Assembly (NCBI GenBank): GCA_947455595.1
Contig: CANGOP010000003.1
Location: forward strand, 62,001-126,000
Length of the DNA: 64,000 bases
Direction: 5' to 3'
Source: Gammaproteobacteria bacterium
Lineage (GTDB): Bacteria > Pseudomonadota > Gammaproteobacteria > Steroidobacterales > Steroidobacteraceae
Shown: positions 1-64,000 of the stretch, piece after piece
Position numbering within the stretch: position 1 is the stretch's first letter
Layout of the letters: every line of letters begins with the position of its first letter
Made by a program: the position numbers and the translations under genes
Notes under the pieces: generated by a model
What the model saw: the letters and a program-made list of their open reading frames with translations, nothing else
Databases searched by the model: none
What the model was told of the DNA's origin: nothing

Positions 1-63
1 CAAGCCCCGGCTCCCGTCGTACACCGCAACGGCAGTCTCGTCACAGGAGGATTCGATCCCCAA
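1..63 (-). CDS. tsaD: tRNA N6-threonylcarbamoyladenosine transferase TsaD, N-terminal fragment
   Basis: Only the first 21 codons lie in the window; the gene runs off the left edge. The peptide GIESSCDETAVAVYD is the hallmark N-terminus of the TsaD/Kae1 family, which with TsaB and TsaE transfers threonylcarbamoyl to A37 of ANN-decoding tRNAs in the cytoplasm. No ATG or GTG is in frame where TsaD normally starts. The nearest recognised start is the TTG at 63-61, which drops two or three residues usually present before LGIE; a rarer start (ATT at 66-64) cannot be excluded. It is divergent from rpsU, a very common proteobacterial arrangement. Identity is certain, the start is not. Confidence 0.85.
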   Translation of the reverse strand, partial: MGIESSCDETAVAVYDGSRGL

Positions 64-85
64 AATCCGGAGGGAATCACCCTTT

Positions 86-97
86 AACGGGCCCGTT
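86..97. promoter_or_regulatory. 12-bp perfect palindrome between tsaD and rpsU
   Basis: AACGGGCCCGTT is a perfect palindrome 23 bases upstream of the tsaD TTG and just upstream of the predicted rpsU -35 box. It could be an operator for the divergent pair, or a hairpin in the tsaD leader. No known regulator is recognised. Confidence 0.25.
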
Positions 98-108
98 GCA
101 GTTGAGTT

Positions 109-137
109 TTGATTTTCTGGCACGACCTACGTAGACT
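109..137 (+). promoter_or_regulatory. Predicted sigma-70 promoter of the rpsU operon
   Basis: TTGATT at 109-114 and TAGACT at 132-137 are separated by 17 bases, 58 bases before the rpsU ATG. The boxes match the -35 and -10 consensus at about four to five of six positions each. This is the only reasonable promoter seen in the gap. Confidence 0.5.
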
Positions 138-195
138 AACCGGCTCTTCGCCTGACTGGTAGTCGGGCTTTAAACTCGAGTAAAGGTCGATCTCA

Positions 196-405
196 ATGCC
201 GAGTGTACGTATCCGCGAGAACGAGTACTTCGACGCTGCCCTGCGTCGCTTCAAGCGCGCCTGCGAGAAGGCTGGCGTCCTCACGGAGCTTCGCCGCCGC
301 GAATTCTACGAAAAGCCCACGCAAGAGCGTAAGCGCAAGAAGGCGGCCGCTGTGAAGCGCCACCTGAAGCGTGTCTCGCGCGAAGGCATGCGCGCGCCCC
401 GCTAA
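196..405 (+). CDS. rpsU: 30S ribosomal protein S21
   Basis: A 69-residue, strongly basic protein beginning [19 protein letters not shown] with a C-terminus full of Lys/Arg. Length and sequence match bacterial S21 throughout. S21 sits on the small-subunit platform near the anti-Shine-Dalgarno end of 16S rRNA and helps initiation. AAAGG at 183-187 is well spaced for the ATG. It is the first gene of the classic rpsU-dnaG-rpoD operon, here with yqeY inserted 12 bases downstream. Confidence 0.97.
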
Positions 406-417
406 AGGCGCACTGCC

Positions 418-864
418 ATGACGCTGCGCGAACGCATCACCGAAGACATGAAGACGGCGATGCGCTCTGGCGATAAAGATCGCCTAGGGCTCATCCGAAT
501 GCTTCAGGCTGCGATCAAACAGCGTGAGGTTGACGAGCGGATTACCCTCGACGACACCCAGACGCTGTCCGTGATCGAGAAGATGGTCAAGCAGCGTCGG
601 GAATCCGTGGTTCAATTCGAGGCCGGCGGTCGCGCCGACCTCGCTGCAAAGGAGACCGCCGAAATCGGTGTGCTCTCCTCCTACCTGCCGACTCAGTTAG
701 ATGCCGCCGAACTGGATGCTCTGATCCAGGCCGCCATCGGCGAAACTGGCGCCACGTCCATCAAGGACATGGGAAAAGTCATGGCAGTCGTCAAAGGCAA
801 GGCCGCCGGTCGTGCCGACATGGGCGCCGTTGGCGCGCGCGTCAAGGCACTGCTCGGCGGCTGA
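418..864 (+). CDS. yqeY: GatB/YqeY domain protein
   Basis: This 148-residue protein matches the stand-alone YqeY family, related to the tail domain of the GatB subunit of Asp/Glu-tRNA amidotransferase. Typical features are the start MTLRERITEDMKTAMRSGDK, the middle VEKMVKQRRES-like helix (IEKMVKQRRESVVQF) and the C-terminal GxxDMGAVGARVKALL segment. The family probably binds tRNA, but its cellular role is not settled. It lies 12 bases after rpsU and 24 before dnaG; rpsU-yqeY-dnaG-rpoD is frequent in proteobacteria. Confidence 0.93.
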   Translation: MTLRERITEDMKTAMRSGDKDRLGLIRMLQAAIKQREVDERITLDDTQTLSVIEKMVKQRRESVVQFEAGGRADLAAKETAEIGVLSSYLPTQLDAAELDALIQAAIGETGATSIKDMGKVMAVVKGKAAGRADMGAVGARVKALLGG

Positions 865-888
865 CCGTTTCACCCACGAGGGATCGCC

Positions 889-2679
889 ATGTCCGGCCGG
901 ATCCCCCGAGCTTTTATTGACGAACTCGTCGCCCGCACCGATATCGTTGAGATCATCGGCAGCCGAATTCCGCTAAAAAAAGCGGGGCGCGAGTGGAAAG
1001 CCTGCTGCCCGTTTCACGGCGAAAAGACACCGTCATTCACTGTGTCGCAGCAAAAGCAGTTTTACCATTGCTTTGGGTGCGGCCTACACGGCACGGCACT
1101 CACGTTCCTCATGGAACATGACCACCTGCCCTTTCCAGATGCCGTTGAGGATCTCGCGGGGAGACTCGGCATGGAAGTGCCTCGAGAGGGGGGCTCCCCA
1201 GATTCTCCGGAGCGCCTTCTGGATGATCTATACGCGTTAATGGCCGCAGCGGACCAGCATTTCCGCGACGAACTGCGGGATTCCGATCGAGCAAAAGATT
1301 ATTTAAAGAAGCGTGGCCTTGTCGGCGAGACCGCCGCGCGCTATCACCTCGGCTTTGCGCCGGCGGGCTGGGACGCCGTCCTCAAGAAATTTGGGGCGAC
1401 GGAAGCCGGGCGCCAAGCACTCCTAACGACCGGCCTCGTGATCGAGCGCTCCCAGGAAGGGCAACGCAGCCAAGGCCCTGGCTACTACGATCGTTTCCGG
1501 GATCGCGTCATGTTTCCGATTCGCGATACGCGGGGTCGTGTGGTCGGTTTCGGTGGGCGCGTCCTCGATCAGGGCGAGCCTAAGTACCTGAATTCCCCAG
1601 AAACACCCCTGTTTCATAAAGGCCGAGAACTCTATGGCCTTTACGAGGCACGCCAAGAATTGCGCCAGATTGAGCGCCTCTTGGTGGTCGAGGGATACAT
1701 GGATGTGGTGCGTCTCGCGCAGGCGGGTATTCATTACGCCGTTGCCACTCTAGGCACGGCCACGACACCCGAGCATTTGAACCGGATTTTCCGCGTCACC
1801 GGCGATGTGGTCTTTTCATTCGATGGCGATCGGGCCGGGCGCCAAGCTGCTTGGAGAGCGCTCGAAACGTGCCTCCCGTTTGCCAAGGATGGAAAGCGTA
1901 TCCTGTTCCTGTTCCTACCCGACGGACACGACCCCGATACGTTAGTGGCAGAGGAAGGCCGCGCCGCATTCGAAGCACGCGTCGCCAGCGCCACGCCGCT
2001 GTCGGAGTACCTCGTTCAGCATTTGGCCGACGAAAATGACCTGACAAGCGTCGACGGTCGCGCCCGCCTCGCCGAAACGGCCCGGCCGTTGCTGCAGCGA
2101 GTACCCGAGGGTGTCTACCGGGAATTATTGGTCGACCGTCTGGCGCGAGAGGTTCGGATGAGCGCGCCGAGATTGGCCGCGTTACTGGGCTTAGGGCCAG
2201 GTCCCGCCACACCCGTCATCCAAACTCACCGACCCAGACCCATGACTGGGCGCGGCTCGCTGCTGAGCCAAGCGCTAGCGCACCTCTTGCAATACCCGTC
2301 AGCGGCCGCTTCCGTCCGTGACCCGGAGTCTTTGCGGCTAGGTGGCGAGCGCGGTCTTGAGGTCTTGGCCGAAATCATCGAAATGCTGCATGAATCACCG
2401 AACCTATCGACCGGCCAGCTCGTCGAGCGTTGGCGCGACCGCCCGGAACACGGGCGTCTGTTAGAGCTCGCTTCCCAGCCCCTGCCGGATCTGCCGGTCG
2501 AAGCCGCCCAACGAGAGTTCATCGCCGCGGTTGACCGCCTGACTCGAGAGGCCGGGCCGGAGCGGCGCATCGACGAGTTGATTCAGAAAGCGGGGACAGA
2601 AACCCTCTCGGATGAGGAAAAACAAGAACTTAGGGAGCTTCAGGCGCGGCCCCGCCAGCCCAGTCGCCCTGCACGCTGA
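889..2679 (+). CDS. dnaG: DNA primase
   Basis: This 596-residue primase synthesises RNA primers on single-stranded DNA at the fork together with DnaB helicase. An N-terminal CHC2 zinc finger is complete (C40, H43, C61, C64 in CCPFHGEKTPSF and YHCFGCG). The catalytic Toprim core has the EGYMD glutamate motif near residue 268 and the metal-binding FDGDRAG motif near 311. The last ~150 residues form the less conserved DnaB-binding domain. Length is normal. GAGGG lies just upstream of the ATG. It is the third gene of the operon. Confidence 0.97.
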   Translation: MSGRIPRAFIDELVARTDIVEIIGSRIPLKKAGREWKACCPFHGEKTPSFTVSQQKQFYHCFGCGLHGTALTFLMEHDHLPFPDAVEDLAGRLGMEVPREGGSPDSPERLLDDLYALMAAADQHFRDELRDSDRAKDYLKKRGLVGETAARYHLGFAPAGWDAVLKKFGATEAGRQALLTTGLVIERSQEGQRSQGPGYYDRFRDRVMFPIRDTRGRVVGFGGRVLDQGEPKYLNSPETPLFHKGRELYGLYEARQELRQIERLLVVEGYMDVVRLAQAGIHYAVATLGTATTPEHLNRIFRVTGDVVFSFDGDRAGRQAAWRALETCLPFAKDGKRILFLFLPDGHDPDTLVAEEGRAAFEARVASATPLSEYLVQHLADENDLTSVDGRARLAETARPLLQRVPEGVYRELLVDRLAREVRMSAPRLAALLGLGPGPATPVIQTHRPRPMTGRGSLLSQALAHLLQYPSAAASVRDPESLRLGGERGLEVLAEIIEMLHESPNLSTGQLVERWRDRPEHGRLLELASQPLPDLPVEAAQREFIAAVDRLTREAGPERRIDELIQKAGTETLSDEEKQELRELQARPRQPSRPAR

Positions 2680-2750
2680 GCAAGAGGCGACCGACGGCAC
2701 GATTCTTGACAAGCCCCTGATTTGTCTTGGGGAACCTTGGGGAATGAGCT

Positions 2751-2778
2751 TTGTCGGTGTAAACTACCGGGCTATTTT
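2751..2778 (+). promoter_or_regulatory. Candidate internal promoter before rpoD
   Basis: TTGTCG (2751-2756) and TATTTT (2773-2778) with a 16-base spacer lie in the 125-base dnaG-rpoD gap. In other gammaproteobacteria rpoD has extra promoters upstream or within dnaG, including heat-shock ones. The match is moderate. The gap also holds a good ribosome-binding site, GAGGGG at 2792-2797, seven bases before the TTG start of rpoD. Confidence 0.35.
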
Positions 2779-2804
2779 GTGTCTCTCCCCTGAGGGGTCT
2801 TCCC

Positions 2805-4676
2805 TTGAGCGAAAAGAAATCTGCTGCGCCGATCTCTGGCGTACCTGACGAGCGTCAATCACAGCTCAAGCTGCTTATTGCCAAAGGCAAAGAGCAAGGC
2901 TTCCTCACATACGGCGAGGTCAATGACCATCTGCCGAGTGAAATCGTCGATCCAGAGCAGATCGAAGATATCGTCAATATGATCAATGACATGGGCATTC
3001 CGGTGTACGAAAAAGCACCGGATGCAGAGTCACTGATCCTGGCCGACGGCCCGGTCGCGACGGACGATGAAGCGGTCGAAGAAGCGGCCGCTGCGTTAGC
3101 GACGGTGGATGCCGAATTCGGTCGCACCACGGATCCCGTGCGCATGTACATGCGTGAGATGGGTACCGTCGAACTCCTGACCCGCGAAGGCGAAATTCGA
3201 ATCGCCAAGCGCATTGAGGAAGGCCTCGACGCCGTCCGTTCAGCATTGGCGAATTTTCCGTCGACTTATGACTACATTCTCGGCGCTTACGAACCGGTAA
3301 AGGCTGGACAGGGCCGCTTGGCTGACATCATCGTTGGCTTCGTAGACCCCAATGCGCCAGATGAAATCGCGCAGCCCCAGAATCCGAAACTGATGGCCGC
3401 TGACAAAGCGGAGTCAGAGGAAGACGACGACGACGCAGAAGACGAGGAAGGCGCGGAAACTGGTCCGGATCCGGAAGAAGCCGCCCTGCGCTTCACCGCG
3501 ATTCAGAAACTTCATGTGCAGATCGTGAAGGCTTTGGACGGCACGTCCCCAAAGGACCCGAAGGTCGTCAAGCTGCGAAAGAAGCTTCAAGAACAGTTCA
3601 TGGAGCTGAAGCTCTCGCCAAAGATGTTTGATGCGTTGATCAATAACTTGCGCGATCACGTGGCGACGATTCGTGGCCTCGAAAAAGAGATCATGCTGGT
3701 CTGCATCAAACAGGCTGGCATGCCGCGCAAGGATTTCATCGCGATCTTCCCGAAGAACGAGACGAATCCGGACTGGATTGATAAGCAGGTCAAGCTCAAG
3801 CGCAAGCACTCGGCGGCTCTCGCCAAGCTGAAGCCTGAAGTAGTCGCACGTCAGCAGTCGATCTTGGATCTCGAAAAGAACTTGCATCTCAAGATTCACG
3901 AGATCAAGGAAATCAACCGCGAAGTGGCCGTCGGTGAGGCACAAGCCCGTCGCGCCAAGAAGGAAATGGTGGAAGCCAACCTTCGCCTCGTGATTTCGAT
4001 CGCGAAGAAGTACACCAATCGTGGCTTGCAGTTCCTCGACCTCATCCAGGAAGGCAACATCGGCCTCATGAAGGCGGTCGATAAGTTTGAATATCGCCGC
4101 GGCTACAAGTTCTCCACATATGCCACCTGGTGGATTCGTCAGGCCATTACGCGGTCGATTGCGGATCAGGCCAGGACGATCCGCATCCCGGTTCACATGA
4201 TCGAAACGATCAACAAGTTGAACCGAATCTCGCGGCAGATGCTGCAGGAAATGGGACGAGAGCCGACGCCTGACGAACTGGCTGTACGTATGGAAATGCC
4301 AGAGGATAAGGTACGCAAAGTTCTCAAGATTGCGAAAGAACCAATCTCAATGGAAACGCCCATTGGAGATGACGAGGATTCGCACTTGGGCGACTTCATC
4401 GAAGACGCCTCAGTCCAGTCGCCGCTGGAGTCAGCGACGATGGAAAGTCTGCGGGAGACGACGCATGCAGTGCTAGCGCAACTGACGCCTCGAGAGGCGA
4501 AGGTATTGCGGATGCGCTTCGGCATCGATCTGAACACGGACCACACGCTCGAAGAGGTTGGCAAGCAGTTCGACGTCACCCGCGAGCGCATTCGACAGAT
4601 TGAAGCGAAGGCTCTGCGCAAACTGCGTCATCCGAGCCGCTCGGAGCAGTTACGTAGCTTCTTGATGGAAGAATAA
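2805..4676 (+). CDS. rpoD: RNA polymerase primary sigma factor RpoD (sigma-70)
   Basis: A 623-residue housekeeping sigma factor. Region 1.1 is present ([26 protein letters not shown]), region 1.2 begins at [21 protein letters not shown], and there is a large non-conserved domain with an acidic stretch near residues 203-225. Regions 2.1-2.4 start near 388 ([34 protein letters not shown]), and the region 4.2 helix-turn-helix is near 582 ([20 protein letters not shown]). The start is TTG, chosen because GAGGGG sits seven bases upstream and region 1.1 follows after a short leader. It is the last gene of the macromolecular-synthesis operon. Confidence 0.97.
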
Positions 4677-4679
4677 GTT

Positions 4680-4697
4680 CGCGGCTTTCAAGCCGCG
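4680..4697. terminator. Hairpin at the rpoD/azlD convergence
   Basis: CGCGGCTT and AAGCCGCG form an 8-bp perfect inverted repeat with a 2-base centre, four bases after the rpoD stop and overlapping the last codons of the convergent azlD gene. There is no clear T-run on either side, so it is only a possible bidirectional terminator. Confidence 0.4.
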
Positions 4698-5020
4698 AGC
4701 AGGAGTCGGATCGCCGTAAAGACGGCGACTCCGGCTGCCATCGACCACAACATTTGACGGGACCCCCACATCACGAGCGCCGCCACGATGGCGGCCGCCA
4801 ATCGTGGATTCTCAATCGACTCAACCGCGCCGCTATCGATCACGAGAATACTCGGGGCGACCGCCGCCGCCAGAGCGGCGGCCGGCGCGAGACGCAACGC
4901 ACGCTCTATCGCTGGTGGCAGCACAATCCGCTCACCGAACAGAAGAAAGCTACAGCGGGTGAGAATGCCTGTTGCGCCAACGCCCAGGATCGCGACCCAA
5001 ATCCGAGCATCAGGGCTCAC
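4688..5020 (-). CDS. azlD: AzlD family branched-chain amino acid export subunit
   Basis: A 110-residue protein of four hydrophobic segments with the family features WVAILGVGATGILTRCSFLLFGE at the start and ALVMWGSRQMLWSMAAGV near the end. AzlD pairs with AzlC to export branched-chain amino acids and analogues through the inner membrane. The GTG start at 5020 overlaps the azlC stop by 11 bases, so the two are translationally coupled. Length is normal. Confidence 0.88.
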   Translation of the reverse strand: MSPDARIWVAILGVGATGILTRCSFLLFGERIVLPPAIERALRLAPAAALAAAVAPSILVIDSGAVESIENPRLAAAIVAALVMWGSRQMLWSMAAGVAVFTAIRLLLAA

Positions 5021-5720
5021 GGCTTAACCTCTGCTGACGCTCCGCGAAGACCGCCGCACTGATACCGGCCACGATAGCAGCGACAACGCCGAGTTTATAA
5101 GGCAATCCGCGTAGCAGCAGACTGGATACCGCCGCCACAGCCGCACCAACTCGCGCAGGGTAGGCGGCCAGCATCGGCACCAATAAGGCGACGAGGGCCA
5201 AAGTGCCAATGAAGTCTAATCCCCAGCTTGTTGGAATGAGAGTTGCAGCAAGCAAGCCAATCAAAGATGCGACGTGCCAAACCACGAACACCATCAAGCC
5301 GAGCCCAAGGAAGTACCACTTGCGCATCGGATCATCGCGTAAGACCAAGTCATGGCGCATATAGAACACAAATCCCATGTCCGAAACGAGGTACCCAAGA
5401 CCCAGCCGTTCCTTCAGGGGCAGCGTTCGAAACGACGGCGCTAACGCGGCGCTGTAAATGACAAAACGCAAATTGACCATCAGCGCACTCAATACGGACA
5501 CGACGATCGGCGCGCCGGCCACCATCAGTGGCAGCGCGGCCAGTTGCGCCGCTCCTGCATAGGCGATCAGCGACATCCCAACGGCCTGCCCCACGGTCAG
5601 GCCCGACTTAGCCATCGCGACGCCTGTCATCAAAGACCATGCGACCATCGCCGGTGTGCCTGGCAGCATTTCACGCAGACCCAACAGGAATGCAGCGCTA
5701 GGCTTTTGGGGCAGTCTCAC
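5010..5720 (-). CDS. azlC: AzlC family branched-chain amino acid exporter
   Basis: This integral membrane protein contains the AzlC core FLLGLREMLPGTPAMVAWSL, an AGAAQLAALPLMVAGAP loop, and a LMVNLRFVIYSAALAPSFR motif. The frame is open upstream to a GTG at 5783, but the GTG at 5720 has GAAGAG about eight bases before it. That start gives the usual ~236 residues with only a few residues before the first conserved helix, so I prefer it. It forms an operon with azlD. The substrate is inferred from the family only. Confidence 0.87.
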   Translation of the reverse strand: MRLPQKPSAAFLLGLREMLPGTPAMVAWSLMTGVAMAKSGLTVGQAVGMSLIAYAGAAQLAALPLMVAGAPIVVSVLSALMVNLRFVIYSAALAPSFRTLPLKERLGLGYLVSDMGFVFYMRHDLVLRDDPMRKWYFLGLGLMVFVVWHVASLIGLLAATLIPTSWGLDFIGTLALVALLVPMLAAYPARVGAAVAAVSSLLLRGLPYKLGVVAAIVAGISAAVFAERQQRLSREP

Positions 5721-5831
5721 AATGCACTCTTCACATTTCGCACAACGTGATCGCGCCGCCCGAAGGATCGCTTGCTGTTGCACAACTTCGCTTCGCTCCG
5801 CTCACAGCGCCTGTGATAGGCCCTCTATCAC

Positions 5832-6644
5832 TCACGGCAATATGGCTAAGACGCGAGCTGGGAAGCCCGTCCCGCCTTCCGGCTTAGGCCAACTCACCAT
5901 CACCAGAGCGCCCGCTTCCGGAACCTGATCTAGACCCGCCAACATCTCTATCTGGTAGTGATTCAGCCCCAGAAGATAACTTTCGAGCGAGTAGTCGTCC
6001 TTGTCCGTTTGGAATCCTGGATCGGTATCCGTTGTCTCATGGCCAGTCGCTGTGATTTTGCGTTCTTCGTACAGCAATTCCAGGACTTCGCGACTCCAAC
6101 CAGGGTAGTGGGCATGACCCTGAGCATCCCGATTCTGCATGGCCGCATCATCAGGCCAGCGCTTTGACCAATCCGTCCGCATCGCAACGAAGGCGCGCTG
6201 CGGGATACGCCCATGCTTTTCTTCCCAGTTCTTCACGTCGTTGACTGTGAGGGTGTAGTCAGGATTCCCGTTCACTTTTTCATGAACATCAATGACCACG
6301 AGGGGCATTAACATTTCATCCAGTGGCACTTCGTCAACCGTTCGCAGACCGTCATGGAAGTGCGCAGGAGGGTCGATATGGGTACCCCATTGTCCGACAT
6401 GCGTGAACTGCTGCACTTTGAAACCATCTTTTGGAACCGTATACAAAACGTCGACGGTCTCCTCGCCGAAGCCCTTCCAATGAGGACTCGACGGACCAAA
6501 CGCATGGGTTAGATCAACCCATTTCTTCGATGATAATGTCGCATAGGCGGACTCGAGATCACTCCGCACAGCCGCGCCCGCACTGGCGCCCAACATGAGC
6601 GACACAAGGGCCACGCCAGAGAGTTCAATCGAAATTTTCCGCAC
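5832..6644 (-). CDS. Secreted cyclase family protein (kynurenine formamidase-like)
   Basis: A 270-residue protein with an N-terminal signal peptide of about 25 residues (VALVSLMLGASAGAAV). It has the cyclase/KynB metal-binding signature GQWGTHIDPPAHF (H89, D91, H95). Further family features are the VVIDVHEKV strand, the MRTDWSKRW turn and a late histidine in TATGHETTDTDPG. The family covers metal-dependent hydrolases such as arylformamidase and isatin hydrolase. A periplasmic location makes a housekeeping kynurenine role unlikely, and the substrate is unknown. The GTG start is supported by GAGGAT six bases upstream. About 180 bases separate it from the SDR gene upstream, so it probably has its own promoter. 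Confidence 0.8.
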   Translation of the reverse strand: MRKISIELSGVALVSLMLGASAGAAVRSDLESAYATLSSKKWVDLTHAFGPSSPHWKGFGEETVDVLYTVPKDGFKVQQFTHVGQWGTHIDPPAHFHDGLRTVDEVPLDEMLMPLVVIDVHEKVNGNPDYTLTVNDVKNWEEKHGRIPQRAFVAMRTDWSKRWPDDAAMQNRDAQGHAHYPGWSREVLELLYEERKITATGHETTDTDPGFQTDKDDYSLESYLLGLNHYQIEMLAGLDQVPEAGALVMVSWPKPEGGTGFPARVLAILP

Positions 6645-6824
6645 AGATGGATCCTCAAATATTCACCAAATTCGACACGCGCGCGACATCAGCATAAGTG
6701 TTGGCGTGATTTTAATGTGCTCGTGATGACTCGCGCTCAAGTGACATTCGACTATCTGCCTAAGCTCGCTATCTGCACTTACCCAACACCGCCAAGCCTC
6801 TGGAATCGGTTTACCCTCTGGCGC

Positions 6825-7559
6825 TTAGATGGATTGCATGACGCCACCGTCGACACAAATGGCTTGGCCTGTTACGTAATTCGCCTGCGCAGATGATAAA
6901 AAAGTGGCCACCGCGGCGAAATCTTCGGCCGTTCCGATGCGTCGGGCTGGGATAGCGGTGGCTGCCGCTGACACGTCGACATTTAATTCAACCAATCGTT
7001 CCGTCAGCTGAAAGCCAGGCATCAGCGCGTTGACCGTGATCTGGTCAGCGGCGACCTCCTTACTGAGCGCATTAACAAGGCCATGCAGGCCGGCGCGAAG
7101 TGAGTTTGAGAGCATGAGGTTAGAAACGCTCTCCTTCGCCGCAATTGAGGTGATAACGATGATGCGGCCATGGCGCCGTTCACGCATACCAGGCAACGCG
7201 GCTCGGATTGCTCCAACCGCACTCATCCACAGCCCATCAAAGGCTCCGCGCCACATGGCTTCGGTCGTCGATTCGAAGGTCGTCGCGGGTGGCCCGCCGG
7301 TATTCACAATCAGAATATCGACACCACCTAGCTGGTTTATCGCATCAGAAACCGCAGCGGCTGCAGCGACCTCGGTGGACAGGTCGTACACAAGGCCAAC
7401 CCCATTCACACGGCGCGCCACCTCCGCAAGTCGATCAGCATGACGCGCGCAGACCGCCACTCGCGCGCCCTCTGACGCCAGCGCAATCGCAATGGCTTTT
7501 CCAAGGCCGCGAGAGGCTCCTAGCACAAGCGCGCGCTTGCCGGCGATGCCCAGATCCAT
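6825..7559 (-). CDS. SDR family oxidoreductase lacking the canonical Tyr/Lys pair
   Basis: This 244-residue Rossmann-fold protein is the size of classical short-chain dehydrogenases. The cofactor motif GASRGLG (residues 14-20), a basic CARH after strand 2 suggesting NADP(H), NTGGP in place of NNAG, and the C-terminal VTGQAICVDGG are clear. Ser138 is present, but the expected Y151-x3-K155 reads SNSLR, so both catalytic residues are absent. Such divergent FabG-like proteins recur in proteobacteria and may use another chemistry or be non-redox. It is the last gene of a tight three-gene operon, 11 bases after the cupin. Confidence 0.82.
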   Translation of the reverse strand: MDLGIAGKRALVLGASRGLGKAIAIALASEGARVAVCARHADRLAEVARRVNGVGLVYDLSTEVAAAAAVSDAINQLGGVDILIVNTGGPPATTFESTTEAMWRGAFDGLWMSAVGAIRAALPGMRERRHGRIIVITSIAAKESVSNLMLSNSLRAGLHGLVNALSKEVAADQITVNALMPGFQLTERLVELNVDVSAAATAIPARRIGTAEDFAAVATFLSSAQANYVTGQAICVDGGVMQSI

Positions 7560-7570
7560 GATGACCGCCC

Positions 7571-7951
7571 TTAACGACGCAGATACGCGTCAGACCCGTT
7601 GAGCCAATCCATCCTTGGCGGATTAAAAATATCGCAGTCGAGCGTATCTTCTAAGGCAAGCGCACGGTGGGGCACGTTCGAGGGTATGACAACCACTTCC
7701 CCCGACTTCACGATGAGCTCTCGCTCATCGTTCTCGCCAAACCAGAATTGCAGCGCCCCGGAGATGACATATGCCAATTGCTCATTTTCGTGATGATGCC
7801 TTGGGACATCGTCACCCTTTTTAAGATGGACGTGCGCGATCATGACGCGCTCACCGGTCACCAATTTACGCGTCATGCCGCCCTTCAGCGGTTCGGCGGG
7901 AATGTCGTCCCAGCGATGAAAGGTAACGGCATTGATGTCTGGGGTCGTCAT
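7571..7951 (-). CDS. Small single-domain cupin protein
   Basis: A 126-residue cupin. Cupin motif 1 is HHHENEQLAYVISGALQFW preceded by DDVPR. Motif 2 is GEVVVIPSNVPHRALALED. The histidines and glutamate expected to bind one divalent metal are present. Such proteins act as isomerases, dioxygenases or sugar-binding sensors, so the function cannot be named. It lies 21 bases after the carboxymuconolactone-decarboxylase-like gene and 11 before the SDR gene. All three probably act on the same unknown compound. Confidence 0.82.
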   Translation of the reverse strand: MTTPDINAVTFHRWDDIPAEPLKGGMTRKLVTGERVMIAHVHLKKGDDVPRHHHENEQLAYVISGALQFWFGENDERELIVKSGEVVVIPSNVPHRALALEDTLDCDIFNPPRMDWLNGSDAYLRR

Positions 7952-7972
7952 ACAAAAGACCTTAAGAGGAAA

Positions 7973-8368
7973 TTATAGAAATCGATCGTCAATATCGACC
8001 GCAAGCGCTGCTGCCAGACGATTGGTTTCATTCGCCAGACCCACAATTGCGATGAGTTCAGAATATTGCTTCTCGGTCATGCCTCTGTTTCGCGCTGCGG
8101 CGCTGTGCGAGGCCGTACAATAATGGCAGCTGTTAGACGCGCTAACGGCCACATACAACAACTCCTTCGTCAGCGAATCCAGTTCTCCGGGCCCCATCAC
8201 GTCCTTAACGTTCGACCAAATCCTTCGCAGGGTTGCCGGATCGTGTGTCAGCACTTTCCAGAAGTTATTGATCCAATCGGTTCCACGCGTCGCCATGATG
8301 TCATCGTAGATTTTCTGGACCTCGGGTGTGGCATCAGCATATTCAATCAGCATCCGTTTTTGCGACAT
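7973..8368 (-). CDS. Carboxymuconolactone decarboxylase / AhpD-like protein
   Basis: This 131-residue all-helical protein has the AhpD-like redox motif SCHYCTASHS (C81, C84, H88) after a LTKELLYVAVSAS helix. These are standard for the carboxymuconolactone decarboxylase superfamily. The CxxC-x3-H motif suggests a peroxidase or disulfide-reductase-like activity rather than true decarboxylation, which lacks this pair. It is the first gene of the operon with the cupin and the SDR protein. Confidence 0.85.
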   Translation of the reverse strand: MSQKRMLIEYADATPEVQKIYDDIMATRGTDWINNFWKVLTHDPATLRRIWSNVKDVMGPGELDSLTKELLYVAVSASNSCHYCTASHSAAARNRGMTEKQYSELIAIVGLANETNRLAAALAVDIDDRFL

Positions 8369-8437
8369 AGGCTCACCTCAGTTTCTCATCGTCCGTCGTC
8401 GCCAAGGGAACAACACGCACAATCCGGCTGCTCGTTT

Positions 8438-9157
8438 CTATCGGGCTGGATCCGGAGGCCCCACCTCGGGTCCGAGATCTAATTCTGTGACGGTTGAACG
8501 ATGATATAGCGATCGCACTGTCAGCGATTTAACGCCAGTAATATGGATGACCGACAACCGCTCCAAGCGATCGTCTTTCAACCGCTTGTACGTATCTTGT
8601 ACTTGCACATTTTTGCCATCGGTACTGAACACCACAAAAGCGTCGGCAAGCCAACCACCCCGCATGGCCCGAGAGCCGAAGCGATCCGTCACATTAGTGG
8701 GCTCGTCATCACCAGGCGTGAACGCCCGCAGACGGGCACCCGTCCCCAGTCGAACCAGCCCTGTTTCTTGTCGAATCTCCAACCGCTGCGGGGGCACGGC
8801 AAAAAAAGCTACAAATTCATAAGCCTGCATGCGCCCCCAGACGGGTGGCGCCCCGTATGACAAGCCATCGTATCCGCCGGATTCGCGGCCACCTCTGCGG
8901 GCATTCCCTCGCTCGGTACCCGGCGGTAGCGCGCCGGGGTCTTCCCCGTCCCTCAGCTCGTTGCCCCACAGATCATAGCGGGCCTTGTGCTGCGGCTTGG
9001 ACTTGGGAAGTGCTGCTCTGATGAGGGCAGGTGCGTCGTCACTGGCCGTCACGTCGAGAACCCATTGACCGGTGAGGCGCACGGACGACGGTGGAGTAGC
9101 CGCCAACCGGGGCCCTCCCGCACAAGCGCCCACGATTAACAGGAGCGCGCAGGCCAT
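8438..9157 (-). CDS. Hypothetical lipoprotein
   Basis: A protein of about 239 residues with a lipoprotein signal (MACALLLIVGACAGG, lipid-attachment Cys at residue 12), then LTGQWVLDVTASDD, an Arg/Gly-rich stretch around residues 85-105, and a predicted beta-rich C-terminal half. I recognise no named family. The open frame extends further upstream, but the ATG at 9157 immediately precedes the signal peptide and has GAG nearby, 24 bases after the preceding gene. It follows two envelope genes in the same direction and may share their transcript and location. Confidence 0.65.
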   Translation of the reverse strand: MACALLLIVGACAGGPRLAATPPSSVRLTGQWVLDVTASDDAPALIRAALPKSKPQHKARYDLWGNELRDGEDPGALPPGTERGNARRGGRESGGYDGLSYGAPPVWGRMQAYEFVAFFAVPPQRLEIRQETGLVRLGTGARLRAFTPGDDEPTNVTDRFGSRAMRGGWLADAFVVFSTDGKNVQVQDTYKRLKDDRLERLSVIHITGVKSLTVRSLYHRSTVTELDLGPEVGPPDPAR

Positions 9158-9180
9158 GCTTCTCAATAGAAAAGGCAACC

Positions 9181-9834
9181 TTATTTGACCGTATAACCGC
9201 GGCCCTCGAGGCACGCCGTCATTGCTCGAAAGTAATTGGCTCGCGCCGCTTCGACATTGCCTTCGATGCCACCCGCTGGGCGGGTCGGATCGAAATGAGT
9301 CTGCTCGTTGGCCCAGCGATGGCACTGGTAACGATCCTCCGATTGTTGCGCTTCGGTCTGTCCGTTACGCGGATAGATAAACAAGTCCACTGGGGCAGCC
9401 GAGCCGCTCGTTTGGAGCCCCTCTGGCGGTGGCACAACCTCGTAGGCGTTCTGTTCCACGCGCCAAACATAGTACACATCATTGGCATAGTAGTACGGCA
9501 TGCCGCCGAACCACAGGGTGGAATAAAAGCCCGGCAGGACGGGAACGAAGACGCCCCACGGCGGCGTCACGACAGCCCAACCGTTGCCGCGATGCCCATA
9601 CCAATTACCGCCGTGATACCAGTAGCGCCCACCGCCGTGGTGAACTTCATAGGCACCACGAGGCACCGATCCGGCCGATGACCCACGGGGGAGAAAACCA
9701 CGCTGCTCGCGCATCTCACCGCCGCGAGGACCCTCGCGACGCCATGGATCGGCGTGAACCACCAGCGAGACACTGAGGAGTACTGCGCCCGCCACCCAGG
9801 ACCAACGCCGACAGGACCCGAGTGCTTTCATCAT
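9181..9834 (-). CDS. DUF6515-like envelope protein with CHRWA/CLEGRGY domain
   Basis: A 217-residue protein with an N-terminal signal segment (VAGAVLLSVSLVVHA). A Tyr/Trp/Gly-rich core at ~60-135 (GGRYWYHGGNWYG, MPYYYANDVYYVW) resembles DUF6515. A C-terminal module has GQT, DRYQCHRWANEQTHFDP (~168-183) and RAMTACLEGRGYTVK at the very end. The same module occurs in the gene just upstream. Its ATG overlaps that gene's stop (ATGATGA), so the pair is coupled. Function is unknown; a periplasmic or outer-membrane structural role is inferred. Confidence 0.72.
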   Translation of the reverse strand: MMKALGSCRRWSWVAGAVLLSVSLVVHADPWRREGPRGGEMREQRGFLPRGSSAGSVPRGAYEVHHGGGRYWYHGGNWYGHRGNGWAVVTPPWGVFVPVLPGFYSTLWFGGMPYYYANDVYYVWRVEQNAYEVVPPPEGLQTSGSAAPVDLFIYPRNGQTEAQQSEDRYQCHRWANEQTHFDPTRPAGGIEGNVEAARANYFRAMTACLEGRGYTVK

Positions 9835-10379
9835 TTCACCGAATAACCGCGGCCTTCTAGGCACGCGCTCATCGCGCGGCGATAGGCCCCCGCGCGCTCC
9901 CCGTGATAGACACCACCCGACGAATGAGCCATCGCCCGATCGCGCTGCGCGTCCGCTCGCTCGGCGTTTTCAGTGGCCGCTCCAATAGCACCGCCGGTAA
10001 TCGCGCCGACGACCGCACCACCCCCTTCACTACCGCGTGGCGCAATAATGGACCCGAGCACTGCCCCCGCGATGGCACCCACCGCCAAACCAGATCCTGG
10101 AACAGGCTCTTGGGCCACGGGCTGACCGGCCGGTGCGCTGGGCAATTGCGCTGGATCGAAGCCGGTCTGTTGAGCGGCCCAACGATGGCACTCATATCGA
10201 TCACGATCGAGTTGCTCGGGCGTCTGGCCGCGGGCCGGGTACGCAATCACCTCTTGGAAGCGAGGCGCCGGGGCCACGGGGTACGGATGCCGGTAATACG
10301 CCCGCGGCGGGGGTGATTCCACACAGGCGGAAACCATCATGGCTGCCGACAGAACGGTGACAATCCATCGCTTAGACAT
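9831..10379 (-). CDS. Glycine-zipper lipoprotein with CHRWA/CLEGRGY domain
   Basis: A 182-residue lipoprotein precursor (MSKRWIVTVLSAAMMVSAC, Cys19 as lipid site). After a Pro/Tyr-rich linker come GQTPEQLDRDRYECHRWAAQ (51-70) and a glycine zipper at ~97-135 (GLAVGAIAGAVLGSIIAP, GAVVGAITGGAIGAA). It ends in RAMSACLEGRGYSVK. Glycine-zipper segments insert into or span membranes, as in OmpA-like and SlyB-type proteins. The zipper splits the module that is continuous in the downstream gene. It is first in a three-gene minus-strand run. Confidence 0.74.
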   Translation of the reverse strand: MSKRWIVTVLSAAMMVSACVESPPPRAYYRHPYPVAPAPRFQEVIAYPARGQTPEQLDRDRYECHRWAAQQTGFDPAQLPSAPAGQPVAQEPVPGSGLAVGAIAGAVLGSIIAPRGSEGGGAVVGAITGGAIGAATENAERADAQRDRAMAHSSGGVYHGERAGAYRRAMSACLEGRGYSVK

Positions 10380-10605
10380 AGCCGTGCTCCACAAAAAAAC
10401 AGGCCTTTCCAGACTCATATCCCAAACAACGTGCTCGTTAGCGTAGGGATGACGGACTAGGCAAAACAATCCCTAGGATAGACGCTTAAACGAGACAGGA
10501 GTTCCCGCTGAAGAATAGTGGCATGCCACGGCGGATCCGTCACAGGTCGCGGGGCCGATGGGTACACTACAGGCCATTGGGCATGACGCCCTGCATGAGT
10601 CTCCT

Positions 10606-12390
10606 ATGACTGACCACCCGTCTGATCGACCCAAATCACGCTCGCTGCGTCCTCTGGCTGCCCTCAAGCCCTTTCTGCGGCCCTACCGCGCGCGTGCTGT
10701 CTTAGCCTTGGGCGCCTTAATCATCGCAGCGGCCGCCATGTTGGCGCTGCCCATCGCTCTGCGGCAGATGATCGATCACGGTCTGGCCGCCCAAAGTGCC
10801 GGCGCTATCGATCGATATTTCGTCGGGTTTTTGTTGGCAGCCGCGGCTTTTGGCGGTTTTGCAGCTTTGCGCTTCTATCATGTCACTTGGCTCGGTGAGC
10901 GTTTGGTGGCTGATGTGAGGCGGGCCGTCTACGCCCGAGTGGTCTCCATGGATCCCACCTTTTTCGAGGTCACCCGTACCGGGGAAGTCCTATCGAGGCT
11001 CAATACCGATACCACCCTCGTCCAGACGATCGCGGGCTCCTCCCTCTCCATCGCCTTGCGGTCCGTCTTAAATCTGATCGGCGCGATTGTGATGCTGGCG
11101 TTGACCAGTCCTCGCTTAACCGGCGCTCTGGCGCTCTTTCTACCGATCATTGTCGTTCCGCTGATTTGGGTGGGACGCAAAGTTCGCAAACTCTCCCGTG
11201 ATGCCCAAGATCGCATTGCCGACTCCAGCGGCTTGGCCGGGGAGACGCTCAACGCCATCCAGACCGTTCAGGCGTACACGCTTGAAGATCTGCAGAGGCA
11301 CCGTTACGACACTGCAGTCGAAGCTGGATTTGTCGCCGGCATTGCGCGAACACGCGTCCGGGCCGTGCTCACGGCGCTCGGCACAACCCTCGTCTTCGGT
11401 GCGATCACGGCCGTACTGTGGCTCGGCGCTCACCAGGTTCTTGCCGGTCACATGACGGGGGGCGAACTGGGTCAGTTCTTGTTGTACGCCGTCTATGTGG
11501 GGAGTTCGGCCGCCATGCTGAGCGAAACCTTCGGCGAAATGCAGCGCGGCGCAGGCGCCATGGAACGGCTCTCCGAGCTGTTGGAGTCGCGGCCCACGAT
11601 TGCGCCGCCAGAGCATCCCACCGCCATGCCCGAGCGCTGTCACGGCGCCATCCGTTTTGAAAACGTGACGTTTCATTATCCATCCAGACCGGATACGCCG
11701 GCCCTGTCCCAGTTCACGCTGGATATCGCCCCCGGCGAGACGGTTGCACTCGTGGGCCCATCCGGAGCGGGAAAGACGACAGCCTTTCAACTCTTACTTC
11801 GCTTCTATGACCCCTCCAAGGGACGGGTGTCCATCGACGGCCTGGATATCGCAAGTATCGATCCGAAGACTCTACGCAGTCAGATTGCCTTAGTGCCTCA
11901 GGAAACGGTTCTTTTTGGCGCGAGCGCGCGCGAGAACATCGGTTACGGGCGCCTTGGCGCTTCTGACGACGATATCGTTCGCGCAGCCGAAGCGGCCGCC
12001 GCTGACGAATTTTTGCGGGAGCTACCGAACGGCTACGACACGTTTCTTGGCGAGAGAGGGCTGCGGCTCTCGGGCGGGCAGCGTCAGCGATTAGCGATTG
12101 CGCGCGCAGTGCTCAAAGATCCGCCTATTCTTTTGCTGGACGAAGCGACAAGCGCGCTGGACGCCGAGAGCGAGCGACTGGTTCAGGAAGCACTCGAACG
12201 CCTGATGCAAGGGCGGACGACATTAATTATCGCGCATCGCTTAGCAACCGTGCTGAAAGCTGATCGGATCGTGGTCGTTGATGATGGGAGAATTGTCGGA
12301 GAGGGCACTCATGAAACGCTTCTGACCAGCAACCCGCTGTATGCGCGTCTCGCGACTTTGCAATTCGGCGGCGATGGCTCAGTCAGTTAA
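10606..12390 (+). CDS. ABCB-type ABC exporter, fused permease and ATPase
   Basis: A 594-residue half-transporter of the MsbA/ABCB type. Residues ~30-320 carry six transmembrane helices. The nucleotide-binding domain follows with Walker A GPSGAGKTT (~383), the Q-loop in IALVPQETVLFG, signature LSGGQRQR (~488), Walker B ILLLDEATSALD (~507) and the switch His in IIAHRLATV. It would act as a homodimeric exporter of a lipid or hydrophobic compound. I chose the ATG at 10606, which leaves a short Pro/Arg-rich cytoplasmic tail; an upstream in-frame ATG at 10558 is possible. Its TAA overlaps the convergent receptor's stop. Confidence 0.88.
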   Translation: MTDHPSDRPKSRSLRPLAALKPFLRPYRARAVLALGALIIAAAAMLALPIALRQMIDHGLAAQSAGAIDRYFVGFLLAAAAFGGFAALRFYHVTWLGERLVADVRRAVYARVVSMDPTFFEVTRTGEVLSRLNTDTTLVQTIAGSSLSIALRSVLNLIGAIVMLALTSPRLTGALALFLPIIVVPLIWVGRKVRKLSRDAQDRIADSSGLAGETLNAIQTVQAYTLEDLQRHRYDTAVEAGFVAGIARTRVRAVLTALGTTLVFGAITAVLWLGAHQVLAGHMTGGELGQFLLYAVYVGSSAAMLSETFGEMQRGAGAMERLSELLESRPTIAPPEHPTAMPERCHGAIRFENVTFHYPSRPDTPALSQFTLDIAPGETVALVGPSGAGKTTAFQLLLRFYDPSKGRVSIDGLDIASIDPKTLRSQIALVPQETVLFGASARENIGYGRLGASDDDIVRAAEAAAADEFLRELPNGYDTFLGERGLRLSGGQRQRLAIARAVLKDPPILLLDEATSALDAESERLVQEALERLMQGRTTLIIAHRLATVLKADRIVVVDDGRIVGEGTHETLLTSNPLYARLATLQFGGDGSVS

Positions 12391-14501
12391 CGGCCAAATG
12401 CACGGCTTACGCTGAGGTAGGCGCCGCGACGTTGACCCCACTGGGGGGCACCGACACCTACGCCCGTCCCGTCACGCAATTCATAGACCCGATCTAACGC
12501 ATTGACGATTGAGAGGGACCACTCCAGTTCGCCGAACAATTCCGTTATGAAGGATCGTCGCGCGGCCACATTGCAGACGACGTATCCGGGCAAGTGTTCA
12601 ACATTAAGGCTTCCCGCGCGCAGCCCTGTGCCGGCGATGAAATCAACGCTCAAGTGCACGCCAGCGATAGATCTCGTGATACCTCCGGAGAGCGTGAAGC
12701 GTTGGTCGTGATCCAACGGTATCCAACGTTGAGCGATGGCGGCTAACTCGTCCGGCGCGAAATTGTATTGTCCCGTGACGATCTCTGTTCCCTCGGCCCG
12801 TCCCCATGCCATGTTGAGATACGCGCTTGTCGCATCGCGCTGCCAACCGATCGTCGCCTCAGTTCCATAGATGCGCCCTTTCGCATAGTTGAAGGGAGCG
12901 AATAAAACAGCGGGCCCGAACTGCCCCTCATCACCAAGATCAGTGATTTTCCGATAGTAGCCATCAAGACCCAACGTCAGATGGGGTGACAAACGAGTCA
13001 TCAGCCCCATGTCGAAGTAATGCGATCGCTCTGCTCGCACAGCAGCGTTACCGGTGGACGGCGGAGCGCCAGTCGTACCGGCGAACAAATCGATGGTCTC
13101 AGAGGAAATCTTTTCGGTCGCTGGGGGCGTGAAATATCGCGCGTAACCAGCATGTAAGGTTGTTCCCCCATCGAGCTCAACGACAACGCCCAGACGGGGG
13201 CTCCATTGCGTCTCGTGCAGCACTGCATCGTAACTATCGAATCGAGTGCCCAAATTGATAGTCCAGCGCTCAAACGGATGCCACTCGTCCTGTAGATACG
13301 CACCCCACAGTCGCGCGTGAGTTTGCGTCTGATCTGCAAGTGTCAAAGCGTGATAAATCGGATCTCCAGCCGCATCTAATGCGTACACCTGAGTCAATGC
13401 AGCGGAGCGAGCCGTTTCGTCGTGATAGGTCAAACCAAAGCGCACGGTATGGCGTTCGGTGGGGGCGCTGGCATCCAACTGCAACCCCCAGCGCGCGTTA
13501 GTTCGGGAGATGTTCCCGGCAGCGCCGGTAAACACAAGATCGCCAATCGGATCAGGCACGTAATGGACTGCCGATTGTCGATCGTACAGCGCCAATTGGT
13601 AATGCAGGGGCCCGCCGCTGGCATTTTCATAGGCCAATACAGCATATCGATTCCCCTCATGCTGTCGCTGATCCAACCGCGCAGAATCAGGTACGGGCAG
13701 TCCCGGCGCCAGAAAACCTGGCGCCTGACCTTCTCTCACGGGAATTTCAAACGCATCGTCAGCGACGCCCGCCATGAGACTGACGCGAGCCGCATCGGGC
13801 AACACGTGAGCAATGTAACCAAAGCCATTCCACTGCTCGGTTTGATCATGTCGTGCGGATGACGTCGGCGCGGGATTCTCAATTCCCAAATTATTCTGCA
13901 AATAGCCCGCCGTCGCGTAATAGGACCAGGTGTCTGCCGAGTTACTCACCTCACCGTCCACTTCGCGATGTCCCGTCGTCCCGGTCATCAGATTCAACTC
14001 TGCGCCTTTCTGGTAATCGGAACCTTTCGTGTGAATATCCACGACCCCCGCGGTTCGGTAACCATACTGGGCGGGCAATGCGCCAGTTAATAGATTGATT
14101 TCACTTGCGAATCTCGGGTTTAGCGCCTGACCAAATAGCGCGATCGACTCGGGTATCACCACATCGTTGATACGGTATTGCAAGTTAGCGTGATCACCAC
14201 GCACATGCAGTTGACCGAAGGAGTCCTGCGTCACCCCCGGCGCACGTAGCAGCACCTGATTGAGCGGTGTTGATTCGCCCAACGGCAAATTCTTGAGATC
14301 TTCAGCGCCGAGTCGATATTCGCTCGCGCCCACGTCGGGCATCAGCTGATTACGCGCCTCGTCGAGACGTCGGGCCGTGACCTGAATTTCAGTGAGGTCC
14401 CCGGTGGGCACCGGCTCAATAGCTTCCGCCACGGCGATGGCCGTGGGCAACGCAAGTACAGCGCACCACGTGAGCCGTAAATAGACATTCTGCAAAGGCA
14501 T
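12387..14501 (-). CDS. TonB-dependent outer membrane receptor
   Basis: A 704-residue receptor with a signal peptide (VLALPTAIAVAEA) and a TonB-box-like segment LTEIQVTARR. The plug domain spans ~45-160 (NQVLLRAPGVTQDSFGQLHVRGDH, GALPAQYGYRTAGVVDIHTKG, broken here for brevity), followed by a 22-strand-type barrel. The end, SVSRAFGR, places the aromatic residue third from last instead of last. It takes up a ligand through the outer membrane using TonB energy. A small DUF2946-like gene lies upstream on the same strand, a pairing seen with copper-type receptors, so a metal or metal-complex ligand is possible. Confidence 0.9.
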   Translation of the reverse strand: MPLQNVYLRLTWCAVLALPTAIAVAEAIEPVPTGDLTEIQVTARRLDEARNQLMPDVGASEYRLGAEDLKNLPLGESTPLNQVLLRAPGVTQDSFGQLHVRGDHANLQYRINDVVIPESIALFGQALNPRFASEINLLTGALPAQYGYRTAGVVDIHTKGSDYQKGAELNLMTGTTGHREVDGEVSNSADTWSYYATAGYLQNNLGIENPAPTSSARHDQTEQWNGFGYIAHVLPDAARVSLMAGVADDAFEIPVREGQAPGFLAPGLPVPDSARLDQRQHEGNRYAVLAYENASGGPLHYQLALYDRQSAVHYVPDPIGDLVFTGAAGNISRTNARWGLQLDASAPTERHTVRFGLTYHDETARSAALTQVYALDAAGDPIYHALTLADQTQTHARLWGAYLQDEWHPFERWTINLGTRFDSYDAVLHETQWSPRLGVVVELDGGTTLHAGYARYFTPPATEKISSETIDLFAGTTGAPPSTGNAAVRAERSHYFDMGLMTRLSPHLTLGLDGYYRKITDLGDEGQFGPAVLFAPFNYAKGRIYGTEATIGWQRDATSAYLNMAWGRAEGTEIVTGQYNFAPDELAAIAQRWIPLDHDQRFTLSGGITRSIAGVHLSVDFIAGTGLRAGSLNVEHLPGYVVCNVAARRSFITELFGELEWSLSIVNALDRVYELRDGTGVGVGAPQWGQRRGAYLSVSRAFGR

Positions 14502-14516
14502 TTGGACTGCGAACCT

Positions 14517-14530
14517 TTTGACCGTTCAAA
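14517..14530. promoter_or_regulatory. Short inverted repeat before the TonB receptor
   Basis: TTTGA-CCGT-TCAAA is a 5-bp inverted repeat spaced by four bases, 16 bases upstream of the receptor ATG in its leader. It could be an operator half-site pair. No regulator is identified and the repeat is short enough to arise by chance. Confidence 0.2.
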
Positions 14531-14567
14531 CCGCCTGACACCGCGAGGGTGACCGGACTCATGGGCA

Positions 14568-14888
14568 TCAGCCGACGGTCGGCGGGGCTCGGGATCGATA
14601 CCGCACTACCACCGAACTGCCGGGCCGCAGCCGGATGGGCGCCTCGGGAGCCGCTGAATGCAGAGGAAGCAGCTGGATGGCCGGGATCTCCGCCATCGGC
14701 GCACCCCCGGTTTCAAGGCCAACGACGCAGAACGAACAGGTCAGCGCGTGAGGCACCGTTCGGTCCTGCGACACATGGTGGGCGCCGTGAATGACGCTTG
14801 CCCATTGCACCGCACCATAGAGCGCCAAGATCCCCGCTAAAAGGAGACCTCGTAACCCAAGCCGTTGACGGAAAGTGGCAGTGAACAC
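14568..14888 (-). CDS. Small DUF2946-like membrane or periplasmic protein
   Basis: A 106-residue protein with an N-terminal hydrophobic segment (GLLLAGILALYGAVQWASV), a nearby HGAHH cluster and a CSFC motif at ~50-53, followed by a Pro-rich tail. The layout of one N-terminal helix, His residues and a C-x2-C pair resembles DUF2946 proteins found beside TonB-dependent copper receptors. The match is by layout, not by strong sequence identity. It is 66 bases upstream of the receptor on the same strand, so co-transcription is likely. His and Cys positions suggest metal binding. Confidence 0.55.
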   Translation of the reverse strand: MFTATFRQRLGLRGLLLAGILALYGAVQWASVIHGAHHVSQDRTVPHALTCSFCVVGLETGGAPMAEIPAIQLLPLHSAAPEAPIRLRPGSSVVVRYRSRAPPTVG

Positions 14889-15094
14889 GCCAGAACCTTA
14901 GCAGATAACCGAGAACCCGCGAGATACCCCGTTTCGACGTGGCTGCCATGCCAGGAGTTCCCGTCGGGCGTTTGGGGCCGTGGCGATCAAAACCGAACGG
15001 GGGTAGGATCCGGGAGTAACCGACAGCCGGCACGCCAGTAGGATGGTCAATGCCCGAGCCGTCGATCGGTCTGGCTCTTGCGAGGGGGATATTC

Positions 15095-15562
15095 ATGCTT
15101 ACGCTTAAGGTCAACGGGCAGTCGCTCGAAACGGATGCTTCGCCCGATACGCCGCTCCTATGGGTTCTGAGAGACCACCTGGGAATGACCGGCACCAAAT
15201 TCGGCTGCGGCAAATCGCTGTGCGGTGCCTGCACCGTGCACGTGGATGGCTCGGCTACTCGCTCGTGCGTCACGCCGGTCGAGAATGTCATCGGTAAGGA
15301 GATCCGTACGATTGAAGGGCTCTCCAAGGACCGCTCTCACCCCGTCCAAAAGGCGTGGATGGAGCTCGACGTGCCGCAGTGTGGCTACTGCCAGTCTGGG
15401 CAAATCATGTCCGCCACGGCACTTTTAGAGCGCAACCCGAATCCGACGGACGCCGATATCGACTCTGCCATGGCCGGCAATATCTGCCGTTGCGGCACCT
15501 ATCCACGTATTCGCGCAGCCATTCATAAGGCCGCCGATATGATGAAGGGAGGTTCCAAATGA
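15095..15562 (+). CDS. iorA: Isoquinoline 1-oxidoreductase-type alpha subunit, [2Fe-2S] protein
   Basis: A 155-residue small subunit of a molybdenum hydroxylase. The plant-type [2Fe-2S] cluster ligands are C38, C43, C46 and C58 ([18 protein letters not shown]). The second, all-helical cluster domain uses C96, C99, C131 and C133 ([18 protein letters not shown]). It passes electrons from the Mo subunit to an acceptor, commonly a membrane cytochrome for this two-subunit type, without a FAD subunit. I chose ATG 15095 for the strong GAGGGGG upstream and the MLTLKVNGQ start. It overlaps the next gene by four bases. Confidence 0.93.
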
Positions 15563-17700
15563 GCCACCTACCGAATGATCTCTCACTCGGCCGCCGCAAC
15601 TTCCTGAAGGGCTCCCTGCTCGCAGGCGGCGGACTCCTGATCGGCGTCAGTCTGGGCGGCTGCGGAAAGCCGGCGCCCACGGGCCCTGGTGGTTCACCGG
15701 TTGCCTGGCTGCACATCGGCGGTGATAACGCCATTACCATCCTGATCGACAAGTCAGAAATGGGCCAAGGGGTCTACACCTCACTGCCAATGCTGATTGC
15801 GGAAGAACTCGACGTTCCCTTGTCGATGGTGAAAGTCGAAGTCGCTCCTGCCGACAAAGCCTTCATCAACGTTTTCCTCGGCACCATGATCACTGGTGGC
15901 AGCACCAGTATTCGCGAAGGCTGGGGCAAGCTGCGCACGGCCGGTGCTGCTGCACGGGCCATGTTGGTCGGCGCTGCAGCGGATGCCTGGAAGGTCGACC
16001 CTGCCCAGATCAAAGTGGCAGATGCCAGGCTGACTGGACCGGGCGGAAAATCAGCCACTTTCGGTGAAATGGCTGAAGCCGCCGCAAAGCGGGAAGTGCC
16101 CAAAGACGCGAAGCCCAAGGACGCCAAAGACTTCACGCTGGTTGGCAAGCCGACTCCACGACTGGATACGCCGAGCAAAGTGGATGGTTCAGCTGAGTAC
16201 GGCATTGACGTCAAGTTACCAGGCATGAAGTACGCAGCCTTGGCGCAAAGCCCTGTTCTGGGTGGCAAGGTTAAGTCGGTTGATGCATCCGCGGCTGAGA
16301 AGATGCCGGGCGTCATCAAAGTTGTCACCACCTCGAGTGGCGTCGCGGTCGTCGCCGACCATTACTGGCAAGCTCACTCCGCCCGCGATGCGCTGAAGAT
16401 CACGTGGGAAGACGGCGCGAATGTCCATCTGACCACGGCCTCAATGCGGACCGGCCTCGCGACAGCAAAAGGTTCCCCGCTGACGGCTCGCAAGGATGGC
16501 GCGGGCGCGGCGGCGGTCAAGGGCGGCAAAAAAACCGTCAGCGCCACGTACGAACTGCCGATTCGTGCGCACGCAACCATGGAACCGATGAATTGCACCG
16601 CCGACGTCCACGCTGATAGCTGCGACATCTATGTCGGCACGCAGATCCAGCAAGTGGCGCAGGCCGTCGCTGCTGCCGCGGCGGGCGTCCAACCTGAAAA
16701 GGTCAACGTCCACACCACGATGCTCGGCGGTGGCTTCGGTCGTCGTCTTGAGGTGGACTTTATCCCCGCTGCGGTTGAAGCCTCCAAGGCCGTAGGCGTG
16801 CCGGTGAAGCTGGTTTGGACGCGTGAGGATGACTTTACGCACGATGCGTATGGCCCGCCGGCTCACAACTCAGCGAGCGCCAGTCTCGATGCCGCCGGCA
16901 ACCCGACGGCGGTTCACCTCAACATCGTCAGCCCTTCCATCACGGCACGTGTATTCCCACCGGTCGTGGCGAAGCCAGGCACGGTGGACCCGTTCATGGT
17001 CGAAGCGGCTGCCAACTACCTTTACGATGCACCGAACGTTCAGGTGGACGTGCTACGTCATGAGATCGGCATCAATGTGGGCTATCTGCGCTCCGTCAGC
17101 CATCAGCTAAATGCCTTTATGGTGGAAAGCTTCATGGATGAATTGGCGCATACGGCCGGCAAGGATCCGTTTGAATACCGCCGCGCCTTGCTGAGCAAGC
17201 AGCCGCGCGCCAAGCGCGTACTCGAGGAAGCGGCCACTCGCGCCAACTGGGGCAAGGCGGCTGCGGGCACACATCAGGGCATCGCTGTCATGGAAGGCTA
17301 CGGCACGTACTTAGCCGCTGTCGCCGACATCACTCTCGTGGACGGCAAAGCTAAGGTCGGGAAAATCACCTGCGTGGTCGACTGCGGCCAGAAGGTGAAC
17401 CCGGGCATTGTCGAATCGCAAATCGTCAGTGGCATGGTCTTCGGCCTGCCCCAGGCCCTGTGGAGCGAGATTACGCTCGACGGCGGCAAGGTCCAACAGA
17501 CGAATTTCGATTCCTACCGCGTCGTGCGTATGAATGACGTTCCGATGTTAGATGTCGTAATGATCGATAGCACGGAAGCCCCCGGCGGCATCGGTGAACC
17601 GTCCGTTGCCGTAGTGGCGCCTGCCATTGCTAACGCGATCTTCGCCGCCACGGGCAAGCGTGTGCGGGATCTGCCACTGGCAAAGTCCGGTCTCGTCTGA
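15559..17700 (+). CDS. iorB: Isoquinoline 1-oxidoreductase-type beta subunit, molybdopterin-binding
   Basis: A 713-residue large subunit of the xanthine dehydrogenase family, IorB branch. A twin-arginine signal is present ([16 protein letters not shown]12/R13), so it is exported folded with its cofactor and partner. Conserved Mo-site elements include [34 protein letters not shown] and the near-C-terminal [11 protein letters not shown] with the catalytic Glu. It hydroxylates a substrate using water-derived oxygen in the periplasm. The substrate is not readable from sequence: N-heterocycles, aldehydes and others are known for relatives. An aminotransferase gene follows three bases later. Confidence 0.93.
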
Positions 17701-17703
17701 CAC

Positions 17704-19032
17704 TTGTCGAGACGTGACCCGGCATGGGACCCGGCTGCCGCATCGGCAGCCGGTCTTCCCAAGGCGACATGGGGCTCGGGAGCCTATGTCTACGATTCTC
17801 AGGGCCGCCGTTATCTAGATGGTTCCGGCGGCCCTGCCGTTTTTTGCTTGGGTCACGCGCATCCTGAAGTCAATGCGGCGATTGAACGGCAGTTGCATCG
17901 GATCGCCCACGGCTATCGATATTCCTTCACCAGCGACCCCCTTGAAGAGCTCGAGCATTTGCTGGCTTCACAGTGTGGGCCGAGATACAACACGACCGTA
18001 TTCGTCAGCGGAGGATCTGAGGCAGTCGAGTCCGCTCTGAAGCTGGCGCTGCAATTTCATAGCGCCCGCGGTGAACCGTCTCGTAGACGCTTTATTTCAA
18101 GACGCCGCTCGTGGCACGGAAACACGCTAGGCGCCTTGTCAGTTTCCGACTTTCAGGCCCGTCGAGAGCCGTTTGAAGGAGCGCTTGTTCCTGCGTCTTT
18201 TCTGGGGTCTGTAAATCTTTATCGGCCTCCGCTAGGCATCGCTGCCGATGAGTTAGTCGCTCATGCCGCAAGTGAATTGGAATCTGAAATTGAGCGCTTA
18301 GGCGCGGCCCACGTGGCAGGCTTCATCTTCGAGCCCATCGTGGGCGCTGCTGGTTGCGTGATCCCGCCGCCAGCGGGATATGCACAGGCGATACAAGCGG
18401 TGTGCCGACGCCACGGGATCTTGCTGATTGCCGACGAAGTTATGTGCGGATCCGGACGCACCGGCACGTGGCGCGCCTTGGAACAAGAAGACGTTGAGGC
18501 CGATATTTTTGCGGTCGCCAAAGGGCTCGCTGGTGGCTACATCCCACTAGGAGCGGCCATCTGCACCGATACTGTTGCCGCGGTTTTGAGGCGCGACGGA
18601 GGCATCCTGACGGGACACACCTTTACCGGACATACCTTAGCGTGCGCTGCAGGGGTCGCAGTGCAGGAAATCATCATGCGCGACGGACTGCTCGCGCGCG
18701 TCCACTCGAATGGACCTTGGCTTCTCGAGACCCTGCAGTCGGAACTTCAGGGAATTGACGCAATTGGCGACATTCGTGGCCGCGGGCACTTTATTGGCAT
18801 CGAATTTGTGGCGGACCGTGCAACAAAAAAACCATTTCCTGCCCAAAGCGCCGTCAGCCAGCGTGTTGGCCGCGCCGCTATTGACCGAGGACTGATGATT
18901 TATCCGGTTGGCGGGAACGTCGATGGCGTGCTGGGAGATGGCATTATCCTCGCTCCGCCCTACAACGCGTCTACTGCTGTCCTGAACGAACTCATTGAGC
19001 TGACCGTTCAATCGATTCAAGACATCTTTTGA
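17704..19032 (+). CDS. Class III (acetylornithine/omega type) PLP aminotransferase
   Basis: A 442-residue fold-type I PLP enzyme. Class III features are FVSGGSEAVESALKLALQF, SRRRSWHGNTLGALSVS for cofactor stacking, the LLIADEVMCGSGRTG motif, the PLP lysine in VAKGLAGGYIPLG (~K270) and the HTFTGHTLACAAG phosphate clamp. It would move an amino group between a primary amine or omega-amino acid and a 2-oxo acid. The TTG start lies three bases after the iorB stop, so it is in the iorAB operon. This suggests a nitrogen-containing substrate shared by the oxidoreductase and this enzyme. No strong ribosome-binding site is visible, consistent with coupling. Confidence 0.87.
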   Translation: MSRRDPAWDPAAASAAGLPKATWGSGAYVYDSQGRRYLDGSGGPAVFCLGHAHPEVNAAIERQLHRIAHGYRYSFTSDPLEELEHLLASQCGPRYNTTVFVSGGSEAVESALKLALQFHSARGEPSRRRFISRRRSWHGNTLGALSVSDFQARREPFEGALVPASFLGSVNLYRPPLGIAADELVAHAASELESEIERLGAAHVAGFIFEPIVGAAGCVIPPPAGYAQAIQAVCRRHGILLIADEVMCGSGRTGTWRALEQEDVEADIFAVAKGLAGGYIPLGAAICTDTVAAVLRRDGGILTGHTFTGHTLACAAGVAVQEIIMRDGLLARVHSNGPWLLETLQSELQGIDAIGDIRGRGHFIGIEFVADRATKKPFPAQSAVSQRVGRAAIDRGLMIYPVGGNVDGVLGDGIILAPPYNASTAVLNELIELTVQSIQDIF

Positions 19033-19047
19033 CCCGTCCGTATGGCG

Positions 19048-19070
19048 GACTCCGGCACGACTCCGGAGTC
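19048..19070 (+). terminator. Hairpin after the aminotransferase gene
   Basis: GACTCCGG and CCGGAGTC pair over 8 bp with a seven-base loop, 15 bases after the aminotransferase stop. A weak T-rich stretch (ATTTTGT) begins about eight bases later, so termination efficiency is doubtful. Confidence 0.4.
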
Positions 19071-19107
19071 GTGGTAGATTTTGTCGCCTATGCACTGGAG
19101 ATTCTTG

Positions 19108-19878
19108 ATGACCCTGACTGCCCGCATCATCACGGTATTCGTCATCATCGGGCTGTCGGGATCTGCCATCGCGCAGAATATGTCGAAGGAAGAGCGCTTC
19201 AGCCGCGCTGTGACGATGCTTCAGTCGGGCCAATACGGCCAAGCCATTCCGATCTTGGAAGATCTGGCCAAGACAGACCCGCGTGCGGCCAATGTGTTCT
19301 GGAACCTCGGACATGCGCAGACTGAGATCGGCGCCTACGAAAAAGCGCTCGAGGCATGGAAAGCCTTTCATCGTCTTGAGCCGGCAGACTGGCACGGAAC
19401 TGAAAAACTGATTCAAGCCTTCTATGCATCAGATCATTTCGCTGAAGGTGATCGAGAGCGAGACGGCTTCATACGGCAATGGAAGTCCACGCACGACCCG
19501 GACTTTAAGAAGTCGAAACGATTCTGCCGTGACATTTTCTCGCTTAAGGGCGGCAAGGTAGCGGTATTCGAGGATTTCGAGATAGCGACAGATCCCGCGG
19601 TTTTGGTTACGTTTTCGGTCCAATCCGGGCCGCGAGCTCACACGTCGGTCTTGCTTATCAGCGACACGTCTGTCGATAAGAAGCTGCGCAGCAAGGGGCG
19701 CCTAGGAAATGATGAGCGTGTCTACTCACTGAGCTGGACATCTGGAACAAATCGCGAGACCTATCGAATTTACAAAGCGATCCCGTCGTATACCGACTTG
19801 CGCAAGGATGTCATCGACGCACTGAACGGAGACCTGAAGCCAATTTCCAGTGTCTCTGTCATCAGCAACGGCGCATAG
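19108..19878 (+). CDS. Secreted TPR-containing protein
   Basis: A 256-residue exported protein with a signal peptide (MTLTARIITVFVIIGLSGSAIA-QN region). Two or so tetratricopeptide repeats lie at ~30-105 (RAVTMLQSGQYGQAIPILED, VFWNLGHAQTEIGAYEKALE). The C-terminal half is beta-rich without a recognised domain. TPR modules mediate protein-protein contacts, here in the periplasm. The ATG at 19108 has GGAG seven bases upstream and gives a clean signal peptide. It stands alone between the iorAB operon and the cupin gene. Confidence 0.75.
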   Translation: MTLTARIITVFVIIGLSGSAIAQNMSKEERFSRAVTMLQSGQYGQAIPILEDLAKTDPRAANVFWNLGHAQTEIGAYEKALEAWKAFHRLEPADWHGTEKLIQAFYASDHFAEGDRERDGFIRQWKSTHDPDFKKSKRFCRDIFSLKGGKVAVFEDFEIATDPAVLVTFSVQSGPRAHTSVLLISDTSVDKKLRSKGRLGNDERVYSLSWTSGTNRETYRIYKAIPSYTDLRKDVIDALNGDLKPISSVSVISNGA

Positions 19879-20002
19879 GCACGTCATATCCGGCTTTCGG
19901 CTCCAACGTCCCTGCTGCATGACTTCCAGAGTGAATAATTGAGAGTTGCAGTCAATATCGGTAGGCATTCATGAACCAGCTTGATACTCACAGGAGGCCG
20001 TC

Positions 20003-20428
20003 TTGAATTCCAAGAGCGACGCCGCACCCCACGATCGGATCTCTGCTGTCAGGCCTAGTGAATGCGCCACGACTGAACAAAATGTTCACTATTTTTTCGG
20101 CGTCAGTGGCGCAACGGTGGGCGCAAAAAACTTGTCGATGCACCTAGTCGTGATCCCACCCAGCTCTCGCTCGGCGCCGCACCTGCACGTCGACCATGAA
20201 ACCGCGATCTACGTCCTCGACGGAGACATGCTGACCCGTTGGGGTTTTGAGTTAGAGCACGAAGTACGTAGCGTTGCCGGGGAATTCCTGTACATACCAC
20301 CGGGTGTTCCGCATGAGGCTGTGAATCTCAGCACGGTCACGGAAGCACGCGCAATCATTGCCCGCAACAGCCCCCTCAATCACGACACGATTCGACTCCA
20401 CACGCCACTGGGCACAGAAGAGCTTTGA
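20003..20428 (+). CDS. Cupin domain protein
   Basis: A 141-residue single cupin with motif 1 SAPHLHVDHETAIYVLDGDM and motif 2 GEFLYIPPGVPHEAVNLS; the metal-binding histidines are present. The start is TTG with a perfect AGGAGG five bases upstream, which decides it. No enzymatic activity can be assigned. It is followed after three bases by the double GNAT gene and so opens a long same-strand run of uptake and peptidase genes. It is not closely similar to the cupin at 7571-7951. Confidence 0.83.
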   Translation: MNSKSDAAPHDRISAVRPSECATTEQNVHYFFGVSGATVGAKNLSMHLVVIPPSSRSAPHLHVDHETAIYVLDGDMLTRWGFELEHEVRSVAGEFLYIPPGVPHEAVNLSTVTEARAIIARNSPLNHDTIRLHTPLGTEEL

Positions 20429-20431
20429 GCC

Positions 20432-21436
20432 ATGCAGATCACCCTAAGACAAGAGGCGGCAAACCAGCCAGAGGTCATCAGCCTGATTGAGGCACTGGAT
20501 GCGTACCAGAAGCCTCTTTATCCAGCAGAAAGTCACCATGGGATCGACTTGAGCGCACTTTCGAAGCCCAACGTTCTGTTCGTCGTGGCGCGTAACGAAC
20601 ACGGGACGGCGGTCGGCTGTGGTGCAATCGTCCTCGAGGACGGTTACGGTGAGTTAAAACGCATGTATGCCGTCCCCGAGGTGCGCGGACGAGGTGTCGG
20701 TCGGGCGACGCTAGGCGCTCTTGAACAATTGGCAGCGAACGCGGGCACCGTCGTATACCGATTGGAAACTGGATATCTCCAGCCTGACGCCATCGCGTTA
20801 TACGAACGTTGTGGATATCGTCGCCGAGGCCCATTCGGCGACTACACGGACGATCCCAATTCAGTTTTCATGGAAAAGCCCGGCCTGCCGCCGGGTTACC
20901 AGTTGCGCTTGGCACAACTGAGCGATGCTGAGGAGATCAGTTTTCTGATCGGGCGCTCAGCACGGGAGGTCGGCATTCAGGATTACACATCGGCTTCGAT
21001 TGAGGGCGCTCTCATGGGCGCTTTTGGCGTGGACACTCAACTGCTCAGGGATCAAACCTACTTCGTCGTCGAGTTTCAGGGCGCTCTGGTGGCAGCCGGC
21101 GGTTGGAGTCGTCGACGCACGCTCTTCGGTAGCGACGCGCGTTCGGATCGCGAACCCGGCCTTCTGAATTCGACGGTCGACAGCGCGCGGATTCGCGCTT
21201 TTTTCGTTCATCCTGAACACGCGCGTCTAGGGTTAGGGTCAGCACTCCTCTGCGCCAGCGAGGCCGCCGCACGCGCAGAGGGATTTAGTAGCTTCCAGAT
21301 GATGGCGACGCGAACAGGGCGGCCCTTGTACCAGCGGTTTGGGTATACGAGTGACAAGCCGATCCACCATCCGGTCGGTGAACACACGACCATCGAGTTT
21401 TTCCCCATGTCGAAACAGGATCCTGCGCTCCGATGA
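20432..21436 (+). CDS. Tandem double-GNAT N-acetyltransferase
   Basis: A 334-residue fusion of two GNAT acetyltransferase domains. Domain 1 (~1-150) has acetyl-CoA motif A in VPEVRGRGVGRATLGALE and the C-terminal LYERCGYRRRGPFGDY. Domain 2 (~155-330) has FVHPEHARLGLGSALLC and a PLYQRFGYT end. Each could acetylate an amine, or one may be regulatory. Single GNAT proteins of ~150-170 residues are the norm, so this is a genuine tandem. The stop overlaps the next gene's ATG by four bases, coupling it to a secreted peptidase. Acetylation of an amino acid or peptide-like product is a plausible role. Confidence 0.85.
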   Translation: MQITLRQEAANQPEVISLIEALDAYQKPLYPAESHHGIDLSALSKPNVLFVVARNEHGTAVGCGAIVLEDGYGELKRMYAVPEVRGRGVGRATLGALEQLAANAGTVVYRLETGYLQPDAIALYERCGYRRRGPFGDYTDDPNSVFMEKPGLPPGYQLRLAQLSDAEEISFLIGRSAREVGIQDYTSASIEGALMGAFGVDTQLLRDQTYFVVEFQGALVAAGGWSRRRTLFGSDARSDREPGLLNSTVDSARIRAFFVHPEHARLGLGSALLCASEAAARAEGFSSFQMMATRTGRPLYQRFGYTSDKPIHHPVGEHTTIEFFPMSKQDPALR

Positions 21437-23160
21437 AGCAGGTGAGTCGCTATACAGGGATATGGGTCATCGCTCTTTGGTCCGTTTTGTTATCCAGTGC
21501 TGCGGCCGCACGAGCTGATTCCATTGCCGCTATCGTTCAGAAATTCGAATCCATGGCCACTCAATTGGATAGCAATAATGGGCCAGGCTGGCCGGACTCT
21601 CGACCGGAGGCAGTATTCGATCGCCTGAACACCTATCAAGCCCTACACAACAGGCTCAGCGCTTTGCCGCCCATTCCTGATAGCTCAGCGGAAGCCGAGA
21701 CACGCGCTCTACTGGACTGGAGGCTCAATATCCTCATCGAAGGAGCGCGGTTTGATGAGGAGCGCATTCCCTTTGATAACGGCGATGGGTTTTTCAATAC
21801 CGCGAACTATGCAGCCGCAACGACCGTGATACGTACTGAACGCGACGGCGTTGATTGGATTGCTCGACTCGAGCAGCTTCCTGGTTACTACGATATCCAA
21901 ATCGCCAATATGCGCAGGGGCCTCGCCACAGGATTCACGCAGCCTCGAGTGATCGCGGAAGGCATCTTGACGATTTTGCGTACCGCGGCCGATCAACCGG
22001 TGGAGGCGAGCCCACTGCTGTCGCCGTTCACGCGGGTGTCGAGCAGTATTCCGCCGGCGGTTTCACAAGCGCTGCGGTCGCGCGCTGTGGGCGTCATCGC
22101 TGATCGGATCAAGCCTGCGCAGATTGCGTTGGTTCGGTTCTTTGAAACGGAGTATGTGCCGGGAGCTCGGCTGACGACCGGTGCCCGTAGCCTGCCAGAC
22201 GGGGACGCCTACTATAGGTACCTGATTCGTCGATCGACCACTTTGCCCTTAACCCCAGAAGAGATTGAGGCCGTCGGTCGCGCGGAAGTAGCGAGACTCA
22301 CACGGGATATGGAAGAGGCCATGAAGGCTACAGGCTGGCGGGGTAGTTTGACGGAATTTATCGCCGAGTTGCGTTCAAACCCACGTTTTTACGCGCCCGA
22401 TCTACAAACGTATATCGAGAGGGGCAGCGAAATCGGTAAGCGTGTGGATGCGATGCTTCCGCTGTGGTTTGGGACCCTGCCCCGACTCACCTGGGGCATA
22501 CGCCGCAAGCCCCTCGAAACGGAAGCGTCCTCGAGTGGCTATGACCTTGGTGACCCGATTAAGGGCATTTCGGGATCCGTCGTGGTGAGCTCCCGTTCGT
22601 ATCGGGAACCGCTGTTCTCACTGCCCTCCTGGATTCTCCATGAGGGGGTTCCAGGTCACCACCTGCAGATCGCGCTCGCTCAAGAGCGCGCGGACCTACC
22701 GCCTTTTCGGAGAAAGGACGACATCACTGCCTTTGTGGAAGGGTGGGCTCTCTATTCGGAACAACTCGGTGAGGAGATGGGGGTCTATCGGGATCCTTAT
22801 GAGCGGTTCGGTCGCCTGGCCTTCAACATGTGGCGGGCCTGCCGGCTCGTGATGGACGTTGGCATCCATTGGCAAGGGCAAGCGCCGACCGATGCTGAAC
22901 GGTGTCTGCTTGACCGTACGACACTTCCTCAAACCTCAGCCCACTACGAAACGCTGCGCTACACGGCTTGGCCAGCGCAGGCGCTGGCCTACAAGATCGG
23001 TGAATTGCGATTCCTCGCTCTTCGGCAGCGTGCGCAGGACCGGCTTGGCGCCCGATTCGATGTTCGCGAATTCCACGACCGCCTGCTCGATGATGGACCG
23101 GTGCCGCTGGGCATGTTGGATCAGCGAATCGAGCGTTGGTTGGAATCGCGGCCCCATTGA
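21433..23160 (+). CDS. Secreted DUF885 metallopeptidase-like protein
   Basis: A 575-residue DUF885 protein with a signal peptide (VIALWSVLLSSAAAARA). The family's putative zinc motif WILHEGVPGHHLQIALAQE lies near residue 400, followed by the conserved FVEGWALYSEQLGEEMG and a VDVGIHW-like segment (VMDVGIHWQG). These proteins are helical and related to M32-type carboxypeptidases; activity has rarely been tested. It would act in the periplasm on peptides. It is coupled upstream to the double GNAT gene and followed by a TonB receptor gene. Confidence 0.85.
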   Translation: MKQVSRYTGIWVIALWSVLLSSAAAARADSIAAIVQKFESMATQLDSNNGPGWPDSRPEAVFDRLNTYQALHNRLSALPPIPDSSAEAETRALLDWRLNILIEGARFDEERIPFDNGDGFFNTANYAAATTVIRTERDGVDWIARLEQLPGYYDIQIANMRRGLATGFTQPRVIAEGILTILRTAADQPVEASPLLSPFTRVSSSIPPAVSQALRSRAVGVIADRIKPAQIALVRFFETEYVPGARLTTGARSLPDGDAYYRYLIRRSTTLPLTPEEIEAVGRAEVARLTRDMEEAMKATGWRGSLTEFIAELRSNPRFYAPDLQTYIERGSEIGKRVDAMLPLWFGTLPRLTWGIRRKPLETEASSSGYDLGDPIKGISGSVVVSSRSYREPLFSLPSWILHEGVPGHHLQIALAQERADLPPFRRKDDITAFVEGWALYSEQLGEEMGVYRDPYERFGRLAFNMWRACRLVMDVGIHWQGQAPTDAERCLLDRTTLPQTSAHYETLRYTAWPAQALAYKIGELRFLALRQRAQDRLGARFDVREFHDRLLDDGPVPLGMLDQRIERWLESRPH

Positions 23161-23353
23161 CCTCAACAGCTGGCCTGCATGGATTGCAACCATCCACTCG
23201 CGGTGCCTAGGCATGGTCGCGCGCAAAGCGCCATCACCGTTTGTTTTTCTGCCACATCCATTGGGTGCAGACGCCCCCCTGTTCAGGCATTCCCGATCGG
23301 GCCAAAATAGCCCCAAGGATCTATTACAACACTCGGACGGGGGAGTCGGCCTA

Positions 23354-25993
23354 ATGAAGAGAATATTCGCATTGAGCTATGTTATTGGGGTGCTGATGGC
23401 GACGTCTGTCGCACAGTCACAACAGGTCAATATCGGACCTCAGAAGTCGGCCGCCGTAAGCAACATAGAAGAAACCGTCGTTACCGGTACCCGTCGCCAG
23501 GGGCGCACTGTTCTCGAGTCGGCGGCATCCATCGACGTTCTCTCGGGCGACGAACTCGCCGCGCAGACCACATCGAATATGCTGGATACGCTCTCAAACG
23601 CGGTCCCAAGCTTCACCGTCGGGCAGAATTCCATTTCGGATGCATCAAGCTTCATTCGCGCACCGTCTCTGCGTGGCTTGCCGGGCGACGAGCTCTTGGT
23701 AATGTTAAATGGCAAGCGACTGAATCGAGCGTCGCTCGTCCAGGTCTATCAAGGCGGCGAAACTGAGCTTTCTTTCGGATCGCAGGGCCCTGATTTAGCT
23801 TCCATCCCCTCCATTGCGATCCGCTCTTTAGAAATCTTGAAGGACGGCGCTTCAGCGCAATACGGTTCTGACGCCATCGCCGGTGTGCTGAACTATCAGT
23901 TTCGGGAAAATGCGTCAGGCTTTGAGGCGACCGCACGCTACGGTGAATACGTGACCGGGATTTTCCCTCGCGACGGCGCAGATCGCCAAATCGCCTTCAA
24001 CTGGGGGCTGCCGCTCGGCAATGGCGGCTTCGCCAACCTGTCAGCCGAATGGGCAAGCAATGCCCAAACGGTACGCAACGCCACTCGCCCGTCTGCCCTC
24101 GCATTCGCAGAAACCTACCCGGAACTCGCCTCGCAACTGCCCCACTACCCGGGCCCCGTGCAGGAATTCGGCACTCCTCCGGCGGAGAGCGTGAAAGTTT
24201 TCCTGAATAGCGCGCTGCCCCTTGCGAACGGCGACAAGCTCTACTTCTTTGGTAACTATGCCCACATCGCAGCTAATGAAAGTTTCAATTACCGGTTGCC
24301 GACGGATGTGACGGACTCCTATGGCAACAGCTTCGATCGGAACTTCAATTTTTATGACATCTATCTCGATCCCTGCACGTCAGCCTATAGCGGCTGCCCT
24401 GCTGGTGGCTTCATCAATAACTCGCATACGTTCAACTTCGCCAGCATGTATCCGGCGGGCTTTACGCCACGCTTCTTTGGCACGACGGTCGAACGATTTG
24501 CCGCGGTGGGCTACAAGGGCAAATCCTCTGCTGGCTTGACCTACGATTTCTCGCTGACCAACGGACATAACGAGTTGTCATTGGGTCTGCGCAACACGCT
24601 GAACCCATCCTTAGGCCCTGATTCCCCGAAGAATTTCAATGACGGCGCGTTCAGTCAAGACGAGTACACGGCGAGCCTGGATATCACTACGCCTTGGAAA
24701 GTGCCGGGATTTGTCGCCCCAATTTCCGTAGCTGCGGGCGTGGAATTGCATCATGAAAAGTATGGTCAGCGAGCCGGCGATGCCGCCTCATATGCGGCGG
24801 GCCCTTATGCCTATCAGCCGCTCTACGATTGCCTCGACACTGTTTGCACACCCACGCTGGATTCGAATGGTGATCAGGTGATTGCCACGAAGTCGACTGC
24901 GTCAAATGGCTATGGCGGCAATTCATCGACCTTCAGCTCGTCCACGCGCAACCTGGCGGCTTACATTGACCTTGAGGGTGATGTGACTGATCGATTAACG
25001 CTCGGTTTGGCGGGTCGGTACGAGAACTACTCGACCTTCGGCTCGACCAGTCTGGGTAAGTTCCAGGTCCGCTATACCCTCACCGACACGCTTGCGTTAC
25101 GCGCGACGGTCAGCAACGGCTTCCACGCACCGACCGCTGGCCAGCAGAGTGTCCAAACGGTCACAACGTCCTTTACCGGCATGGGCACTCAGGTCGAGGT
25201 GGGCACTTATCCGGTGGATAGCGCAATCGCTCGTTATTACGGGGCGAGGAATATCAAGCCTGAAACTTCGACGAATTTCAGCGCAGGCCTCGTTTTTAAT
25301 CCAGGCAATCAATTTGTCGCGACGTTGGACGCATACCAAATTGATGTGCATAACCGCATCACGATCAGTCGCTCCTATGACGTTACGTTGGCAGATATCC
25401 AGGCTCAGCCCGCTCTCCTCTACGTGGGCGAAGGCGGCTCTGTGCAGTACTTTACAAATGGCTTTAGCACGCGCACCAAGGGTGTTGATCTCGTTCTGAC
25501 GAAGTCAGCTCATCTACCGAACGACGCCACGTTGTCGGCTACGCTGGCATACAATTACAACAAGACGGACGTTACGGCGCGAGATACGTCCATGGTCGCC
25601 GATTACCAAGTGGTTGATATCCAGCATTACGCCCCTAATAGCCGGGTAAACACGACGGTCGCTTACACAGAAGGCAAACTCACGGTTGGTCTGCACGAGA
25701 ACTACTACGGAACGTATCGCGATGAATTCGACTATCCAGGGCAGCTTTTCGGCGCCAAGCTCACCACTGATTTGGATATTGCTTACGAAGTGATGCCGAA
25801 GACCGTGCTGGCGATCGGCGCTCGAAACCTTCTCAATGCCTTCCCGGATCGCGTCAAGAATAACGACGACGTTGGGAATACCATCTATCAGAGTACGCAC
25901 AGTCTCTGGGATGGTGAGTTTTATCCGCGTGGCGGTGGTCCGTTCGGTTATAACGGACGCTTCGTGTACGCCCGCGTTAGCATGAAGTTCTAA
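23354..25993 (+). CDS. TonB-dependent outer membrane receptor
   Basis: An 879-residue receptor with a signal peptide (IGVLMATSVAQSQQ), a TonB-box-like EETVVTGTRRQG and a plug domain (~45-170; DELLVMLNGKRLNR, LEILKDGASAQYGSDAIAGV). A large barrel ends in ARVSMKF with the expected C-terminal Phe. It resembles large receptors of Xanthomonadales and sphingomonads that import peptides or oligosaccharides, not only siderophores. I chose ATG 23354 because the signal peptide starts there. The 190 bases upstream hold no gene and probably its promoter. A DUF885 peptidase lies before it and an MFS transporter and S9 peptidase after it. Confidence 0.92.
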   Translation: MKRIFALSYVIGVLMATSVAQSQQVNIGPQKSAAVSNIEETVVTGTRRQGRTVLESAASIDVLSGDELAAQTTSNMLDTLSNAVPSFTVGQNSISDASSFIRAPSLRGLPGDELLVMLNGKRLNRASLVQVYQGGETELSFGSQGPDLASIPSIAIRSLEILKDGASAQYGSDAIAGVLNYQFRENASGFEATARYGEYVTGIFPRDGADRQIAFNWGLPLGNGGFANLSAEWASNAQTVRNATRPSALAFAETYPELASQLPHYPGPVQEFGTPPAESVKVFLNSALPLANGDKLYFFGNYAHIAANESFNYRLPTDVTDSYGNSFDRNFNFYDIYLDPCTSAYSGCPAGGFINNSHTFNFASMYPAGFTPRFFGTTVERFAAVGYKGKSSAGLTYDFSLTNGHNELSLGLRNTLNPSLGPDSPKNFNDGAFSQDEYTASLDITTPWKVPGFVAPISVAAGVELHHEKYGQRAGDAASYAAGPYAYQPLYDCLDTVCTPTLDSNGDQVIATKSTASNGYGGNSSTFSSSTRNLAAYIDLEGDVTDRLTLGLAGRYENYSTFGSTSLGKFQVRYTLTDTLALRATVSNGFHAPTAGQQSVQTVTTSFTGMGTQVEVGTYPVDSAIARYYGARNIKPETSTNFSAGLVFNPGNQFVATLDAYQIDVHNRITISRSYDVTLADIQAQPALLYVGEGGSVQYFTNGFSTRTKGVDLVLTKSAHLPNDATLSATLAYNYNKTDVTARDTSMVADYQVVDIQHYAPNSRVNTTVAYTEGKLTVGLHENYYGTYRDEFDYPGQLFGAKLTTDLDIAYEVMPKTVLAIGARNLLNAFPDRVKNNDDVGNTIYQSTHSLWDGEFYPRGGGPFGYNGRFVYARVSMKF

Positions 25994-26002
25994 TCTTCCT
26001 AT

Positions 26003-26028
26003 GGGCGGCCCAGCGCTTCGGGCCGCCC
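26003..26028 (+). terminator. GC-rich hairpin after the TonB receptor
   Basis: GGGCGGCCC and GGGCCGCCC form a perfect 9-bp stem with an eight-base loop, ten bases after the receptor stop. The following bases contain only scattered T residues. A probable terminator or 3'-end stabiliser that would insulate the MFS gene. Confidence 0.5.
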
Positions 26029-26091
26029 AGTCTTCGGGCGTCTCGTGATTGACGACTCACCGCTAGAACGGCGGCGTATACCGGGGGCTGA

Positions 26092-27369
26092 ATGATTCAA
26101 GGTGTCACTGTCCCGACTCGCTCAAAGAGTCCCGCCCGTTCGATATTTCTCTATTTCGGCTCATCAACCATTCTTTTGCTGTTGGTGGCACCTGACGGAT
26201 CCTGGCTTGATGTAGCGACGGCTTACATCCTGCAGATGCAGCTCCACGCGACTCCTCAGCAAATTTCTTGGTTTCGCGTACTGACGGGGCTGCCCATTTA
26301 CGTGGGCTTCTTGTTTGGCCTCGTCCGCGACGTCTGGAATCCTTTCGGCCTACGCGATCGCGGATATCTGCGGATTTTCTCTGTTCTCACAGCACTGATT
26401 CTGGTGGCGTTGGCCGTGCTGGATGTCAGCTACGCCCTGCTCTTTATCGGGGTGCTGTTGGTCAGCATCAGTACGCGGTTCTTGTTGGCGGCGCAGCAGG
26501 GGCTCATGGGTCTCGTTGCCCAAGAGCATCTCATGTCGGGCCGGATGGCGGCGCTCTATAGCGCCTGCTATTTCATCCCGCTGATTTTAGGCGCTCTTTT
26601 CGCGGGAGCGGCGGCTGATGCGCTGACTCCCCGGGGGCAGTTCTTGATTCTGGCCATGCTTGCGCTGTCGATAGGCATTTTCGGTTTCCTGCGACCTCGC
26701 AGCATTTTCGAGCAAACTTATGACCAACCCGAGGCGCAAGGCTCGGACATCCGGGGCGATTTGCGACGGCTGTTCAGCGACCGTGCGTCGTTCGCCGCCG
26801 TGGCGATGATATTCCTGTGGCAGTTTGCTCCCGGACTGCAGACCGTGATGCAATTTCATCTCACCGAGCATCTCGGCGCAGATGAGTCGGCCTTTGGCTA
26901 CTGGACCGCGATGTATTACGTGTCCTTCCTGCCCGGCGTGATTGGCTACGGTTACGTCTGTCAGCGTATTGCTTATGGTCGACTGGGTACGAACGCCATC
27001 CTCTTCAGCGCTCCACTCAACCTCGTCTTGCCGTTCCTCACAACGCCGACCCAGATGATGCTGTTCGCCATCCCACTGGGGTTATCTGCCGGCGCCGCTT
27101 TTGCCGCGTTGTACGACATTGCTATTCGGGCCTGTCCACCCGGTTTACACGGCGCCTTGATGATGGCGGTCGCAGGAAGCAACCAAATGGGCTGGCGTGT
27201 TGGCGACGCCTTCGGCACGTGGCTCTACACGTTCGGTAACGCACACGGTTTCCTATTCGCCTCCATCGGAACGGCGGCGACTTCAGCAGCGGCGCCGGCG
27301 TTTTTAGCGCTAGCGCCCCGTGCCCTGCTTAACTCCAAAGATGGCGAGGTGATCGCACGTCCCTCCTAA
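26092..27369 (+). CDS. MFS transporter, AmpG/PAT-like
   Basis: A 425-residue protein with about twelve transmembrane helices. It has an MFS-type loop between helices 2 and 3 (GFLFGLVRDVWNPFGLRDRG), which resembles the GxxxDxxxPFG signature of AmpG and folate-biopterin-type importers. A central cytoplasmic linker sits at ~205-225. AmpG relatives import muropeptides or peptides with protons. Placement between a TonB receptor and an S9 peptidase supports inner-membrane import of the ligand taken up by the receptor. The substrate is inferred from this context only. Confidence 0.78.
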   Translation: MIQGVTVPTRSKSPARSIFLYFGSSTILLLLVAPDGSWLDVATAYILQMQLHATPQQISWFRVLTGLPIYVGFLFGLVRDVWNPFGLRDRGYLRIFSVLTALILVALAVLDVSYALLFIGVLLVSISTRFLLAAQQGLMGLVAQEHLMSGRMAALYSACYFIPLILGALFAGAAADALTPRGQFLILAMLALSIGIFGFLRPRSIFEQTYDQPEAQGSDIRGDLRRLFSDRASFAAVAMIFLWQFAPGLQTVMQFHLTEHLGADESAFGYWTAMYYVSFLPGVIGYGYVCQRIAYGRLGTNAILFSAPLNLVLPFLTTPTQMMLFAIPLGLSAGAAFAALYDIAIRACPPGLHGALMMAVAGSNQMGWRVGDAFGTWLYTFGNAHGFLFASIGTAATSAAAPAFLALAPRALLNSKDGEVIARPS

Positions 27370-27433
27370 GGGGTCTCGCGCTGCTGAGTGGTCGGGCGTA
27401 GGATCATGAATCCACTCTTCGTTGGAGACTTCG

Positions 27434-29539
27434 ATGATCAAGCGCTTCGGGTCTGTTGCCGCGAGTTTCATCATGGTCGCTATTTGCGCCGTCAGCGCCG
27501 CGCCTGGGGCGAGAGCGGCCAGCTTCACCATTGCTCAGGTCTTGAGCGCACCTTTTGCTTCTGATCTCGTGGGCTCGCCGGAAGGCCGCTCCATCGCATG
27601 GGTCAGTCGCTCGCAGGGTGTTCGCAATATCTGGACAGCGCAGATCGGGGGAACCGGCTCGTCCGAGTCGCGGCAATTGACGCGCTATACACTCGATGAC
27701 GGACTTGATCTCGGAGATCTGACCTTTGTTCCACGCCACGATCTCATCGCCTTCGTGCGGGGTGGCGATCTGGAGTTTCCGGACAAGCCCGCGGCCAATC
27801 CGGCGAGTCTTGTGGATGGGGTTACGCGCGAAGTTTTCCTGATTTCGCTCAAGGGAGGCGCGCCGATTGCCGTGGCGGCCGGACATGCCCCCGTCGCATC
27901 GCCAACCGGAGACCGACTCTTATTTATTCGTGAGGGTGCCCTCTATACAGCGTCCTTGCCAAAGCCCAGTCAGCCGCAGCGGCTCTTTCAGGCTCGCGGC
28001 GCGGTGGACATGCCGCGGTTCTCCCCTGACGGTCGTCGCATCGCGTTCGTAAGTCAGCGCGGAGACCACAGTTTCATCGGCGTGTACACGTTTGCCGATC
28101 GGTCTTTACGATGGCTTGATCCCGCTTTCGCCTTGGATACGGAGCCGACCTGGTCACCGGACGGTCGGGAGATCGCGTTCATTCGACTACCGCCTCCGAA
28201 AGCAGAGGTCGGAATTGGCCCCCATCGTGCAGCTCCCCCATGGGCGATCCGCATTGCGTCGGTGGATGGCACTTCTGTCCGGGAGGTCTATCGCGGGCCC
28301 CAAGGTCAGGGGAGCGTTTTTCATCCCATGGCGAGCGAGCATCAACTCATCTTTGCCGGCGAGAGCCTGATCTTCCCTGCCGAGAATGACGGTTGGAACC
28401 ATCTCTATTCTGTCCGCCTTTCCGGCGGCCCGGCGACCTTGCTCACGCCAGGATCGTTTGAGATCGAGTGGGCAGCGCCAAGTCTCGACAATCGACAGGT
28501 GGTGTATTCGTCCAACGCAGGCGATCCGGATCGACGTCATATGACAGCGTTGGAAGTTGCTACCGGGCGGGTGAACGCCGTCACGACCGGCAATGGGATT
28601 GAGGTGAGTCCTGTTCCGTTACACGGCGGGGCGCTCGCCTATCTGGCCGCCGATGCTCGCCAACCGATGCACGCGGTAATCCGTCACGGAGATCGCGTGG
28701 AAGCACTGCTCGCGGAAGGTATTCCGACTGATTTTCCATCCACACACCTCACGATGCCGCAGTCAGTCACGCTGCCGATGCGGGCTGGCCAAACGGCGCA
28801 CGGACAGATCTTCCTGCCAGCGACGGACGGCAAACGACATCCGGCCGTCATTTTCATGCACGGTGGGCCCGTTCGGCAGATGCTGGCGGGCTGGCATTAC
28901 ATGGACTATTACTCGAACGCGTATGCCATGAACCAGTATCTGGCGAATCACGGCTATGTCGTTCTGTCGTTGAACTACCGTGCCGGCATTGGGTATGGCT
29001 TCGATTTCCGGGAGGCTGAGCATTACGGTTCGCAAGGCGCCAGTGAATATAACGACCTGCTTGCCGCCGCTGAATTCTTGCGTGCGCGCGCCGATGTTGA
29101 ACCGAGTCGGATAGGGCTGTGGGGCGGCAGCTACGGCGGATACATGACAGCCCTAGGCCTAGCGCGCAACTCGGATCTCTTCGCTGCGGGTGTTGATTTG
29201 CACGGCGTGCACGACTGGTATAACTGGAGCCTCGGCGTGCGTGATCGGGCGCCGTATTATGCGGCAGATATTCCGAGTGAAACGCTGGCCACGGCTTATC
29301 GATCGTCACCCATCTCGTCGATTGATGACTGGCGGTCGCCAGTTCTGCTCATCCACGGTGATGATGACCATAACGTTCCCTTTGATGAAACCGTTCGGCT
29401 CGTGACCGCGCTACAAGATCGCGGTCTCAACTATTCTGAACTGGTTTTCCCCGATGAAATTCATGGGTTTCTGCGACACGCATCTTGGCTGCGCGCGTAT
29501 CAGGCGACAGCCGACTTTCTTGATCAACACTTGAAGTAA
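27434..29539 (+). CDS. Secreted S9 family prolyl oligopeptidase-type serine peptidase
   Basis: A 701-residue S9 peptidase with a signal peptide (MIKRFGSVAASFIMVAICA). A beta-propeller with PD40-type repeats (RFSPDGRRIAFVSQ, TWSPDGREIAFIR) spans ~35-400. The C-terminal alpha/beta hydrolase domain carries Ser ~566 in LWGGSYGGYMTA, Asp in HGDDDHNVPF (~642) and His in EIHGFLRH (~676). It would cleave short peptides in the periplasm, often after proline. GGAG lies six bases before the chosen ATG. The domain arrangement also fits lasso-peptide isopeptidases, but no lasso genes are nearby. Confidence 0.9.
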   Translation: MIKRFGSVAASFIMVAICAVSAAPGARAASFTIAQVLSAPFASDLVGSPEGRSIAWVSRSQGVRNIWTAQIGGTGSSESRQLTRYTLDDGLDLGDLTFVPRHDLIAFVRGGDLEFPDKPAANPASLVDGVTREVFLISLKGGAPIAVAAGHAPVASPTGDRLLFIREGALYTASLPKPSQPQRLFQARGAVDMPRFSPDGRRIAFVSQRGDHSFIGVYTFADRSLRWLDPAFALDTEPTWSPDGREIAFIRLPPPKAEVGIGPHRAAPPWAIRIASVDGTSVREVYRGPQGQGSVFHPMASEHQLIFAGESLIFPAENDGWNHLYSVRLSGGPATLLTPGSFEIEWAAPSLDNRQVVYSSNAGDPDRRHMTALEVATGRVNAVTTGNGIEVSPVPLHGGALAYLAADARQPMHAVIRHGDRVEALLAEGIPTDFPSTHLTMPQSVTLPMRAGQTAHGQIFLPATDGKRHPAVIFMHGGPVRQMLAGWHYMDYYSNAYAMNQYLANHGYVVLSLNYRAGIGYGFDFREAEHYGSQGASEYNDLLAAAEFLRARADVEPSRIGLWGGSYGGYMTALGLARNSDLFAAGVDLHGVHDWYNWSLGVRDRAPYYAADIPSETLATAYRSSPISSIDDWRSPVLLIHGDDDHNVPFDETVRLVTALQDRGLNYSELVFPDEIHGFLRHASWLRAYQATADFLDQHLK

Positions 29540-29566
29540 GCCGGTGCCGCAATGCACAAAGGGCTC

Positions 29567-29591
29567 GGGGTTCGGCTTGATGCGGAACCCC
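29567..29591. terminator. Inverted repeat between convergent peptidase genes
   Basis: GGGGTTC and GAACCCC pair over 7 bp around an 11-base loop in the 58-base gap between the convergent S9 and M15 peptidase genes. No T-run follows on either strand. A weak bidirectional terminator is possible. Confidence 0.3.
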
Positions 29592-29597
29592 AGCCGC

Positions 29598-30356
29598 TCA
29601 GCGGTTTCCTCCCAGTTCCTCAAAACGCGTGTTTTGTAGGCGATAGTCTCGCCAGTCACGGTAATCGAAGTGCCACCATTCACTCTCGTACACCGTAAAT
29701 CCTTCAGCTTCCATCGCGCGCCGGAGCTGGTCTCTCGACGCGCGAGTTTGCAGAGTACCGCCAGCATAGGTTGGATAGGCCCGACTCGTCATTTCGTCGT
29801 ATAGGCTAGGCATATCAACGACCTGACCGGTAGCCAGTTGATAGAGCGTCAAGTCAACTGCACAGCCACGGTTATGTCGTGAGCCCTGAGAAGGGTCAGC
29901 GACGAACTCATGCTTGTCCGCCGGCGTCGCATCCCAGAATAGCTTCGTCACATACCAAGGACGATAGGCGTCGTGGACGAGGAGACCCAACCCGCTCTTC
30001 GACAGCGCGCGGCTGACACGAACAAGGGCCTGTGCTGCTGGCGCTTGGAGAAAGGCCCGAGCTTGGCTGTAGATGGGCGTGCCCAGAAAATTTCGGTGCG
30101 ACGCGTAGCGGATATCCAGATGGATGGATGGGTCCAGAGTCGTCAACTCAACGAGTTCGGAAGGGCGAAACTCACCAGTTTCAGCGGGCGGCGTCGCCGC
30201 GAGCGCCTCCGGTAGGAGCTCTTCGACCGGGCGGACCGGATCAACCCTGAAAAATGGCACCTCCGCGGCAGAGCCATCCATTTTCGGCTGCCCATGACCT
30301 GGCTGCACGCCGGCCAGTATGAGTAGGGCCGTCAACACCGTGGACATCAACCGCAT
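29598..30356 (-). CDS. Periplasmic D-alanyl-D-alanine dipeptidase (M15, VanX/DdpX-like)
   Basis: A 252-residue M15D peptidase with a signal peptide (MRLMSTVLTALLILAGVQPGHG). The zinc site is intact: SRHNRGCAVDLTLY (~157-170) supplies His and Asp, and ESEWWHFDY (~221) supplies Glu and His. LDIRYASHRNFLG and VHDAYRPWYV are also typical. It hydrolyses D-Ala-D-Ala, in secreted DdpX-like forms for peptidoglycan turnover or nutrient recovery rather than vancomycin resistance. GGAG precedes the chosen ATG by six bases. It converges on the S9 peptidase gene and may act in the same peptide salvage. Confidence 0.88.
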   Translation of the reverse strand: MRLMSTVLTALLILAGVQPGHGQPKMDGSAAEVPFFRVDPVRPVEELLPEALAATPPAETGEFRPSELVELTTLDPSIHLDIRYASHRNFLGTPIYSQARAFLQAPAAQALVRVSRALSKSGLGLLVHDAYRPWYVTKLFWDATPADKHEFVADPSQGSRHNRGCAVDLTLYQLATGQVVDMPSLYDEMTSRAYPTYAGGTLQTRASRDQLRRAMEAEGFTVYESEWWHFDYRDWRDYRLQNTRFEELGGNR

Positions 30357-30443
30357 GGGGCGCTCCTTCCTCTCCGCGACGAGAATTGTCCACAAGATCA
30401 TAGGGCTGAAGCGCCCGCAGCGTGGACGCTACTGCCAAAAGAG

Positions 30444-30786
30444 TGGTGGGCCCGCAGGGATTCGAACCCTGAACCAAGGGATTCACTTGTCCCTGTGGTT
30501 TCCCACAGGAGTGGACTATCTCTTCACCCTCGCCTGCCTATAGAGGCTGCGGTCGGGTGCGGGACGCTCTAGCCTGTTTTTCAGGACGCTCGGGCTAAGC
30601 CCAGTCCACAGGTAGTCTCTGCACCTTCCGGCGGTCTACCGCCGGCTTGGCTCAGGGTTGCCAGCGCTCGCGCGGTGAGGTTTCCCTGAATTCATCCCGT
30701 CCACTTCGGGTGTTACCACCCGAAGGCACCATTCCGTCCGAGACGGATCGATGAGTCCCCTGCTCTAACCGTTGAGCTACAGGCCC
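30444..30786 (-). tRNA. tRNA-Ile(CAU) interrupted by a group I intron
   Basis: On the minus strand the 5' exon (30786-30751, 36 nt) and 3' exon (30483-30444, 40 nt with encoded CCA) join into a normal 76-nt cloverleaf. Acceptor stem GGGCCTG pairs with CGGGCCC including one G-U. The D-arm is GCTC/GAGC, the anticodon stem GGGGA/TCCCT with loop CTCATAA, and the T-arm CAGGG TTCGAAT CCCTG. The anticodon is CAT in DNA. GGGGACTCAT and the short variable loop fit the minor isoleucine tRNA, whose C34 is converted to lysidine by TilS to read AUA, rather than a methionine tRNA. The split falls right after the anticodon. Confidence 0.95.
30484..30750 (-). ncRNA. Self-splicing group I intron (IC3-like) in the tRNA-Ile anticodon loop
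   Basis: A 267-nt intron inserted between anticodon base 36 and base 37. Core signatures are the P7 strand GCAGAGACTA (30622-30613) and its partner GATAGTCCA (30520-30512), plus GAAACCT and CAACCCTGAGCCAAGC for P4/J-P6. P2 is closed by a GUAA loop, a 7-bp stem near the 3' end by a GAAA loop, and the last base is G. An internal guide GUG near intron bases 22-24 can pair with exon CAU, giving the conserved U-G pair at the 5' splice site. The core closely resembles the Azoarcus tRNA-Ile intron. There is no homing-endonuclease reading frame. Confidence 0.94.
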
Positions 30787-30794
30787 ATTCGCAT

Positions 30795-30800
30795 AGTGTA
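30795..30800 (-). promoter_or_regulatory. Candidate -10 element of the tRNA-Ile gene
   Basis: TACACT on the minus strand ends nine bases before tRNA base 1, the right distance for a -10 box. No convincing -35 box was seen at the expected spacing. Confidence 0.35.
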
Positions 30801-30866
30801 GCAAGCCATGATCCCCACCGGCAGAAGAGAACTGCACCTCCGGACAAGCCCCGGTAAACTCAAACG

Positions 30867-32270
30867 ATGATTCCCATCGTACTCGTTGCGCTACTGGCCG
30901 GCATCGCCGCCTATCTCCTTGGACAGCGGTCTAGTCGCCGTGTGGCCGATTCGGCTACGGCTGACCGCATGGAAACCGAACGCCGTGCGGCCGCCGCCGA
31001 GGCAAGGTCCCAAAGCGCCGAACAACAACGTGACCAGGCGCTCGGGCAATTGCACCAAACACAGATTCGGTTGCTGGAGCTACAAGGCGACAAGAGCCGC
31101 CTCGAAGCGGAATTGGTCTCCAGCCAGGCGCAAGTAACGCAGGAGCGGGAGCTGCTGAGCAAGACGCGCACCGAACTGACTGACACGTTCAAGGCGCTGG
31201 CAGGCGACGCCTTAAATGCCTCAACAGGCCAGTTCCTAAAGCTCGCTGCAGAGCGCTTTGCGCATCTGCAAACAGGAGCAAGTGCCGACCTCGAGCAGCG
31301 CCGGACGGCCATCGAGAGCCTCGTGAAGCCGGTGGCGGAGTCACTCGGCAAAGTGGAAAAGCAGATCGGTGAGATAGAGAAAAATCGTGTCGGTTCGTAC
31401 GAAAACCTCCTCGCGGTTGTCAATAATCTTCAGTCGACTCAACAGGATCTGCGACGGGAAACTGGAAACCTCGTTGGTGCCCTGCGTCGACCCAATGTGC
31501 GTGGCCGGTGGGGTGAACTGCAATTAAGACGCGTCGTGGAACTTTCGGGCATGCTCGACCGGGTCGACTTTCAAGAACAGGTCAATGTGGCTGGCGAAGA
31601 CGGAGCGTTACGACCTGACCTGATCGTGCGACTGCCAGGCGGAAAGAGCATCATTGTGGACGCCAAAGCGCCGCTAGCGGCGTATCTTGATTCGTTAGAA
31701 ATGGCAGACGACGACGCTCGCGCTCGTAAACTGGAAGACCACGCCAAGCAGATTCGCGATCACATCCAAAAGTTGTCTGCGAAAAGCTATTGGGCAGAGT
31801 TCGACACGCCGGAGTTCGTCGTTCTGTTCATTCCCGGAGAAGCTTTTTACAGTGCCGCTCTCGAACAGGATGCGACTCTGATCGAAAGTGGCATTGACCG
31901 AAAGGTCATCCTGGCCACACCCACAACCCTCATAGCGTTGCTGAAAACAGTGGCTTATGGATGGCGACAGGAATCGCTTGCCAATGACGCTCGCGAAATT
32001 GCGGCGCTCGGTCGAGATCTATATGAACGCTTAGGCACCATGGCGTCGCACTGGAATAAAATGGGGAAGGGCCTATCCACAGCGATGGGTGCTTACAATG
32101 AGGCTGTCGGGTCTCTGGAATCCAGAGTTCTCCCCGCCGCGCGTAAATTTCGTGATTTGAACGTAGCCGCGGAGGGCAAGGAGATTGATGTCATCCATCA
32201 ACTCGAAACCTTGCCGCGGACACTGACCGCAGAAGAGATGACCGCACTACCGCCACCCCCACAGGCTTAA
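30867..32270 (+). CDS. rmuC: DNA recombination protein RmuC
   Basis: A 467-residue RmuC protein. A single N-terminal membrane helix (IPIVLVALLAGIAAYLLG) is followed by a long Ala/Gln/Glu-rich coiled coil (~25-190) and the RmuC domain (~195-430), with the nuclease-like signature LIVRLPGGKSIIVDAKAPLA near residue 262. RmuC limits inversion at short inverted repeats and is thought to be a PD-(D/E)XK-fold nuclease; its biochemical action is unproven. Length is normal. It is divergent from the tRNA gene and precedes a secreted phosphoesterase by five bases. Confidence 0.94.
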   Translation: MIPIVLVALLAGIAAYLLGQRSSRRVADSATADRMETERRAAAAEARSQSAEQQRDQALGQLHQTQIRLLELQGDKSRLEAELVSSQAQVTQERELLSKTRTELTDTFKALAGDALNASTGQFLKLAAERFAHLQTGASADLEQRRTAIESLVKPVAESLGKVEKQIGEIEKNRVGSYENLLAVVNNLQSTQQDLRRETGNLVGALRRPNVRGRWGELQLRRVVELSGMLDRVDFQEQVNVAGEDGALRPDLIVRLPGGKSIIVDAKAPLAAYLDSLEMADDDARARKLEDHAKQIRDHIQKLSAKSYWAEFDTPEFVVLFIPGEAFYSAALEQDATLIESGIDRKVILATPTTLIALLKTVAYGWRQESLANDAREIAALGRDLYERLGTMASHWNKMGKGLSTAMGAYNEAVGSLESRVLPAARKFRDLNVAAEGKEIDVIHQLETLPRTLTAEEMTALPPPPQA

Positions 32271-32275
32271 GTCCA

Positions 32276-34096
32276 ATGATTGATCGACGACTGCTGATCG
32301 CTGCCGCCCTATCCGTCATGGTCTCAGCTCATGGTGACCCTCAAGCTCGGACGCCCATTCGACACTTGGTAGTGGTCATTGGTGAGAACGTGTCGTTTGA
32401 TGCTCTCTACGGCACCTACTCGCCCGCAGCTGGCCAACACATTGATAATCTGCGCTCGCGCGGGATTGTCCTCGAAAATGGCGCGCCAGGTCCGCATTAT
32501 TCAGATGCCGCTCAACATCGGTATCGCAACATCAACGGACGCTACTCGATTGATCTGAGACTCGACCGAGCCTACGGTAAGCTCCCGGCGCCCTCGTTGG
32601 TAGGAACCTACGATGCGGCCACGCTCGTCTGGCACGGCGACGTACCGGATCCGCGATTCGCCTCCCTCACGACAAACGGCCCCTACTCACTTACGCGCTT
32701 TGCGCCGTTCGGCTTAGATGCTGGTGTTGAGACGGGCGACCCGGTTCATCGTTTTTTCCAAATGTGGCAGCAAACGGCCGGCTCCAATAGCGACTTGCGT
32801 CGTTACGTATGGGTTGCAACCACCGCCGGCCGAGGCGCTGATACGCCCGAGGTGACAGCCCAAAACCCGGGCCAGGGTGGAGAGGTCATGGGCTTTCTCA
32901 ATATGGCCGCCGGGGATGCGCCGTATTTCCGGCAACTGGCCGACCAGTACGCGCTCAGTGACAACTACCATCAGTCAATCATGGGTGGAACGACCGCCAA
33001 TTTCATCGCGCTGGCGACGGGTGACGTCGCCCGTTACGAGATCGCCGGTCAGCCCATGCAACCCCCCGCTCAGCAGATTGAAAATCCCAATCCACAGAAG
33101 GGCAGTGAGAATTTCTACCGTCAGGACGGGTCGCACGGCGGCAGCTATGTCCGATGCGACCGAGACGATCCTGGCGCAGACGCAATACGCACCGTCCTGA
33201 AGCGACGCGGCATCGACCCAAACTGCGCAGGCGACACGTGGTATCTCGTTAATAACTACGATCCCCCTTTTCTCCCGGATGGAATGATCGTACCGCTTGC
33301 ACCAGACGCCCACGTCTATCCGCCGCAGAACCTACCGGAAATCGGCAGCGCTCTAACCGCCGGCCACGTGGAGTGGGCTTGGTATACAGGCGGGCGAGAT
33401 CGTGAGGACTTAGAGGACGATCACTTTTATGGGAAGGCCGCCGAACTGGCCAAGGAGCGAGCCCCGAATGCGACGGAGGAACAACTCCGCGCTCAAACGC
33501 TGCAGATCGCCCTGAATCTGGTCTACAACAACAGCGGCGACCCGCTTGTTTCATTCCCTCGGATCATTCAGGGCCCTGATCGCGCCCGCTTGAAAAACCT
33601 GAAGTCGTTTTACGCCAATGTAGAGCAGGGTGATTTGCCATCGGTGAGCTTTGTCGTGCCGAAGAACGTCGACAGCGGCCACCCGGGCTATTCGGCGACG
33701 GCTCGATATGAGTCCTTTATCCGCGAAATATTAGCGAAATTCGACAAGAATCCCGCCCTTTGGTCCGATACGGCCATCCTGATCACGACCGACGAAGGTG
33801 GCGGGTCGTTTGATTCCGGATACATTCAGACGCTCGACTTTTTCGGCGACGGCACCCGCATCCCCTTCCTGGTGATCTCGCCTTACGCTCGCAAAGGCTA
33901 CGTTGACCACGTTTACCAGGATCACGCCTCGATCCTGAAGTTCATTGAGTACAACTGGAATTTGCCGCCACTGTCATCGCGCAGCCGGGACCGCTTGCCG
34001 AATCCAGTGACTCACGCCGATGATCCTTACCGCCCGATCAATGGGCCGGCGATCGGGGATCTGACAAGCTTATTTGATTTCACGCACACGAATTGA
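32276..34096 (+). CDS. Secreted phosphoesterase (phospholipase C / acid phosphatase family)
   Basis: A 606-residue protein with a signal peptide (LLIAAALSVMVSAHG) and the alkaline-phosphatase-like phosphoesterase fold. The metal-site start is VVVIGENVSFDALYGTY (~35-50), the middle has SDNYHQSIMGGTTANF, and the C-terminal metal motif is TTDEGGGSFDSG, followed by DHASILKFIEYNW. The family includes phospholipases C and the acid phosphatase AcpA, which release phosphate or head groups outside the inner membrane. There is no twin-arginine motif, unlike many bacterial phospholipases C. Transcription may come from rmuC. It ends two bases from a convergent stop. Confidence 0.86.
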   Translation: MIDRRLLIAAALSVMVSAHGDPQARTPIRHLVVVIGENVSFDALYGTYSPAAGQHIDNLRSRGIVLENGAPGPHYSDAAQHRYRNINGRYSIDLRLDRAYGKLPAPSLVGTYDAATLVWHGDVPDPRFASLTTNGPYSLTRFAPFGLDAGVETGDPVHRFFQMWQQTAGSNSDLRRYVWVATTAGRGADTPEVTAQNPGQGGEVMGFLNMAAGDAPYFRQLADQYALSDNYHQSIMGGTTANFIALATGDVARYEIAGQPMQPPAQQIENPNPQKGSENFYRQDGSHGGSYVRCDRDDPGADAIRTVLKRRGIDPNCAGDTWYLVNNYDPPFLPDGMIVPLAPDAHVYPPQNLPEIGSALTAGHVEWAWYTGGRDREDLEDDHFYGKAAELAKERAPNATEEQLRAQTLQIALNLVYNNSGDPLVSFPRIIQGPDRARLKNLKSFYANVEQGDLPSVSFVVPKNVDSGHPGYSATARYESFIREILAKFDKNPALWSDTAILITTDEGGGSFDSGYIQTLDFFGDGTRIPFLVISPYARKGYVDHVYQDHASILKFIEYNWNLPPLSSRSRDRLPNPVTHADDPYRPINGPAIGDLTSLFDFTHTN

Positions 34097-34097
34097 G

Positions 34098-34856
34098 CTA
34101 GCGATGTAAACGTCGGGTTGCGATTCGGACCGACACGGCAACGCCGATAACCCCATAGACAGCCAGAAGTAGAAGACTTAAGACCGGGTGGGGAATGTCG
34201 TCGCCAAAGACAAGGCCACGTGAGAGCAACGCCGCATGCGCGAGTGGCAGGATCAGCGCAATCTTTTGAACGCTGACGGGCAGCGACTGCAATGGGAAGA
34301 AAACGCCCGACAGAAAGGACATAGGCGTCAAAACCAGCGTGAAGTAATACGCGAAAAAGTCAAAACCCTTGGCGATCGTGGTCATGACGAGCGCCAATCC
34401 AGCGACACAAAGACCGAGCAAAAAAAGCACCGGCAAAACGACCAGTGGCCGGAATCCGTGTGCGATTCCTAACGCATACATGATGAGCAAGATCGCGCTA
34501 CCCGAGAGCACCGCCTTGAGCGCTGCCCACAACCATTCTCCGATAACAATGTCAGCGACTGTCATGGGCGTGTGCAGAATGCCTTCCCAAGTACGCTGCA
34601 TTTTCAGACGTGAAAAAGCTGAATAGAGCGCTTCTGCCGTCGCACTATTCAATGTCGAGTAGCACAACATGCCGCCGGCGAGAAATTCGACGTAAGGGCG
34701 CCCGTTGACAGTTCCAACCAACGAGCCAATACCGAATCCGAAGCCGACCAAGTAAAAAAGCGGGTCCGCGAGGTTCGTCGTCAGAGACGGAATCATCAGC
34801 TTCCGCCAGACCAAGAAGTTGCGTTCGACGATGTGCAAGAAACGGAGGTTCATCAT
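34098..34856 (-). CDS. ABC-2 type transporter permease, NodJ-like
   Basis: A 252-residue permease with six transmembrane helices. It starts [20 protein letters not shown] and contains PLFYLVGFGFGIGSLVG, LAGGMLCYSTLNSATAEA and the FLSGVFFPLQSLP loop characteristic of the NodJ/DrrB branch of ABC-2 exporters. Together with the ATPase just upstream it would export a lipid- or polysaccharide-like molecule or a drug. Its ATG overlaps the ATPase stop, so the pair is coupled. The nodulation name reflects family only. Confidence 0.88.
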   Translation of the reverse strand: MMNLRFLHIVERNFLVWRKLMIPSLTTNLADPLFYLVGFGFGIGSLVGTVNGRPYVEFLAGGMLCYSTLNSATAEALYSAFSRLKMQRTWEGILHTPMTVADIVIGEWLWAALKAVLSGSAILLIMYALGIAHGFRPLVVLPVLFLLGLCVAGLALVMTTIAKGFDFFAYYFTLVLTPMSFLSGVFFPLQSLPVSVQKIALILPLAHAALLSRGLVFGDDIPHPVLSLLLLAVYGVIGVAVSVRIATRRLHR

Positions 34857-35770
34857 CAATCCCGAATGTCTCGACCAGTCAGCTTGATGAAGACGTCCTC
34901 GAGGTTGGCGACTCGGCGCATTGCGCGCAACTGAGGATAGGAACTCATCGCCGCGAGGATGGCATCGGCCGAGTGCGTGTAGCAAAACGCCGTTTCACCG
35001 GACACTTCCAGTCGCTCAACCAGTACAGACGCTTCCTTTTCTGCCCATTCATGAACGCCCTCACCGAAGACCTCGACGACGACTGGCTCAATATGCGATT
35101 CAATGAGTTGCCTAGGCGACCCTTCTGCGATGATTTTCCCAGCATCCATAATGCAAAGGCGGTCACAGAGGCGCTCGGCTTCATCCATGAAATGAGTAGT
35201 GAGAATCAGAGACTTGCCCTCTTTTGCCAAGCGTCGCAGGCCGTCCCAGACCAAGTGCCGAGCCTGTGGGTCCAGCCCCGTTGTAGGCTCGTCGAGAAAC
35301 AACACGTCGGGATCGTTGACCAAAGCACGTGCGATGGTGAGACGCCGCTTCATTCCGCCTGACAGCGCATCAATGCGGGCATCTGCACGATCCTCGAGAC
35401 CGGCCAACTCCAGCAACCGGGGCACCATCGCACGAGCGTCGCGCTTACTGATTTCGTAATAACGCGCCCACATGACGAGATTCTCGGTCACGGTGAAATC
35501 AGGGTCGAGGTTGTCGAATTGCGGCACCACGCCGACGCGATAGCGCGCCTCGCGCGCCATCGCTGGGATCGAATACCCGCATAGCTCAACACCGCCCTCA
35601 TCGGGGGCCGTCAATCCAAGACAACACCGCATCGTCGTCGTCTTGCCCGCGCCATTAGGCCCGAGAATTCCGAAGCACTCCCCGGCGGTGGCAGAGAACG
35701 TTGCGCCGTTCACGACCGGACGACCGTCGTAGGATTTCACAAGTCCCTGTACCGATAGAATCGCCGTCAC
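34856..35770 (-). CDS. ABC exporter ATP-binding protein, NodI/DrrA-like
   Basis: A 304-residue ATPase with Walker [10 protein letters not shown], signature LSGGMKRRL, Walker [14 protein letters not shown] and switch His in [12 protein letters not shown]. The ~80-residue C-terminal tail ([12 protein letters not shown] to [12 protein letters not shown]) is typical of the NodI/DrrA class and helps bind the permease. The GTG start at 35770 overlaps the upstream oxidoreductase stop as GTGA. The frame is open further upstream, but no start there is supported. It is translationally coupled on both sides. Confidence 0.9.
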
Positions 35771-38700
35771 ACCAGCACCCGCTCGATACCGCCCGCATTG
35801 GCTGCGCGAACATACTGCGCCATCCAATCATGTCCGAGCAAATGGCGAGCCATCTCCACAACGATATAGTCGGCCTCCATTCCCGTGGAATCGGAGTACC
35901 GTGACAGACCCTGCAGGCAGGAGGGACAGGACGTCAAAACCTTGACGTTACCGGTATGCCCATCCTGCCGAGCCACCGCGAGATCCGCCTTGAGCTCTTC
36001 TTCTTTACGGAAACGAACTTGGGTGGCGATGTCAGGGCGCGTAACAGCAAATGTGCCGGATTCGCCGCAGCATTTAGCGCTACGCTCGACCCGTCCGTTC
36101 AATTGGGAATTGACCAGCGAGTTCACCGTCGCCAACGCCGATCCTTGTTTCATCGGCGAATGGCAGGGATCGTGGTACACATAGCGTTGGCCGGTCACGC
36201 CTTCAATACGGACGCCCTTCTCAAGCAAGTACTCATGGATATCGATCAATCGACAGCCAGGAAAAATCTTGTCGAATTCATAACCGGACAATTGGTCGAA
36301 ACAAGTACCGCAACTGACAACAACAGTCCGTATGTCAAGATAATTCAGAGTGTTGGCGACGCGATGGAACAGCACTCGATTGTCGGTAATGATTTTTTCC
36401 GCTTTGACCGTCTCGCCAGCGCCGCGCTGGGGATAACCACAGCAGAGGTAACCCGGCGGCAGCACGGTCTGCACGCCGACATGCCATAGCATCGCTTGGG
36501 TCGCGAGGCCAACCTGCGAGAACAGCCGTTCTGAGCCGCACCCCGGGAAATAGAAAACGGCCTCTGTGTCGGCTGTCGTCTCCATTGGGTTGCGAATAAT
36601 GGGCACGTAGTCCCTATCTTCGATGTCCAGCAAGGCTCGGGCCGTACGGTTCGGTAAACCCGCTGGCATCCGTCGATTAACAAAATGCACAACTTGCTCA
36701 TGCATCGGCGGCTTCCCCGTCGTTGACGGTGGCCGCGCGGTCTGCGCTTTCGCGGCGGCACGGAAGACCCGGTTGGCCCAGCGCTGAGCGCGATACCCCA
36801 CCCCAACTACAGCAGCGCGCGTTAATTTGATCGTTGCCGGATTTGTCGCCTCCAAGAAAAAAGACGCCAGCTCCGCAACTGGCCGGCGACGCTTCTTCCC
36901 CATGCGCCGCAGAAGGTCGCGCATGGCCATCGTCACGTCGCCGAAGTCGATGTCAACCGGACACGGTGTCACGCACTGATGGCATACCGTGCAGTGGTCC
37001 GCGACATCTGAGAATTCTTCCCAATGGCGAACCGAGACGCCACGACGGGTTTGCTCCTCGTAGAGAAAAGCCTCGACAAGCAGGGAGGTGGCGAGAATCT
37101 TGTTTCGAGGTGAATAGAGCAGATTGGCGCGTGGGACATGCGTTGCACAGACCGGTTTGCATTTCCCACAGCGCAAACAGTCTTTGATCGCACCGGAAAT
37201 TGAACCGATATCGGACTGCTTCATAATCAACGATTCATGACCGAGCAGGTTGAAACTCGGGGTATACGCTCGTGACAGGTCGCCGCCGGGCAGCAACTTG
37301 CCCTTATTGAATCGAGACTCCGGATCAACTCGCTGCTTATAGGCTCTATAGGGAGCAGTTTCCTCTTCTGAGAGGAACTCGTATTTCGTTATACCGATGC
37401 CGTGTTCACCAGAAATCACGCCGCCTAAGTCTCGGGCGATACCCATGATGCGCACGACGGCGTCATTTGCCTCGCGCAGCATCTCGTAGTCATCGGAGTT
37501 AACTGGAATGTTGGTGTGAACATTGCCGTCACCCGCATGCATATGGAGTGCAACGAAGACGCGGCTCTTCAAGATACTGGCGTGAATTTCATCACACCGC
37601 GCCATGGCTGGCGCGAGCACTCCCGACAAAAGCCTCACAAGCGGGGCACGAATTTCGGCCTTCCACGAGATTCTCAATGACTTGTCTTGCACCACGCTAA
37701 ACAACGTCGTGTCAGGTGAATGCTGAATGCGCGCCCGCAGGTTCTGAACGACATCCGTAGGCACGCGGTCGTCTTCGAGGGCAGGAAGAATGCTGCGTAA
37801 ACCGTGGTCGAGATGATCCAGGATCACTCGCCAGCGGGCAATCACCGTATCAAGACAACGTCGCGCCTCTTCTAGGCGCTCGGAGATGAATTCATCCTGG
37901 TCCGCAGATTCGCCTGAGCTGTCGTCCATCTTGCGGGTTGCAACGGGACCACTGAGGTAATCCTTGAGTGCTGAGGCGAGGCGGAGTTTGTTCTTCGTGG
38001 ACAGTTCAATGTTGATGCGTTCGATCGCGTCGGTGTAATCACCCATCCTAGGCAGAGGAATCACAACGTCTTCATTGATTTTGAAAGCATTGGTATGCCG
38101 AGCAATTGCTGCGGTACGAGCGCGGTCCAGCCAAAACTTCCGCCGAGCATCCGGACTGACCGCAATGAAGCCCTCGCCAGTCCGCGCATTGGCGATACGC
38201 ACAATCTCCGAGGTAATGGCAGCAACGGCATTCGAGTCGTCGCCGACAATGTCGCCGATCAACACCATTTTGGGCAGGCCGCCTCGCTTGGACTTGGTGG
38301 CATATCGAACGGCACGTAGGTAGCGATCGTCCAGATGCTCAAGCCCAGCGAGCGCCACGCCGCGCTCTCGCCCATGACCATCGACGTAGTTCTTGATTTC
38401 GACGATTGACGGTATCGCTTCGCGCGCTTGTCCGAAAAATTCGAGGCAAACCGTCCGCGTTTCCATCGGCATTCGATGCAATATCCATCGCGCGGAGGTG
38501 ATCAGCCCATCGGTTCCTTCCTTTTGTACGCCTGGCAAGCCCCCGAGAAACTTGTCCGTCGCATCCTTTCCAAGGCCCACTTTGCGAAATGCGCGACCGG
38601 GAATCACAAGGTGCTCGCGACGTAATTCGCGGGCTTTTTCTGGTGCCGATTCACCATCTTTCCAGACAAGTTCGAAGACCGCGCTTTCTACGTCGTGAAT

Positions 38701-39735
38701 TTTTCCGAGGTTATGGCCCACTCGAGTCACCTCGAGCCAATTGCCCTCTGGATCGACCATTCGCCACCAGGCGAGGTTGTCCACGGCTGTTCCCCAGAGA
38801 ACAGCTTTTTTTCCACCCGCGTTGACCGCGACGTTACCGCCGATGCAGGAGGCATCTGCGGAGGTTGGATCGACCGCAAAGACCCAGCCTTTTTTTTCAG
38901 CGGCTTCACTGACTCGCCGCGTCACGACGCCAGCGCCACTGAGAATCGTCGGCACAGGTTCCGGGAGTCCGGGCAGCGCAGTCTTTTCAACGGCACCCAG
39001 GTCATCGAGTTTTTCGGTATTGATGACGACAGAGAGGGCCGTCAGTGGAATCGCGCCTCCCGAGTAACCCGTACCGCCGCCTCGGGGAATTACGGTGAGG
39101 CCCAAGGCAATGCAGGCGCGCACTAGCCGCGGCATTTCCGCCTCGTTATCTGGCGTCAGCACGACAAATGGGAACTCGACGCGCCAGTCGGTGGCGTCGG
39201 TGACATGTGAGACACGAGCGACAGCGTCGAACCGAATGTTGTCTTTGCGGGTCAGCTTTTCCAGAAGTCGTGTCGCCCGCCGGCGCAATTTCGCCGTAGA
39301 GTCGAAATGCTCTGCAAACCGAGTGACCGCCGCCTCTGCCAGGGCAATCAAGCGGGCAACTTGCGAGTCGGGGGCGTCATCCGCGGATCGGCGCCGGTTG
39401 ATTTCGCGCAGACGGTGGTGGAGTGCCTCAATGAGCATTTCCCGACGCTTAGGATTGTCGAGGAGGTCGTCTTCGAGATAGGGGTTACGGCGTACCACCC
39501 AGATGTCGCCGAGGACCTCGTACAACATTCGGGCCGACCGGCCCGTGCGCTGCTCTCGGCGAAGGTCGCCGACCAACGCCCAGCCTTCAGCGCCGAGCAG
39601 GCGTTCCACGATTTCTCGATCCGAGTACGACGTGTAGTTGTACGGTATTTCGCGCAACCGCCCGGATCGCTCCGGGGACAGCCCAGGGGGCAGCGGAATA
39701 GGTGCCATCGCGGAAAGGGCTGGCTGGGCGCTCAT
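35767..39735 (-). CDS. DUF3683 FAD/FMN-binding oxidoreductase with Fe-S and CCG domains
   Basis: A 1322-residue multidomain enzyme of the D-lactate dehydrogenase/glycolate oxidase type. An N-terminal DUF3683 domain is followed by a FAD_binding_4 domain ([16 protein letters not shown], ~210) and a FAD-oxidase C-terminal domain with [14 protein letters not shown]. Two [4Fe-4S] motifs follow, [11 protein letters not shown] (~852) and [12 protein letters not shown] (~915), then two CCG repeats ([10 protein letters not shown] ~1098; KCCGESGTF ~1225). The layout joins GlcD- and GlcF-like parts in one chain and would oxidise a 2-hydroxy acid and pass electrons to the respiratory chain. Its stop overlaps the ABC ATPase start. 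Confidence 0.9.
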
Positions 39736-39877
39736 CGGTCATTCCATGCTGTGGACGGTAAAAGTAGCGGATGCCGATAAGGTGAGGAAGCCTGAACCCA
39801 TAACCGGGGGGAATTGGGCCAGATCCATCAGAGAGGGGACACGACCTGAGCGCGCCGGCGCGGTATTCTCTTAACCT

Positions 39878-42580
39878 ATGGAAAAGACCCCTGCCCGCCT
39901 CTCTGCCATCGTCATCTCCTTGGCCTTCGCCCTCGTGACCATTTTCACGTGGGCTTGGTTCAACCGCCCGGAAAAGGAACCCGAATGGCCTCGGGTAACT
40001 TGGGGATTCGCCGTCTCGCCCTACCGACCGGGACAGGATGCGATCAAGGAGGATTACCCGACTCGAGAACAGATCGCGGAGGACTTGGACTTGCTCAAAG
40101 GCAAGACCCAGGCCATTCGCACGTACAGCGTGTCCAGTACGCTGGGGCTCATCCCGGAATTGGCCGAAGACCGGGGGCTAAATGTAGCGCTCGGCGTCTG
40201 GATCGACGCTCGTGGCGAACACAATGACAAGGAACTTGAACGGGCCATTGAACTGGCCAAGACGCATCGGAATATTGCTCGCATCATTGTGGGCAACGAG
40301 TCTGTGCTACGAAACGACGTTCCGCTTGAGCAGTTCATGGGCTACCTGGACAAGGCTAGAGCACAGATTAGCCAGCCGATCAGCACGGCAGAACCCTGGC
40401 ATGTGTGGGTCAAGCACCCTGAGCTGGCCGATCACGTCGACTACATCACGATTCACCTGCTCCCTTATTGGGAGGGCATCGAGGTCGAGAAAGCGGTTCA
40501 ATATTCGATCGATCGTTATCGAGAAGTTCAAGCGCGCTTCCCTAAAAAACCGGTCGTAATTGGTGAGGTGGGTTGGCCATCAAACGGCCGCACCCGCGAA
40601 AAAGCCGTGGCGTCAGACGCCAATGAGGCGCTGTTCTTACGCCGGTTCTTGGCTTGGGCAGAGCTCGAGCATGTTCCCTACTATATCGAAGAGGCCTTCG
40701 ATCAACCGTGGAAGGCCACGTCGGAGGGCGGTGTTGGCGCCTATTGGGGTGTTTATGACGCTCAGCGTCGCCCGAAGTTCGAATTCACAAAGCCCATCGT
40801 CCGACTGCCTGCGTGGCAGATGCTCGCAGCCGTCTCGGTCTTGCTGGCCGCTGCGCTACTGTTCTGGTTCTACTTACACAGCGGCACGCTTCGCAATCGT
40901 GGCCGGAGTTTTCTCGCCGTAATCGTCTATGCAACCAGCGCGCTAACGACCTGGGTCATTTACGAGTATTCGCAACAGTACCTGACTGCCACGAGTGTTG
41001 CGGTCGGCGTTCTATTGTTTATCGGCATGCTGGGTGTCATCGCCGTTTTGTTGGCAGAAGCGCACGAATGGGCGGAGGCTCATTGGATCAAGTTGAGACG
41101 CCGGCTGTTGGTCCGACCGGCCTCTGAAGGCTCAAACGAGGCTTATCGTCCATTTGTTTCAATCCATGTTCCCGCCTATAACGAGCCGGCGGACATGATG
41201 ATTGAAACGCTCAATGCGCTTGCTCAACTGGATTACCCGGACTTTGAGGTCTTGGTGATCGACAACAACACAAAAGACGAAGCCGTCTGGAAACCTGTCG
41301 AGGCGCACTGCAGCAAACTTGGGCCCCGCTTCCGCTTTTTCCATGTCAGTCCGCTCGCTGGTTTCAAGGCAGGAGCGCTGAACTTCGCGCTTCGCAATAC
41401 GAACCCCGCTGCAGAAGCCATTGCCGTCATCGACAGCGACTACTGCGTGTCGCCAACTTGGCTCAAAGATCTCATGCCGGCATTCAGCGCGCCGCGTATC
41501 GCCATCGTGCAGGCGCCTCAAGACTATCGAGATGGTCACCAGAATGCGTTTAAAGCGATGTGCCACGCGGAGTATCGCGGGTTCTTCCATATCGGAATGG
41601 TCACCCGAAACGAGCGTAACGCTATCATTCAACACGGAACGATGACGATCGTTCGTCACTCGGTTCTGACAGATCTGGGTGGCTGGGCAGAGTGGTGTAT
41701 CACTGAGGATGCCGAGCTGGGCCTCCGGGTATTCGAGGCGGGCCTTGAGGCCACTTATATCCCTCACAGTTACGGTCAGGGCTTGATGCCGGATACGTTC
41801 ATCGATTTCAAGAAGCAACGGTTCCGCTGGGCTTACGGCGCGATGCAAATTATGCGCGCCCATGCCAAGGAATTGTTTGGCCGTGACTCCAAACAATTGA
41901 CGGCGGGCCAGCGCTATCACTTTCTCGCAGGTTGGTTACCGTGGATGGCGGATGGACTGAACGTCATATTCAACTTGTTTGCAGTGCTGTGGTCGGTCCT
42001 GATGATCGCACTGCCCACCAAGTTCGATGCGCCGCTCGCGATGTTCTCGGTGTTGCCACTGTCGCTGTTCGTGTTCAAGTTGGCGAAATTGATGCATCTC
42101 TACCGAGTGCGTATCGGCGCCGGGATCCGCCAGACACTCGCAGCGTCGGTGGCTGGACTTGGGCTTGCGCACACCATCGGCTTGGCCATCCTCAAGGGCC
42201 TACTGACCGACAACGAACCATTCTTCCGCACGCCCAAGCAAGCGGACGCCCAGACGATCTGGGGTGCGTTACAGGCCTGTCGGGAAGAGGCGCTGATGGC
42301 ACTCGGGCTTCTCTTAAGCGCATGGGGCGTCACCTACAACTTGTCGGACGGCAGCCTCGACCGGATGCGAATGGATAGTCCAGACCTTCGCGCTTGGGTC
42401 CTCGTGATGGTCGTCCAAGCCTTGCCATACCTGTCGGCCGTGGCAGCCTCCATCGTCAGCTCCTTGGAACTGCCGGCCAGTTGGATTGGAAACGGCTACG
42501 AAGTCATCGAAGGCGGAGAGGAATTTGCGACGGTGGTCGCCGAGCCTGTCCGAAAGACGCGCCAAATCGATCCTCGATGA
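39878..42580 (+). CDS. GH17-GT2 fusion, membrane beta-glucan synthase-like
   Basis: A 900-residue protein with an N-terminal membrane anchor and a periplasmic GH17-like domain (~40-300) holding candidate catalytic glutamates in IVGNESVL and VIGEVGWPSNG. Membrane helices (~305-400) precede a cytoplasmic GT2 domain (SIHVPAYNEPADM; DxD in VIDSDYCV; TEDAELGLR; KKQRFRWAYG for QxxRW), then further C-terminal helices. The set matches NdvB/NdvC-related beta-(1,3)/(1,6)-glucan synthases, in which GT2 polymerises UDP-glucose and GH17 remodels or branches the chain. Product linkage cannot be read from sequence. It is monocistronic. Confidence 0.88.
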   Translation: MEKTPARLSAIVISLAFALVTIFTWAWFNRPEKEPEWPRVTWGFAVSPYRPGQDAIKEDYPTREQIAEDLDLLKGKTQAIRTYSVSSTLGLIPELAEDRGLNVALGVWIDARGEHNDKELERAIELAKTHRNIARIIVGNESVLRNDVPLEQFMGYLDKARAQISQPISTAEPWHVWVKHPELADHVDYITIHLLPYWEGIEVEKAVQYSIDRYREVQARFPKKPVVIGEVGWPSNGRTREKAVASDANEALFLRRFLAWAELEHVPYYIEEAFDQPWKATSEGGVGAYWGVYDAQRRPKFEFTKPIVRLPAWQMLAAVSVLLAAALLFWFYLHSGTLRNRGRSFLAVIVYATSALTTWVIYEYSQQYLTATSVAVGVLLFIGMLGVIAVLLAEAHEWAEAHWIKLRRRLLVRPASEGSNEAYRPFVSIHVPAYNEPADMMIETLNALAQLDYPDFEVLVIDNNTKDEAVWKPVEAHCSKLGPRFRFFHVSPLAGFKAGALNFALRNTNPAAEAIAVIDSDYCVSPTWLKDLMPAFSAPRIAIVQAPQDYRDGHQNAFKAMCHAEYRGFFHIGMVTRNERNAIIQHGTMTIVRHSVLTDLGGWAEWCITEDAELGLRVFEAGLEATYIPHSYGQGLMPDTFIDFKKQRFRWAYGAMQIMRAHAKELFGRDSKQLTAGQRYHFLAGWLPWMADGLNVIFNLFAVLWSVLMIALPTKFDAPLAMFSVLPLSLFVFKLAKLMHLYRVRIGAGIRQTLAASVAGLGLAHTIGLAILKGLLTDNEPFFRTPKQADAQTIWGALQACREEALMALGLLLSAWGVTYNLSDGSLDRMRMDSPDLRAWVLVMVVQALPYLSAVAASIVSSLELPASWIGNGYEVIEGGEEFATVVAEPVRKTRQIDPR

Positions 42581-42592
42581 GAATCATTCTCA
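42578..42592. promoter_or_regulatory. Fur-box-like palindrome upstream of the HiPIP gene
   Basis: TGAGAATCATTCTCA is a perfect 7-1-7 inverted repeat, differing from the canonical Fur unit TGATAATNATTATCA at one position per arm. It overlaps the glucan synthase stop codon and lies 132 bases upstream of the HiPIP ATG. Fur with iron would repress transcription starting near it. Confidence 0.5.
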
Positions 42593-42663
42593 ATTCGGGG
42601 TGCATCGCCTCTCAGTGACGACGGTAATTGGCGCAATCCACCCCGTCACTGCGTCAGTCGTTT

Positions 42664-42669
42664 TATGAT
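42664..42669 (+). promoter_or_regulatory. Candidate -10 box of the HiPIP gene
   Basis: TATGAT matches the -10 consensus at five of six positions, 55 bases before the HiPIP ATG. No clear -35 box is seen at 16-18 bases spacing, which could mean an activator is needed. Confidence 0.35.
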
Positions 42670-42724
42670 GGCGCCGCGGCTTCGCAGGCCGCACTGACTT
42701 TGTACTGTACCAAGGAGTGAGTCG

Positions 42725-43054
42725 ATGTTCGACCAGAAGCTTCCCCGTCGTGCCCTGCTCAAGGGCGCCCTAGCCGGCCTTGCCGCCATCCCTGTCATTG
42801 CTGCTGTCACCCGCGCTGAGGCGGCCGCCCCGGCCCTCGACGCCAATGACCCCCAAGCGAAGGCGCTGGGCTACGTCGTCGACACCACCAAGGTGGATGC
42901 GAAGTCGAACCCGACGCACAAACCCGAGCAGAAGTGCGCCAATTGCGTGCAGTTCCAAGGTAAGGCTGCCGATGCACAGGCGCCTTGCACGATCTTCGCG
43001 GGCAAGCTCGTGAACGGCAACGGCTGGTGCAAGGTCTACGCTAAGAAGGCGTAA
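42725..43054 (+). CDS. High-potential iron-sulfur protein (HiPIP)
   Basis: A 109-residue precursor. A twin-arginine signal (PRRALLKGALAGLAAIPVIA) precedes a mature part of about 75 residues with the four [4Fe-4S] ligands C71, C74, C88 and C102 (QKCANCVQFQGK, APCTIF, GWCKVYAKK). Spacing and size match the HiPIP family, periplasmic one-electron carriers between cytochrome bc1 and terminal oxidases or photosynthetic centres. Export by Tat fits a pre-assembled cluster. AAGGAG is well placed before the ATG. It stands alone with a Fur-like palindrome upstream. Confidence 0.94.
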   Translation: MFDQKLPRRALLKGALAGLAAIPVIAAVTRAEAAAPALDANDPQAKALGYVVDTTKVDAKSNPTHKPEQKCANCVQFQGKAADAQAPCTIFAGKLVNGNGWCKVYAKKA

Positions 43055-43069
43055 TCTCACCGGCGTAAG

Positions 43070-43096
43070 TGGGCGGGGACCCTCGGTACCCGCCCA
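43070..43096 (+). terminator. Hairpin after the HiPIP gene
   Basis: TGGGCGGG pairs with CCCGCCCA over 8 bp around an 11-base loop that can itself fold slightly, 16 bases after the stop. No T-run follows, so it may act as a stabilising 3' end or a weak terminator. Confidence 0.4.
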
Positions 43097-43217
43097 TGCC
43101 CCCCCGGGGGCCTCTTCCGCGAATTGATCTCGTCGCTGCGGCTATTCACCGCAACCCGCTCGCACCTCGTCCCCAAGCGCGGCATAGTGTCCCCTTTATT
43201 ATGGTCAGGAGACATTC

Positions 43218-45263
43218 ATGTCGCTGTACTCTCGTACGTCTGGCGCGCTGTGCGCCCTGACGATCGCCTTTTCCATCGCATCGCCTGTCCTCGCAGCCGA
43301 CACCGGGCCTGCGATAGCTCCGTTTGGTATTGACCTCGGCGGCGGCGACGCAGCGGTCAAACCCGGCGATGACTTCTACGCATTTGCCGGCGGCACGTGG
43401 ATGAAGACAGAGAAGCTACCGGCTGATCGTACTTCCTGGACCTCTTTCACCAAGCTTGCCGACGAGAATGAAACCCGCATTCGGGGGCTTCTTGAGGAGG
43501 CGCGCTCGTCCGCTGGCGCACCGGGCTCAATCGCGCAAAAGATTGGCGATTTTTATGCCAGCTTTCTGGATGAGGCGCGGATCAACACCCTCGGATTGGC
43601 GAAGGCTGAGCCCGCTCTGGATCAGATCCATCGCGCTAATTCGCATGACGCCATCGCGCGTCTGATGGGATCACCCGGTCTTGGCTTGCCGACACCGATC
43701 GAAATCGGCGTCACGTTGGACGAGAAAAATCCGGACCGCTATGTCGTAGGGGTGAGTCACGGCGGCTTGGGACTGCCCGATCGCGATTTCTATTTGCGCG
43801 ACGAGGATCAATTCAAATCGGTCCGCGCCGCATATCAAGCGCACATCGAACGGATGCTCAAGCTCGCCGGTTATCCGGCTGCCGACGTCGCGGCCGACCA
43901 CATTCTGCGACTGGAAACAGAAATTGCGAAGTTGCACTGGCCCCGTGCTGACCGCCGGGATCGGGATCGCACCTACAACCCGATGACCCTTGCGGAACTC
44001 AAGACTCTCGCGCCGGAATTTCCGTGGGATAGTCTGTTCGCGGGCGCAGAACTCCCGGATCCGGGCACGCTCATCGTGTCGGAAAAATCTGCGATCGCTC
44101 CGCTCGGTCACTTGTTCCGCACGACGGATCTGAACGACTGGCGTGGTTATCTCAGCTATCACTTCCTTGCACATCACGCGGCCGTGCTACCCACGCAGTT
44201 CGACAAGGAAGTGTTCGATTTCTACGACCACACGCTCTCCGGACAACCCGAACAGCGGGCGCGCTGGAAACGAGCGGTGGGGGCCACGAATGGCGCTCTG
44301 GGTGAAGCCATCGGACGGCTATACGTCGAGCGCTACTTCCCGCCGGAGTCCAAGCAGGCGGCAGTGACGTTGGTTGAAAATCTGCGTGCGGCTTATGGGG
44401 AACGCATTCGAGCCGCACAGTGGATGTCAGCCGATACGCGCGAAGCGGCCCTGCGCAAGCTGGCCACCTTCCGCCCAAAGATTGGTTATCCGGATCACTG
44501 GCGCGATTACAGTCGCCTGGACGTCGTTCGCGGCGATGCGTTCGGCAACATGGAGCGTGCGGCCCTCTTCGCGTGGCGCCGTGACGCGGAACGTTTAGGC
44601 AAACCGACCGATCGCGACGAGTGGTTCATGTCGCCGCAAACCATCAACGCCTATTACAACCCGATCTTCAATGAGATCGTGTTCCCTGCGGCGATTCTGC
44701 AGCCGCCATTCTTCGATCCAAAGGCGGATCCTGCGGTGAACTATGGCGGCATTGGTGGCGTCATCGGTCACGAAATGAGCCACGGCTTTGACGATCAGGG
44801 CGCCAAGTCTGATGAGAAAGGCGTGCTACGCGACTGGTGGAAGCCCGCAGACGTCAGCGCCTTCAAGGCTTTTGGCGACCGCTTGGCCGACCAATACTCC
44901 GCGTTTGAGCCTCTGCCGGGCATCAAGGTCAATGGACGCCTCACGCTGGGTGAAAATCTGGGCGATGTTGGTGGCATCTCGGTTTCCTACGCGGCCTACC
45001 ATCGCGCGCTCGGTGACAAGCCAGCGCCTGTCCTCGACGGATTGAGTGGTGATCAGCGCTTCTTCCTTGGCTGGGCACAGGTCTGGCGCACTTTGATTCG
45101 TGACGAGGCGCTGCGCAATCGCCTGCTCACCGACCCGCACAGCCCGGGCATGTACCGAGTGAATGGTGTCGTCCGCAACCTCGACCCTTGGTATGCGGCG
45201 TTTGGCGTACAGCCAAGCGACAATCTCTACCTGAAGCCTGAAGATCGCGTACACGTTTGGTAA
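43218..45263 (+). CDS. Secreted M13 family (neprilysin/PepO-like) zinc metallopeptidase
   Basis: A 681-residue M13 peptidase with a signal peptide (LTIAFSIASPVLA). The N-terminal M13 domain starts FGIDLGGGDAAVKPGDDFYAF and includes GLPDRDFYL. The catalytic part has NAYYNP, the zinc motif VIGHEMSHGFDDQG (His ~517 and ~521), the third-ligand motif TLGENLGDVGG and the C-terminal RVNGVVRN. M13 enzymes cut oligopeptides on the amino side of hydrophobic residues, here in the periplasm. The ATG at 43218 follows AGGAG. A strong hairpin follows the stop directly. Confidence 0.94.
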   Translation: MSLYSRTSGALCALTIAFSIASPVLAADTGPAIAPFGIDLGGGDAAVKPGDDFYAFAGGTWMKTEKLPADRTSWTSFTKLADENETRIRGLLEEARSSAGAPGSIAQKIGDFYASFLDEARINTLGLAKAEPALDQIHRANSHDAIARLMGSPGLGLPTPIEIGVTLDEKNPDRYVVGVSHGGLGLPDRDFYLRDEDQFKSVRAAYQAHIERMLKLAGYPAADVAADHILRLETEIAKLHWPRADRRDRDRTYNPMTLAELKTLAPEFPWDSLFAGAELPDPGTLIVSEKSAIAPLGHLFRTTDLNDWRGYLSYHFLAHHAAVLPTQFDKEVFDFYDHTLSGQPEQRARWKRAVGATNGALGEAIGRLYVERYFPPESKQAAVTLVENLRAAYGERIRAAQWMSADTREAALRKLATFRPKIGYPDHWRDYSRLDVVRGDAFGNMERAALFAWRRDAERLGKPTDRDEWFMSPQTINAYYNPIFNEIVFPAAILQPPFFDPKADPAVNYGGIGGVIGHEMSHGFDDQGAKSDEKGVLRDWWKPADVSAFKAFGDRLADQYSAFEPLPGIKVNGRLTLGENLGDVGGISVSYAAYHRALGDKPAPVLDGLSGDQRFFLGWAQVWRTLIRDEALRNRLLTDPHSPGMYRVNGVVRNLDPWYAAFGVQPSDNLYLKPEDRVHVW

Positions 45264-45270
45264 GTAAAAA

Positions 45271-45298
45271 GGCCCCGGGAGGACTTCCTCCCGGGGCC
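45271..45298 (-). terminator. Intrinsic terminator of the small Lys/Ala-rich gene
   Basis: GGCCCCGGGAGG and CCTCCCGGGGCC form a perfect 12-bp stem with a four-base loop. On the minus strand it is followed by TTTTT, a textbook intrinsic terminator for the gene at 45334-45504. On the plus strand no T-run follows, though the stem may still protect the M13 mRNA end. Confidence 0.85.
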
Positions 45299-45333
45299 CA
45301 TGGGTTCAGCGCAACGCCGAACGCCTCAGCCGC

Positions 45334-45504
45334 TTACTGAGCAGCGGCTTCTTTCTTGGCCTTCTTGCCCTTCTTGTGATGCTTCGCTGGCTTGGCTGCC
45401 GTCTCGGTGGTCGGCGCAGACGCACTCGGCGTTGTCGCGGTCGACTGGGCGAAGGCAGGCACTGCAAGCGTCAACGCTGCGGCGATCAGAACAAGCTTCT
45501 TCAT
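45334..45504 (-). CDS. Small secreted Lys/Ala/Thr-rich protein
   Basis: A 56-residue protein: a clean signal peptide (MKKLVLIAAALTLAVPAFA-QS) followed by a low-complexity Ser/Thr/Ala stretch and a basic tail (KHHKKGKKAKKE). Similar short basic periplasmic proteins are common in proteobacteria and have no assigned function. GAG lies upstream of the ATG, and an intrinsic terminator lies 36 bases beyond the stop, which supports a real single-gene transcript. Confidence 0.7.
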   Translation of the reverse strand: MKKLVLIAAALTLAVPAFAQSTATTPSASAPTTETAAKPAKHHKKGKKAKKEAAAQ

Positions 45505-45665
45505 GGACTCACTCCTGGTTTCAAGACTCGCCCTTTGGGGTGCGGGCGTGGGTGAGATGTTGCGCGGAGATCGGAGCCGCGCCACAAGTATGAAGCACAC
45601 TTAATAGAGCGCTTAGATTCGCGTCAGAATAGCCTGCGCACTGCTGAGAGAACAGACTCAATAGG

Positions 45666-46739
45666 ATGAACGACTCGACTGGACATGGCCCAATGAGCGA
45701 ACCCATAACGCATCACGAATGTTTAGGACGGTTCCGTGGAATCCGTGGCATGGTTGGCAATACGCCGCTGTTGGCCATTCACCTTCGTTATCGGGGTGAA
45801 ACTCGGATGATCTACGCGAAAGCGGAGCATCTGAATCTGACGGGCAGCATCAAAGATCGAATGGCGCTGTACATACTGGAGTGCGCGTACCGGGATGGTC
45901 GCATCCGACCCGGCGACCGGATCGCTGAAGCCACCAGCGGCAATACGGGGATAGCGTTTTCAGCCATTGGGCGGGCTCTCGGCCACCCAGTCGAAATCTG
46001 TATGCCGGACTGGATGAGTCAGGAGCGGATCTCCCTCATCCGCGCATTCGGCGCAACCATTCGCCCGGTATCGCATGACGAGGGGGGATTTCTCGGCAGC
46101 ATTCGATTGTGCGAGGAATTGGAGCGACGAGAACCCAACATCTTCCTGCCCCGCCAATTCTCCAATCTTGCCAATGTTGAGGCACACTGGACGGGAACCG
46201 GCCCGGAGATCGCAGCCCAATTGGCCGCGCGGGGCCTTTCTGCCGACGCCTTCGTGGCCGGTGTTGGCACCGGCGGGACCGTCATGGGCGTCGGGCGGTA
46301 CCTCAAGTCTCTCGATCCGGCGATTCAGATCTACCCGCTAGAGCCAGCCGAATCACCGACGCTGTCAACGGGCTGCAAGGTCGGCCGACACCGCATACAG
46401 GGCGTTTCCGATGAATTCGTGCCGCCTATCGTGGACCTAGCGGCATTGGATGGCGTGGTGTCGGTCGCGGACGGGGATGCCATCCTGATGGCTCAGCGCC
46501 TTGCGAGCGAGTTAGGGCTTGGGGTGGGCATTTCTTCCGGCGCCAATCTGATCGGCGCACTGATGGCGCAGGATCGGCTCGGCCCCGAGGCTGTTGTGGT
46601 CACCATCTTCTGCGATGACAACAAGAAATACCTCACCACGGACTTGCTGCGCAGTGAACCGGTCAAACTCGGCTATTGGTCGCCGGATGTGGAACTCATC
46701 GCCTACGAGGCGCTGCCACGCGCGAACTTGCTACCTTAG
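45666..46739 (+). CDS. Cysteine synthase family PLP enzyme
   Basis: A 357-residue fold-type II PLP enzyme. The cofactor lysine is in [10 protein letters not shown] (~K63), the substrate loop is [10 protein letters not shown], and the phosphate loop is [15 protein letters not shown]. The end, [12 protein letters not shown], is typical of O-acetylserine sulfhydrylase and cystathionine beta-synthase catalytic domains. It would replace a beta substituent on serine or an activated serine with sulfide or another nucleophile. It is somewhat longer than CysK (~310-325) because of an N-terminal tail of about 22 residues, so a specialised CysK-like role is possible. The alternative ATG at 45693 would shorten this tail. 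No regulatory CBS domain is present. Confidence 0.85.
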
Positions 46740-46740
46740 A

Positions 46741-47211
46741 CTAGACAGCTGGTCGCCCGGCTCCGGCAAAACCCAAGAGAAAGAACGGCGAATTTAATCG
46801 GACCCGTTCTACGGATCGCCCGGAGGCTGGCGCGTGCACGAACTCGCCGCCACCGACGTAGACGCCAACGTGATCGGCTGGCGTCTGAAAAAAAAGCAAA
46901 TCGCCCGGCTCAAGATGATCCACGTCAACCGGGTGTATCGCGATCCGCTGCTCTGCAGCGGTACGGGGCACGCCCACGCCCACCTCGTGATAGACGTACC
47001 AGACCAGACCACTGCAATCGAAGCCGTCCGGCGCCGCACCCCCGTAGCGGTAGGGCGAACCGACCAGCGCAGCCGCGAGGGCAGCGGCCGCGGCTCGTGG
47101 CGCTGGCACGACGGGGCTGACCAGCGCGGCGCGCCCATTGGGCGCCCGCGGCGGCTCTCCACCACAGGCGGCCAAGAGAAGCAGAAAGGCGATAACCGGC
47201 GCGCTGCGCAT
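46741..47211 (-). CDS. NlpC/P60 family lipoprotein peptidase
   Basis: A 156-residue lipoprotein precursor ([11 protein letters not shown], lipid Cys16). The NlpC/P60 domain follows: catalytic Cys66 in [12 protein letters not shown], His114 in [10 protein letters not shown] and a third polar residue at His126 (FVHAP). Such enzymes cut the peptide cross-links or stems of peptidoglycan, here anchored in the envelope. The chosen ATG starts the lipoprotein signal; the frame is open another 45 codons upstream without a good start. It converges with the cysteine-synthase-like gene and is divergent from the epimerase gene. Confidence 0.87.
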
Positions 47212-47359
47212 GTGCTGGAGTGTAACGCGTCGCCGGACCTTTGAAAGCGCCGGCGCTCGCTGCACAGCGCGCAGGTCATTGGGGGTTGGGCAGGTGCCGT
47301 TTGTTAGCGCAGAATCACGACCGCGCACGAGGTGCGTACTGGTCACTTGGAGGTTTCAC

Positions 47360-48301
47360 ATGCAGCGCCTGACCGCCATCGACTCCCACACCGGCGGAGA
47401 GCCGACGCGTATCGTTCTGGAGGGCGGGCCGGACCTCACGGGCAGCCTGACCGACCGGGTGCGCCAACTACGCGAGCGCCATGACCACTTCCGATCTGCG
47501 GTGTGTAATGAGCCCCGCGGCAACGATGTTTTGGTGGGGGCCCTGCTAACTCCACCAACGGATCCGACAGCCTCCGCGGGCGTCATTTTTTTCAACAACG
47601 TCGGCTATCTGGGCATGTGCGGACACGGCACGATCGGCCTGGTGCGCACGCTTGCCCATCTCGGTCGCCTCTCACCCGGTCGGCACCGCATCGAAACGCC
47701 CGTGGGCGTGGTGACGACGGAGCTCCATGCTGACGGTAGTGTGTCGGTGCGCAATGTCCCGGCAAAACGATATCAATCCGCCGTCGCCGTGGAGATTCCG
47801 GGTTACGGTCGCGTGCATGGCGATATCGCGTGGGGTGGCAATTGGTTTTTCCTCTGCGAAGACCACGGACAAACGCTCGAGTTGCGCAGCGCGGATGCGC
47901 TCATCGCGTACACCGTAGCGCTCAAGCGTGCGCTGGAGGAGCAGCACATCACTGGCGAAAATGGTGCGGAAATCGACCATATCGAACTGTTTGCTGCTTC
48001 TCCGACTGAGGGCGCCGATAGTCGAAACTTTGTCCTTTGCCCAGGCCGCGCGTACGACCGTTCTCCGTGCGGGACCGGAACCAGCGCAAAACTCGCCTGT
48101 CTGGTCGCAAACGGAAAATTGAAGCCGGGACAAGTTTGGCGCCAAGAAAGCATCGTCGGCAGTGTCTTTGAAGGCCACATTGACATCATCGATGGCCAAA
48201 TCATTCCGACTGTCCGCGGCACCGCCTTCGTCACTGCCGAACTCACGTTGATCTTGGATCCGTCGGATCCCTACCAACATGGCTTTGGAGCCCAGGCGTG
48301 A
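47360..48301 (+). CDS. Proline racemase family, likely 4-hydroxyproline 2-epimerase
   Basis: A 313-residue proline-racemase-fold enzyme. It has the start [12 protein letters not shown], the first catalytic Cys87 in [13 protein letters not shown] and the second Cys (~236) in [14 protein letters not shown] Cys/Cys pair is the racemase/epimerase pattern, whereas trans-3-hydroxyproline dehydratases have Thr at the second site. The GHGT and shorter length favour 4-hydroxyproline 2-epimerase over proline racemase. GGAGG precedes the ATG. Its stop overlaps the GTG of the MATE pump gene. No other hydroxyproline-catabolic genes are beside it. Confidence 0.87.
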
Positions 48302-49641
48302 AAGATCTCACTCAAGGCTCGATTACCCGCCATCTGGTGACAATGGCTGCACCGATGATGTTCGGCATGTTGGTACAGACGCTGTACTACCTCGTTGATC
48401 TGTACTACGTCTCACGGCTGGGCAATGCCGCCGTGGCGGGCGTGGGCAGTGGCGCCACCTTCGCACTGGCTGTGATGGCGCTGACACAAGTGTTCTCGGT
48501 CGGTACGGTGGCACTCATTGCGCGTGCGGTCGGAGCGAAGGACAGAGAACACGCGAATCTGATTTTCAACCAATCCCTCGTGCTTGCTGGGATCTGTTCC
48601 GTGATTGCGCTGGTTGGCGGATATGGGGTCCTCGGTACGTACATGCGCGGACTCGGCGCCGACGCTACAACTACCGCCGCTGGCGAGGAATATTTGCGTT
48701 GGTTCATTCCCGGATTAGCGCTGCAGTTCGCGATGGTCGCGCTGGGATCTGCATTGCGTGGCACAGGGATCGTTGGCCCAACCATGACCGTGCAAATGGT
48801 CACCGTTCTGGTCAATATCTTACTGGCGCCAGTGTTGATTGCCGGCATCGGCACAGGACATGCCTTAGGTGTTGCGGGGGCTGGCCTTGCCAGCACGCTC
48901 GCCGTCTGTGTCGGCGTGGCCTTACTGGGCTATTACTATCTGCGCCTTGAGAAGTACGTCGAGTTTCACCCACAACTCTGGCAGCCTCGACTGCAGACGT
49001 GGAAGCAGATTCTCAATATTGGTCTGCCATCTGGGTTCGAGCTTGGACTCCTGTTCATCTACCAGGTGGTCGTTTACAGCGTGATTCGCGACTTCGGGCC
49101 AGCCGCGCAGGCGGGTTTCGGGATTGGCGCTCGCGTTATGCAAACTTTTTTCCTTCCGGCCATGGCTATTTCCTTCGCAATTGCGCCCGTCGCTGCGCAA
49201 AATTTTGGCGCGCGATCGGCGGTCCGTGTTCGGGAAACGTTCCGCTCTGGCAGCATGCTCGGTGCGGGCGCGATGGTGATCTTGATGCTGCTCTGTCAGT
49301 GGCGGGGAGACAGCTTGATTGGTTTGTTCACTCAGGATGCTGAAACCGTTGCCGTGGGGTCAACGTTTCTTCATCTCATCTCGTGGAATTTCGTGTTGAG
49401 CGGATTTGCCTTCGCGTGCTCCGGGATCTTCCAGGCACTGGGCAATACCTGGCCATCCGTACTTTCGAGTGGTACACGGCTGGTCACCTTTGCCTTACCG
49501 GCGCTGTATTTGTCGCGGCAGCCAGGCTTTCATCTCGAACAGGTTTGGCATCTTTCCGTTGCAACCGTTGTGCTACAGGCCTTCATGGCCGCCTTCTGGG
49601 TCCGTCGTGAGTTCCGGCGACGACTCGCGTTCACCAACTGA
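48298..49641 (+). CDS. MATE family multidrug/toxin exporter
   Basis: A 447-residue protein with twelve hydrophobic segments in two similar halves, the MATE arrangement. Family features are [20 protein letters not shown] and [17 protein letters not shown] at the start, and matching [15 protein letters not shown] and [11 protein letters not shown] in the second half. It would expel cationic compounds using a proton or sodium gradient in the inner membrane. The GTG start overlaps the epimerase stop as GTGA, so it is expressed with the epimerase, an unusual pairing. Confidence 0.92.
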
Positions 49642-49649
49642 AGTCACGC

Positions 49650-52136
49650 TTGCTTCCCAATCTCCCCATTCTGGCCGTTACGGACGAGCTCTCGTCTGCG
49701 CTGGGTCAACACGGCTTGGCTGTGCTCGAAGCGCCTCCGGGGGCTGGTAAGAGCACGGTCGTTCCCTTGGTCTTACTGGGCTGCGGCTGGCTCGGCGGTA
49801 AAAAAATTCTGATGCTCGAGCCCCGTAGGCTCGCTGCTCGCGCCGTCGCGAGTCGCCTCGCGAGCACCTTAGGCGAGGCGCCTGGCGGCCGAGTCGGCTA
49901 CCGGATGCGGCTGGAATCCCGCATATCGTCGGCGACACGCATAGAGGTTGTGACGGAGGGCATTCTGGCGCGGATGCTGCAGTCTGACCCGGGCCTCGAG
50001 GATTATGGCTGCGTCATTTTTGATGAGTTTCATGAGCGCAGCCTCACCGCAGACTTGGGTTTGGCGTTGTGTCTCGATGCGCGACGGCATCTGCGCGCTG
50101 ATTTGCGCTTGCTGGTGATGTCCGCAACGCTCGACGGTGCAGCCGTCGCTACCCTCTTAGGCGGCGCGCCGCGCATTACCAGTGCGGGACGTCAGTTCCC
50201 GGTTGAGGTGCGGTATGCGCGGCGTGCGCCAGACAACATTGAACGAGACGTGGCCACCGCCGTTCAGCGAGCGCTCGCCGAGTCAGACGGGGATGCCCTC
50301 GTCTTTCTACCCGGCGCTGCGGAAATTCATCGGGTAGCTCGCCTACTGAGCAACATGGCATTGGGCGACCATATTCGGATCTGTCCGCTTATGGGCGAAT
50401 TGCCGCCCGATGCGCAGGATGCGGCACTCGTGCCGGCGCAACCGGGCATCCGCAAAGTCGTACTCTCCACGAGCATTGCCGAGACCTCACTCACGATCGA
50501 AGGTATTCGCATTGTGGTCGATTCCGGTTTGGCTCGTCGCACCCGCTTCGACCCTGGATGTGGCATGAGCCGCTTGGAAACTTTGCCGGTATCCCTGGCA
50601 GCGGCTGAGCAGCGACGCGGCCGAGCCGGCCGAACGGCACCGGGCGTGTGTTATCGCGTCTACACGCTGGCGGAGGAGCGCATGCTGCCAGCGACCACGG
50701 CACCGGAAATATTAGAGGCAGACCTCGCGCCGTTGGCACTCGACCTCGCGATCTGGGGCACGGACGCAAATCAACTGTCGTTTCTCGACGCACCCCCACT
50801 CGCCCACCTCGCTCAAGCACGTGATCTGCTGAAAGTACTGGGTGCGTTAGATCGCGATGGCAAGCCCACGGCACTGGCCGCCCGCATGGGCGCCCTTGGG
50901 GTTCATCCCAGATTAGCGCGCATGCTGCTCTGTGCCAGGCGCGGAGTCTCTGCACGGATGGCCGCACGACTGGCTGCCATTCTTTCCGAGCGTGACTTTG
51001 CTCGGTCGCGCCCAGGTGAACGCATGGCGTCTCTGGAAGCACGCTTGGATCTGCTCGACGGGCGATCCGTCCCGGGTCTTGAAGCGGACAGGAGCGGATT
51101 GATGCGTGTGCGTCGTCTAGCCGGACTATTCGAGCGTGATGCCGGCGGCGGTACGGTCGCGGCGGATGTCGGACTGCTGTTGAGCGAGGCTTACCCAGAT
51201 CGGATCGCCCGCCGGCGTGGCGAAGCGCCGCGATACGTGCTGGCCAACGGACGTGGAGCCGCTTTCGCGGGGCCAGATACGTTGTCGCAGCAGGATTTTC
51301 TTGTTGTCGCTGACCTCGACGGAGGCGATCGCGAAGCCCGTATCCATCTGGCCGCCAGTGTCGATCGCGAGGATCTATTCAAGCAACTGGGTTCGGCCAT
51401 CGAGACGATTGAGCGAGTGGTATGGGATAGCCGGCAGGACATCGTCGTTGCGAGGCGTGAACGGCGTTACCAGGCGCTCGTGTTGGACGAGGTCGTGCTG
51501 TCGCGCCCCGACCCCACTCTTGCGATCCCGGCCATGATCGAAGGCATTCGATCGATGGGGATGGCGTGTCTGCCGCTATCACGGGCAACCGAGAATCTGA
51601 TCACTCGCATCGAGTTTCTGCGTCGCGTATTGCCGAAGGAGCAGACTGATGAGTGGCCGGATTTTTCGGCGGCAGGTCTACTGAGTGAACTCGACGAGTG
51701 GCTAGCGCCTTATTTGGAGGGCGTCTTGCGCAGGGAGCATCTCAGTCGCTTAGACCTGCATGCCATTCTTTGCGCACGTCTCGATTACGCCCAAGCACGC
51801 GAACTCGATCGACTGGCGCCAACCCATCTGACGGTGCCGAGCGGATCGCGCATAGCGATCGACTATGCATCCGAACCGCCTCGCGTCGCGGTTCGACTCC
51901 AAGAAGTCTTCGGGTTAGCCGAAACCCCGCGCGTGGCCGGCGGGCGCGTCGCGCTCGCATTGGAACTACTCTCCCCGGCACGGCGACCGGTACAACTCAC
52001 CTCTGATTTAGAGAGCTTTTGGTCTCGCGGCTATGTCGAGGTTCGCAAGGAGCTCAAGGGCCGCTACCCCAAACATTACTGGCCAGATGACCCTCGAAGT
52101 GCCGTACCCACTGCGCGTGTGCGGCCTCGGGATTAA
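49650..52136 (+). CDS. hrpB: ATP-dependent helicase HrpB
   Basis: An 828-residue DEAH-box type helicase. It has Walker A APPGAGKSTVVPL (~29), motif II FDEFHERS (~125), motif III MSATLDG, motif V STSIAETSLTIEG and motif VI AAEQRRGRAGRTAPG, then HA2/ratchet domains and the HrpB-specific C-terminal domain ending in ELKGRYPKHYWPDDP. HrpB is widespread in proteobacteria; its physiological RNA target is not established. The start is TTG eight bases after the MATE gene with little Shine-Dalgarno signal, so coupling is likely. Confidence 0.95.
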   Translation: MLPNLPILAVTDELSSALGQHGLAVLEAPPGAGKSTVVPLVLLGCGWLGGKKILMLEPRRLAARAVASRLASTLGEAPGGRVGYRMRLESRISSATRIEVVTEGILARMLQSDPGLEDYGCVIFDEFHERSLTADLGLALCLDARRHLRADLRLLVMSATLDGAAVATLLGGAPRITSAGRQFPVEVRYARRAPDNIERDVATAVQRALAESDGDALVFLPGAAEIHRVARLLSNMALGDHIRICPLMGELPPDAQDAALVPAQPGIRKVVLSTSIAETSLTIEGIRIVVDSGLARRTRFDPGCGMSRLETLPVSLAAAEQRRGRAGRTAPGVCYRVYTLAEERMLPATTAPEILEADLAPLALDLAIWGTDANQLSFLDAPPLAHLAQARDLLKVLGALDRDGKPTALAARMGALGVHPRLARMLLCARRGVSARMAARLAAILSERDFARSRPGERMASLEARLDLLDGRSVPGLEADRSGLMRVRRLAGLFERDAGGGTVAADVGLLLSEAYPDRIARRRGEAPRYVLANGRGAAFAGPDTLSQQDFLVVADLDGGDREARIHLAASVDREDLFKQLGSAIETIERVVWDSRQDIVVARRERRYQALVLDEVVLSRPDPTLAIPAMIEGIRSMGMACLPLSRATENLITRIEFLRRVLPKEQTDEWPDFSAAGLLSELDEWLAPYLEGVLRREHLSRLDLHAILCARLDYAQARELDRLAPTHLTVPSGSRIAIDYASEPPRVAVRLQEVFGLAETPRVAGGRVALALELLSPARRPVQLTSDLESFWSRGYVEVRKELKGRYPKHYWPDDPRSAVPTARVRPRD

Positions 52137-52137
52137 A

Positions 52138-52761
52138 TCACCGTCTCTTGTGCATCACGCGGTGTACAAACGTCCAATACAGGGCGCCTAAAATCAGGAG
52201 CGCTCCCGCCAGCCAAATCGTGATGCGGTGCAGATCACCGGCGAGCAGCGCCTCATCTTGGCCCGCGGCGAGCCCAACCACGACGAGGACCGAACTCCAA
52301 ATCGCCGACCCAACGAGCGTCGCGATTGAATACCGCAGGTAGGACATTCGAACGAGTCCCGCAGGCAGTCCAATCAGATGTCGAATGACGGGTAACAAAC
52401 GCGCCGCAAACACACCATAGGATCCAAAGGTGCCAGCCCAACGCTCGGCCGCGGCCAGTTTGTCGGCGGGCACTAGGAGATATCGCCCAAAGCGCTCGAG
52501 GATCGGTCGACCCAAATATCGGGCGACGGCATACATCACGCTCGCCCCTATCCACGAACCAACGGCCGCTGCGACGACAATTCCGGTGAGGCTCATGCGA
52601 CCGGTCGAAGCGGCCAGATGGGCGGCTGGTGGGATCACTAACTCCGACGGTAGGGGAATCACGCTGCTCTCAACGGCCATGAGCAACGCCACCAACGCGT
52701 AGCCGCCATCCGCTAAGGCCGCCAGATACCAATCGATGAAAGCCTTGATCACAGGTCGCAC
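52138..52761 (-). CDS. DedA family membrane protein
   Basis: A protein of about 207 residues with the DedA/VTT fold. Features are VESSVIPLPSELVIPPA (conserved acidic residue and Pro pair), GASVMYAVARYLGR and the F/YxxxR plus GxxG element VFAARLLPVIRHLIGLPAG. DedA proteins move undecaprenyl-phosphate or other phospholipids across the inner membrane and maintain proton motive force. No ATG is near the first helix; GTG at 52761 is the likely start, with GTG 52752 or a TTG just upstream as alternatives. It converges on hrpB with a one-base gap. Confidence 0.88.
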   Translation of the reverse strand: MRPVIKAFIDWYLAALADGGYALVALLMAVESSVIPLPSELVIPPAAHLAASTGRMSLTGIVVAAAVGSWIGASVMYAVARYLGRPILERFGRYLLVPADKLAAAERWAGTFGSYGVFAARLLPVIRHLIGLPAGLVRMSYLRYSIATLVGSAIWSSVLVVVGLAAGQDEALLAGDLHRITIWLAGALLILGALYWTFVHRVMHKRR

Positions 52762-52877
52762 CCACAACAGCGGTAGGGCAACATGATATCGTAGGATTGG
52801 AGTTCCGTAGAGGCTGCATCCACGTGATAGTCCGGACGAATCCGGACCAACAACCCGGGGCAAATTGAGGTGGAGTG

Positions 52878-53222
52878 ATGTCTGACCGCCAGATTCTACG
52901 GCTAGTGTTCTCATCGATCCTTCTCGGGATGTTAGCCGTCACGGGCTGGGCTAGCTTGCAACAGCCTGTTTGGTCTTGGGGCGGATTGACGGGCCCTGAC
53001 GCGGCTTGGACGTGGGCAACCCTCGCCGACGCCTACGCGGGATTTCTCACGTTTTACGCATGGGTTTTCTTGCGAGAGCACCGCGTACTTGCACGTATCG
53101 GTTGGTTAGCCGCGATCCTGTTATTAGGCAACATCGCGATGTCCACGTACATGCTCATTGCACTCAACCGTCTTTCGGACGATGACCCTTTATCTGACCT
53201 GTTTTCGAGGAGCCGACCATGA
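52878..53222 (+). CDS. DUF1475 family membrane protein
   Basis: A 114-residue protein with three to four membrane helices and the segment ADAYAGFLTFYAWVFLREH typical of DUF1475. The function is unknown. The ATG at 52878 follows GAGGTGGAG. Its stop overlaps the ATG of the DUF1295 gene, and that gene overlaps the methyltransferase gene, so all three are coupled. The set suggests a role in lipid modification. Confidence 0.75.
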   Translation: MSDRQILRLVFSSILLGMLAVTGWASLQQPVWSWGGLTGPDAAWTWATLADAYAGFLTFYAWVFLREHRVLARIGWLAAILLLGNIAMSTYMLIALNRLSDDDPLSDLFSRSRP

Positions 53223-54022
53223 GCACGCTGTCACTGTTTGGATTAGGCGCCCTAGTCGTCGCGCTCTCAATGAGCGTGATCTTCATCATCGGCCGTCGCA
53301 CTGTTAACTACTCGTATGTTGATATCGGCTGGTCGGGAAATTTCGCTCTCTTGGCCATCCTGTACGGTCTATACGGAGAAGGGTTGCCGGAGCGCAGATG
53401 GCTGATTGGCATCATGTACGGCCTCTGGAGCGTCCGACTGGCGTGGCATTTGGGACGCCGTGTGCTGGGTCATCCCGAAGAGGGGCGTTACGTCGAATTG
53501 CGCCGCAAATGGGGCGTCAATGGCGACGCCGCTTTTCATCGTCGCATGTATCGCTTCTATCTCATCCAAGCCGCTCTGAATGTCATTCTCGCGTGGCCTC
53601 TGCTGTTAGCTGTCAATGACGCGACGCCGGCCCTCTCGACACTGGAACTCATGGGTGCTGCGCTGTGGGCAATTGCGCTGATCGGCGAAAGCATCGCCGA
53701 TGCTCAGTTAAACGCCTTCAAGGCGAACCCGGCCAATCATGGCAAAGTCTGCGACCAAGGCCTATGGTCGTGGTCGCGCCATCCCAACTATTTCTTTGAA
53801 TGGCTGATCTGGGTGGCTTACGCGCTGTTCGCCTTGTCGGTTCCGAGCATAGGCTGGACCGGCGTGTTCATGCCAGCGTTGATGTGGTACTTCCTCATGA
53901 AAGTGACGGGCATACCCGCTACCGAAGCACAGGCACTGCGCTCTAAAGGTGCCGCTTACGCCGATTACCAAGCCCGCACTAGTGTCTTCTTTCCTCTGCC
54001 ACCCCGACGGAAACTGCCATGA
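53219..54022 (+). CDS. DUF1295 (steroid 5-alpha-reductase-like) membrane protein
   Basis: A 267-residue integral membrane protein with about seven helices. Its C-terminal half has the DUF1295 signature KVCDQGLWSWSRHPNYFFEWLIWVAY, split here as GLWSWSRHPNYF and EWLIWVAY, plus a Glu/Arg end resembling steroid reductases and isoprenylcysteine methyltransferases that use NADPH or SAM. In many bacteria the gene sits next to CFA-synthase-like genes, as here, so it may reduce or modify an unsaturated lipid intermediate. It is coupled on both sides by four-base overlaps. Confidence 0.85.
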   Translation: MSTLSLFGLGALVVALSMSVIFIIGRRTVNYSYVDIGWSGNFALLAILYGLYGEGLPERRWLIGIMYGLWSVRLAWHLGRRVLGHPEEGRYVELRRKWGVNGDAAFHRRMYRFYLIQAALNVILAWPLLLAVNDATPALSTLELMGAALWAIALIGESIADAQLNAFKANPANHGKVCDQGLWSWSRHPNYFFEWLIWVAYALFALSVPSIGWTGVFMPALMWYFLMKVTGIPATEAQALRSKGAAYADYQARTSVFFPLPPRRKLP

Positions 54023-55101
54023 CGGGTCCCAGCAAGACGCTTTCGCAACGGCTTTTGGATGGCGGTTGGCTGCCAGATTCTGTGATTCGATTCGGCATCC
54101 GCAGACTGTTGAAACAACGTCTTGCACATGAAGAGAAAGGTGATCCAGAGGCTAACCAAGTTCGTCAACAAGCCTTCATTGAATCTCTGCGAGCGAGCCC
54201 GGTCGCTATCGAAACCAGTGCAGCCAACGAGCAACATTACGAGGTTCCGGCTGCATTCTACGAGCACGTTCTCGGCCAGCATCTGAAGTACTCCTGCTGC
54301 TACTACCGCCTTGACGGCCACGGCGATGCGGCAACTGCCGGGGGACAGGATCTCAATAGCGCTGAAGCGGCAATGTTGGACTTGACGATTGCGCGCGCTC
54401 AACTCGCTAATGGAGACCGAATTCTCGAACTCGGGTGTGGTTGGGGATCATTAACCTTGCGCATGGCCGAGCGTTTCCCGGCGTCTCGCATTACTGCTGT
54501 TTCAAACTCCGCTTCGCAGCGCGCCTTCATTCTCGCTCGCGCACAGTCTCGTGGACTCACGAACGTCGACGTGTTGACTTGTGATGTGAACGCACTGGAT
54601 TTCCCTGAAGACGATCGCTTTGATCGCGCGGTATCGGTCGAGATGTTCGAGCACATGCGCAATTACGAAACATTGCTCGAGCGGATCTCCCGATGGCTGC
54701 GGCCTGAGGGCACGCTGTTCGTTCATGTGTTCACCCATCGGGAACATGCGTACCCATTCGATGTCGATGGCGACAATGATTGGATGGCGCGGTACTTTTT
54801 CACCGGCGGACTGATGCCCAGCGATGACTTGCTGCTGCACTTCCAATGTCATCTCGCGGTGATCCAGCATTGGCGAGTCGACGGACGCCATTACGGCCAG
54901 ACCGCCGAAGATTGGCTCCGCAATATGGACCGATCGAAAGCAACCTTGATGCCCGTTTTAGCTGCCACTTATGGCGCCGCTAACGCCGCAGTCTGGTGGA
55001 TCCGATGGCGGGTCTTCTTTATGGCCTGTGCGGAATTATGGAATTTCCGCGGGGGTAAAGAATGGTTCGTCTCGCACTACTTGTTTCGCAATAAGGCCTG
55101 A
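54019..55101 (+). CDS. Cyclopropane-fatty-acyl-phospholipid synthase-like methyltransferase
   Basis: A 360-residue class I SAM methyltransferase of the CFA synthase family. It contains EVPAAFYEHVLGQHLKYSCC (the YDhs/FY lipid-site region), SAM motif I ILELGCGWGSLTLRMAE (~136), the SVEMFEHMRNYE loop and the C-terminal WNFRGGKEWFVSHYLF. CFA-type enzymes add a methylene or methyl group to unsaturated phospholipid chains. Length is a little shorter than E. coli Cfa (382). It is the last of the coupled DUF1475-DUF1295-methyltransferase set, so products other than simple cyclopropane are possible. Confidence 0.88.
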   Translation: MTGPSKTLSQRLLDGGWLPDSVIRFGIRRLLKQRLAHEEKGDPEANQVRQQAFIESLRASPVAIETSAANEQHYEVPAAFYEHVLGQHLKYSCCYYRLDGHGDAATAGGQDLNSAEAAMLDLTIARAQLANGDRILELGCGWGSLTLRMAERFPASRITAVSNSASQRAFILARAQSRGLTNVDVLTCDVNALDFPEDDRFDRAVSVEMFEHMRNYETLLERISRWLRPEGTLFVHVFTHREHAYPFDVDGDNDWMARYFFTGGLMPSDDLLLHFQCHLAVIQHWRVDGRHYGQTAEDWLRNMDRSKATLMPVLAATYGAANAAVWWIRWRVFFMACAELWNFRGGKEWFVSHYLFRNKA

Positions 55102-55261
55102 ACAATTGCGGGTTCCTGGGCAACCATCGGCCCGGGTGCCTCAAGTCGGCAATTAGGCCCATTTTTTTGCCCCTTGAAGGTTTCGCCCGACATACGATTT
55201 GTGCCAGACTTCCGACCGCTCCAAGGTCTCCGGTACACGGACATTAGTAGTTCCCCACACC

Positions 55262-56986
55262 ATGTCTACCACACGCACTGCCTGGAGCACGGCAAGCCGA
55301 GGCGCACCCTCCCGCTTTGACCTGATCGCGCTCATCCTCGTCATTGGCCTCCTGGCCTTCCTTGCCGCTACCAGCAAGGGGGTTCTGGCGCCGATTACGT
55401 CCTTGGATTCGAGCCCCGTCTCGCTGAACCCGTGGATGCTGCCCGGTTACGTGGCGCGAACCACCTTGCGGATGCTCGCAGGCCTGTCCTTGTCCTTGCT
55501 GTTTACCTTTACGTACGCGACTTGGGCGGCTAAAAGTCCACGCGCTGGGCGCATCCTGATTCCAGTCTTGGACGTCCTACAGTCCGTACCCATCCTCGGA
55601 TTCATCTCCGTCACCGTGGTGTTTTTCATGTCGCTGGCGCCCGGTCGGGTGCTGGGGGCGGAGTTCGCCGCCGTGTTTGCCATTTTCACGAGCCAAGCGT
55701 GGAACATGGCCTTCAGCTTTTATCAAAGCCTGCGGACGGTTCCCGCAGAGTTGATAGAGGCTTCGCGTAGCTTCCGCCTCTCTGGCTGGTCACGCTTCTG
55801 GCGCTTGGAAGTCCCGTTCGGGATGCCGCCCCTCGTCTGGAACATGATGATGTCCATGTCGGGAGGATGGTTCTTCGTGGTGGCTTCGGAGGCCATCAGT
55901 GTTGGCCCGACCACGGTAACTTTGCCTGGGATCGGCGCCTATATTGACCTCGCCATCCGCCAAAAGGACCTACACGCCGTCGGTTATGCCATTTTGGCGA
56001 TGCTCGCTGTCATCCTCGTTTACGACCAATTGCTTTTCCGACCGCTCGTAGCGTGGTCCGACCGGTTCCGTTTCGAATCCGAACCCGGCGCGCCTGTTCC
56101 CAGCTCTTGGGTATTGGATGCTTTGGCGGGTAGCCGACTGATTGCACGCGCGCTACGCCGGCTGCGTGGCTTCGGGCGCATGCTCGGTGCAGCCGTGCGC
56201 CTTCGTCCCGGCGCGCAATCCGTCGATACGGCGGTGAATGCTGAGAATCTCGACCGCATTGCCACCACCATCGTTGCGCTGCTATTGGCACTTGCCATCT
56301 GGCAGGCCGTGCGATTCTTGGCCCCCGAACTTGGCTGGCATGACATCGGCACCACGTTGGGTCTGGGCGCTCTAACGGCGATTCGGGTCTTCATCCTGAT
56401 CGCCTTGGCCAGTTGCGTCTGGGTACCTGTGGGCATTTATGTAGGCCTGCGGCCCAAAGTCGCCCGAGTCGTACAGCCAATCGCCCAGTTTCTCGCCGCC
56501 TTCCCGGCCAATCTGCTCTTTCCCGTAGCGGTCGCCGCGATTGTTACGTTCAAGCTCAACGCCAATATTTGGCTCAGTCCGTTGATGATCCTCGGTACGC
56601 AGTGGTACATCCTGTTTAATGTCATCGCCGGCGCATCTGCCATGCCGGGCGAGATGCGCCACGTCTCGAACAACTTTCACGTCAGAGGCTGGTTGTGGTG
56701 GCGCAAGATCGGCTTGCCGGCAGTGATGCCGTTCTACGTCACCGGTGCAATCACCGCTTCCGGTGGATCTTGGAATGCTGCGATCGTCGCTGAGGTCGCC
56801 AGCTGGGGTGACGAGCACCTGTCGGCAACCGGTCTTGGCAGCTACATTGCGACGGCCACCAGCGACGGCAATTTTCACCGCATTGTGCTGGGTGTGGTGA
56901 CCATGAGTCTGTACGTCCTGTTGATTAACCGGCTCCTCTGGCGCCCCCTTTACTACTACGCGGAACGCAAGTTCCGCCTATCGTGA
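55262..56986 (+). CDS. ABC importer permease with two fused permease domains
   Basis: A 574-residue protein with two binding-protein-dependent permease domains in one chain, each with an EAA-type loop. These are VPAELIEASRSFRLSGWSRF (~180) and AMPGEMRHVSNNFHVRGW (~482), each followed by a long helix set. The family is NitT/TauT (nitrate, sulfonate, bicarbonate); normally two copies of a single-domain permease dimerise. ATG 55262 is chosen over an upstream in-frame start because the preceding codons look non-coding. The ATPase gene follows after four bases. No substrate-binding protein gene is nearby. Confidence 0.88.
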   Translation: MSTTRTAWSTASRGAPSRFDLIALILVIGLLAFLAATSKGVLAPITSLDSSPVSLNPWMLPGYVARTTLRMLAGLSLSLLFTFTYATWAAKSPRAGRILIPVLDVLQSVPILGFISVTVVFFMSLAPGRVLGAEFAAVFAIFTSQAWNMAFSFYQSLRTVPAELIEASRSFRLSGWSRFWRLEVPFGMPPLVWNMMMSMSGGWFFVVASEAISVGPTTVTLPGIGAYIDLAIRQKDLHAVGYAILAMLAVILVYDQLLFRPLVAWSDRFRFESEPGAPVPSSWVLDALAGSRLIARALRRLRGFGRMLGAAVRLRPGAQSVDTAVNAENLDRIATTIVALLLALAIWQAVRFLAPELGWHDIGTTLGLGALTAIRVFILIALASCVWVPVGIYVGLRPKVARVVQPIAQFLAAFPANLLFPVAVAAIVTFKLNANIWLSPLMILGTQWYILFNVIAGASAMPGEMRHVSNNFHVRGWLWWRKIGLPAVMPFYVTGAITASGGSWNAAIVAEVASWGDEHLSATGLGSYIATATSDGNFHRIVLGVVTMSLYVLLINRLLWRPLYYYAERKFRLS

Positions 56987-56990
56987 TGCC

Positions 56991-58313
56991 ATGAACGCCC
57001 AACCAAAGATGAATGCTGACACGCAGCCACTCCTCGACGTCGTGCACGCCCGTAAGTCCTTCACCAAAGGTGACGGCGGCGAATTGCTGGTACTCGAAGA
57101 TGTGAATCTGACGGTCCGTCCCGGCGAGGTCGTGGGTTTGCTCGGCCGCTCGGGCTCCGGCAAATCGACCCTTCTGCGGCTGATCGCCGGCTTGTCAAAG
57201 CCCTCCGGCGGCAAGGTGAATTACCTCGGGACCCCGGTGACGGGTCCGGCAGAAGGTATTTCCATGGTGTTTCAAAGCTTTGCTTTGTTCCCATGGCTGA
57301 CGGTCTATGAAAACGTTGCGCTCGGTCTTGAGGCGATGCATGTGGCCCGGGATGAGATTCGCCGGCGTTCTCTGGCGGCGATCGACCTCATTGGTCTAGA
57401 CGGCTTCGAATCCGCGTACCCGCGTGAGTTGTCTGGCGGTATGCGTCAGCGCGTCGGCTTTGCCCGAGCACTGGTGGTACATCCGAACATCTTGCTGATG
57501 GACGAGCCGTTTTCTGCGCTCGACGTTCTGACAGCCGAGACCCTCCGAACCGACTTTTTGGAGCTGTGGAGCGACGGGCGCATGCCCATCAAGGGGGTCA
57601 TTCTCGTCACCCACAACATCGAAGAAGCGGTGCAGATGTGCGACCGTATTCTCGTGTTCGCCACGAATCCTGGTCGAATCGTCTCCGAAATTCAGGTGAC
57701 CATTCCACGCCCCAGGGACCGTAATGACCCCGCGTTCGCCGGTCTCGTCGAACAAATCTACGTGGAAATGACCGCGAAGAAGGGTCGCACCACGACACGG
57801 ATATCGCCCGCAGGCGGCAGCGGCATCGACATGATCCTGCCGCGAGTCTCGTCAAACATCCTCGCGGGTCTTCTCGAAACCGTCGCGGCGCCGCCGTTCT
57901 CCGGTCGAGCTGACTTGCCTGAAATCGCATCGGAACTCACGCTCGAAATTGACGAACTCTTCCCGGCCGCCGAAACGTTGCAGATGCTCCGCTTTGCTGA
58001 AATCGAAGGCGGCGACATTCACTTGCTGCCCGAAGGCATCGCGTTCGCGGACGCGGAAGTCGACGAACGTAAGCGGCTCTTCGCGCGGCACTTGTTGGCT
58101 TACGTACCGCTGGCCGCTCACGTGCGTCGAGTGCTCGACGAGCGCCGCACCCACGCTGCGCCCTCCAGTCGCTTTCTTGACGAGCTGGAAGACCACATGT
58201 CGCCCGAGGTTGCCGAGGAGACGCTGCGCGCGTTGGTGAGCTGGGCTCGTTACGCGGAAATTTTCGCGTATGACGACGAAACTGGGCAATTCAGTCTCGA
58301 AAACCCGACCTGA
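56991..58313 (+). CDS. NitT/TauT-type ABC ATPase with C-terminal AAA-associated domain
   Basis: A 440-residue protein. The ATPase domain (~1-260) has Walker A LLGRSGSGKSTLLRL, Q-loop MVFQSFALFPWLTV, signature LSGGMRQRVGF, Walker B ILLMDEPFSALD and the switch His in LVTHNIEEAVQMC. The C-terminal ~170 residues resemble the AAA-associated domain (PF09821), with DELFPAAETLQMLRF and LLPEGIAFADAEVDERKRLF, which occurs on such ATPases and may sense ligand or regulate activity. It is coupled to the double permease. Substrate unknown; an inorganic anion or a small organic ion is typical of the family. Confidence 0.88.
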   Translation: MNAQPKMNADTQPLLDVVHARKSFTKGDGGELLVLEDVNLTVRPGEVVGLLGRSGSGKSTLLRLIAGLSKPSGGKVNYLGTPVTGPAEGISMVFQSFALFPWLTVYENVALGLEAMHVARDEIRRRSLAAIDLIGLDGFESAYPRELSGGMRQRVGFARALVVHPNILLMDEPFSALDVLTAETLRTDFLELWSDGRMPIKGVILVTHNIEEAVQMCDRILVFATNPGRIVSEIQVTIPRPRDRNDPAFAGLVEQIYVEMTAKKGRTTTRISPAGGSGIDMILPRVSSNILAGLLETVAAPPFSGRADLPEIASELTLEIDELFPAAETLQMLRFAEIEGGDIHLLPEGIAFADAEVDERKRLFARHLLAYVPLAAHVRRVLDERRTHAAPSSRFLDELEDHMSPEVAEETLRALVSWARYAEIFAYDDETGQFSLENPT

Positions 58314-58320
58314 ACTCGCT

Positions 58321-59400
58321 TCACAGCAGCCCCAATTGGCCGCCAACGGTGGGGCGTCGAAACGCCTTTGTGTCAAGATCGGGTGGATCGCCGGTTTCGT
58401 AGCCTAAACGCTTGATGGCGAGGTCAAATCGTTGACGCAGCAGAGCTGCGTATTGGCCGCTGCCACGCTGGCGCTGGTGAAAGTTCGCATCGTATGTCTG
58501 ACCGTGGTGTGCGCCTTGCAGCATCGCAAACACCGCATGGGCACGATGCGGATGGTGGGCCTCCAGCCATTCTCGCATCAGCGGTTCGACCTCTAGCGGC
58601 AACCGCAGCAGAATCCAGCCAGCACGCGTCGCGCCGGCCTGTCGCGCTTCGTGGAGAATATTTTCCAGCTCATGATCTGTCAGCTTCGGGATCACCGGCG
58701 CCACCATGACCGATACGGGTACTCCGGCATCGGCTAACAACCGCATCGCCCGCAGACGGGCGTGCGCGGACGCCGCACGCGGCTCCAGTGTTCTTTTCAT
58801 GCGGTCGTCTAGGGTGGTGAGGCTAAACGCCACGCGAGTGAGTCGTTTGCGAGCTAACTCAGCTAGGACATCCACGTCGCGCTCGATGAGTGCGCCTTTG
58901 GTGAGGACCGTCACCGGGTGCCGGTAGTGCAGAAAGCGCTCCAGCAGTGCGCGGGTAAGCCCGAGGCGGCGCTCGACCGGCTGATAGGGGTCGGTATTGG
59001 CGCCCAGGTGGATGATCCGCGGGCGGTACGTCCGGCGGGCCAACTCCTCGTCGAGTAGTCGCACTGCATCAGGCTTCCAGTAAATCTCAGATTCGAAATC
59101 AAGCCCAGCCGACATTCCCAGTCGCGTGTGGCTAGGCCGCGCGAAACAGTAGATACATCCATGCTCGCAACCACGATACGGATTGATGGATTGCTCAAAC
59201 GGTACGTCCGGTGATTGGTTACGCGAAATGATGCTGCGCGCAGCCTCACGGTGCAGTCGGGTGGGTCGGCGCACGCTGCCGATGGCCGTTGCATCGGGAT
59301 CCTCCTGACGGTACGCGGGGTCTTTCTGACGCGCGAGATAACGCGATGGCGCATTCGACATCGCGGCCCGACTTGGAATGGGGGATTTGGGCGGAAGCAT
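58321..59400 (-). CDS. PA0069 family radical SAM protein (SplB-like)
   Basis: A 359-residue radical SAM protein with the cluster motif NPYRGCEHGCIYCFARPSH (Cys ~77, 81 and 84) and a SPL-like core (LGANTDPYQPVERRLGLTR, PVTVLTKGALIERD). It belongs to the PA0069/COG1533 group, related to spore photoproduct lyase but without demonstrated photoproduct activity. The ATG at 59400 lies only seven bases from a LexA box; an internal ATG 13 codons later (SNAPSRYLARQ) may be the true start. The SOS box strongly suggests a role after DNA damage. Confidence 0.88.
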   Translation of the reverse strand: MLPPKSPIPSRAAMSNAPSRYLARQKDPAYRQEDPDATAIGSVRRPTRLHREAARSIISRNQSPDVPFEQSINPYRGCEHGCIYCFARPSHTRLGMSAGLDFESEIYWKPDAVRLLDEELARRTYRPRIIHLGANTDPYQPVERRLGLTRALLERFLHYRHPVTVLTKGALIERDVDVLAELARKRLTRVAFSLTTLDDRMKRTLEPRAASAHARLRAMRLLADAGVPVSVMVAPVIPKLTDHELENILHEARQAGATRAGWILLRLPLEVEPLMREWLEAHHPHRAHAVFAMLQGAHHGQTYDANFHQRQRGSGQYAALLRQRFDLAIKRLGYETGDPPDLDTKAFRRPTVGGQLGLL

Positions 59401-59407
59401 AAGAGAA

Positions 59408-59423
59408 CTGTATATTTATACAG
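59408..59423. promoter_or_regulatory. LexA (SOS) box of the radical SAM gene
   Basis: CTGTATATTTATACAG fits the LexA consensus CTGT-N8-ACAG with the favoured alternating AT core, and the flanking bases continue the symmetry (GAACTG...CAGTTC). It lies between the MFS stop and the radical SAM ATG. Confidence 0.9.
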
Positions 59424-59440
59424 TTCACCAGACGCGTCAA
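59413..59440 (-). promoter_or_regulatory. Predicted SOS-controlled promoter of the radical SAM gene
   Basis: On the minus strand TTGACG (59440-59435) and TAAATA (59418-59413) are 16 bases apart. The -35 overlaps the MFS stop codon and the -10 lies inside the LexA box, so LexA binding would block polymerase directly. Confidence 0.55.
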
Positions 59441-60654
59441 TGCTGCGCGAACCGGTCGAGTTTGCGCAAAGCTGGAAACAGAACCACCCAGATCGCCACC
59501 ACCATCAATGTCATGGCGCCGCCAACCACCACAGCGGGGACCAAACCCCACCATGCTGCCGTGAGACCCGACTCAAACTCACCCAACTCGTTAGAGGCGC
59601 CGATGAACATTGAACTCACCGCACCCACTCGCCCTCTCATCTCGTCAGGCGTTTCCAATTGGACCAGCAAATGCCGAACAAAGACGCTGACCATGTCGGC
59701 CGCACCCAACACGGCAAGCGCACACATGGAAACCGTGAAGCTTCGCGATAGACCAAAGACGATCGTGGCCAATCCGAAGATCGCCACACCAGCAAACATC
59801 GCGAAGCCTGCCCGCTGACGAATGGGGCGAAGTGTCAACCAGGCGCCCATCAGCGCAGCGCCCATACCCGGCGCCGCACGCAGCCAGCCCAGCCCCTGTG
59901 GACCGACCTGCAGAATATCGGTCGCATAGGCTGGCAGCAGCGCGACTGCTCCACCAAACAGCACGGCGAAAAGATCAAGACTGATGGCACCCAAGACCGG
60001 TCGCCGACGCCACACGAAGGCGAGCCCCTCACCGACAGAGCGCAACGTTGCACCACGGTCAGAGCGCGTCTGAGGCGGCGAGGCCATCGCCAGCACCGCC
60101 GATAGGCCCGCCGCCATCATGACGGCCGTGATGGCATAGGCAATGGCGGGGCCGAAGCCGGCATACACGTAGCCGCCAACGGCAGGGCCCACGATAGTGG
60201 TGAACTGCCAGAGCGAAGAATTCAACGCGACAGCGCTTGCGAACTGGTCCCGTGCAACGAGATTGGGCATCACCGCCTGTGCTGCCGGTGACATCACCGC
60301 TCGCGCGATCCCAAAAGGAGCCATAACGGCAAAGATCGGCCATGCGCTCGTTAAGCCACGGACCGAAAAGACCACTAAGGCAATGGAGCAAGCCAGTTCC
60401 AATAGCAGGCAAGCGGCCATGATGAGTCGGCGGTCAACTCGATCGGCTAATTGGCCTGCGGGCAGCACGCACAACAAAAAGGGCAGAAACTGCGAAAGTC
60501 CGACCAAGCCCAGATCCAACGGCTTGTGCGTCAGCCCGTATACTTGCGCGCCAACAGCAACCGTCTGGATTTGCGCCGCAAGCAAGGTGGGGACCCGGCT
60601 TGCCAGATAAAGCGCGAATGAACGTTCTCGCAGCAGCGTTCGCAGGGCCGTCAC
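59437..60654 (-). CDS. MFS transporter (EntS-like exporter group)
   Basis: A 405-residue, twelve-helix major facilitator. It starts VTALRTLLRERSFALYLASRV and has LCVLPAGQLADRVDRRLIM (signature loop 2-3) and FVRHLLVQLETPDEMRGRVGAV, a motif seen in the MFS_3/EntS subgroup that exports enterobactin and similar compounds. The GTG start overlaps the hydrolase stop (TTGTGA), coupling it to the alpha/beta hydrolase. A siderophore link is not otherwise supported: no biosynthetic genes are nearby. Confidence 0.87.
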   Translation of the reverse strand: MTALRTLLRERSFALYLASRVPTLLAAQIQTVAVGAQVYGLTHKPLDLGLVGLSQFLPFLLCVLPAGQLADRVDRRLIMAACLLLELACSIALVVFSVRGLTSAWPIFAVMAPFGIARAVMSPAAQAVMPNLVARDQFASAVALNSSLWQFTTIVGPAVGGYVYAGFGPAIAYAITAVMMAAGLSAVLAMASPPQTRSDRGATLRSVGEGLAFVWRRRPVLGAISLDLFAVLFGGAVALLPAYATDILQVGPQGLGWLRAAPGMGAALMGAWLTLRPIRQRAGFAMFAGVAIFGLATIVFGLSRSFTVSMCALAVLGAADMVSVFVRHLLVQLETPDEMRGRVGAVSSMFIGASNELGEFESGLTAAWWGLVPAVVVGGAMTLMVVAIWVVLFPALRKLDRFAQH

Positions 60655-61532
60655 AACGCGACGCCCAAGAAGTCTTCGATCAACGGGGCGAGTGTTTCCG
60701 GCTCCTCGTGATGCATCATGTGACCGGCCTGAGGCAGCATGTGGACCTGCAACCGCGGGTAGATACCCTCGTAAGCACCCGGTTCGCCCTCCGCGGCCAG
60801 CGCGCGGCGGATGTCGGACTGACCACCCAGCACAAGCAATGTCGGCGCAGTCGTTGCCGCCCAACAGGACTCGGTCGCTTCCCTTGAGTAGAGAATGGGA
60901 TTCACCCGTTTATGGGCTGGATCCCAACGCACCGTATAACCGCCCTCACAGGGGGTGAGCCACAGCGCTGCGATGAACTGGGCGCGATCTTCAGGCAGTC
61001 GTGGGTTACGCCGCCGCAGTAAACGTGCGAAGTGTTCTATCGATTCGTACACATTGAATGCCATGGGCTCGCGTAACTCATCGAGCCACCGCCGGTAGCG
61101 CGCCGGCGCCTCTTCGGGCCGCGTTCTCGGCAGACCAATACCTTCGAGATTGACCAATCGCGAGACACGTTCAGGTCGAATACCCGCGTACAGGGATGCG
61201 ATGTTGCCGCCCATACTGTGTCCGATCAGATCGGCAGGCTGATCAGGGGAAACGATATCCAGCAAGGCATCTAGGTCCGCTAGGTAGTCCGCGAACCAAT
61301 AGGCCGGACCGGTCCAATCGGAGCCTCCAAAGCCACGCCAGTCGGGCGCGATCCAATGACGGCTCGTCGCGAAGGAATCGACGAGAAACTGGAAGGTTTC
61401 CCCACTGTCGCCCCAGCCATGCAAGAGCACGACCGGTAGGCTCTGGGGATCTCCCCAACGCGTTATGCGATGCGCAACACCACGCAACGTGAGCGTCGAA
61501 TAGTGCGGCGCCCTAAGGGGTAGATAATTCAT
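60651..61532 (-). CDS. Alpha/beta hydrolase
   Basis: A 293-residue alpha/beta hydrolase with oxyanion motif LLHGWGDSGE, nucleophile Ser106 in IGHSMGGNIA, the late acid in VLGGQSDIR and catalytic His in LPQAGHMMHHEEP. It has a cap domain around 150-210 like epoxide hydrolase or lipase relatives, and no signal peptide. The substrate is unknown. It is coupled to the MFS gene downstream, and a strong hairpin separates it from the histone-like gene upstream. Confidence 0.87.
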   Translation of the reverse strand: MNYLPLRAPHYSTLTLRGVAHRITRWGDPQSLPVVLLHGWGDSGETFQFLVDSFATSRHWIAPDWRGFGGSDWTGPAYWFADYLADLDALLDIVSPDQPADLIGHSMGGNIASLYAGIRPERVSRLVNLEGIGLPRTRPEEAPARYRRWLDELREPMAFNVYESIEHFARLLRRRNPRLPEDRAQFIAALWLTPCEGGYTVRWDPAHKRVNPILYSREATESCWAATTAPTLLVLGGQSDIRRALAAEGEPGAYEGIYPRLQVHMLPQAGHMMHHEEPETLAPLIEDFLGVAL

Positions 61533-61580
61533 GAGGGGGTCGTTGACGCGCGAATGCGCGAAAGTGGGCCCAAACGGGCC

Positions 61581-61615
61581 CGTCGGACGACCGGAGAATT
61601 TCCGGTCGTCCGACG
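61581..61615 (-). terminator. Strong hairpin after the histone-H1-like gene
   Basis: A perfect 15-bp inverted repeat (arms 61581-61595 and 61601-61615, five-base loop) begins eight bases past the gene's stop. A second small repeat, GGGCCC-AAAC-GGGCCC at 61566-61581, adjoins it. T residues are few, but the stem is very stable. Confidence 0.7.
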
Positions 61616-61622
61616 AACGTCG

Positions 61623-61877
61623 TCAGGCAGCAGGAGCCGCCGGTGCCGCTGCAGGCGCAGCCGGTGCCGCTTTTGGCTTCGCCTTACGCGCAGCCTTCTT
61701 GGCAGCCTTCTTCGCAGGCTTCTTGGCAGCCTTCTTCGCAGGCTTCTTAGCAGCCTTCTTTGCTACTTTCTTGGCAGCCTTTTTGGCGGGCTTCTTTACC
61801 GCCTTCTTGGCAACCTTCTTCGCGCTCTTCTTGGCCTTCTTTGCCGGGGCACTCTTGGCCTTCTTCTTCTTCGCCAT
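61623..61877 (-). CDS. Histone H1-like Lys/Ala-rich DNA-binding protein
   Basis: An 84-residue protein made almost wholly of Lys, Ala and Pro, with repeated KKPAKKAAKK units between ~28 and 66 and an Ala/Pro tail (APAAPAAAPAAPAA). It resembles bacterial H1-like proteins such as AlgP/BpH1 tails, which bind DNA through charge and may affect compaction or expression. The ATG at 61877 follows AGGAGC; an ATG 11 codons upstream has no such site. The DNA repeats make the copy number prone to slippage between strains. Confidence 0.83.
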   Translation of the reverse strand: MAKKKKAKSAPAKKAKKSAKKVAKKAVKKPAKKAAKKVAKKAAKKPAKKAAKKPAKKAAKKAARKAKPKAAPAAPAAAPAAPAA

Positions 61878-61973
61878 GACAGCTCCTGTCCATAAGGTTG
61901 ATACGGCCACGCATCAGCGCGCGTCCGTTGCGCGTAAGTTCACATCAATACGGCTGTTGTGCAAGAGGTACGT

Positions 61974-63491
61974 TCAGGTTCTCAGAAACATTTGGTATGC
62001 CGGGTTATCCGTCTCTTCGAAGAAATCGAAGCCGAGCTCGGCCACATGCGCCATGAATTTGTGGCTCGTATCAGCCGGAATTTGTATCCCGACAAGCACG
62101 CGACCGTGGTCAGACCCATGGTTTCGATAGTGGAAAAGGCTGATATTCCACTGATCTCCGATGGCGGTCAGAAAACGCAGCAAGGCGCCTGGACGCTCGG
62201 GAAACTCAAACCGAAACAATCGTTCGTCCTGCAGCCCGGGGGCACAACCGCCGACCATGTAGCGCACGTGCAGCTTGGCCATCTCGTTGTCGCTCATGTC
62301 GACCACTGGGAAGCCCGCTTCGGCGATCGTCCGATGGACCTGGCGACCCTCTTCGGCGCCGTGGCGTAGTCCAATGCCCACAAAAATCCGCGCCGCCGCT
62401 CCGTCGGTATACCGATAGTTAAATTCGGTCACAGATCGAGCACCCAAGAGCGCGCAGAAACGCATGAAACTGCCAGGTTTCTCCGGTATCTCCACAGCGT
62501 AGAGCGCTTCGCGTTGCTGGCCTAAATCCGCCCGCTCAGCAATATGCCGCAGGCGGTCGAAGTTCATATTGGCGCCGCAGTTGATCGTCACGTAAGTGCC
62601 GGGCGTGCGGGAATTTTGGTTGAGCCACTTTTTCAGACCGGCCACTGCCAAGCCCCCGGCCGGCTCGACGATCGATCGTGTGTCTTCAAAAATATCTTGG
62701 ATCGCCGCGCAGGTTTCATCGGTCGACACCAGCACGATCTCGTCGACATACTTGCGCACCAACCGGAAGGTCTCTTCGCCTACCCGCTTGACCGCCACGC
62801 CGTCAGCAAACAAGCCTACGCGCTCCAGCGTGACCCGCTCTCCGGCCAGTACGGAATCATGCATGCTGGCAGCGTCGATCGGCTCCACACCGATAATCCG
62901 AACTTCCGGGCGCAGCGATTTCACGTAGCTCGCGATCCCGGCGATCAACCCCCCGCCGCCAATCGGCACGAAAATAGCGTCGATGGGCCCGTTCAGCTGA
63001 CGCAGGATTTCCATCGCGATCGTACCTTGACCGGCGATCACGTCAGGATCATCGAAGGGGTGAATAAACGTGAGTCCGCGTTCCTCTGCCAATTGGCAGG
63101 CATGGGCGTAGGCGGCGTCATAGTCGTCGCCGACTAACTCAATCTGACCGCCTAATGCGCGCACCGCTTCCACCTTGATTTGCGGCGTCAGTCTCGGCAT
63201 CACGATCGTCGCGGGGATACCCCGGCGACCGGCGGAAAGTGCGACGCCCTGCGCATGATTACCGGCCGACGCACAAATCACGCCGCGAGCGGCCTCAGCT
63301 TCGGTCAGGTGGGCGATCCGGTTAGATGCCCCTCGCAGCTTGAAGGAGAAAACCGGCTGCAGGTCCTCTCGTTTGAAAAGGACACGCACGCCAAGCCTTG
63401 CCGACAGCCGTGACGCCAGCTCGAGCGGTGATTCAATTGCGACGTCGTAGACGCGCGCCTTAAGGATACGTTCAAGGTATTCGGAAGCCAT
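61974..63491 (-). CDS. ilvA: Threonine ammonia-lyase, biosynthetic
   Basis: A 505-residue threonine deaminase, normal for the biosynthetic IlvA. The PLP domain (~1-320) has the lysine in VFSFKLRGASNR (K51), SAGNHAQGVALSA, and the PLP phosphate loop VPIGGGGLIAGIA. Two ACT-like regulatory domains follow (EIPEKPGSFMRFCALLG and EFPERPGALLRFLTAIG), giving isoleucine feedback inhibition and valine activation. It makes 2-oxobutanoate for isoleucine synthesis in the cytoplasm. ATG 63491 is chosen because the family start MASEYLERIL follows. No leader peptide or attenuator was seen upstream. Confidence 0.96.
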   Translation of the reverse strand: MASEYLERILKARVYDVAIESPLELASRLSARLGVRVLFKREDLQPVFSFKLRGASNRIAHLTEAEAARGVICASAGNHAQGVALSAGRRGIPATIVMPRLTPQIKVEAVRALGGQIELVGDDYDAAYAHACQLAEERGLTFIHPFDDPDVIAGQGTIAMEILRQLNGPIDAIFVPIGGGGLIAGIASYVKSLRPEVRIIGVEPIDAASMHDSVLAGERVTLERVGLFADGVAVKRVGEETFRLVRKYVDEIVLVSTDETCAAIQDIFEDTRSIVEPAGGLAVAGLKKWLNQNSRTPGTYVTINCGANMNFDRLRHIAERADLGQQREALYAVEIPEKPGSFMRFCALLGARSVTEFNYRYTDGAAARIFVGIGLRHGAEEGRQVHRTIAEAGFPVVDMSDNEMAKLHVRYMVGGCAPGLQDERLFRFEFPERPGALLRFLTAIGDQWNISLFHYRNHGSDHGRVLVGIQIPADTSHKFMAHVAELGFDFFEETDNPAYQMFLRT

Positions 63492-63568
63492 GGGCGAATC
63501 TTGCGGGGAAGTTGTGCGCTGCCGCAACCCGACCCGACAAAGAATTTGCGTTCCGGCACCTTGACCGC

Positions 63569-64000
63569 TCAGCCAGAAGCGTCGAGAAAGGTCCTCAGAC
63601 GACCGGCCAGGTCCTCTGCACCATTCAGGAAGGCGTCGTGGGGCAGTGCGGATCCGTCCAAAGACCGGCCCGCAGACAAGGCGTCCACGACTGAGGGACG
63701 CCGGCGACCGATATCGAGAGCGAGCGCGCGGTGGCGAACTTGCCGCCACCGTTCCGACGCCGGCCAATTAGCCAACGCTTCGCGTGCAATGTTTACACGC
63801 GGCGCATGACAGAGCGCCTCTGCAAATCGCGCGGTATAGGCGGCGAGCGACTCGCGCTCACGGGTCAACCGGCGCCCAGCACGAAAAACCTCGGGCAAAC
63901 CATCGCCCTCGTCATTCGGCTCCCATTCAGGCCAGCCCTCCGCCGCGGCCATCGGCGCGTCGATCAGGACCAGGGAACGCACCACCCCATCTTTGAGCGC
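63569..64000 (-). CDS. Alpha/beta hydrolase, C-terminal part (runs off the window)
   Basis: The last 143 codons or so of a gene extending beyond the right edge. The segment RSLVLIDAPMA is the strand after the nucleophile elbow in alpha/beta hydrolases, and a helical cap-like region with many Arg and Trp follows. The final stretch HDAFLNGAEDLAGRLRTFLD fits the late helix near the catalytic His. The nucleophile motif is outside the window, so the family call rests on layout. It lies 77 bases upstream of ilvA on the same strand. Confidence 0.6.
   Translation of the reverse strand, partial: ALKDGVVRSLVLIDAPMAAAEGWPEWEPNDEGDGLPEVFRAGRRLTRERESLAAYTARFAEALCHAPRVNIAREALANWPASERWRQVRHRALALDIGRRRPSVVDALSAGRSLDGSALPHDAFLNGAEDLAGRLRTFLDASG

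Follow-up and report, generated by a model that had tools for sequence, protein, structure and literature searches.

The locus analysed here raises two linked questions: whether a group I intron interrupts the tRNA gene on which reading of AUA relies, AUA being a rare isoleucine codon that is decoded by tRNA-Ile(CAU), and, if so, from which lineage that intron comes. The explanation that we favour as a whole, with a probability of about 0.8 and on the basis of sequence comparison, is that a self-splicing intron with a P7.1 element lies in the only tRNA-Ile(CAU) gene found in the genome, that it belongs to a lineage shared with phages, and that it would have been inherited mainly vertically since.

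An Interrupted tRNA-Ile(CAU) Gene

The gene occupies positions 30786–30444 on the minus strand of the window, the whole stretch of 64,000 nucleotides that was analysed, and is split after U36, directly behind the anticodon. Its 5' exon (30751–30786, 36 nt, bases 1–36) ends with CTCAT, which includes the anticodon C34 A35 U36, the intron (30484–30750) comprises 267 nt and has G as its final base, and the 3' exon (30444–30483, 40 nt, bases 37–76) encodes CCA. The joined exons form a 76-nt cloverleaf, and the coordinates given in the initial annotation, with the insert between bases 36 and 37, hold. That annotation had also identified the insert as a group I intron and proposed the corresponding Rfam covariance model as a check; the model matches over its full length (RF00028, window 30763–30492, model positions 1–253, 67.1 bits against a cut-off of 50, E 7.8e-15) and is the only Rfam family above its gathering score in the whole window. 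A simple scan found no sigma-70-like promoter for the interrupted gene.

The splice junction was placed by requiring a U just upstream of the 5' splice site and a G as the last intron base, two rules that were imposed on the relatives too. The sole junction in the window that fits both is CAU/AA (...GGGGACTCAT/AATCCC..., the slash marking the junction), giving tRNA-Ile(CAU). With the same rules imposed, this junction recurs in 97 of the 131 loci examined in the family, and chance is therefore excluded. ARAGORN run without introns reports zero tRNAs in the window, and with introns it recovers the gene and the 267-nt intron, places the splice two bases off and names the product tRNA-Gln(CTG), a misnaming repeated for the intron-bearing tRNA-Ile relatives examined. 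The glutamine assignment was rejected, as it would need C at the 5' site, and so was tRNA-His, for which the intron would end in A. A CAU anticodon together with the acceptor pairs C4–G69 and C5–G68 constitutes the identity recognised by TilS. Both pairs are present with CAU, the acceptor starts with GGGCC in all 218 joined tRNAs of relatives, and the window tRNA has the matching 3' side. An assignment to tRNA-Met was dismissed, since the acceptor carries these Ile2 pairs and the methionine tRNAs of the genome are other genes.

All 38 tRNA matches in the genome were read, and the only other tRNAs with a CAU anticodon are the elongator (L011) and initiator (L024) methionine tRNAs. Neither a second tRNA-Ile(CAU), which the initial annotation had named, together with a lack of splicing, as able to overturn it, nor a tRNA-Ile(UAU) was found among these 38 matches in an assembly that is 87.7% complete. 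Some common tRNAs, such as Ile-GAU, are absent from this assembly as well, and, given its incompleteness, the case for the interrupted gene as the sole tRNA-Ile(CAU) is strong but not final. TilS, on which the product had been said to depend, is encoded in the genome (TIGR02432, 150.1 bits, cut-off 93.6), and AUA is in use: in eight ORFs near the locus, it accounts for 14 of the 213 isoleucine codons.

The precursor of the only tRNA-Ile(CAU) gene found would thus carry a 267-nt self-splicing intron, whose guide GUG is predicted to pair with the anticodon CAU. A guanosine (GTP) bound in P7 would attack after U36, and the freed exon would then attack after the terminal G, positioned by P9.0, so that U36 becomes joined to A37. 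Since the anticodon loop would be intact only after splicing, decoding of AUA should depend on it, with TilS subsequently converting C34 to lysidine to yield an isoleucine tRNA. Lysidine at C34 and t6A at A37 are both isoleucine identity elements (PMC9976931), and because the intron parts U36 from A37, we infer that both modifications should follow splicing.

Architecture of the Intron

The structure was assessed on 130 aligned tRNA-Ile introns, drawn from 223 introns that represent 190 different sequences, the genome sets overlapping. Intron length ranges from 198 to 319 nt across the 97 family copies, and the 267 nt of the window intron leave no space for a homing endonuclease gene of usual size. 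P1 (30727–30753) consists of the exon CAU paired with the guide GUG, including a U36–G wobble, and of an intron hairpin CCGUC/GACGG; the guide, which unlike CAU was not imposed, stands opposite CAU in all 130 aligned introns, and the hairpin, at −8.3 kcal/mol, is weakly better than shuffles (z only −1.3). P2 (30704–30725) is closed by a GUAA loop of the GNRA type, with 91.7% of its cells paired compared to 61.2% in shuffles, and it folds with a z of −5.5. The 5' strand of P3, CGGGATG (30693–30699), pairs with its 3' strand CGTCCCG (30560–30566), located in the alignment of 130 relatives, in 99.0% of cells and is mostly invariant. P4–P5 (30651–30690, UUCAGGG ... CCCUGAG), placed by the Rfam alignment, is nearly invariant, whereas P6–P6a (30624–30650), comprising the GAGCCAAGC block and a hairpin, is 99.7% paired in P6a with 102 double-changed cells.

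The guanosine-binding site lies in P7, whose 5' strand GAGACTA (30613–30619) pairs with TAGTCC (30513–30518, placed by the Rfam match and the alignment) in 130 of 130 introns and is invariant. Between P7 and the 3' strand of P3 stands a P7.1 hairpin of 40 nt (30573–30612), made of a lower stem CCUGU/ACAGG, an upper stem GGAC/GUCC and a further hairpin GGGCU..AGCCC. In the upper stem, all 520 cells of the 130 introns are paired and 79 of them are double changes, compared to pairing of 87.3% on average and 89.4% at most in shuffles, and the window P7.1 has a minimum free energy of −15 kcal/mol (z −2.6), with 5 of 200 shuffles equally low. P8 (30525–30559) is 98.6% paired with 15 double-changed cells. 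The 3' part (30485–30512), read from the alignment, contains P9.0 (30510–30512 with 30485–30487), paired in 96.9% of cells compared to 81.0% in shuffles (maximum 85.1%), and P9 (30492–30509), whose L9 loop is GAAA in 127 of the 130 introns. The terminal guanosine (omega G) is at 30484 in the window; its presence in 130 of 130 introns and the constancy of the U are imposed by the junction rules and are not independent evidence.

Covariation is strong in P2, P6a and P9 and extends to the upper stem of P7.1 and to P9.0, while almost no variation occurs in P3, P4, P7 or the lower stem of P7.1, which are thus without covariation evidence, P3 being no better than shuffles. The P7 strands, core block, GNRA loops and terminal G that had been noticed in the sequence alone are all recovered here.

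Distribution and Relatives of the Intron

RF00028 matches occur in 119 of the 217 genomes sampled from the family. Of the 131 loci, 97 hold an intact intron in tRNA-Ile(CAU) at the same junction (95 with P7.1 and two of the Azoarcus type); the other 34 comprise six tRNA-Ile copies cut by contig ends or N and 28 loci that are introns in tRNA-Leu, tmRNA or 23S rRNA genes, a remnant (L131) or unclassified (L038 and L082), four weaker RF00028 rows not being taken as separate loci. With two further genomes added by pattern search (G053 and G139), the intron is present in 104 of 217 genomes, 102 with the P7.1 type including cut copies and two with the Azoarcus type. An uninterrupted match, defined by the anticodon arm with up to two mismatches, is present in 78 genomes, and neither form in 35, probably owing to incompleteness or deviating sequence. 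This pattern had matched 79 genomes, of which only G067 was read singly; its candidacy as a carrier of both forms was rejected, the second match being a tRNA-Met-like gene starting with GGCGGCG. The search of related genomes that the initial annotation had called for thus found no genome of the 217 with both forms, and the intron and the uninterrupted gene are mutually exclusive as far as searched. Six intron genomes are rated 100% complete (G071, G094, G151, G171, G179, and G205 with the Azoarcus type). The remnant L131 is a partial, rearranged copy, and its genome, G187, has an uninterrupted match as well.

A quick tree of the 95 P7.1-type family introns requires 12 changes of genus label, compared to a minimum of 11 and a mean of 56.4 after shuffling; inheritance within the family, judged by these labels, therefore looks mainly vertical, in line with the first part of the proposal of a vertically kept or transferred relative. 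Presence and absence are mixed inside some genera, as in g2, where 35 of 58 genomes have the intron, 16 an uninterrupted match and seven neither. An RmuC gene neighbours the intron at nine of the 13 loci of the genus of the window, its own included, and at both g6 loci, while the other neighbour, an M15 peptidase, was found at just a single locus, in g1. Four intron-bearing and 13 intron-free loci of g2 share a homologous flanking ORF, which by eye resembles RpoD and lies on the opposite side in two of the four intron-bearing ones.

The family also contains group I introns of other kinds. IC3-like introns follow U34 of tRNA-Leu(UAA) in several genera (L137, L138, L140–L145, L147, L148, L150, L155, L156, L159 and L161), and one more (L157) may have tRNA-Leu(CAA) as its host gene. 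Four loci in g11 and g25 (L151, L152, L154 and L160) are by eye tmRNA T-loop introns, with long insertions between P7 and P3' and a core unlike the tRNA-Ile type, whereas L063, L071, L108, L120 and L032 are apparently introns in 23S rRNA genes, the last two with LAGLIDADG-like reading frames by eye.

Outside the family, relatives were sought with a signature that specifies 30 positions of the P6–P7–P7.1 region and that matches at least 119 stretches in named genomes. The matches listed include isolates of Lysobacter, Luteimonas, Dyella, Rhodanobacter and Pseudoxanthomonas as well as many metagenome-assembled genomes, among them Woeseiaceae, Granulosicoccaceae and Acidiferrobacterales. In a sample of the order, the signature with up to two mismatches is found in 138 of 396 genomes, with exact matches in seven of 16 families; a reversed control pattern matches 11 of the 396, so a few of the 138 are due to chance. 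Among 398 genomes that thinly sample the phylum, the signature with up to one mismatch was found only in the source genome itself, and no match to the intron was found in the plasmid collection. Junction analysis of 137 stretches from the named genomes and the order (the order loci L320 and L323, with two mismatches, stand outside it) assigned 135 to tRNA-Ile(CAU), some of them cut by contig ends and some read by eye, one to a Hymenobacter tmRNA gene (L253) and one to a chance match (L336). L253 places an intron with the same P7.1 in another gene and another phylum, the Bacteroidota. L235 and L317, from metagenome-assembled genomes named as an actinomycete and a haloarchaeon, respectively, carry the tRNA-Ile form of the intron, likely through wrong binning or naming. 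As the named-genome and order sets were fetched by patterns holding the CCTG start of P7.1, the presence of P7.1 in them is a consequence of the search; the family introns, of which 95 of 97 have P7.1, were instead fetched with RF00028.

The signature is also present in eleven viral contigs. The intron interrupts a major head protein gene in L351 and L354; in the former, the reading frame of an HNH endonuclease extends into the intron core, and in the latter the 5' exon likewise ends with CAT opposite a guide GTG. The head protein gene of L354 seems to hold two introns, the CAT exon and GTG guide belonging to the first. L359 and its near-copy L360 have the intron in a family A DNA polymerase gene, and, by eye, L361 has it in a tRNA-Leu gene of a tRNA array and L356 in a tmRNA-like T arm; in L358, an endonuclease frame adjoins the intron core. 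Three contigs differ (L352, L353 and L355): they hold the intron-bearing tRNA-Ile close to a gene for a tyrosine integrase, which was searched for in L352; in these contigs, the interrupted tRNA-Ile(CAU) gene is probably also the host integration site, with the integrase downstream. Nine INPHARED phage records share 21–33% of the intron at 75–79% identity, two of them being the same Vibrio phage 11895-B1 with the match in its terminase gene.

Subgroup and Origin of the Intron

The initial annotation had proposed kinship with the IC3 intron of Azoarcus, a reading that the region between P7 and P3' does not support. Apart from a P7.1/7.2 extension between P7 and P3, the IA2 intron td is similar to the IC3 introns of Azoarcus and Synechococcus (PMC4498298), and a phage intron was assigned to IA2 by its P7.1 and P7.2 (PMC3428280). 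Where an IC3 intron would pass from P7 straight into P3' with neither P7.1 nor P7.2, the window intron has its 40-nt P7.1 hairpin; it forms one stacked hairpin, and the separate P7.2 of IA2 is not seen. P7.1 is absent from all 18 IC3-like tRNA introns of the family, 16 in tRNA-Leu and two in tRNA-Ile; the latter, L132 (G205) and L133 (G196) of genus g23, are 198-nt Azoarcus-type introns at the very same tRNA-Ile site.

The remainder of the core points the same way. With P7.1 cut out, 44 of the 130 tRNA-Ile introns were compared with the other types, leaving out the 23S rRNA introns, L131, L358 and L361 (on both of which the cutting rule failed) and L360. Their mean core identity is highest with five viral introns (74.6%), followed by the Hymenobacter tmRNA intron (71.2%), the Azoarcus type (L132/L133, 60.6%) and the tRNA-Leu introns (59.4%), an order unchanged when the columns of the search signature are removed (70.9, 67.3, 55.9 and 54.7%, respectively); the tmRNA introns of the family are about 57% identical. 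Support of 95 is the usual bar for ultrafast bootstrap. In a core tree of 122 columns, with the truncated tRNA-Leu rows L143 and L161 dropped and with no named IC3 or IA references in it, the tRNA-Ile P7.1, phage and Hymenobacter introns are split from the rest at 91%, below this bar, the far side holding the IC3-like types, the tmRNA type of the family and L082. The Azoarcus-type and tRNA-Leu introns group together at 98%, and the tRNA-Ile set itself at 70%. The intron would accordingly be placed, under an inferred subgroup name, in a P7.1-bearing, group IA-like lineage common to phage introns rather than in the Azoarcus-type IC3.

We consider it quite improbable that the intron descends from the IC3 lineage of Azoarcus, with its position retained or gained vertically and the extra hairpin added later. 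Such an origin would account for the shared insertion site, the same three-base-pair CAU:GUG guide and the similar P4–P6 block (GGCAAC.C.GAGCCAAGC), and the split opposing it stays at 91% rather than 95, but it has to face the higher identity of the P7.1-free core to phage introns, the separate 98% group of Azoarcus-type and tRNA-Leu introns, and the missing P7.1 in IC3-like introns of the same site. A second choice concerns the direction of transfer within the phage-shared lineage, for which the core tree gives no preference. That the tRNA-Ile intron came first and was picked up by phages is unlikely, yet deserves some weight: the grouping of tRNA-Ile copies by genus makes them look old, and the phage contig L354 has the CAT exon end and the GTG guide. 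A mobile source would, however, be expected to leave copies in several genes, as seen in phages (head protein, DNA polymerase, tRNA-Leu), and endonuclease frames inside or beside the core, as in L351 and L358. The P7.1 lineage thus probably derives from phage introns and was then inherited.

Two further alternatives concern function. An interrupted gene that is dead, with another tRNA reading AUA, is conceivable insofar as an incomplete assembly may hide a copy, but it is highly improbable, in view of the conserved exons and core and of the 104 intron genomes, none with an uninterrupted tRNA-Ile(CAU) found and six rated 100% complete. Splicing in the cell only with a protein helper, which some group I introns require (PMC3984707), would suit an exon guide helix of just three base pairs and is rather unlikely. 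The full core, the GNRA loops and the conserved P7.1 and P9.0 speak against such a need. The Azoarcus intron, moreover, self-splices with an equally short guide.

On the preferred reading of a phage-shared P7.1 intron, the lineage would have settled at this site in gammaproteobacterial ancestry and been kept mainly by vertical descent. We can speculate, at about even odds, that two group I lineages, IC3 and a phage-borne, IA-like one with P7.1, colonised U36/A37 independently, that the latter perhaps came from a phage gene with an exon ending in CAU, its guide GUG thus matching the anticodon from the start, and that it then long persisted as a fixed passenger without an ORF across Gammaproteobacteria. 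If so, these lineages would rely on a phage-derived ribozyme to decode AUA. The presence of two intron lineages at the same position lends itself to asking why the anticodon CAU of tRNA-Ile was repeatedly invaded and whether phages seed tRNA introns, and introns with and without P7.1 between the same exons form a ready pair for probing the role of P7.1 in folding. There is a practical side as well: tRNAscan-SE, according to its authors, is not designed for such introns (PMC8450103), and as ARAGORN misses or misnames the gene, roughly half of the family will seem to lack a tRNA that reads AUA, whose annotation is likely wrong in many genomes.

Group I introns of tRNA-Ile2 are already known from Azoarcus, whose pre-tRNA-Ile intron is named in PMC3984707, and from several Acidovorax and Burkholderia species (PMC8450103), and the earlier statement that few bacterial tRNA introns of this kind are described stands only in a relative sense. 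The P7.1 lineage at the tRNA-Ile site, its breadth in Gammaproteobacteria and its phage link seem to be new: no P7.1-type tRNA-Ile intron of Gammaproteobacteria appears in the literature searched, which comprised titles and openings of abstracts with most subscription journals outside its scope, and the supplementary list of PMC8450103 may name such genomes. Among the known systems, the IC3 intron in pre-tRNA-Ile(CAU) of Azoarcus sp. BH72 comes closest in placement, as it likewise lies after U36, sets a guide GUG against CAU, ends with G and has GNRA loops in L2 and L9. It differs by the absence of P7.1 between P7 and P3', as described in PMC4498298, and the Azoarcus-type introns of the family share only about 61% of their core with the window type. 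The tRNA-Ile2 introns reported from Acidovorax and Burkholderia are likewise group I introns in the same tRNA (PMC8450103). The phage IA2 introns of T4 td (PMC4498298) and the DNA polymerase of Pf-WMP3 (PMC3428280) have a P7.1(/P7.2) extension at the same place, and viral relatives found here also lie in a phage DNA polymerase gene, as does the Pf-WMP3 intron. The window intron departs from them by its one stacked hairpin with no separate P7.2 seen, its cellular tRNA host and its lack of room for an ORF. Acidovorax and Burkholderia are Betaproteobacteria, unlike the gammaproteobacterial source of the window. Finally, a P7.1 region is present in the family of tmRNA T-loop group I introns (PMC11915505), and the Hymenobacter tmRNA intron shares P7.1 and 71% of the core with the tRNA-Ile introns; tmRNA T-loop introns differ in host gene and site, and those of the family itself remain at about 57% core identity.
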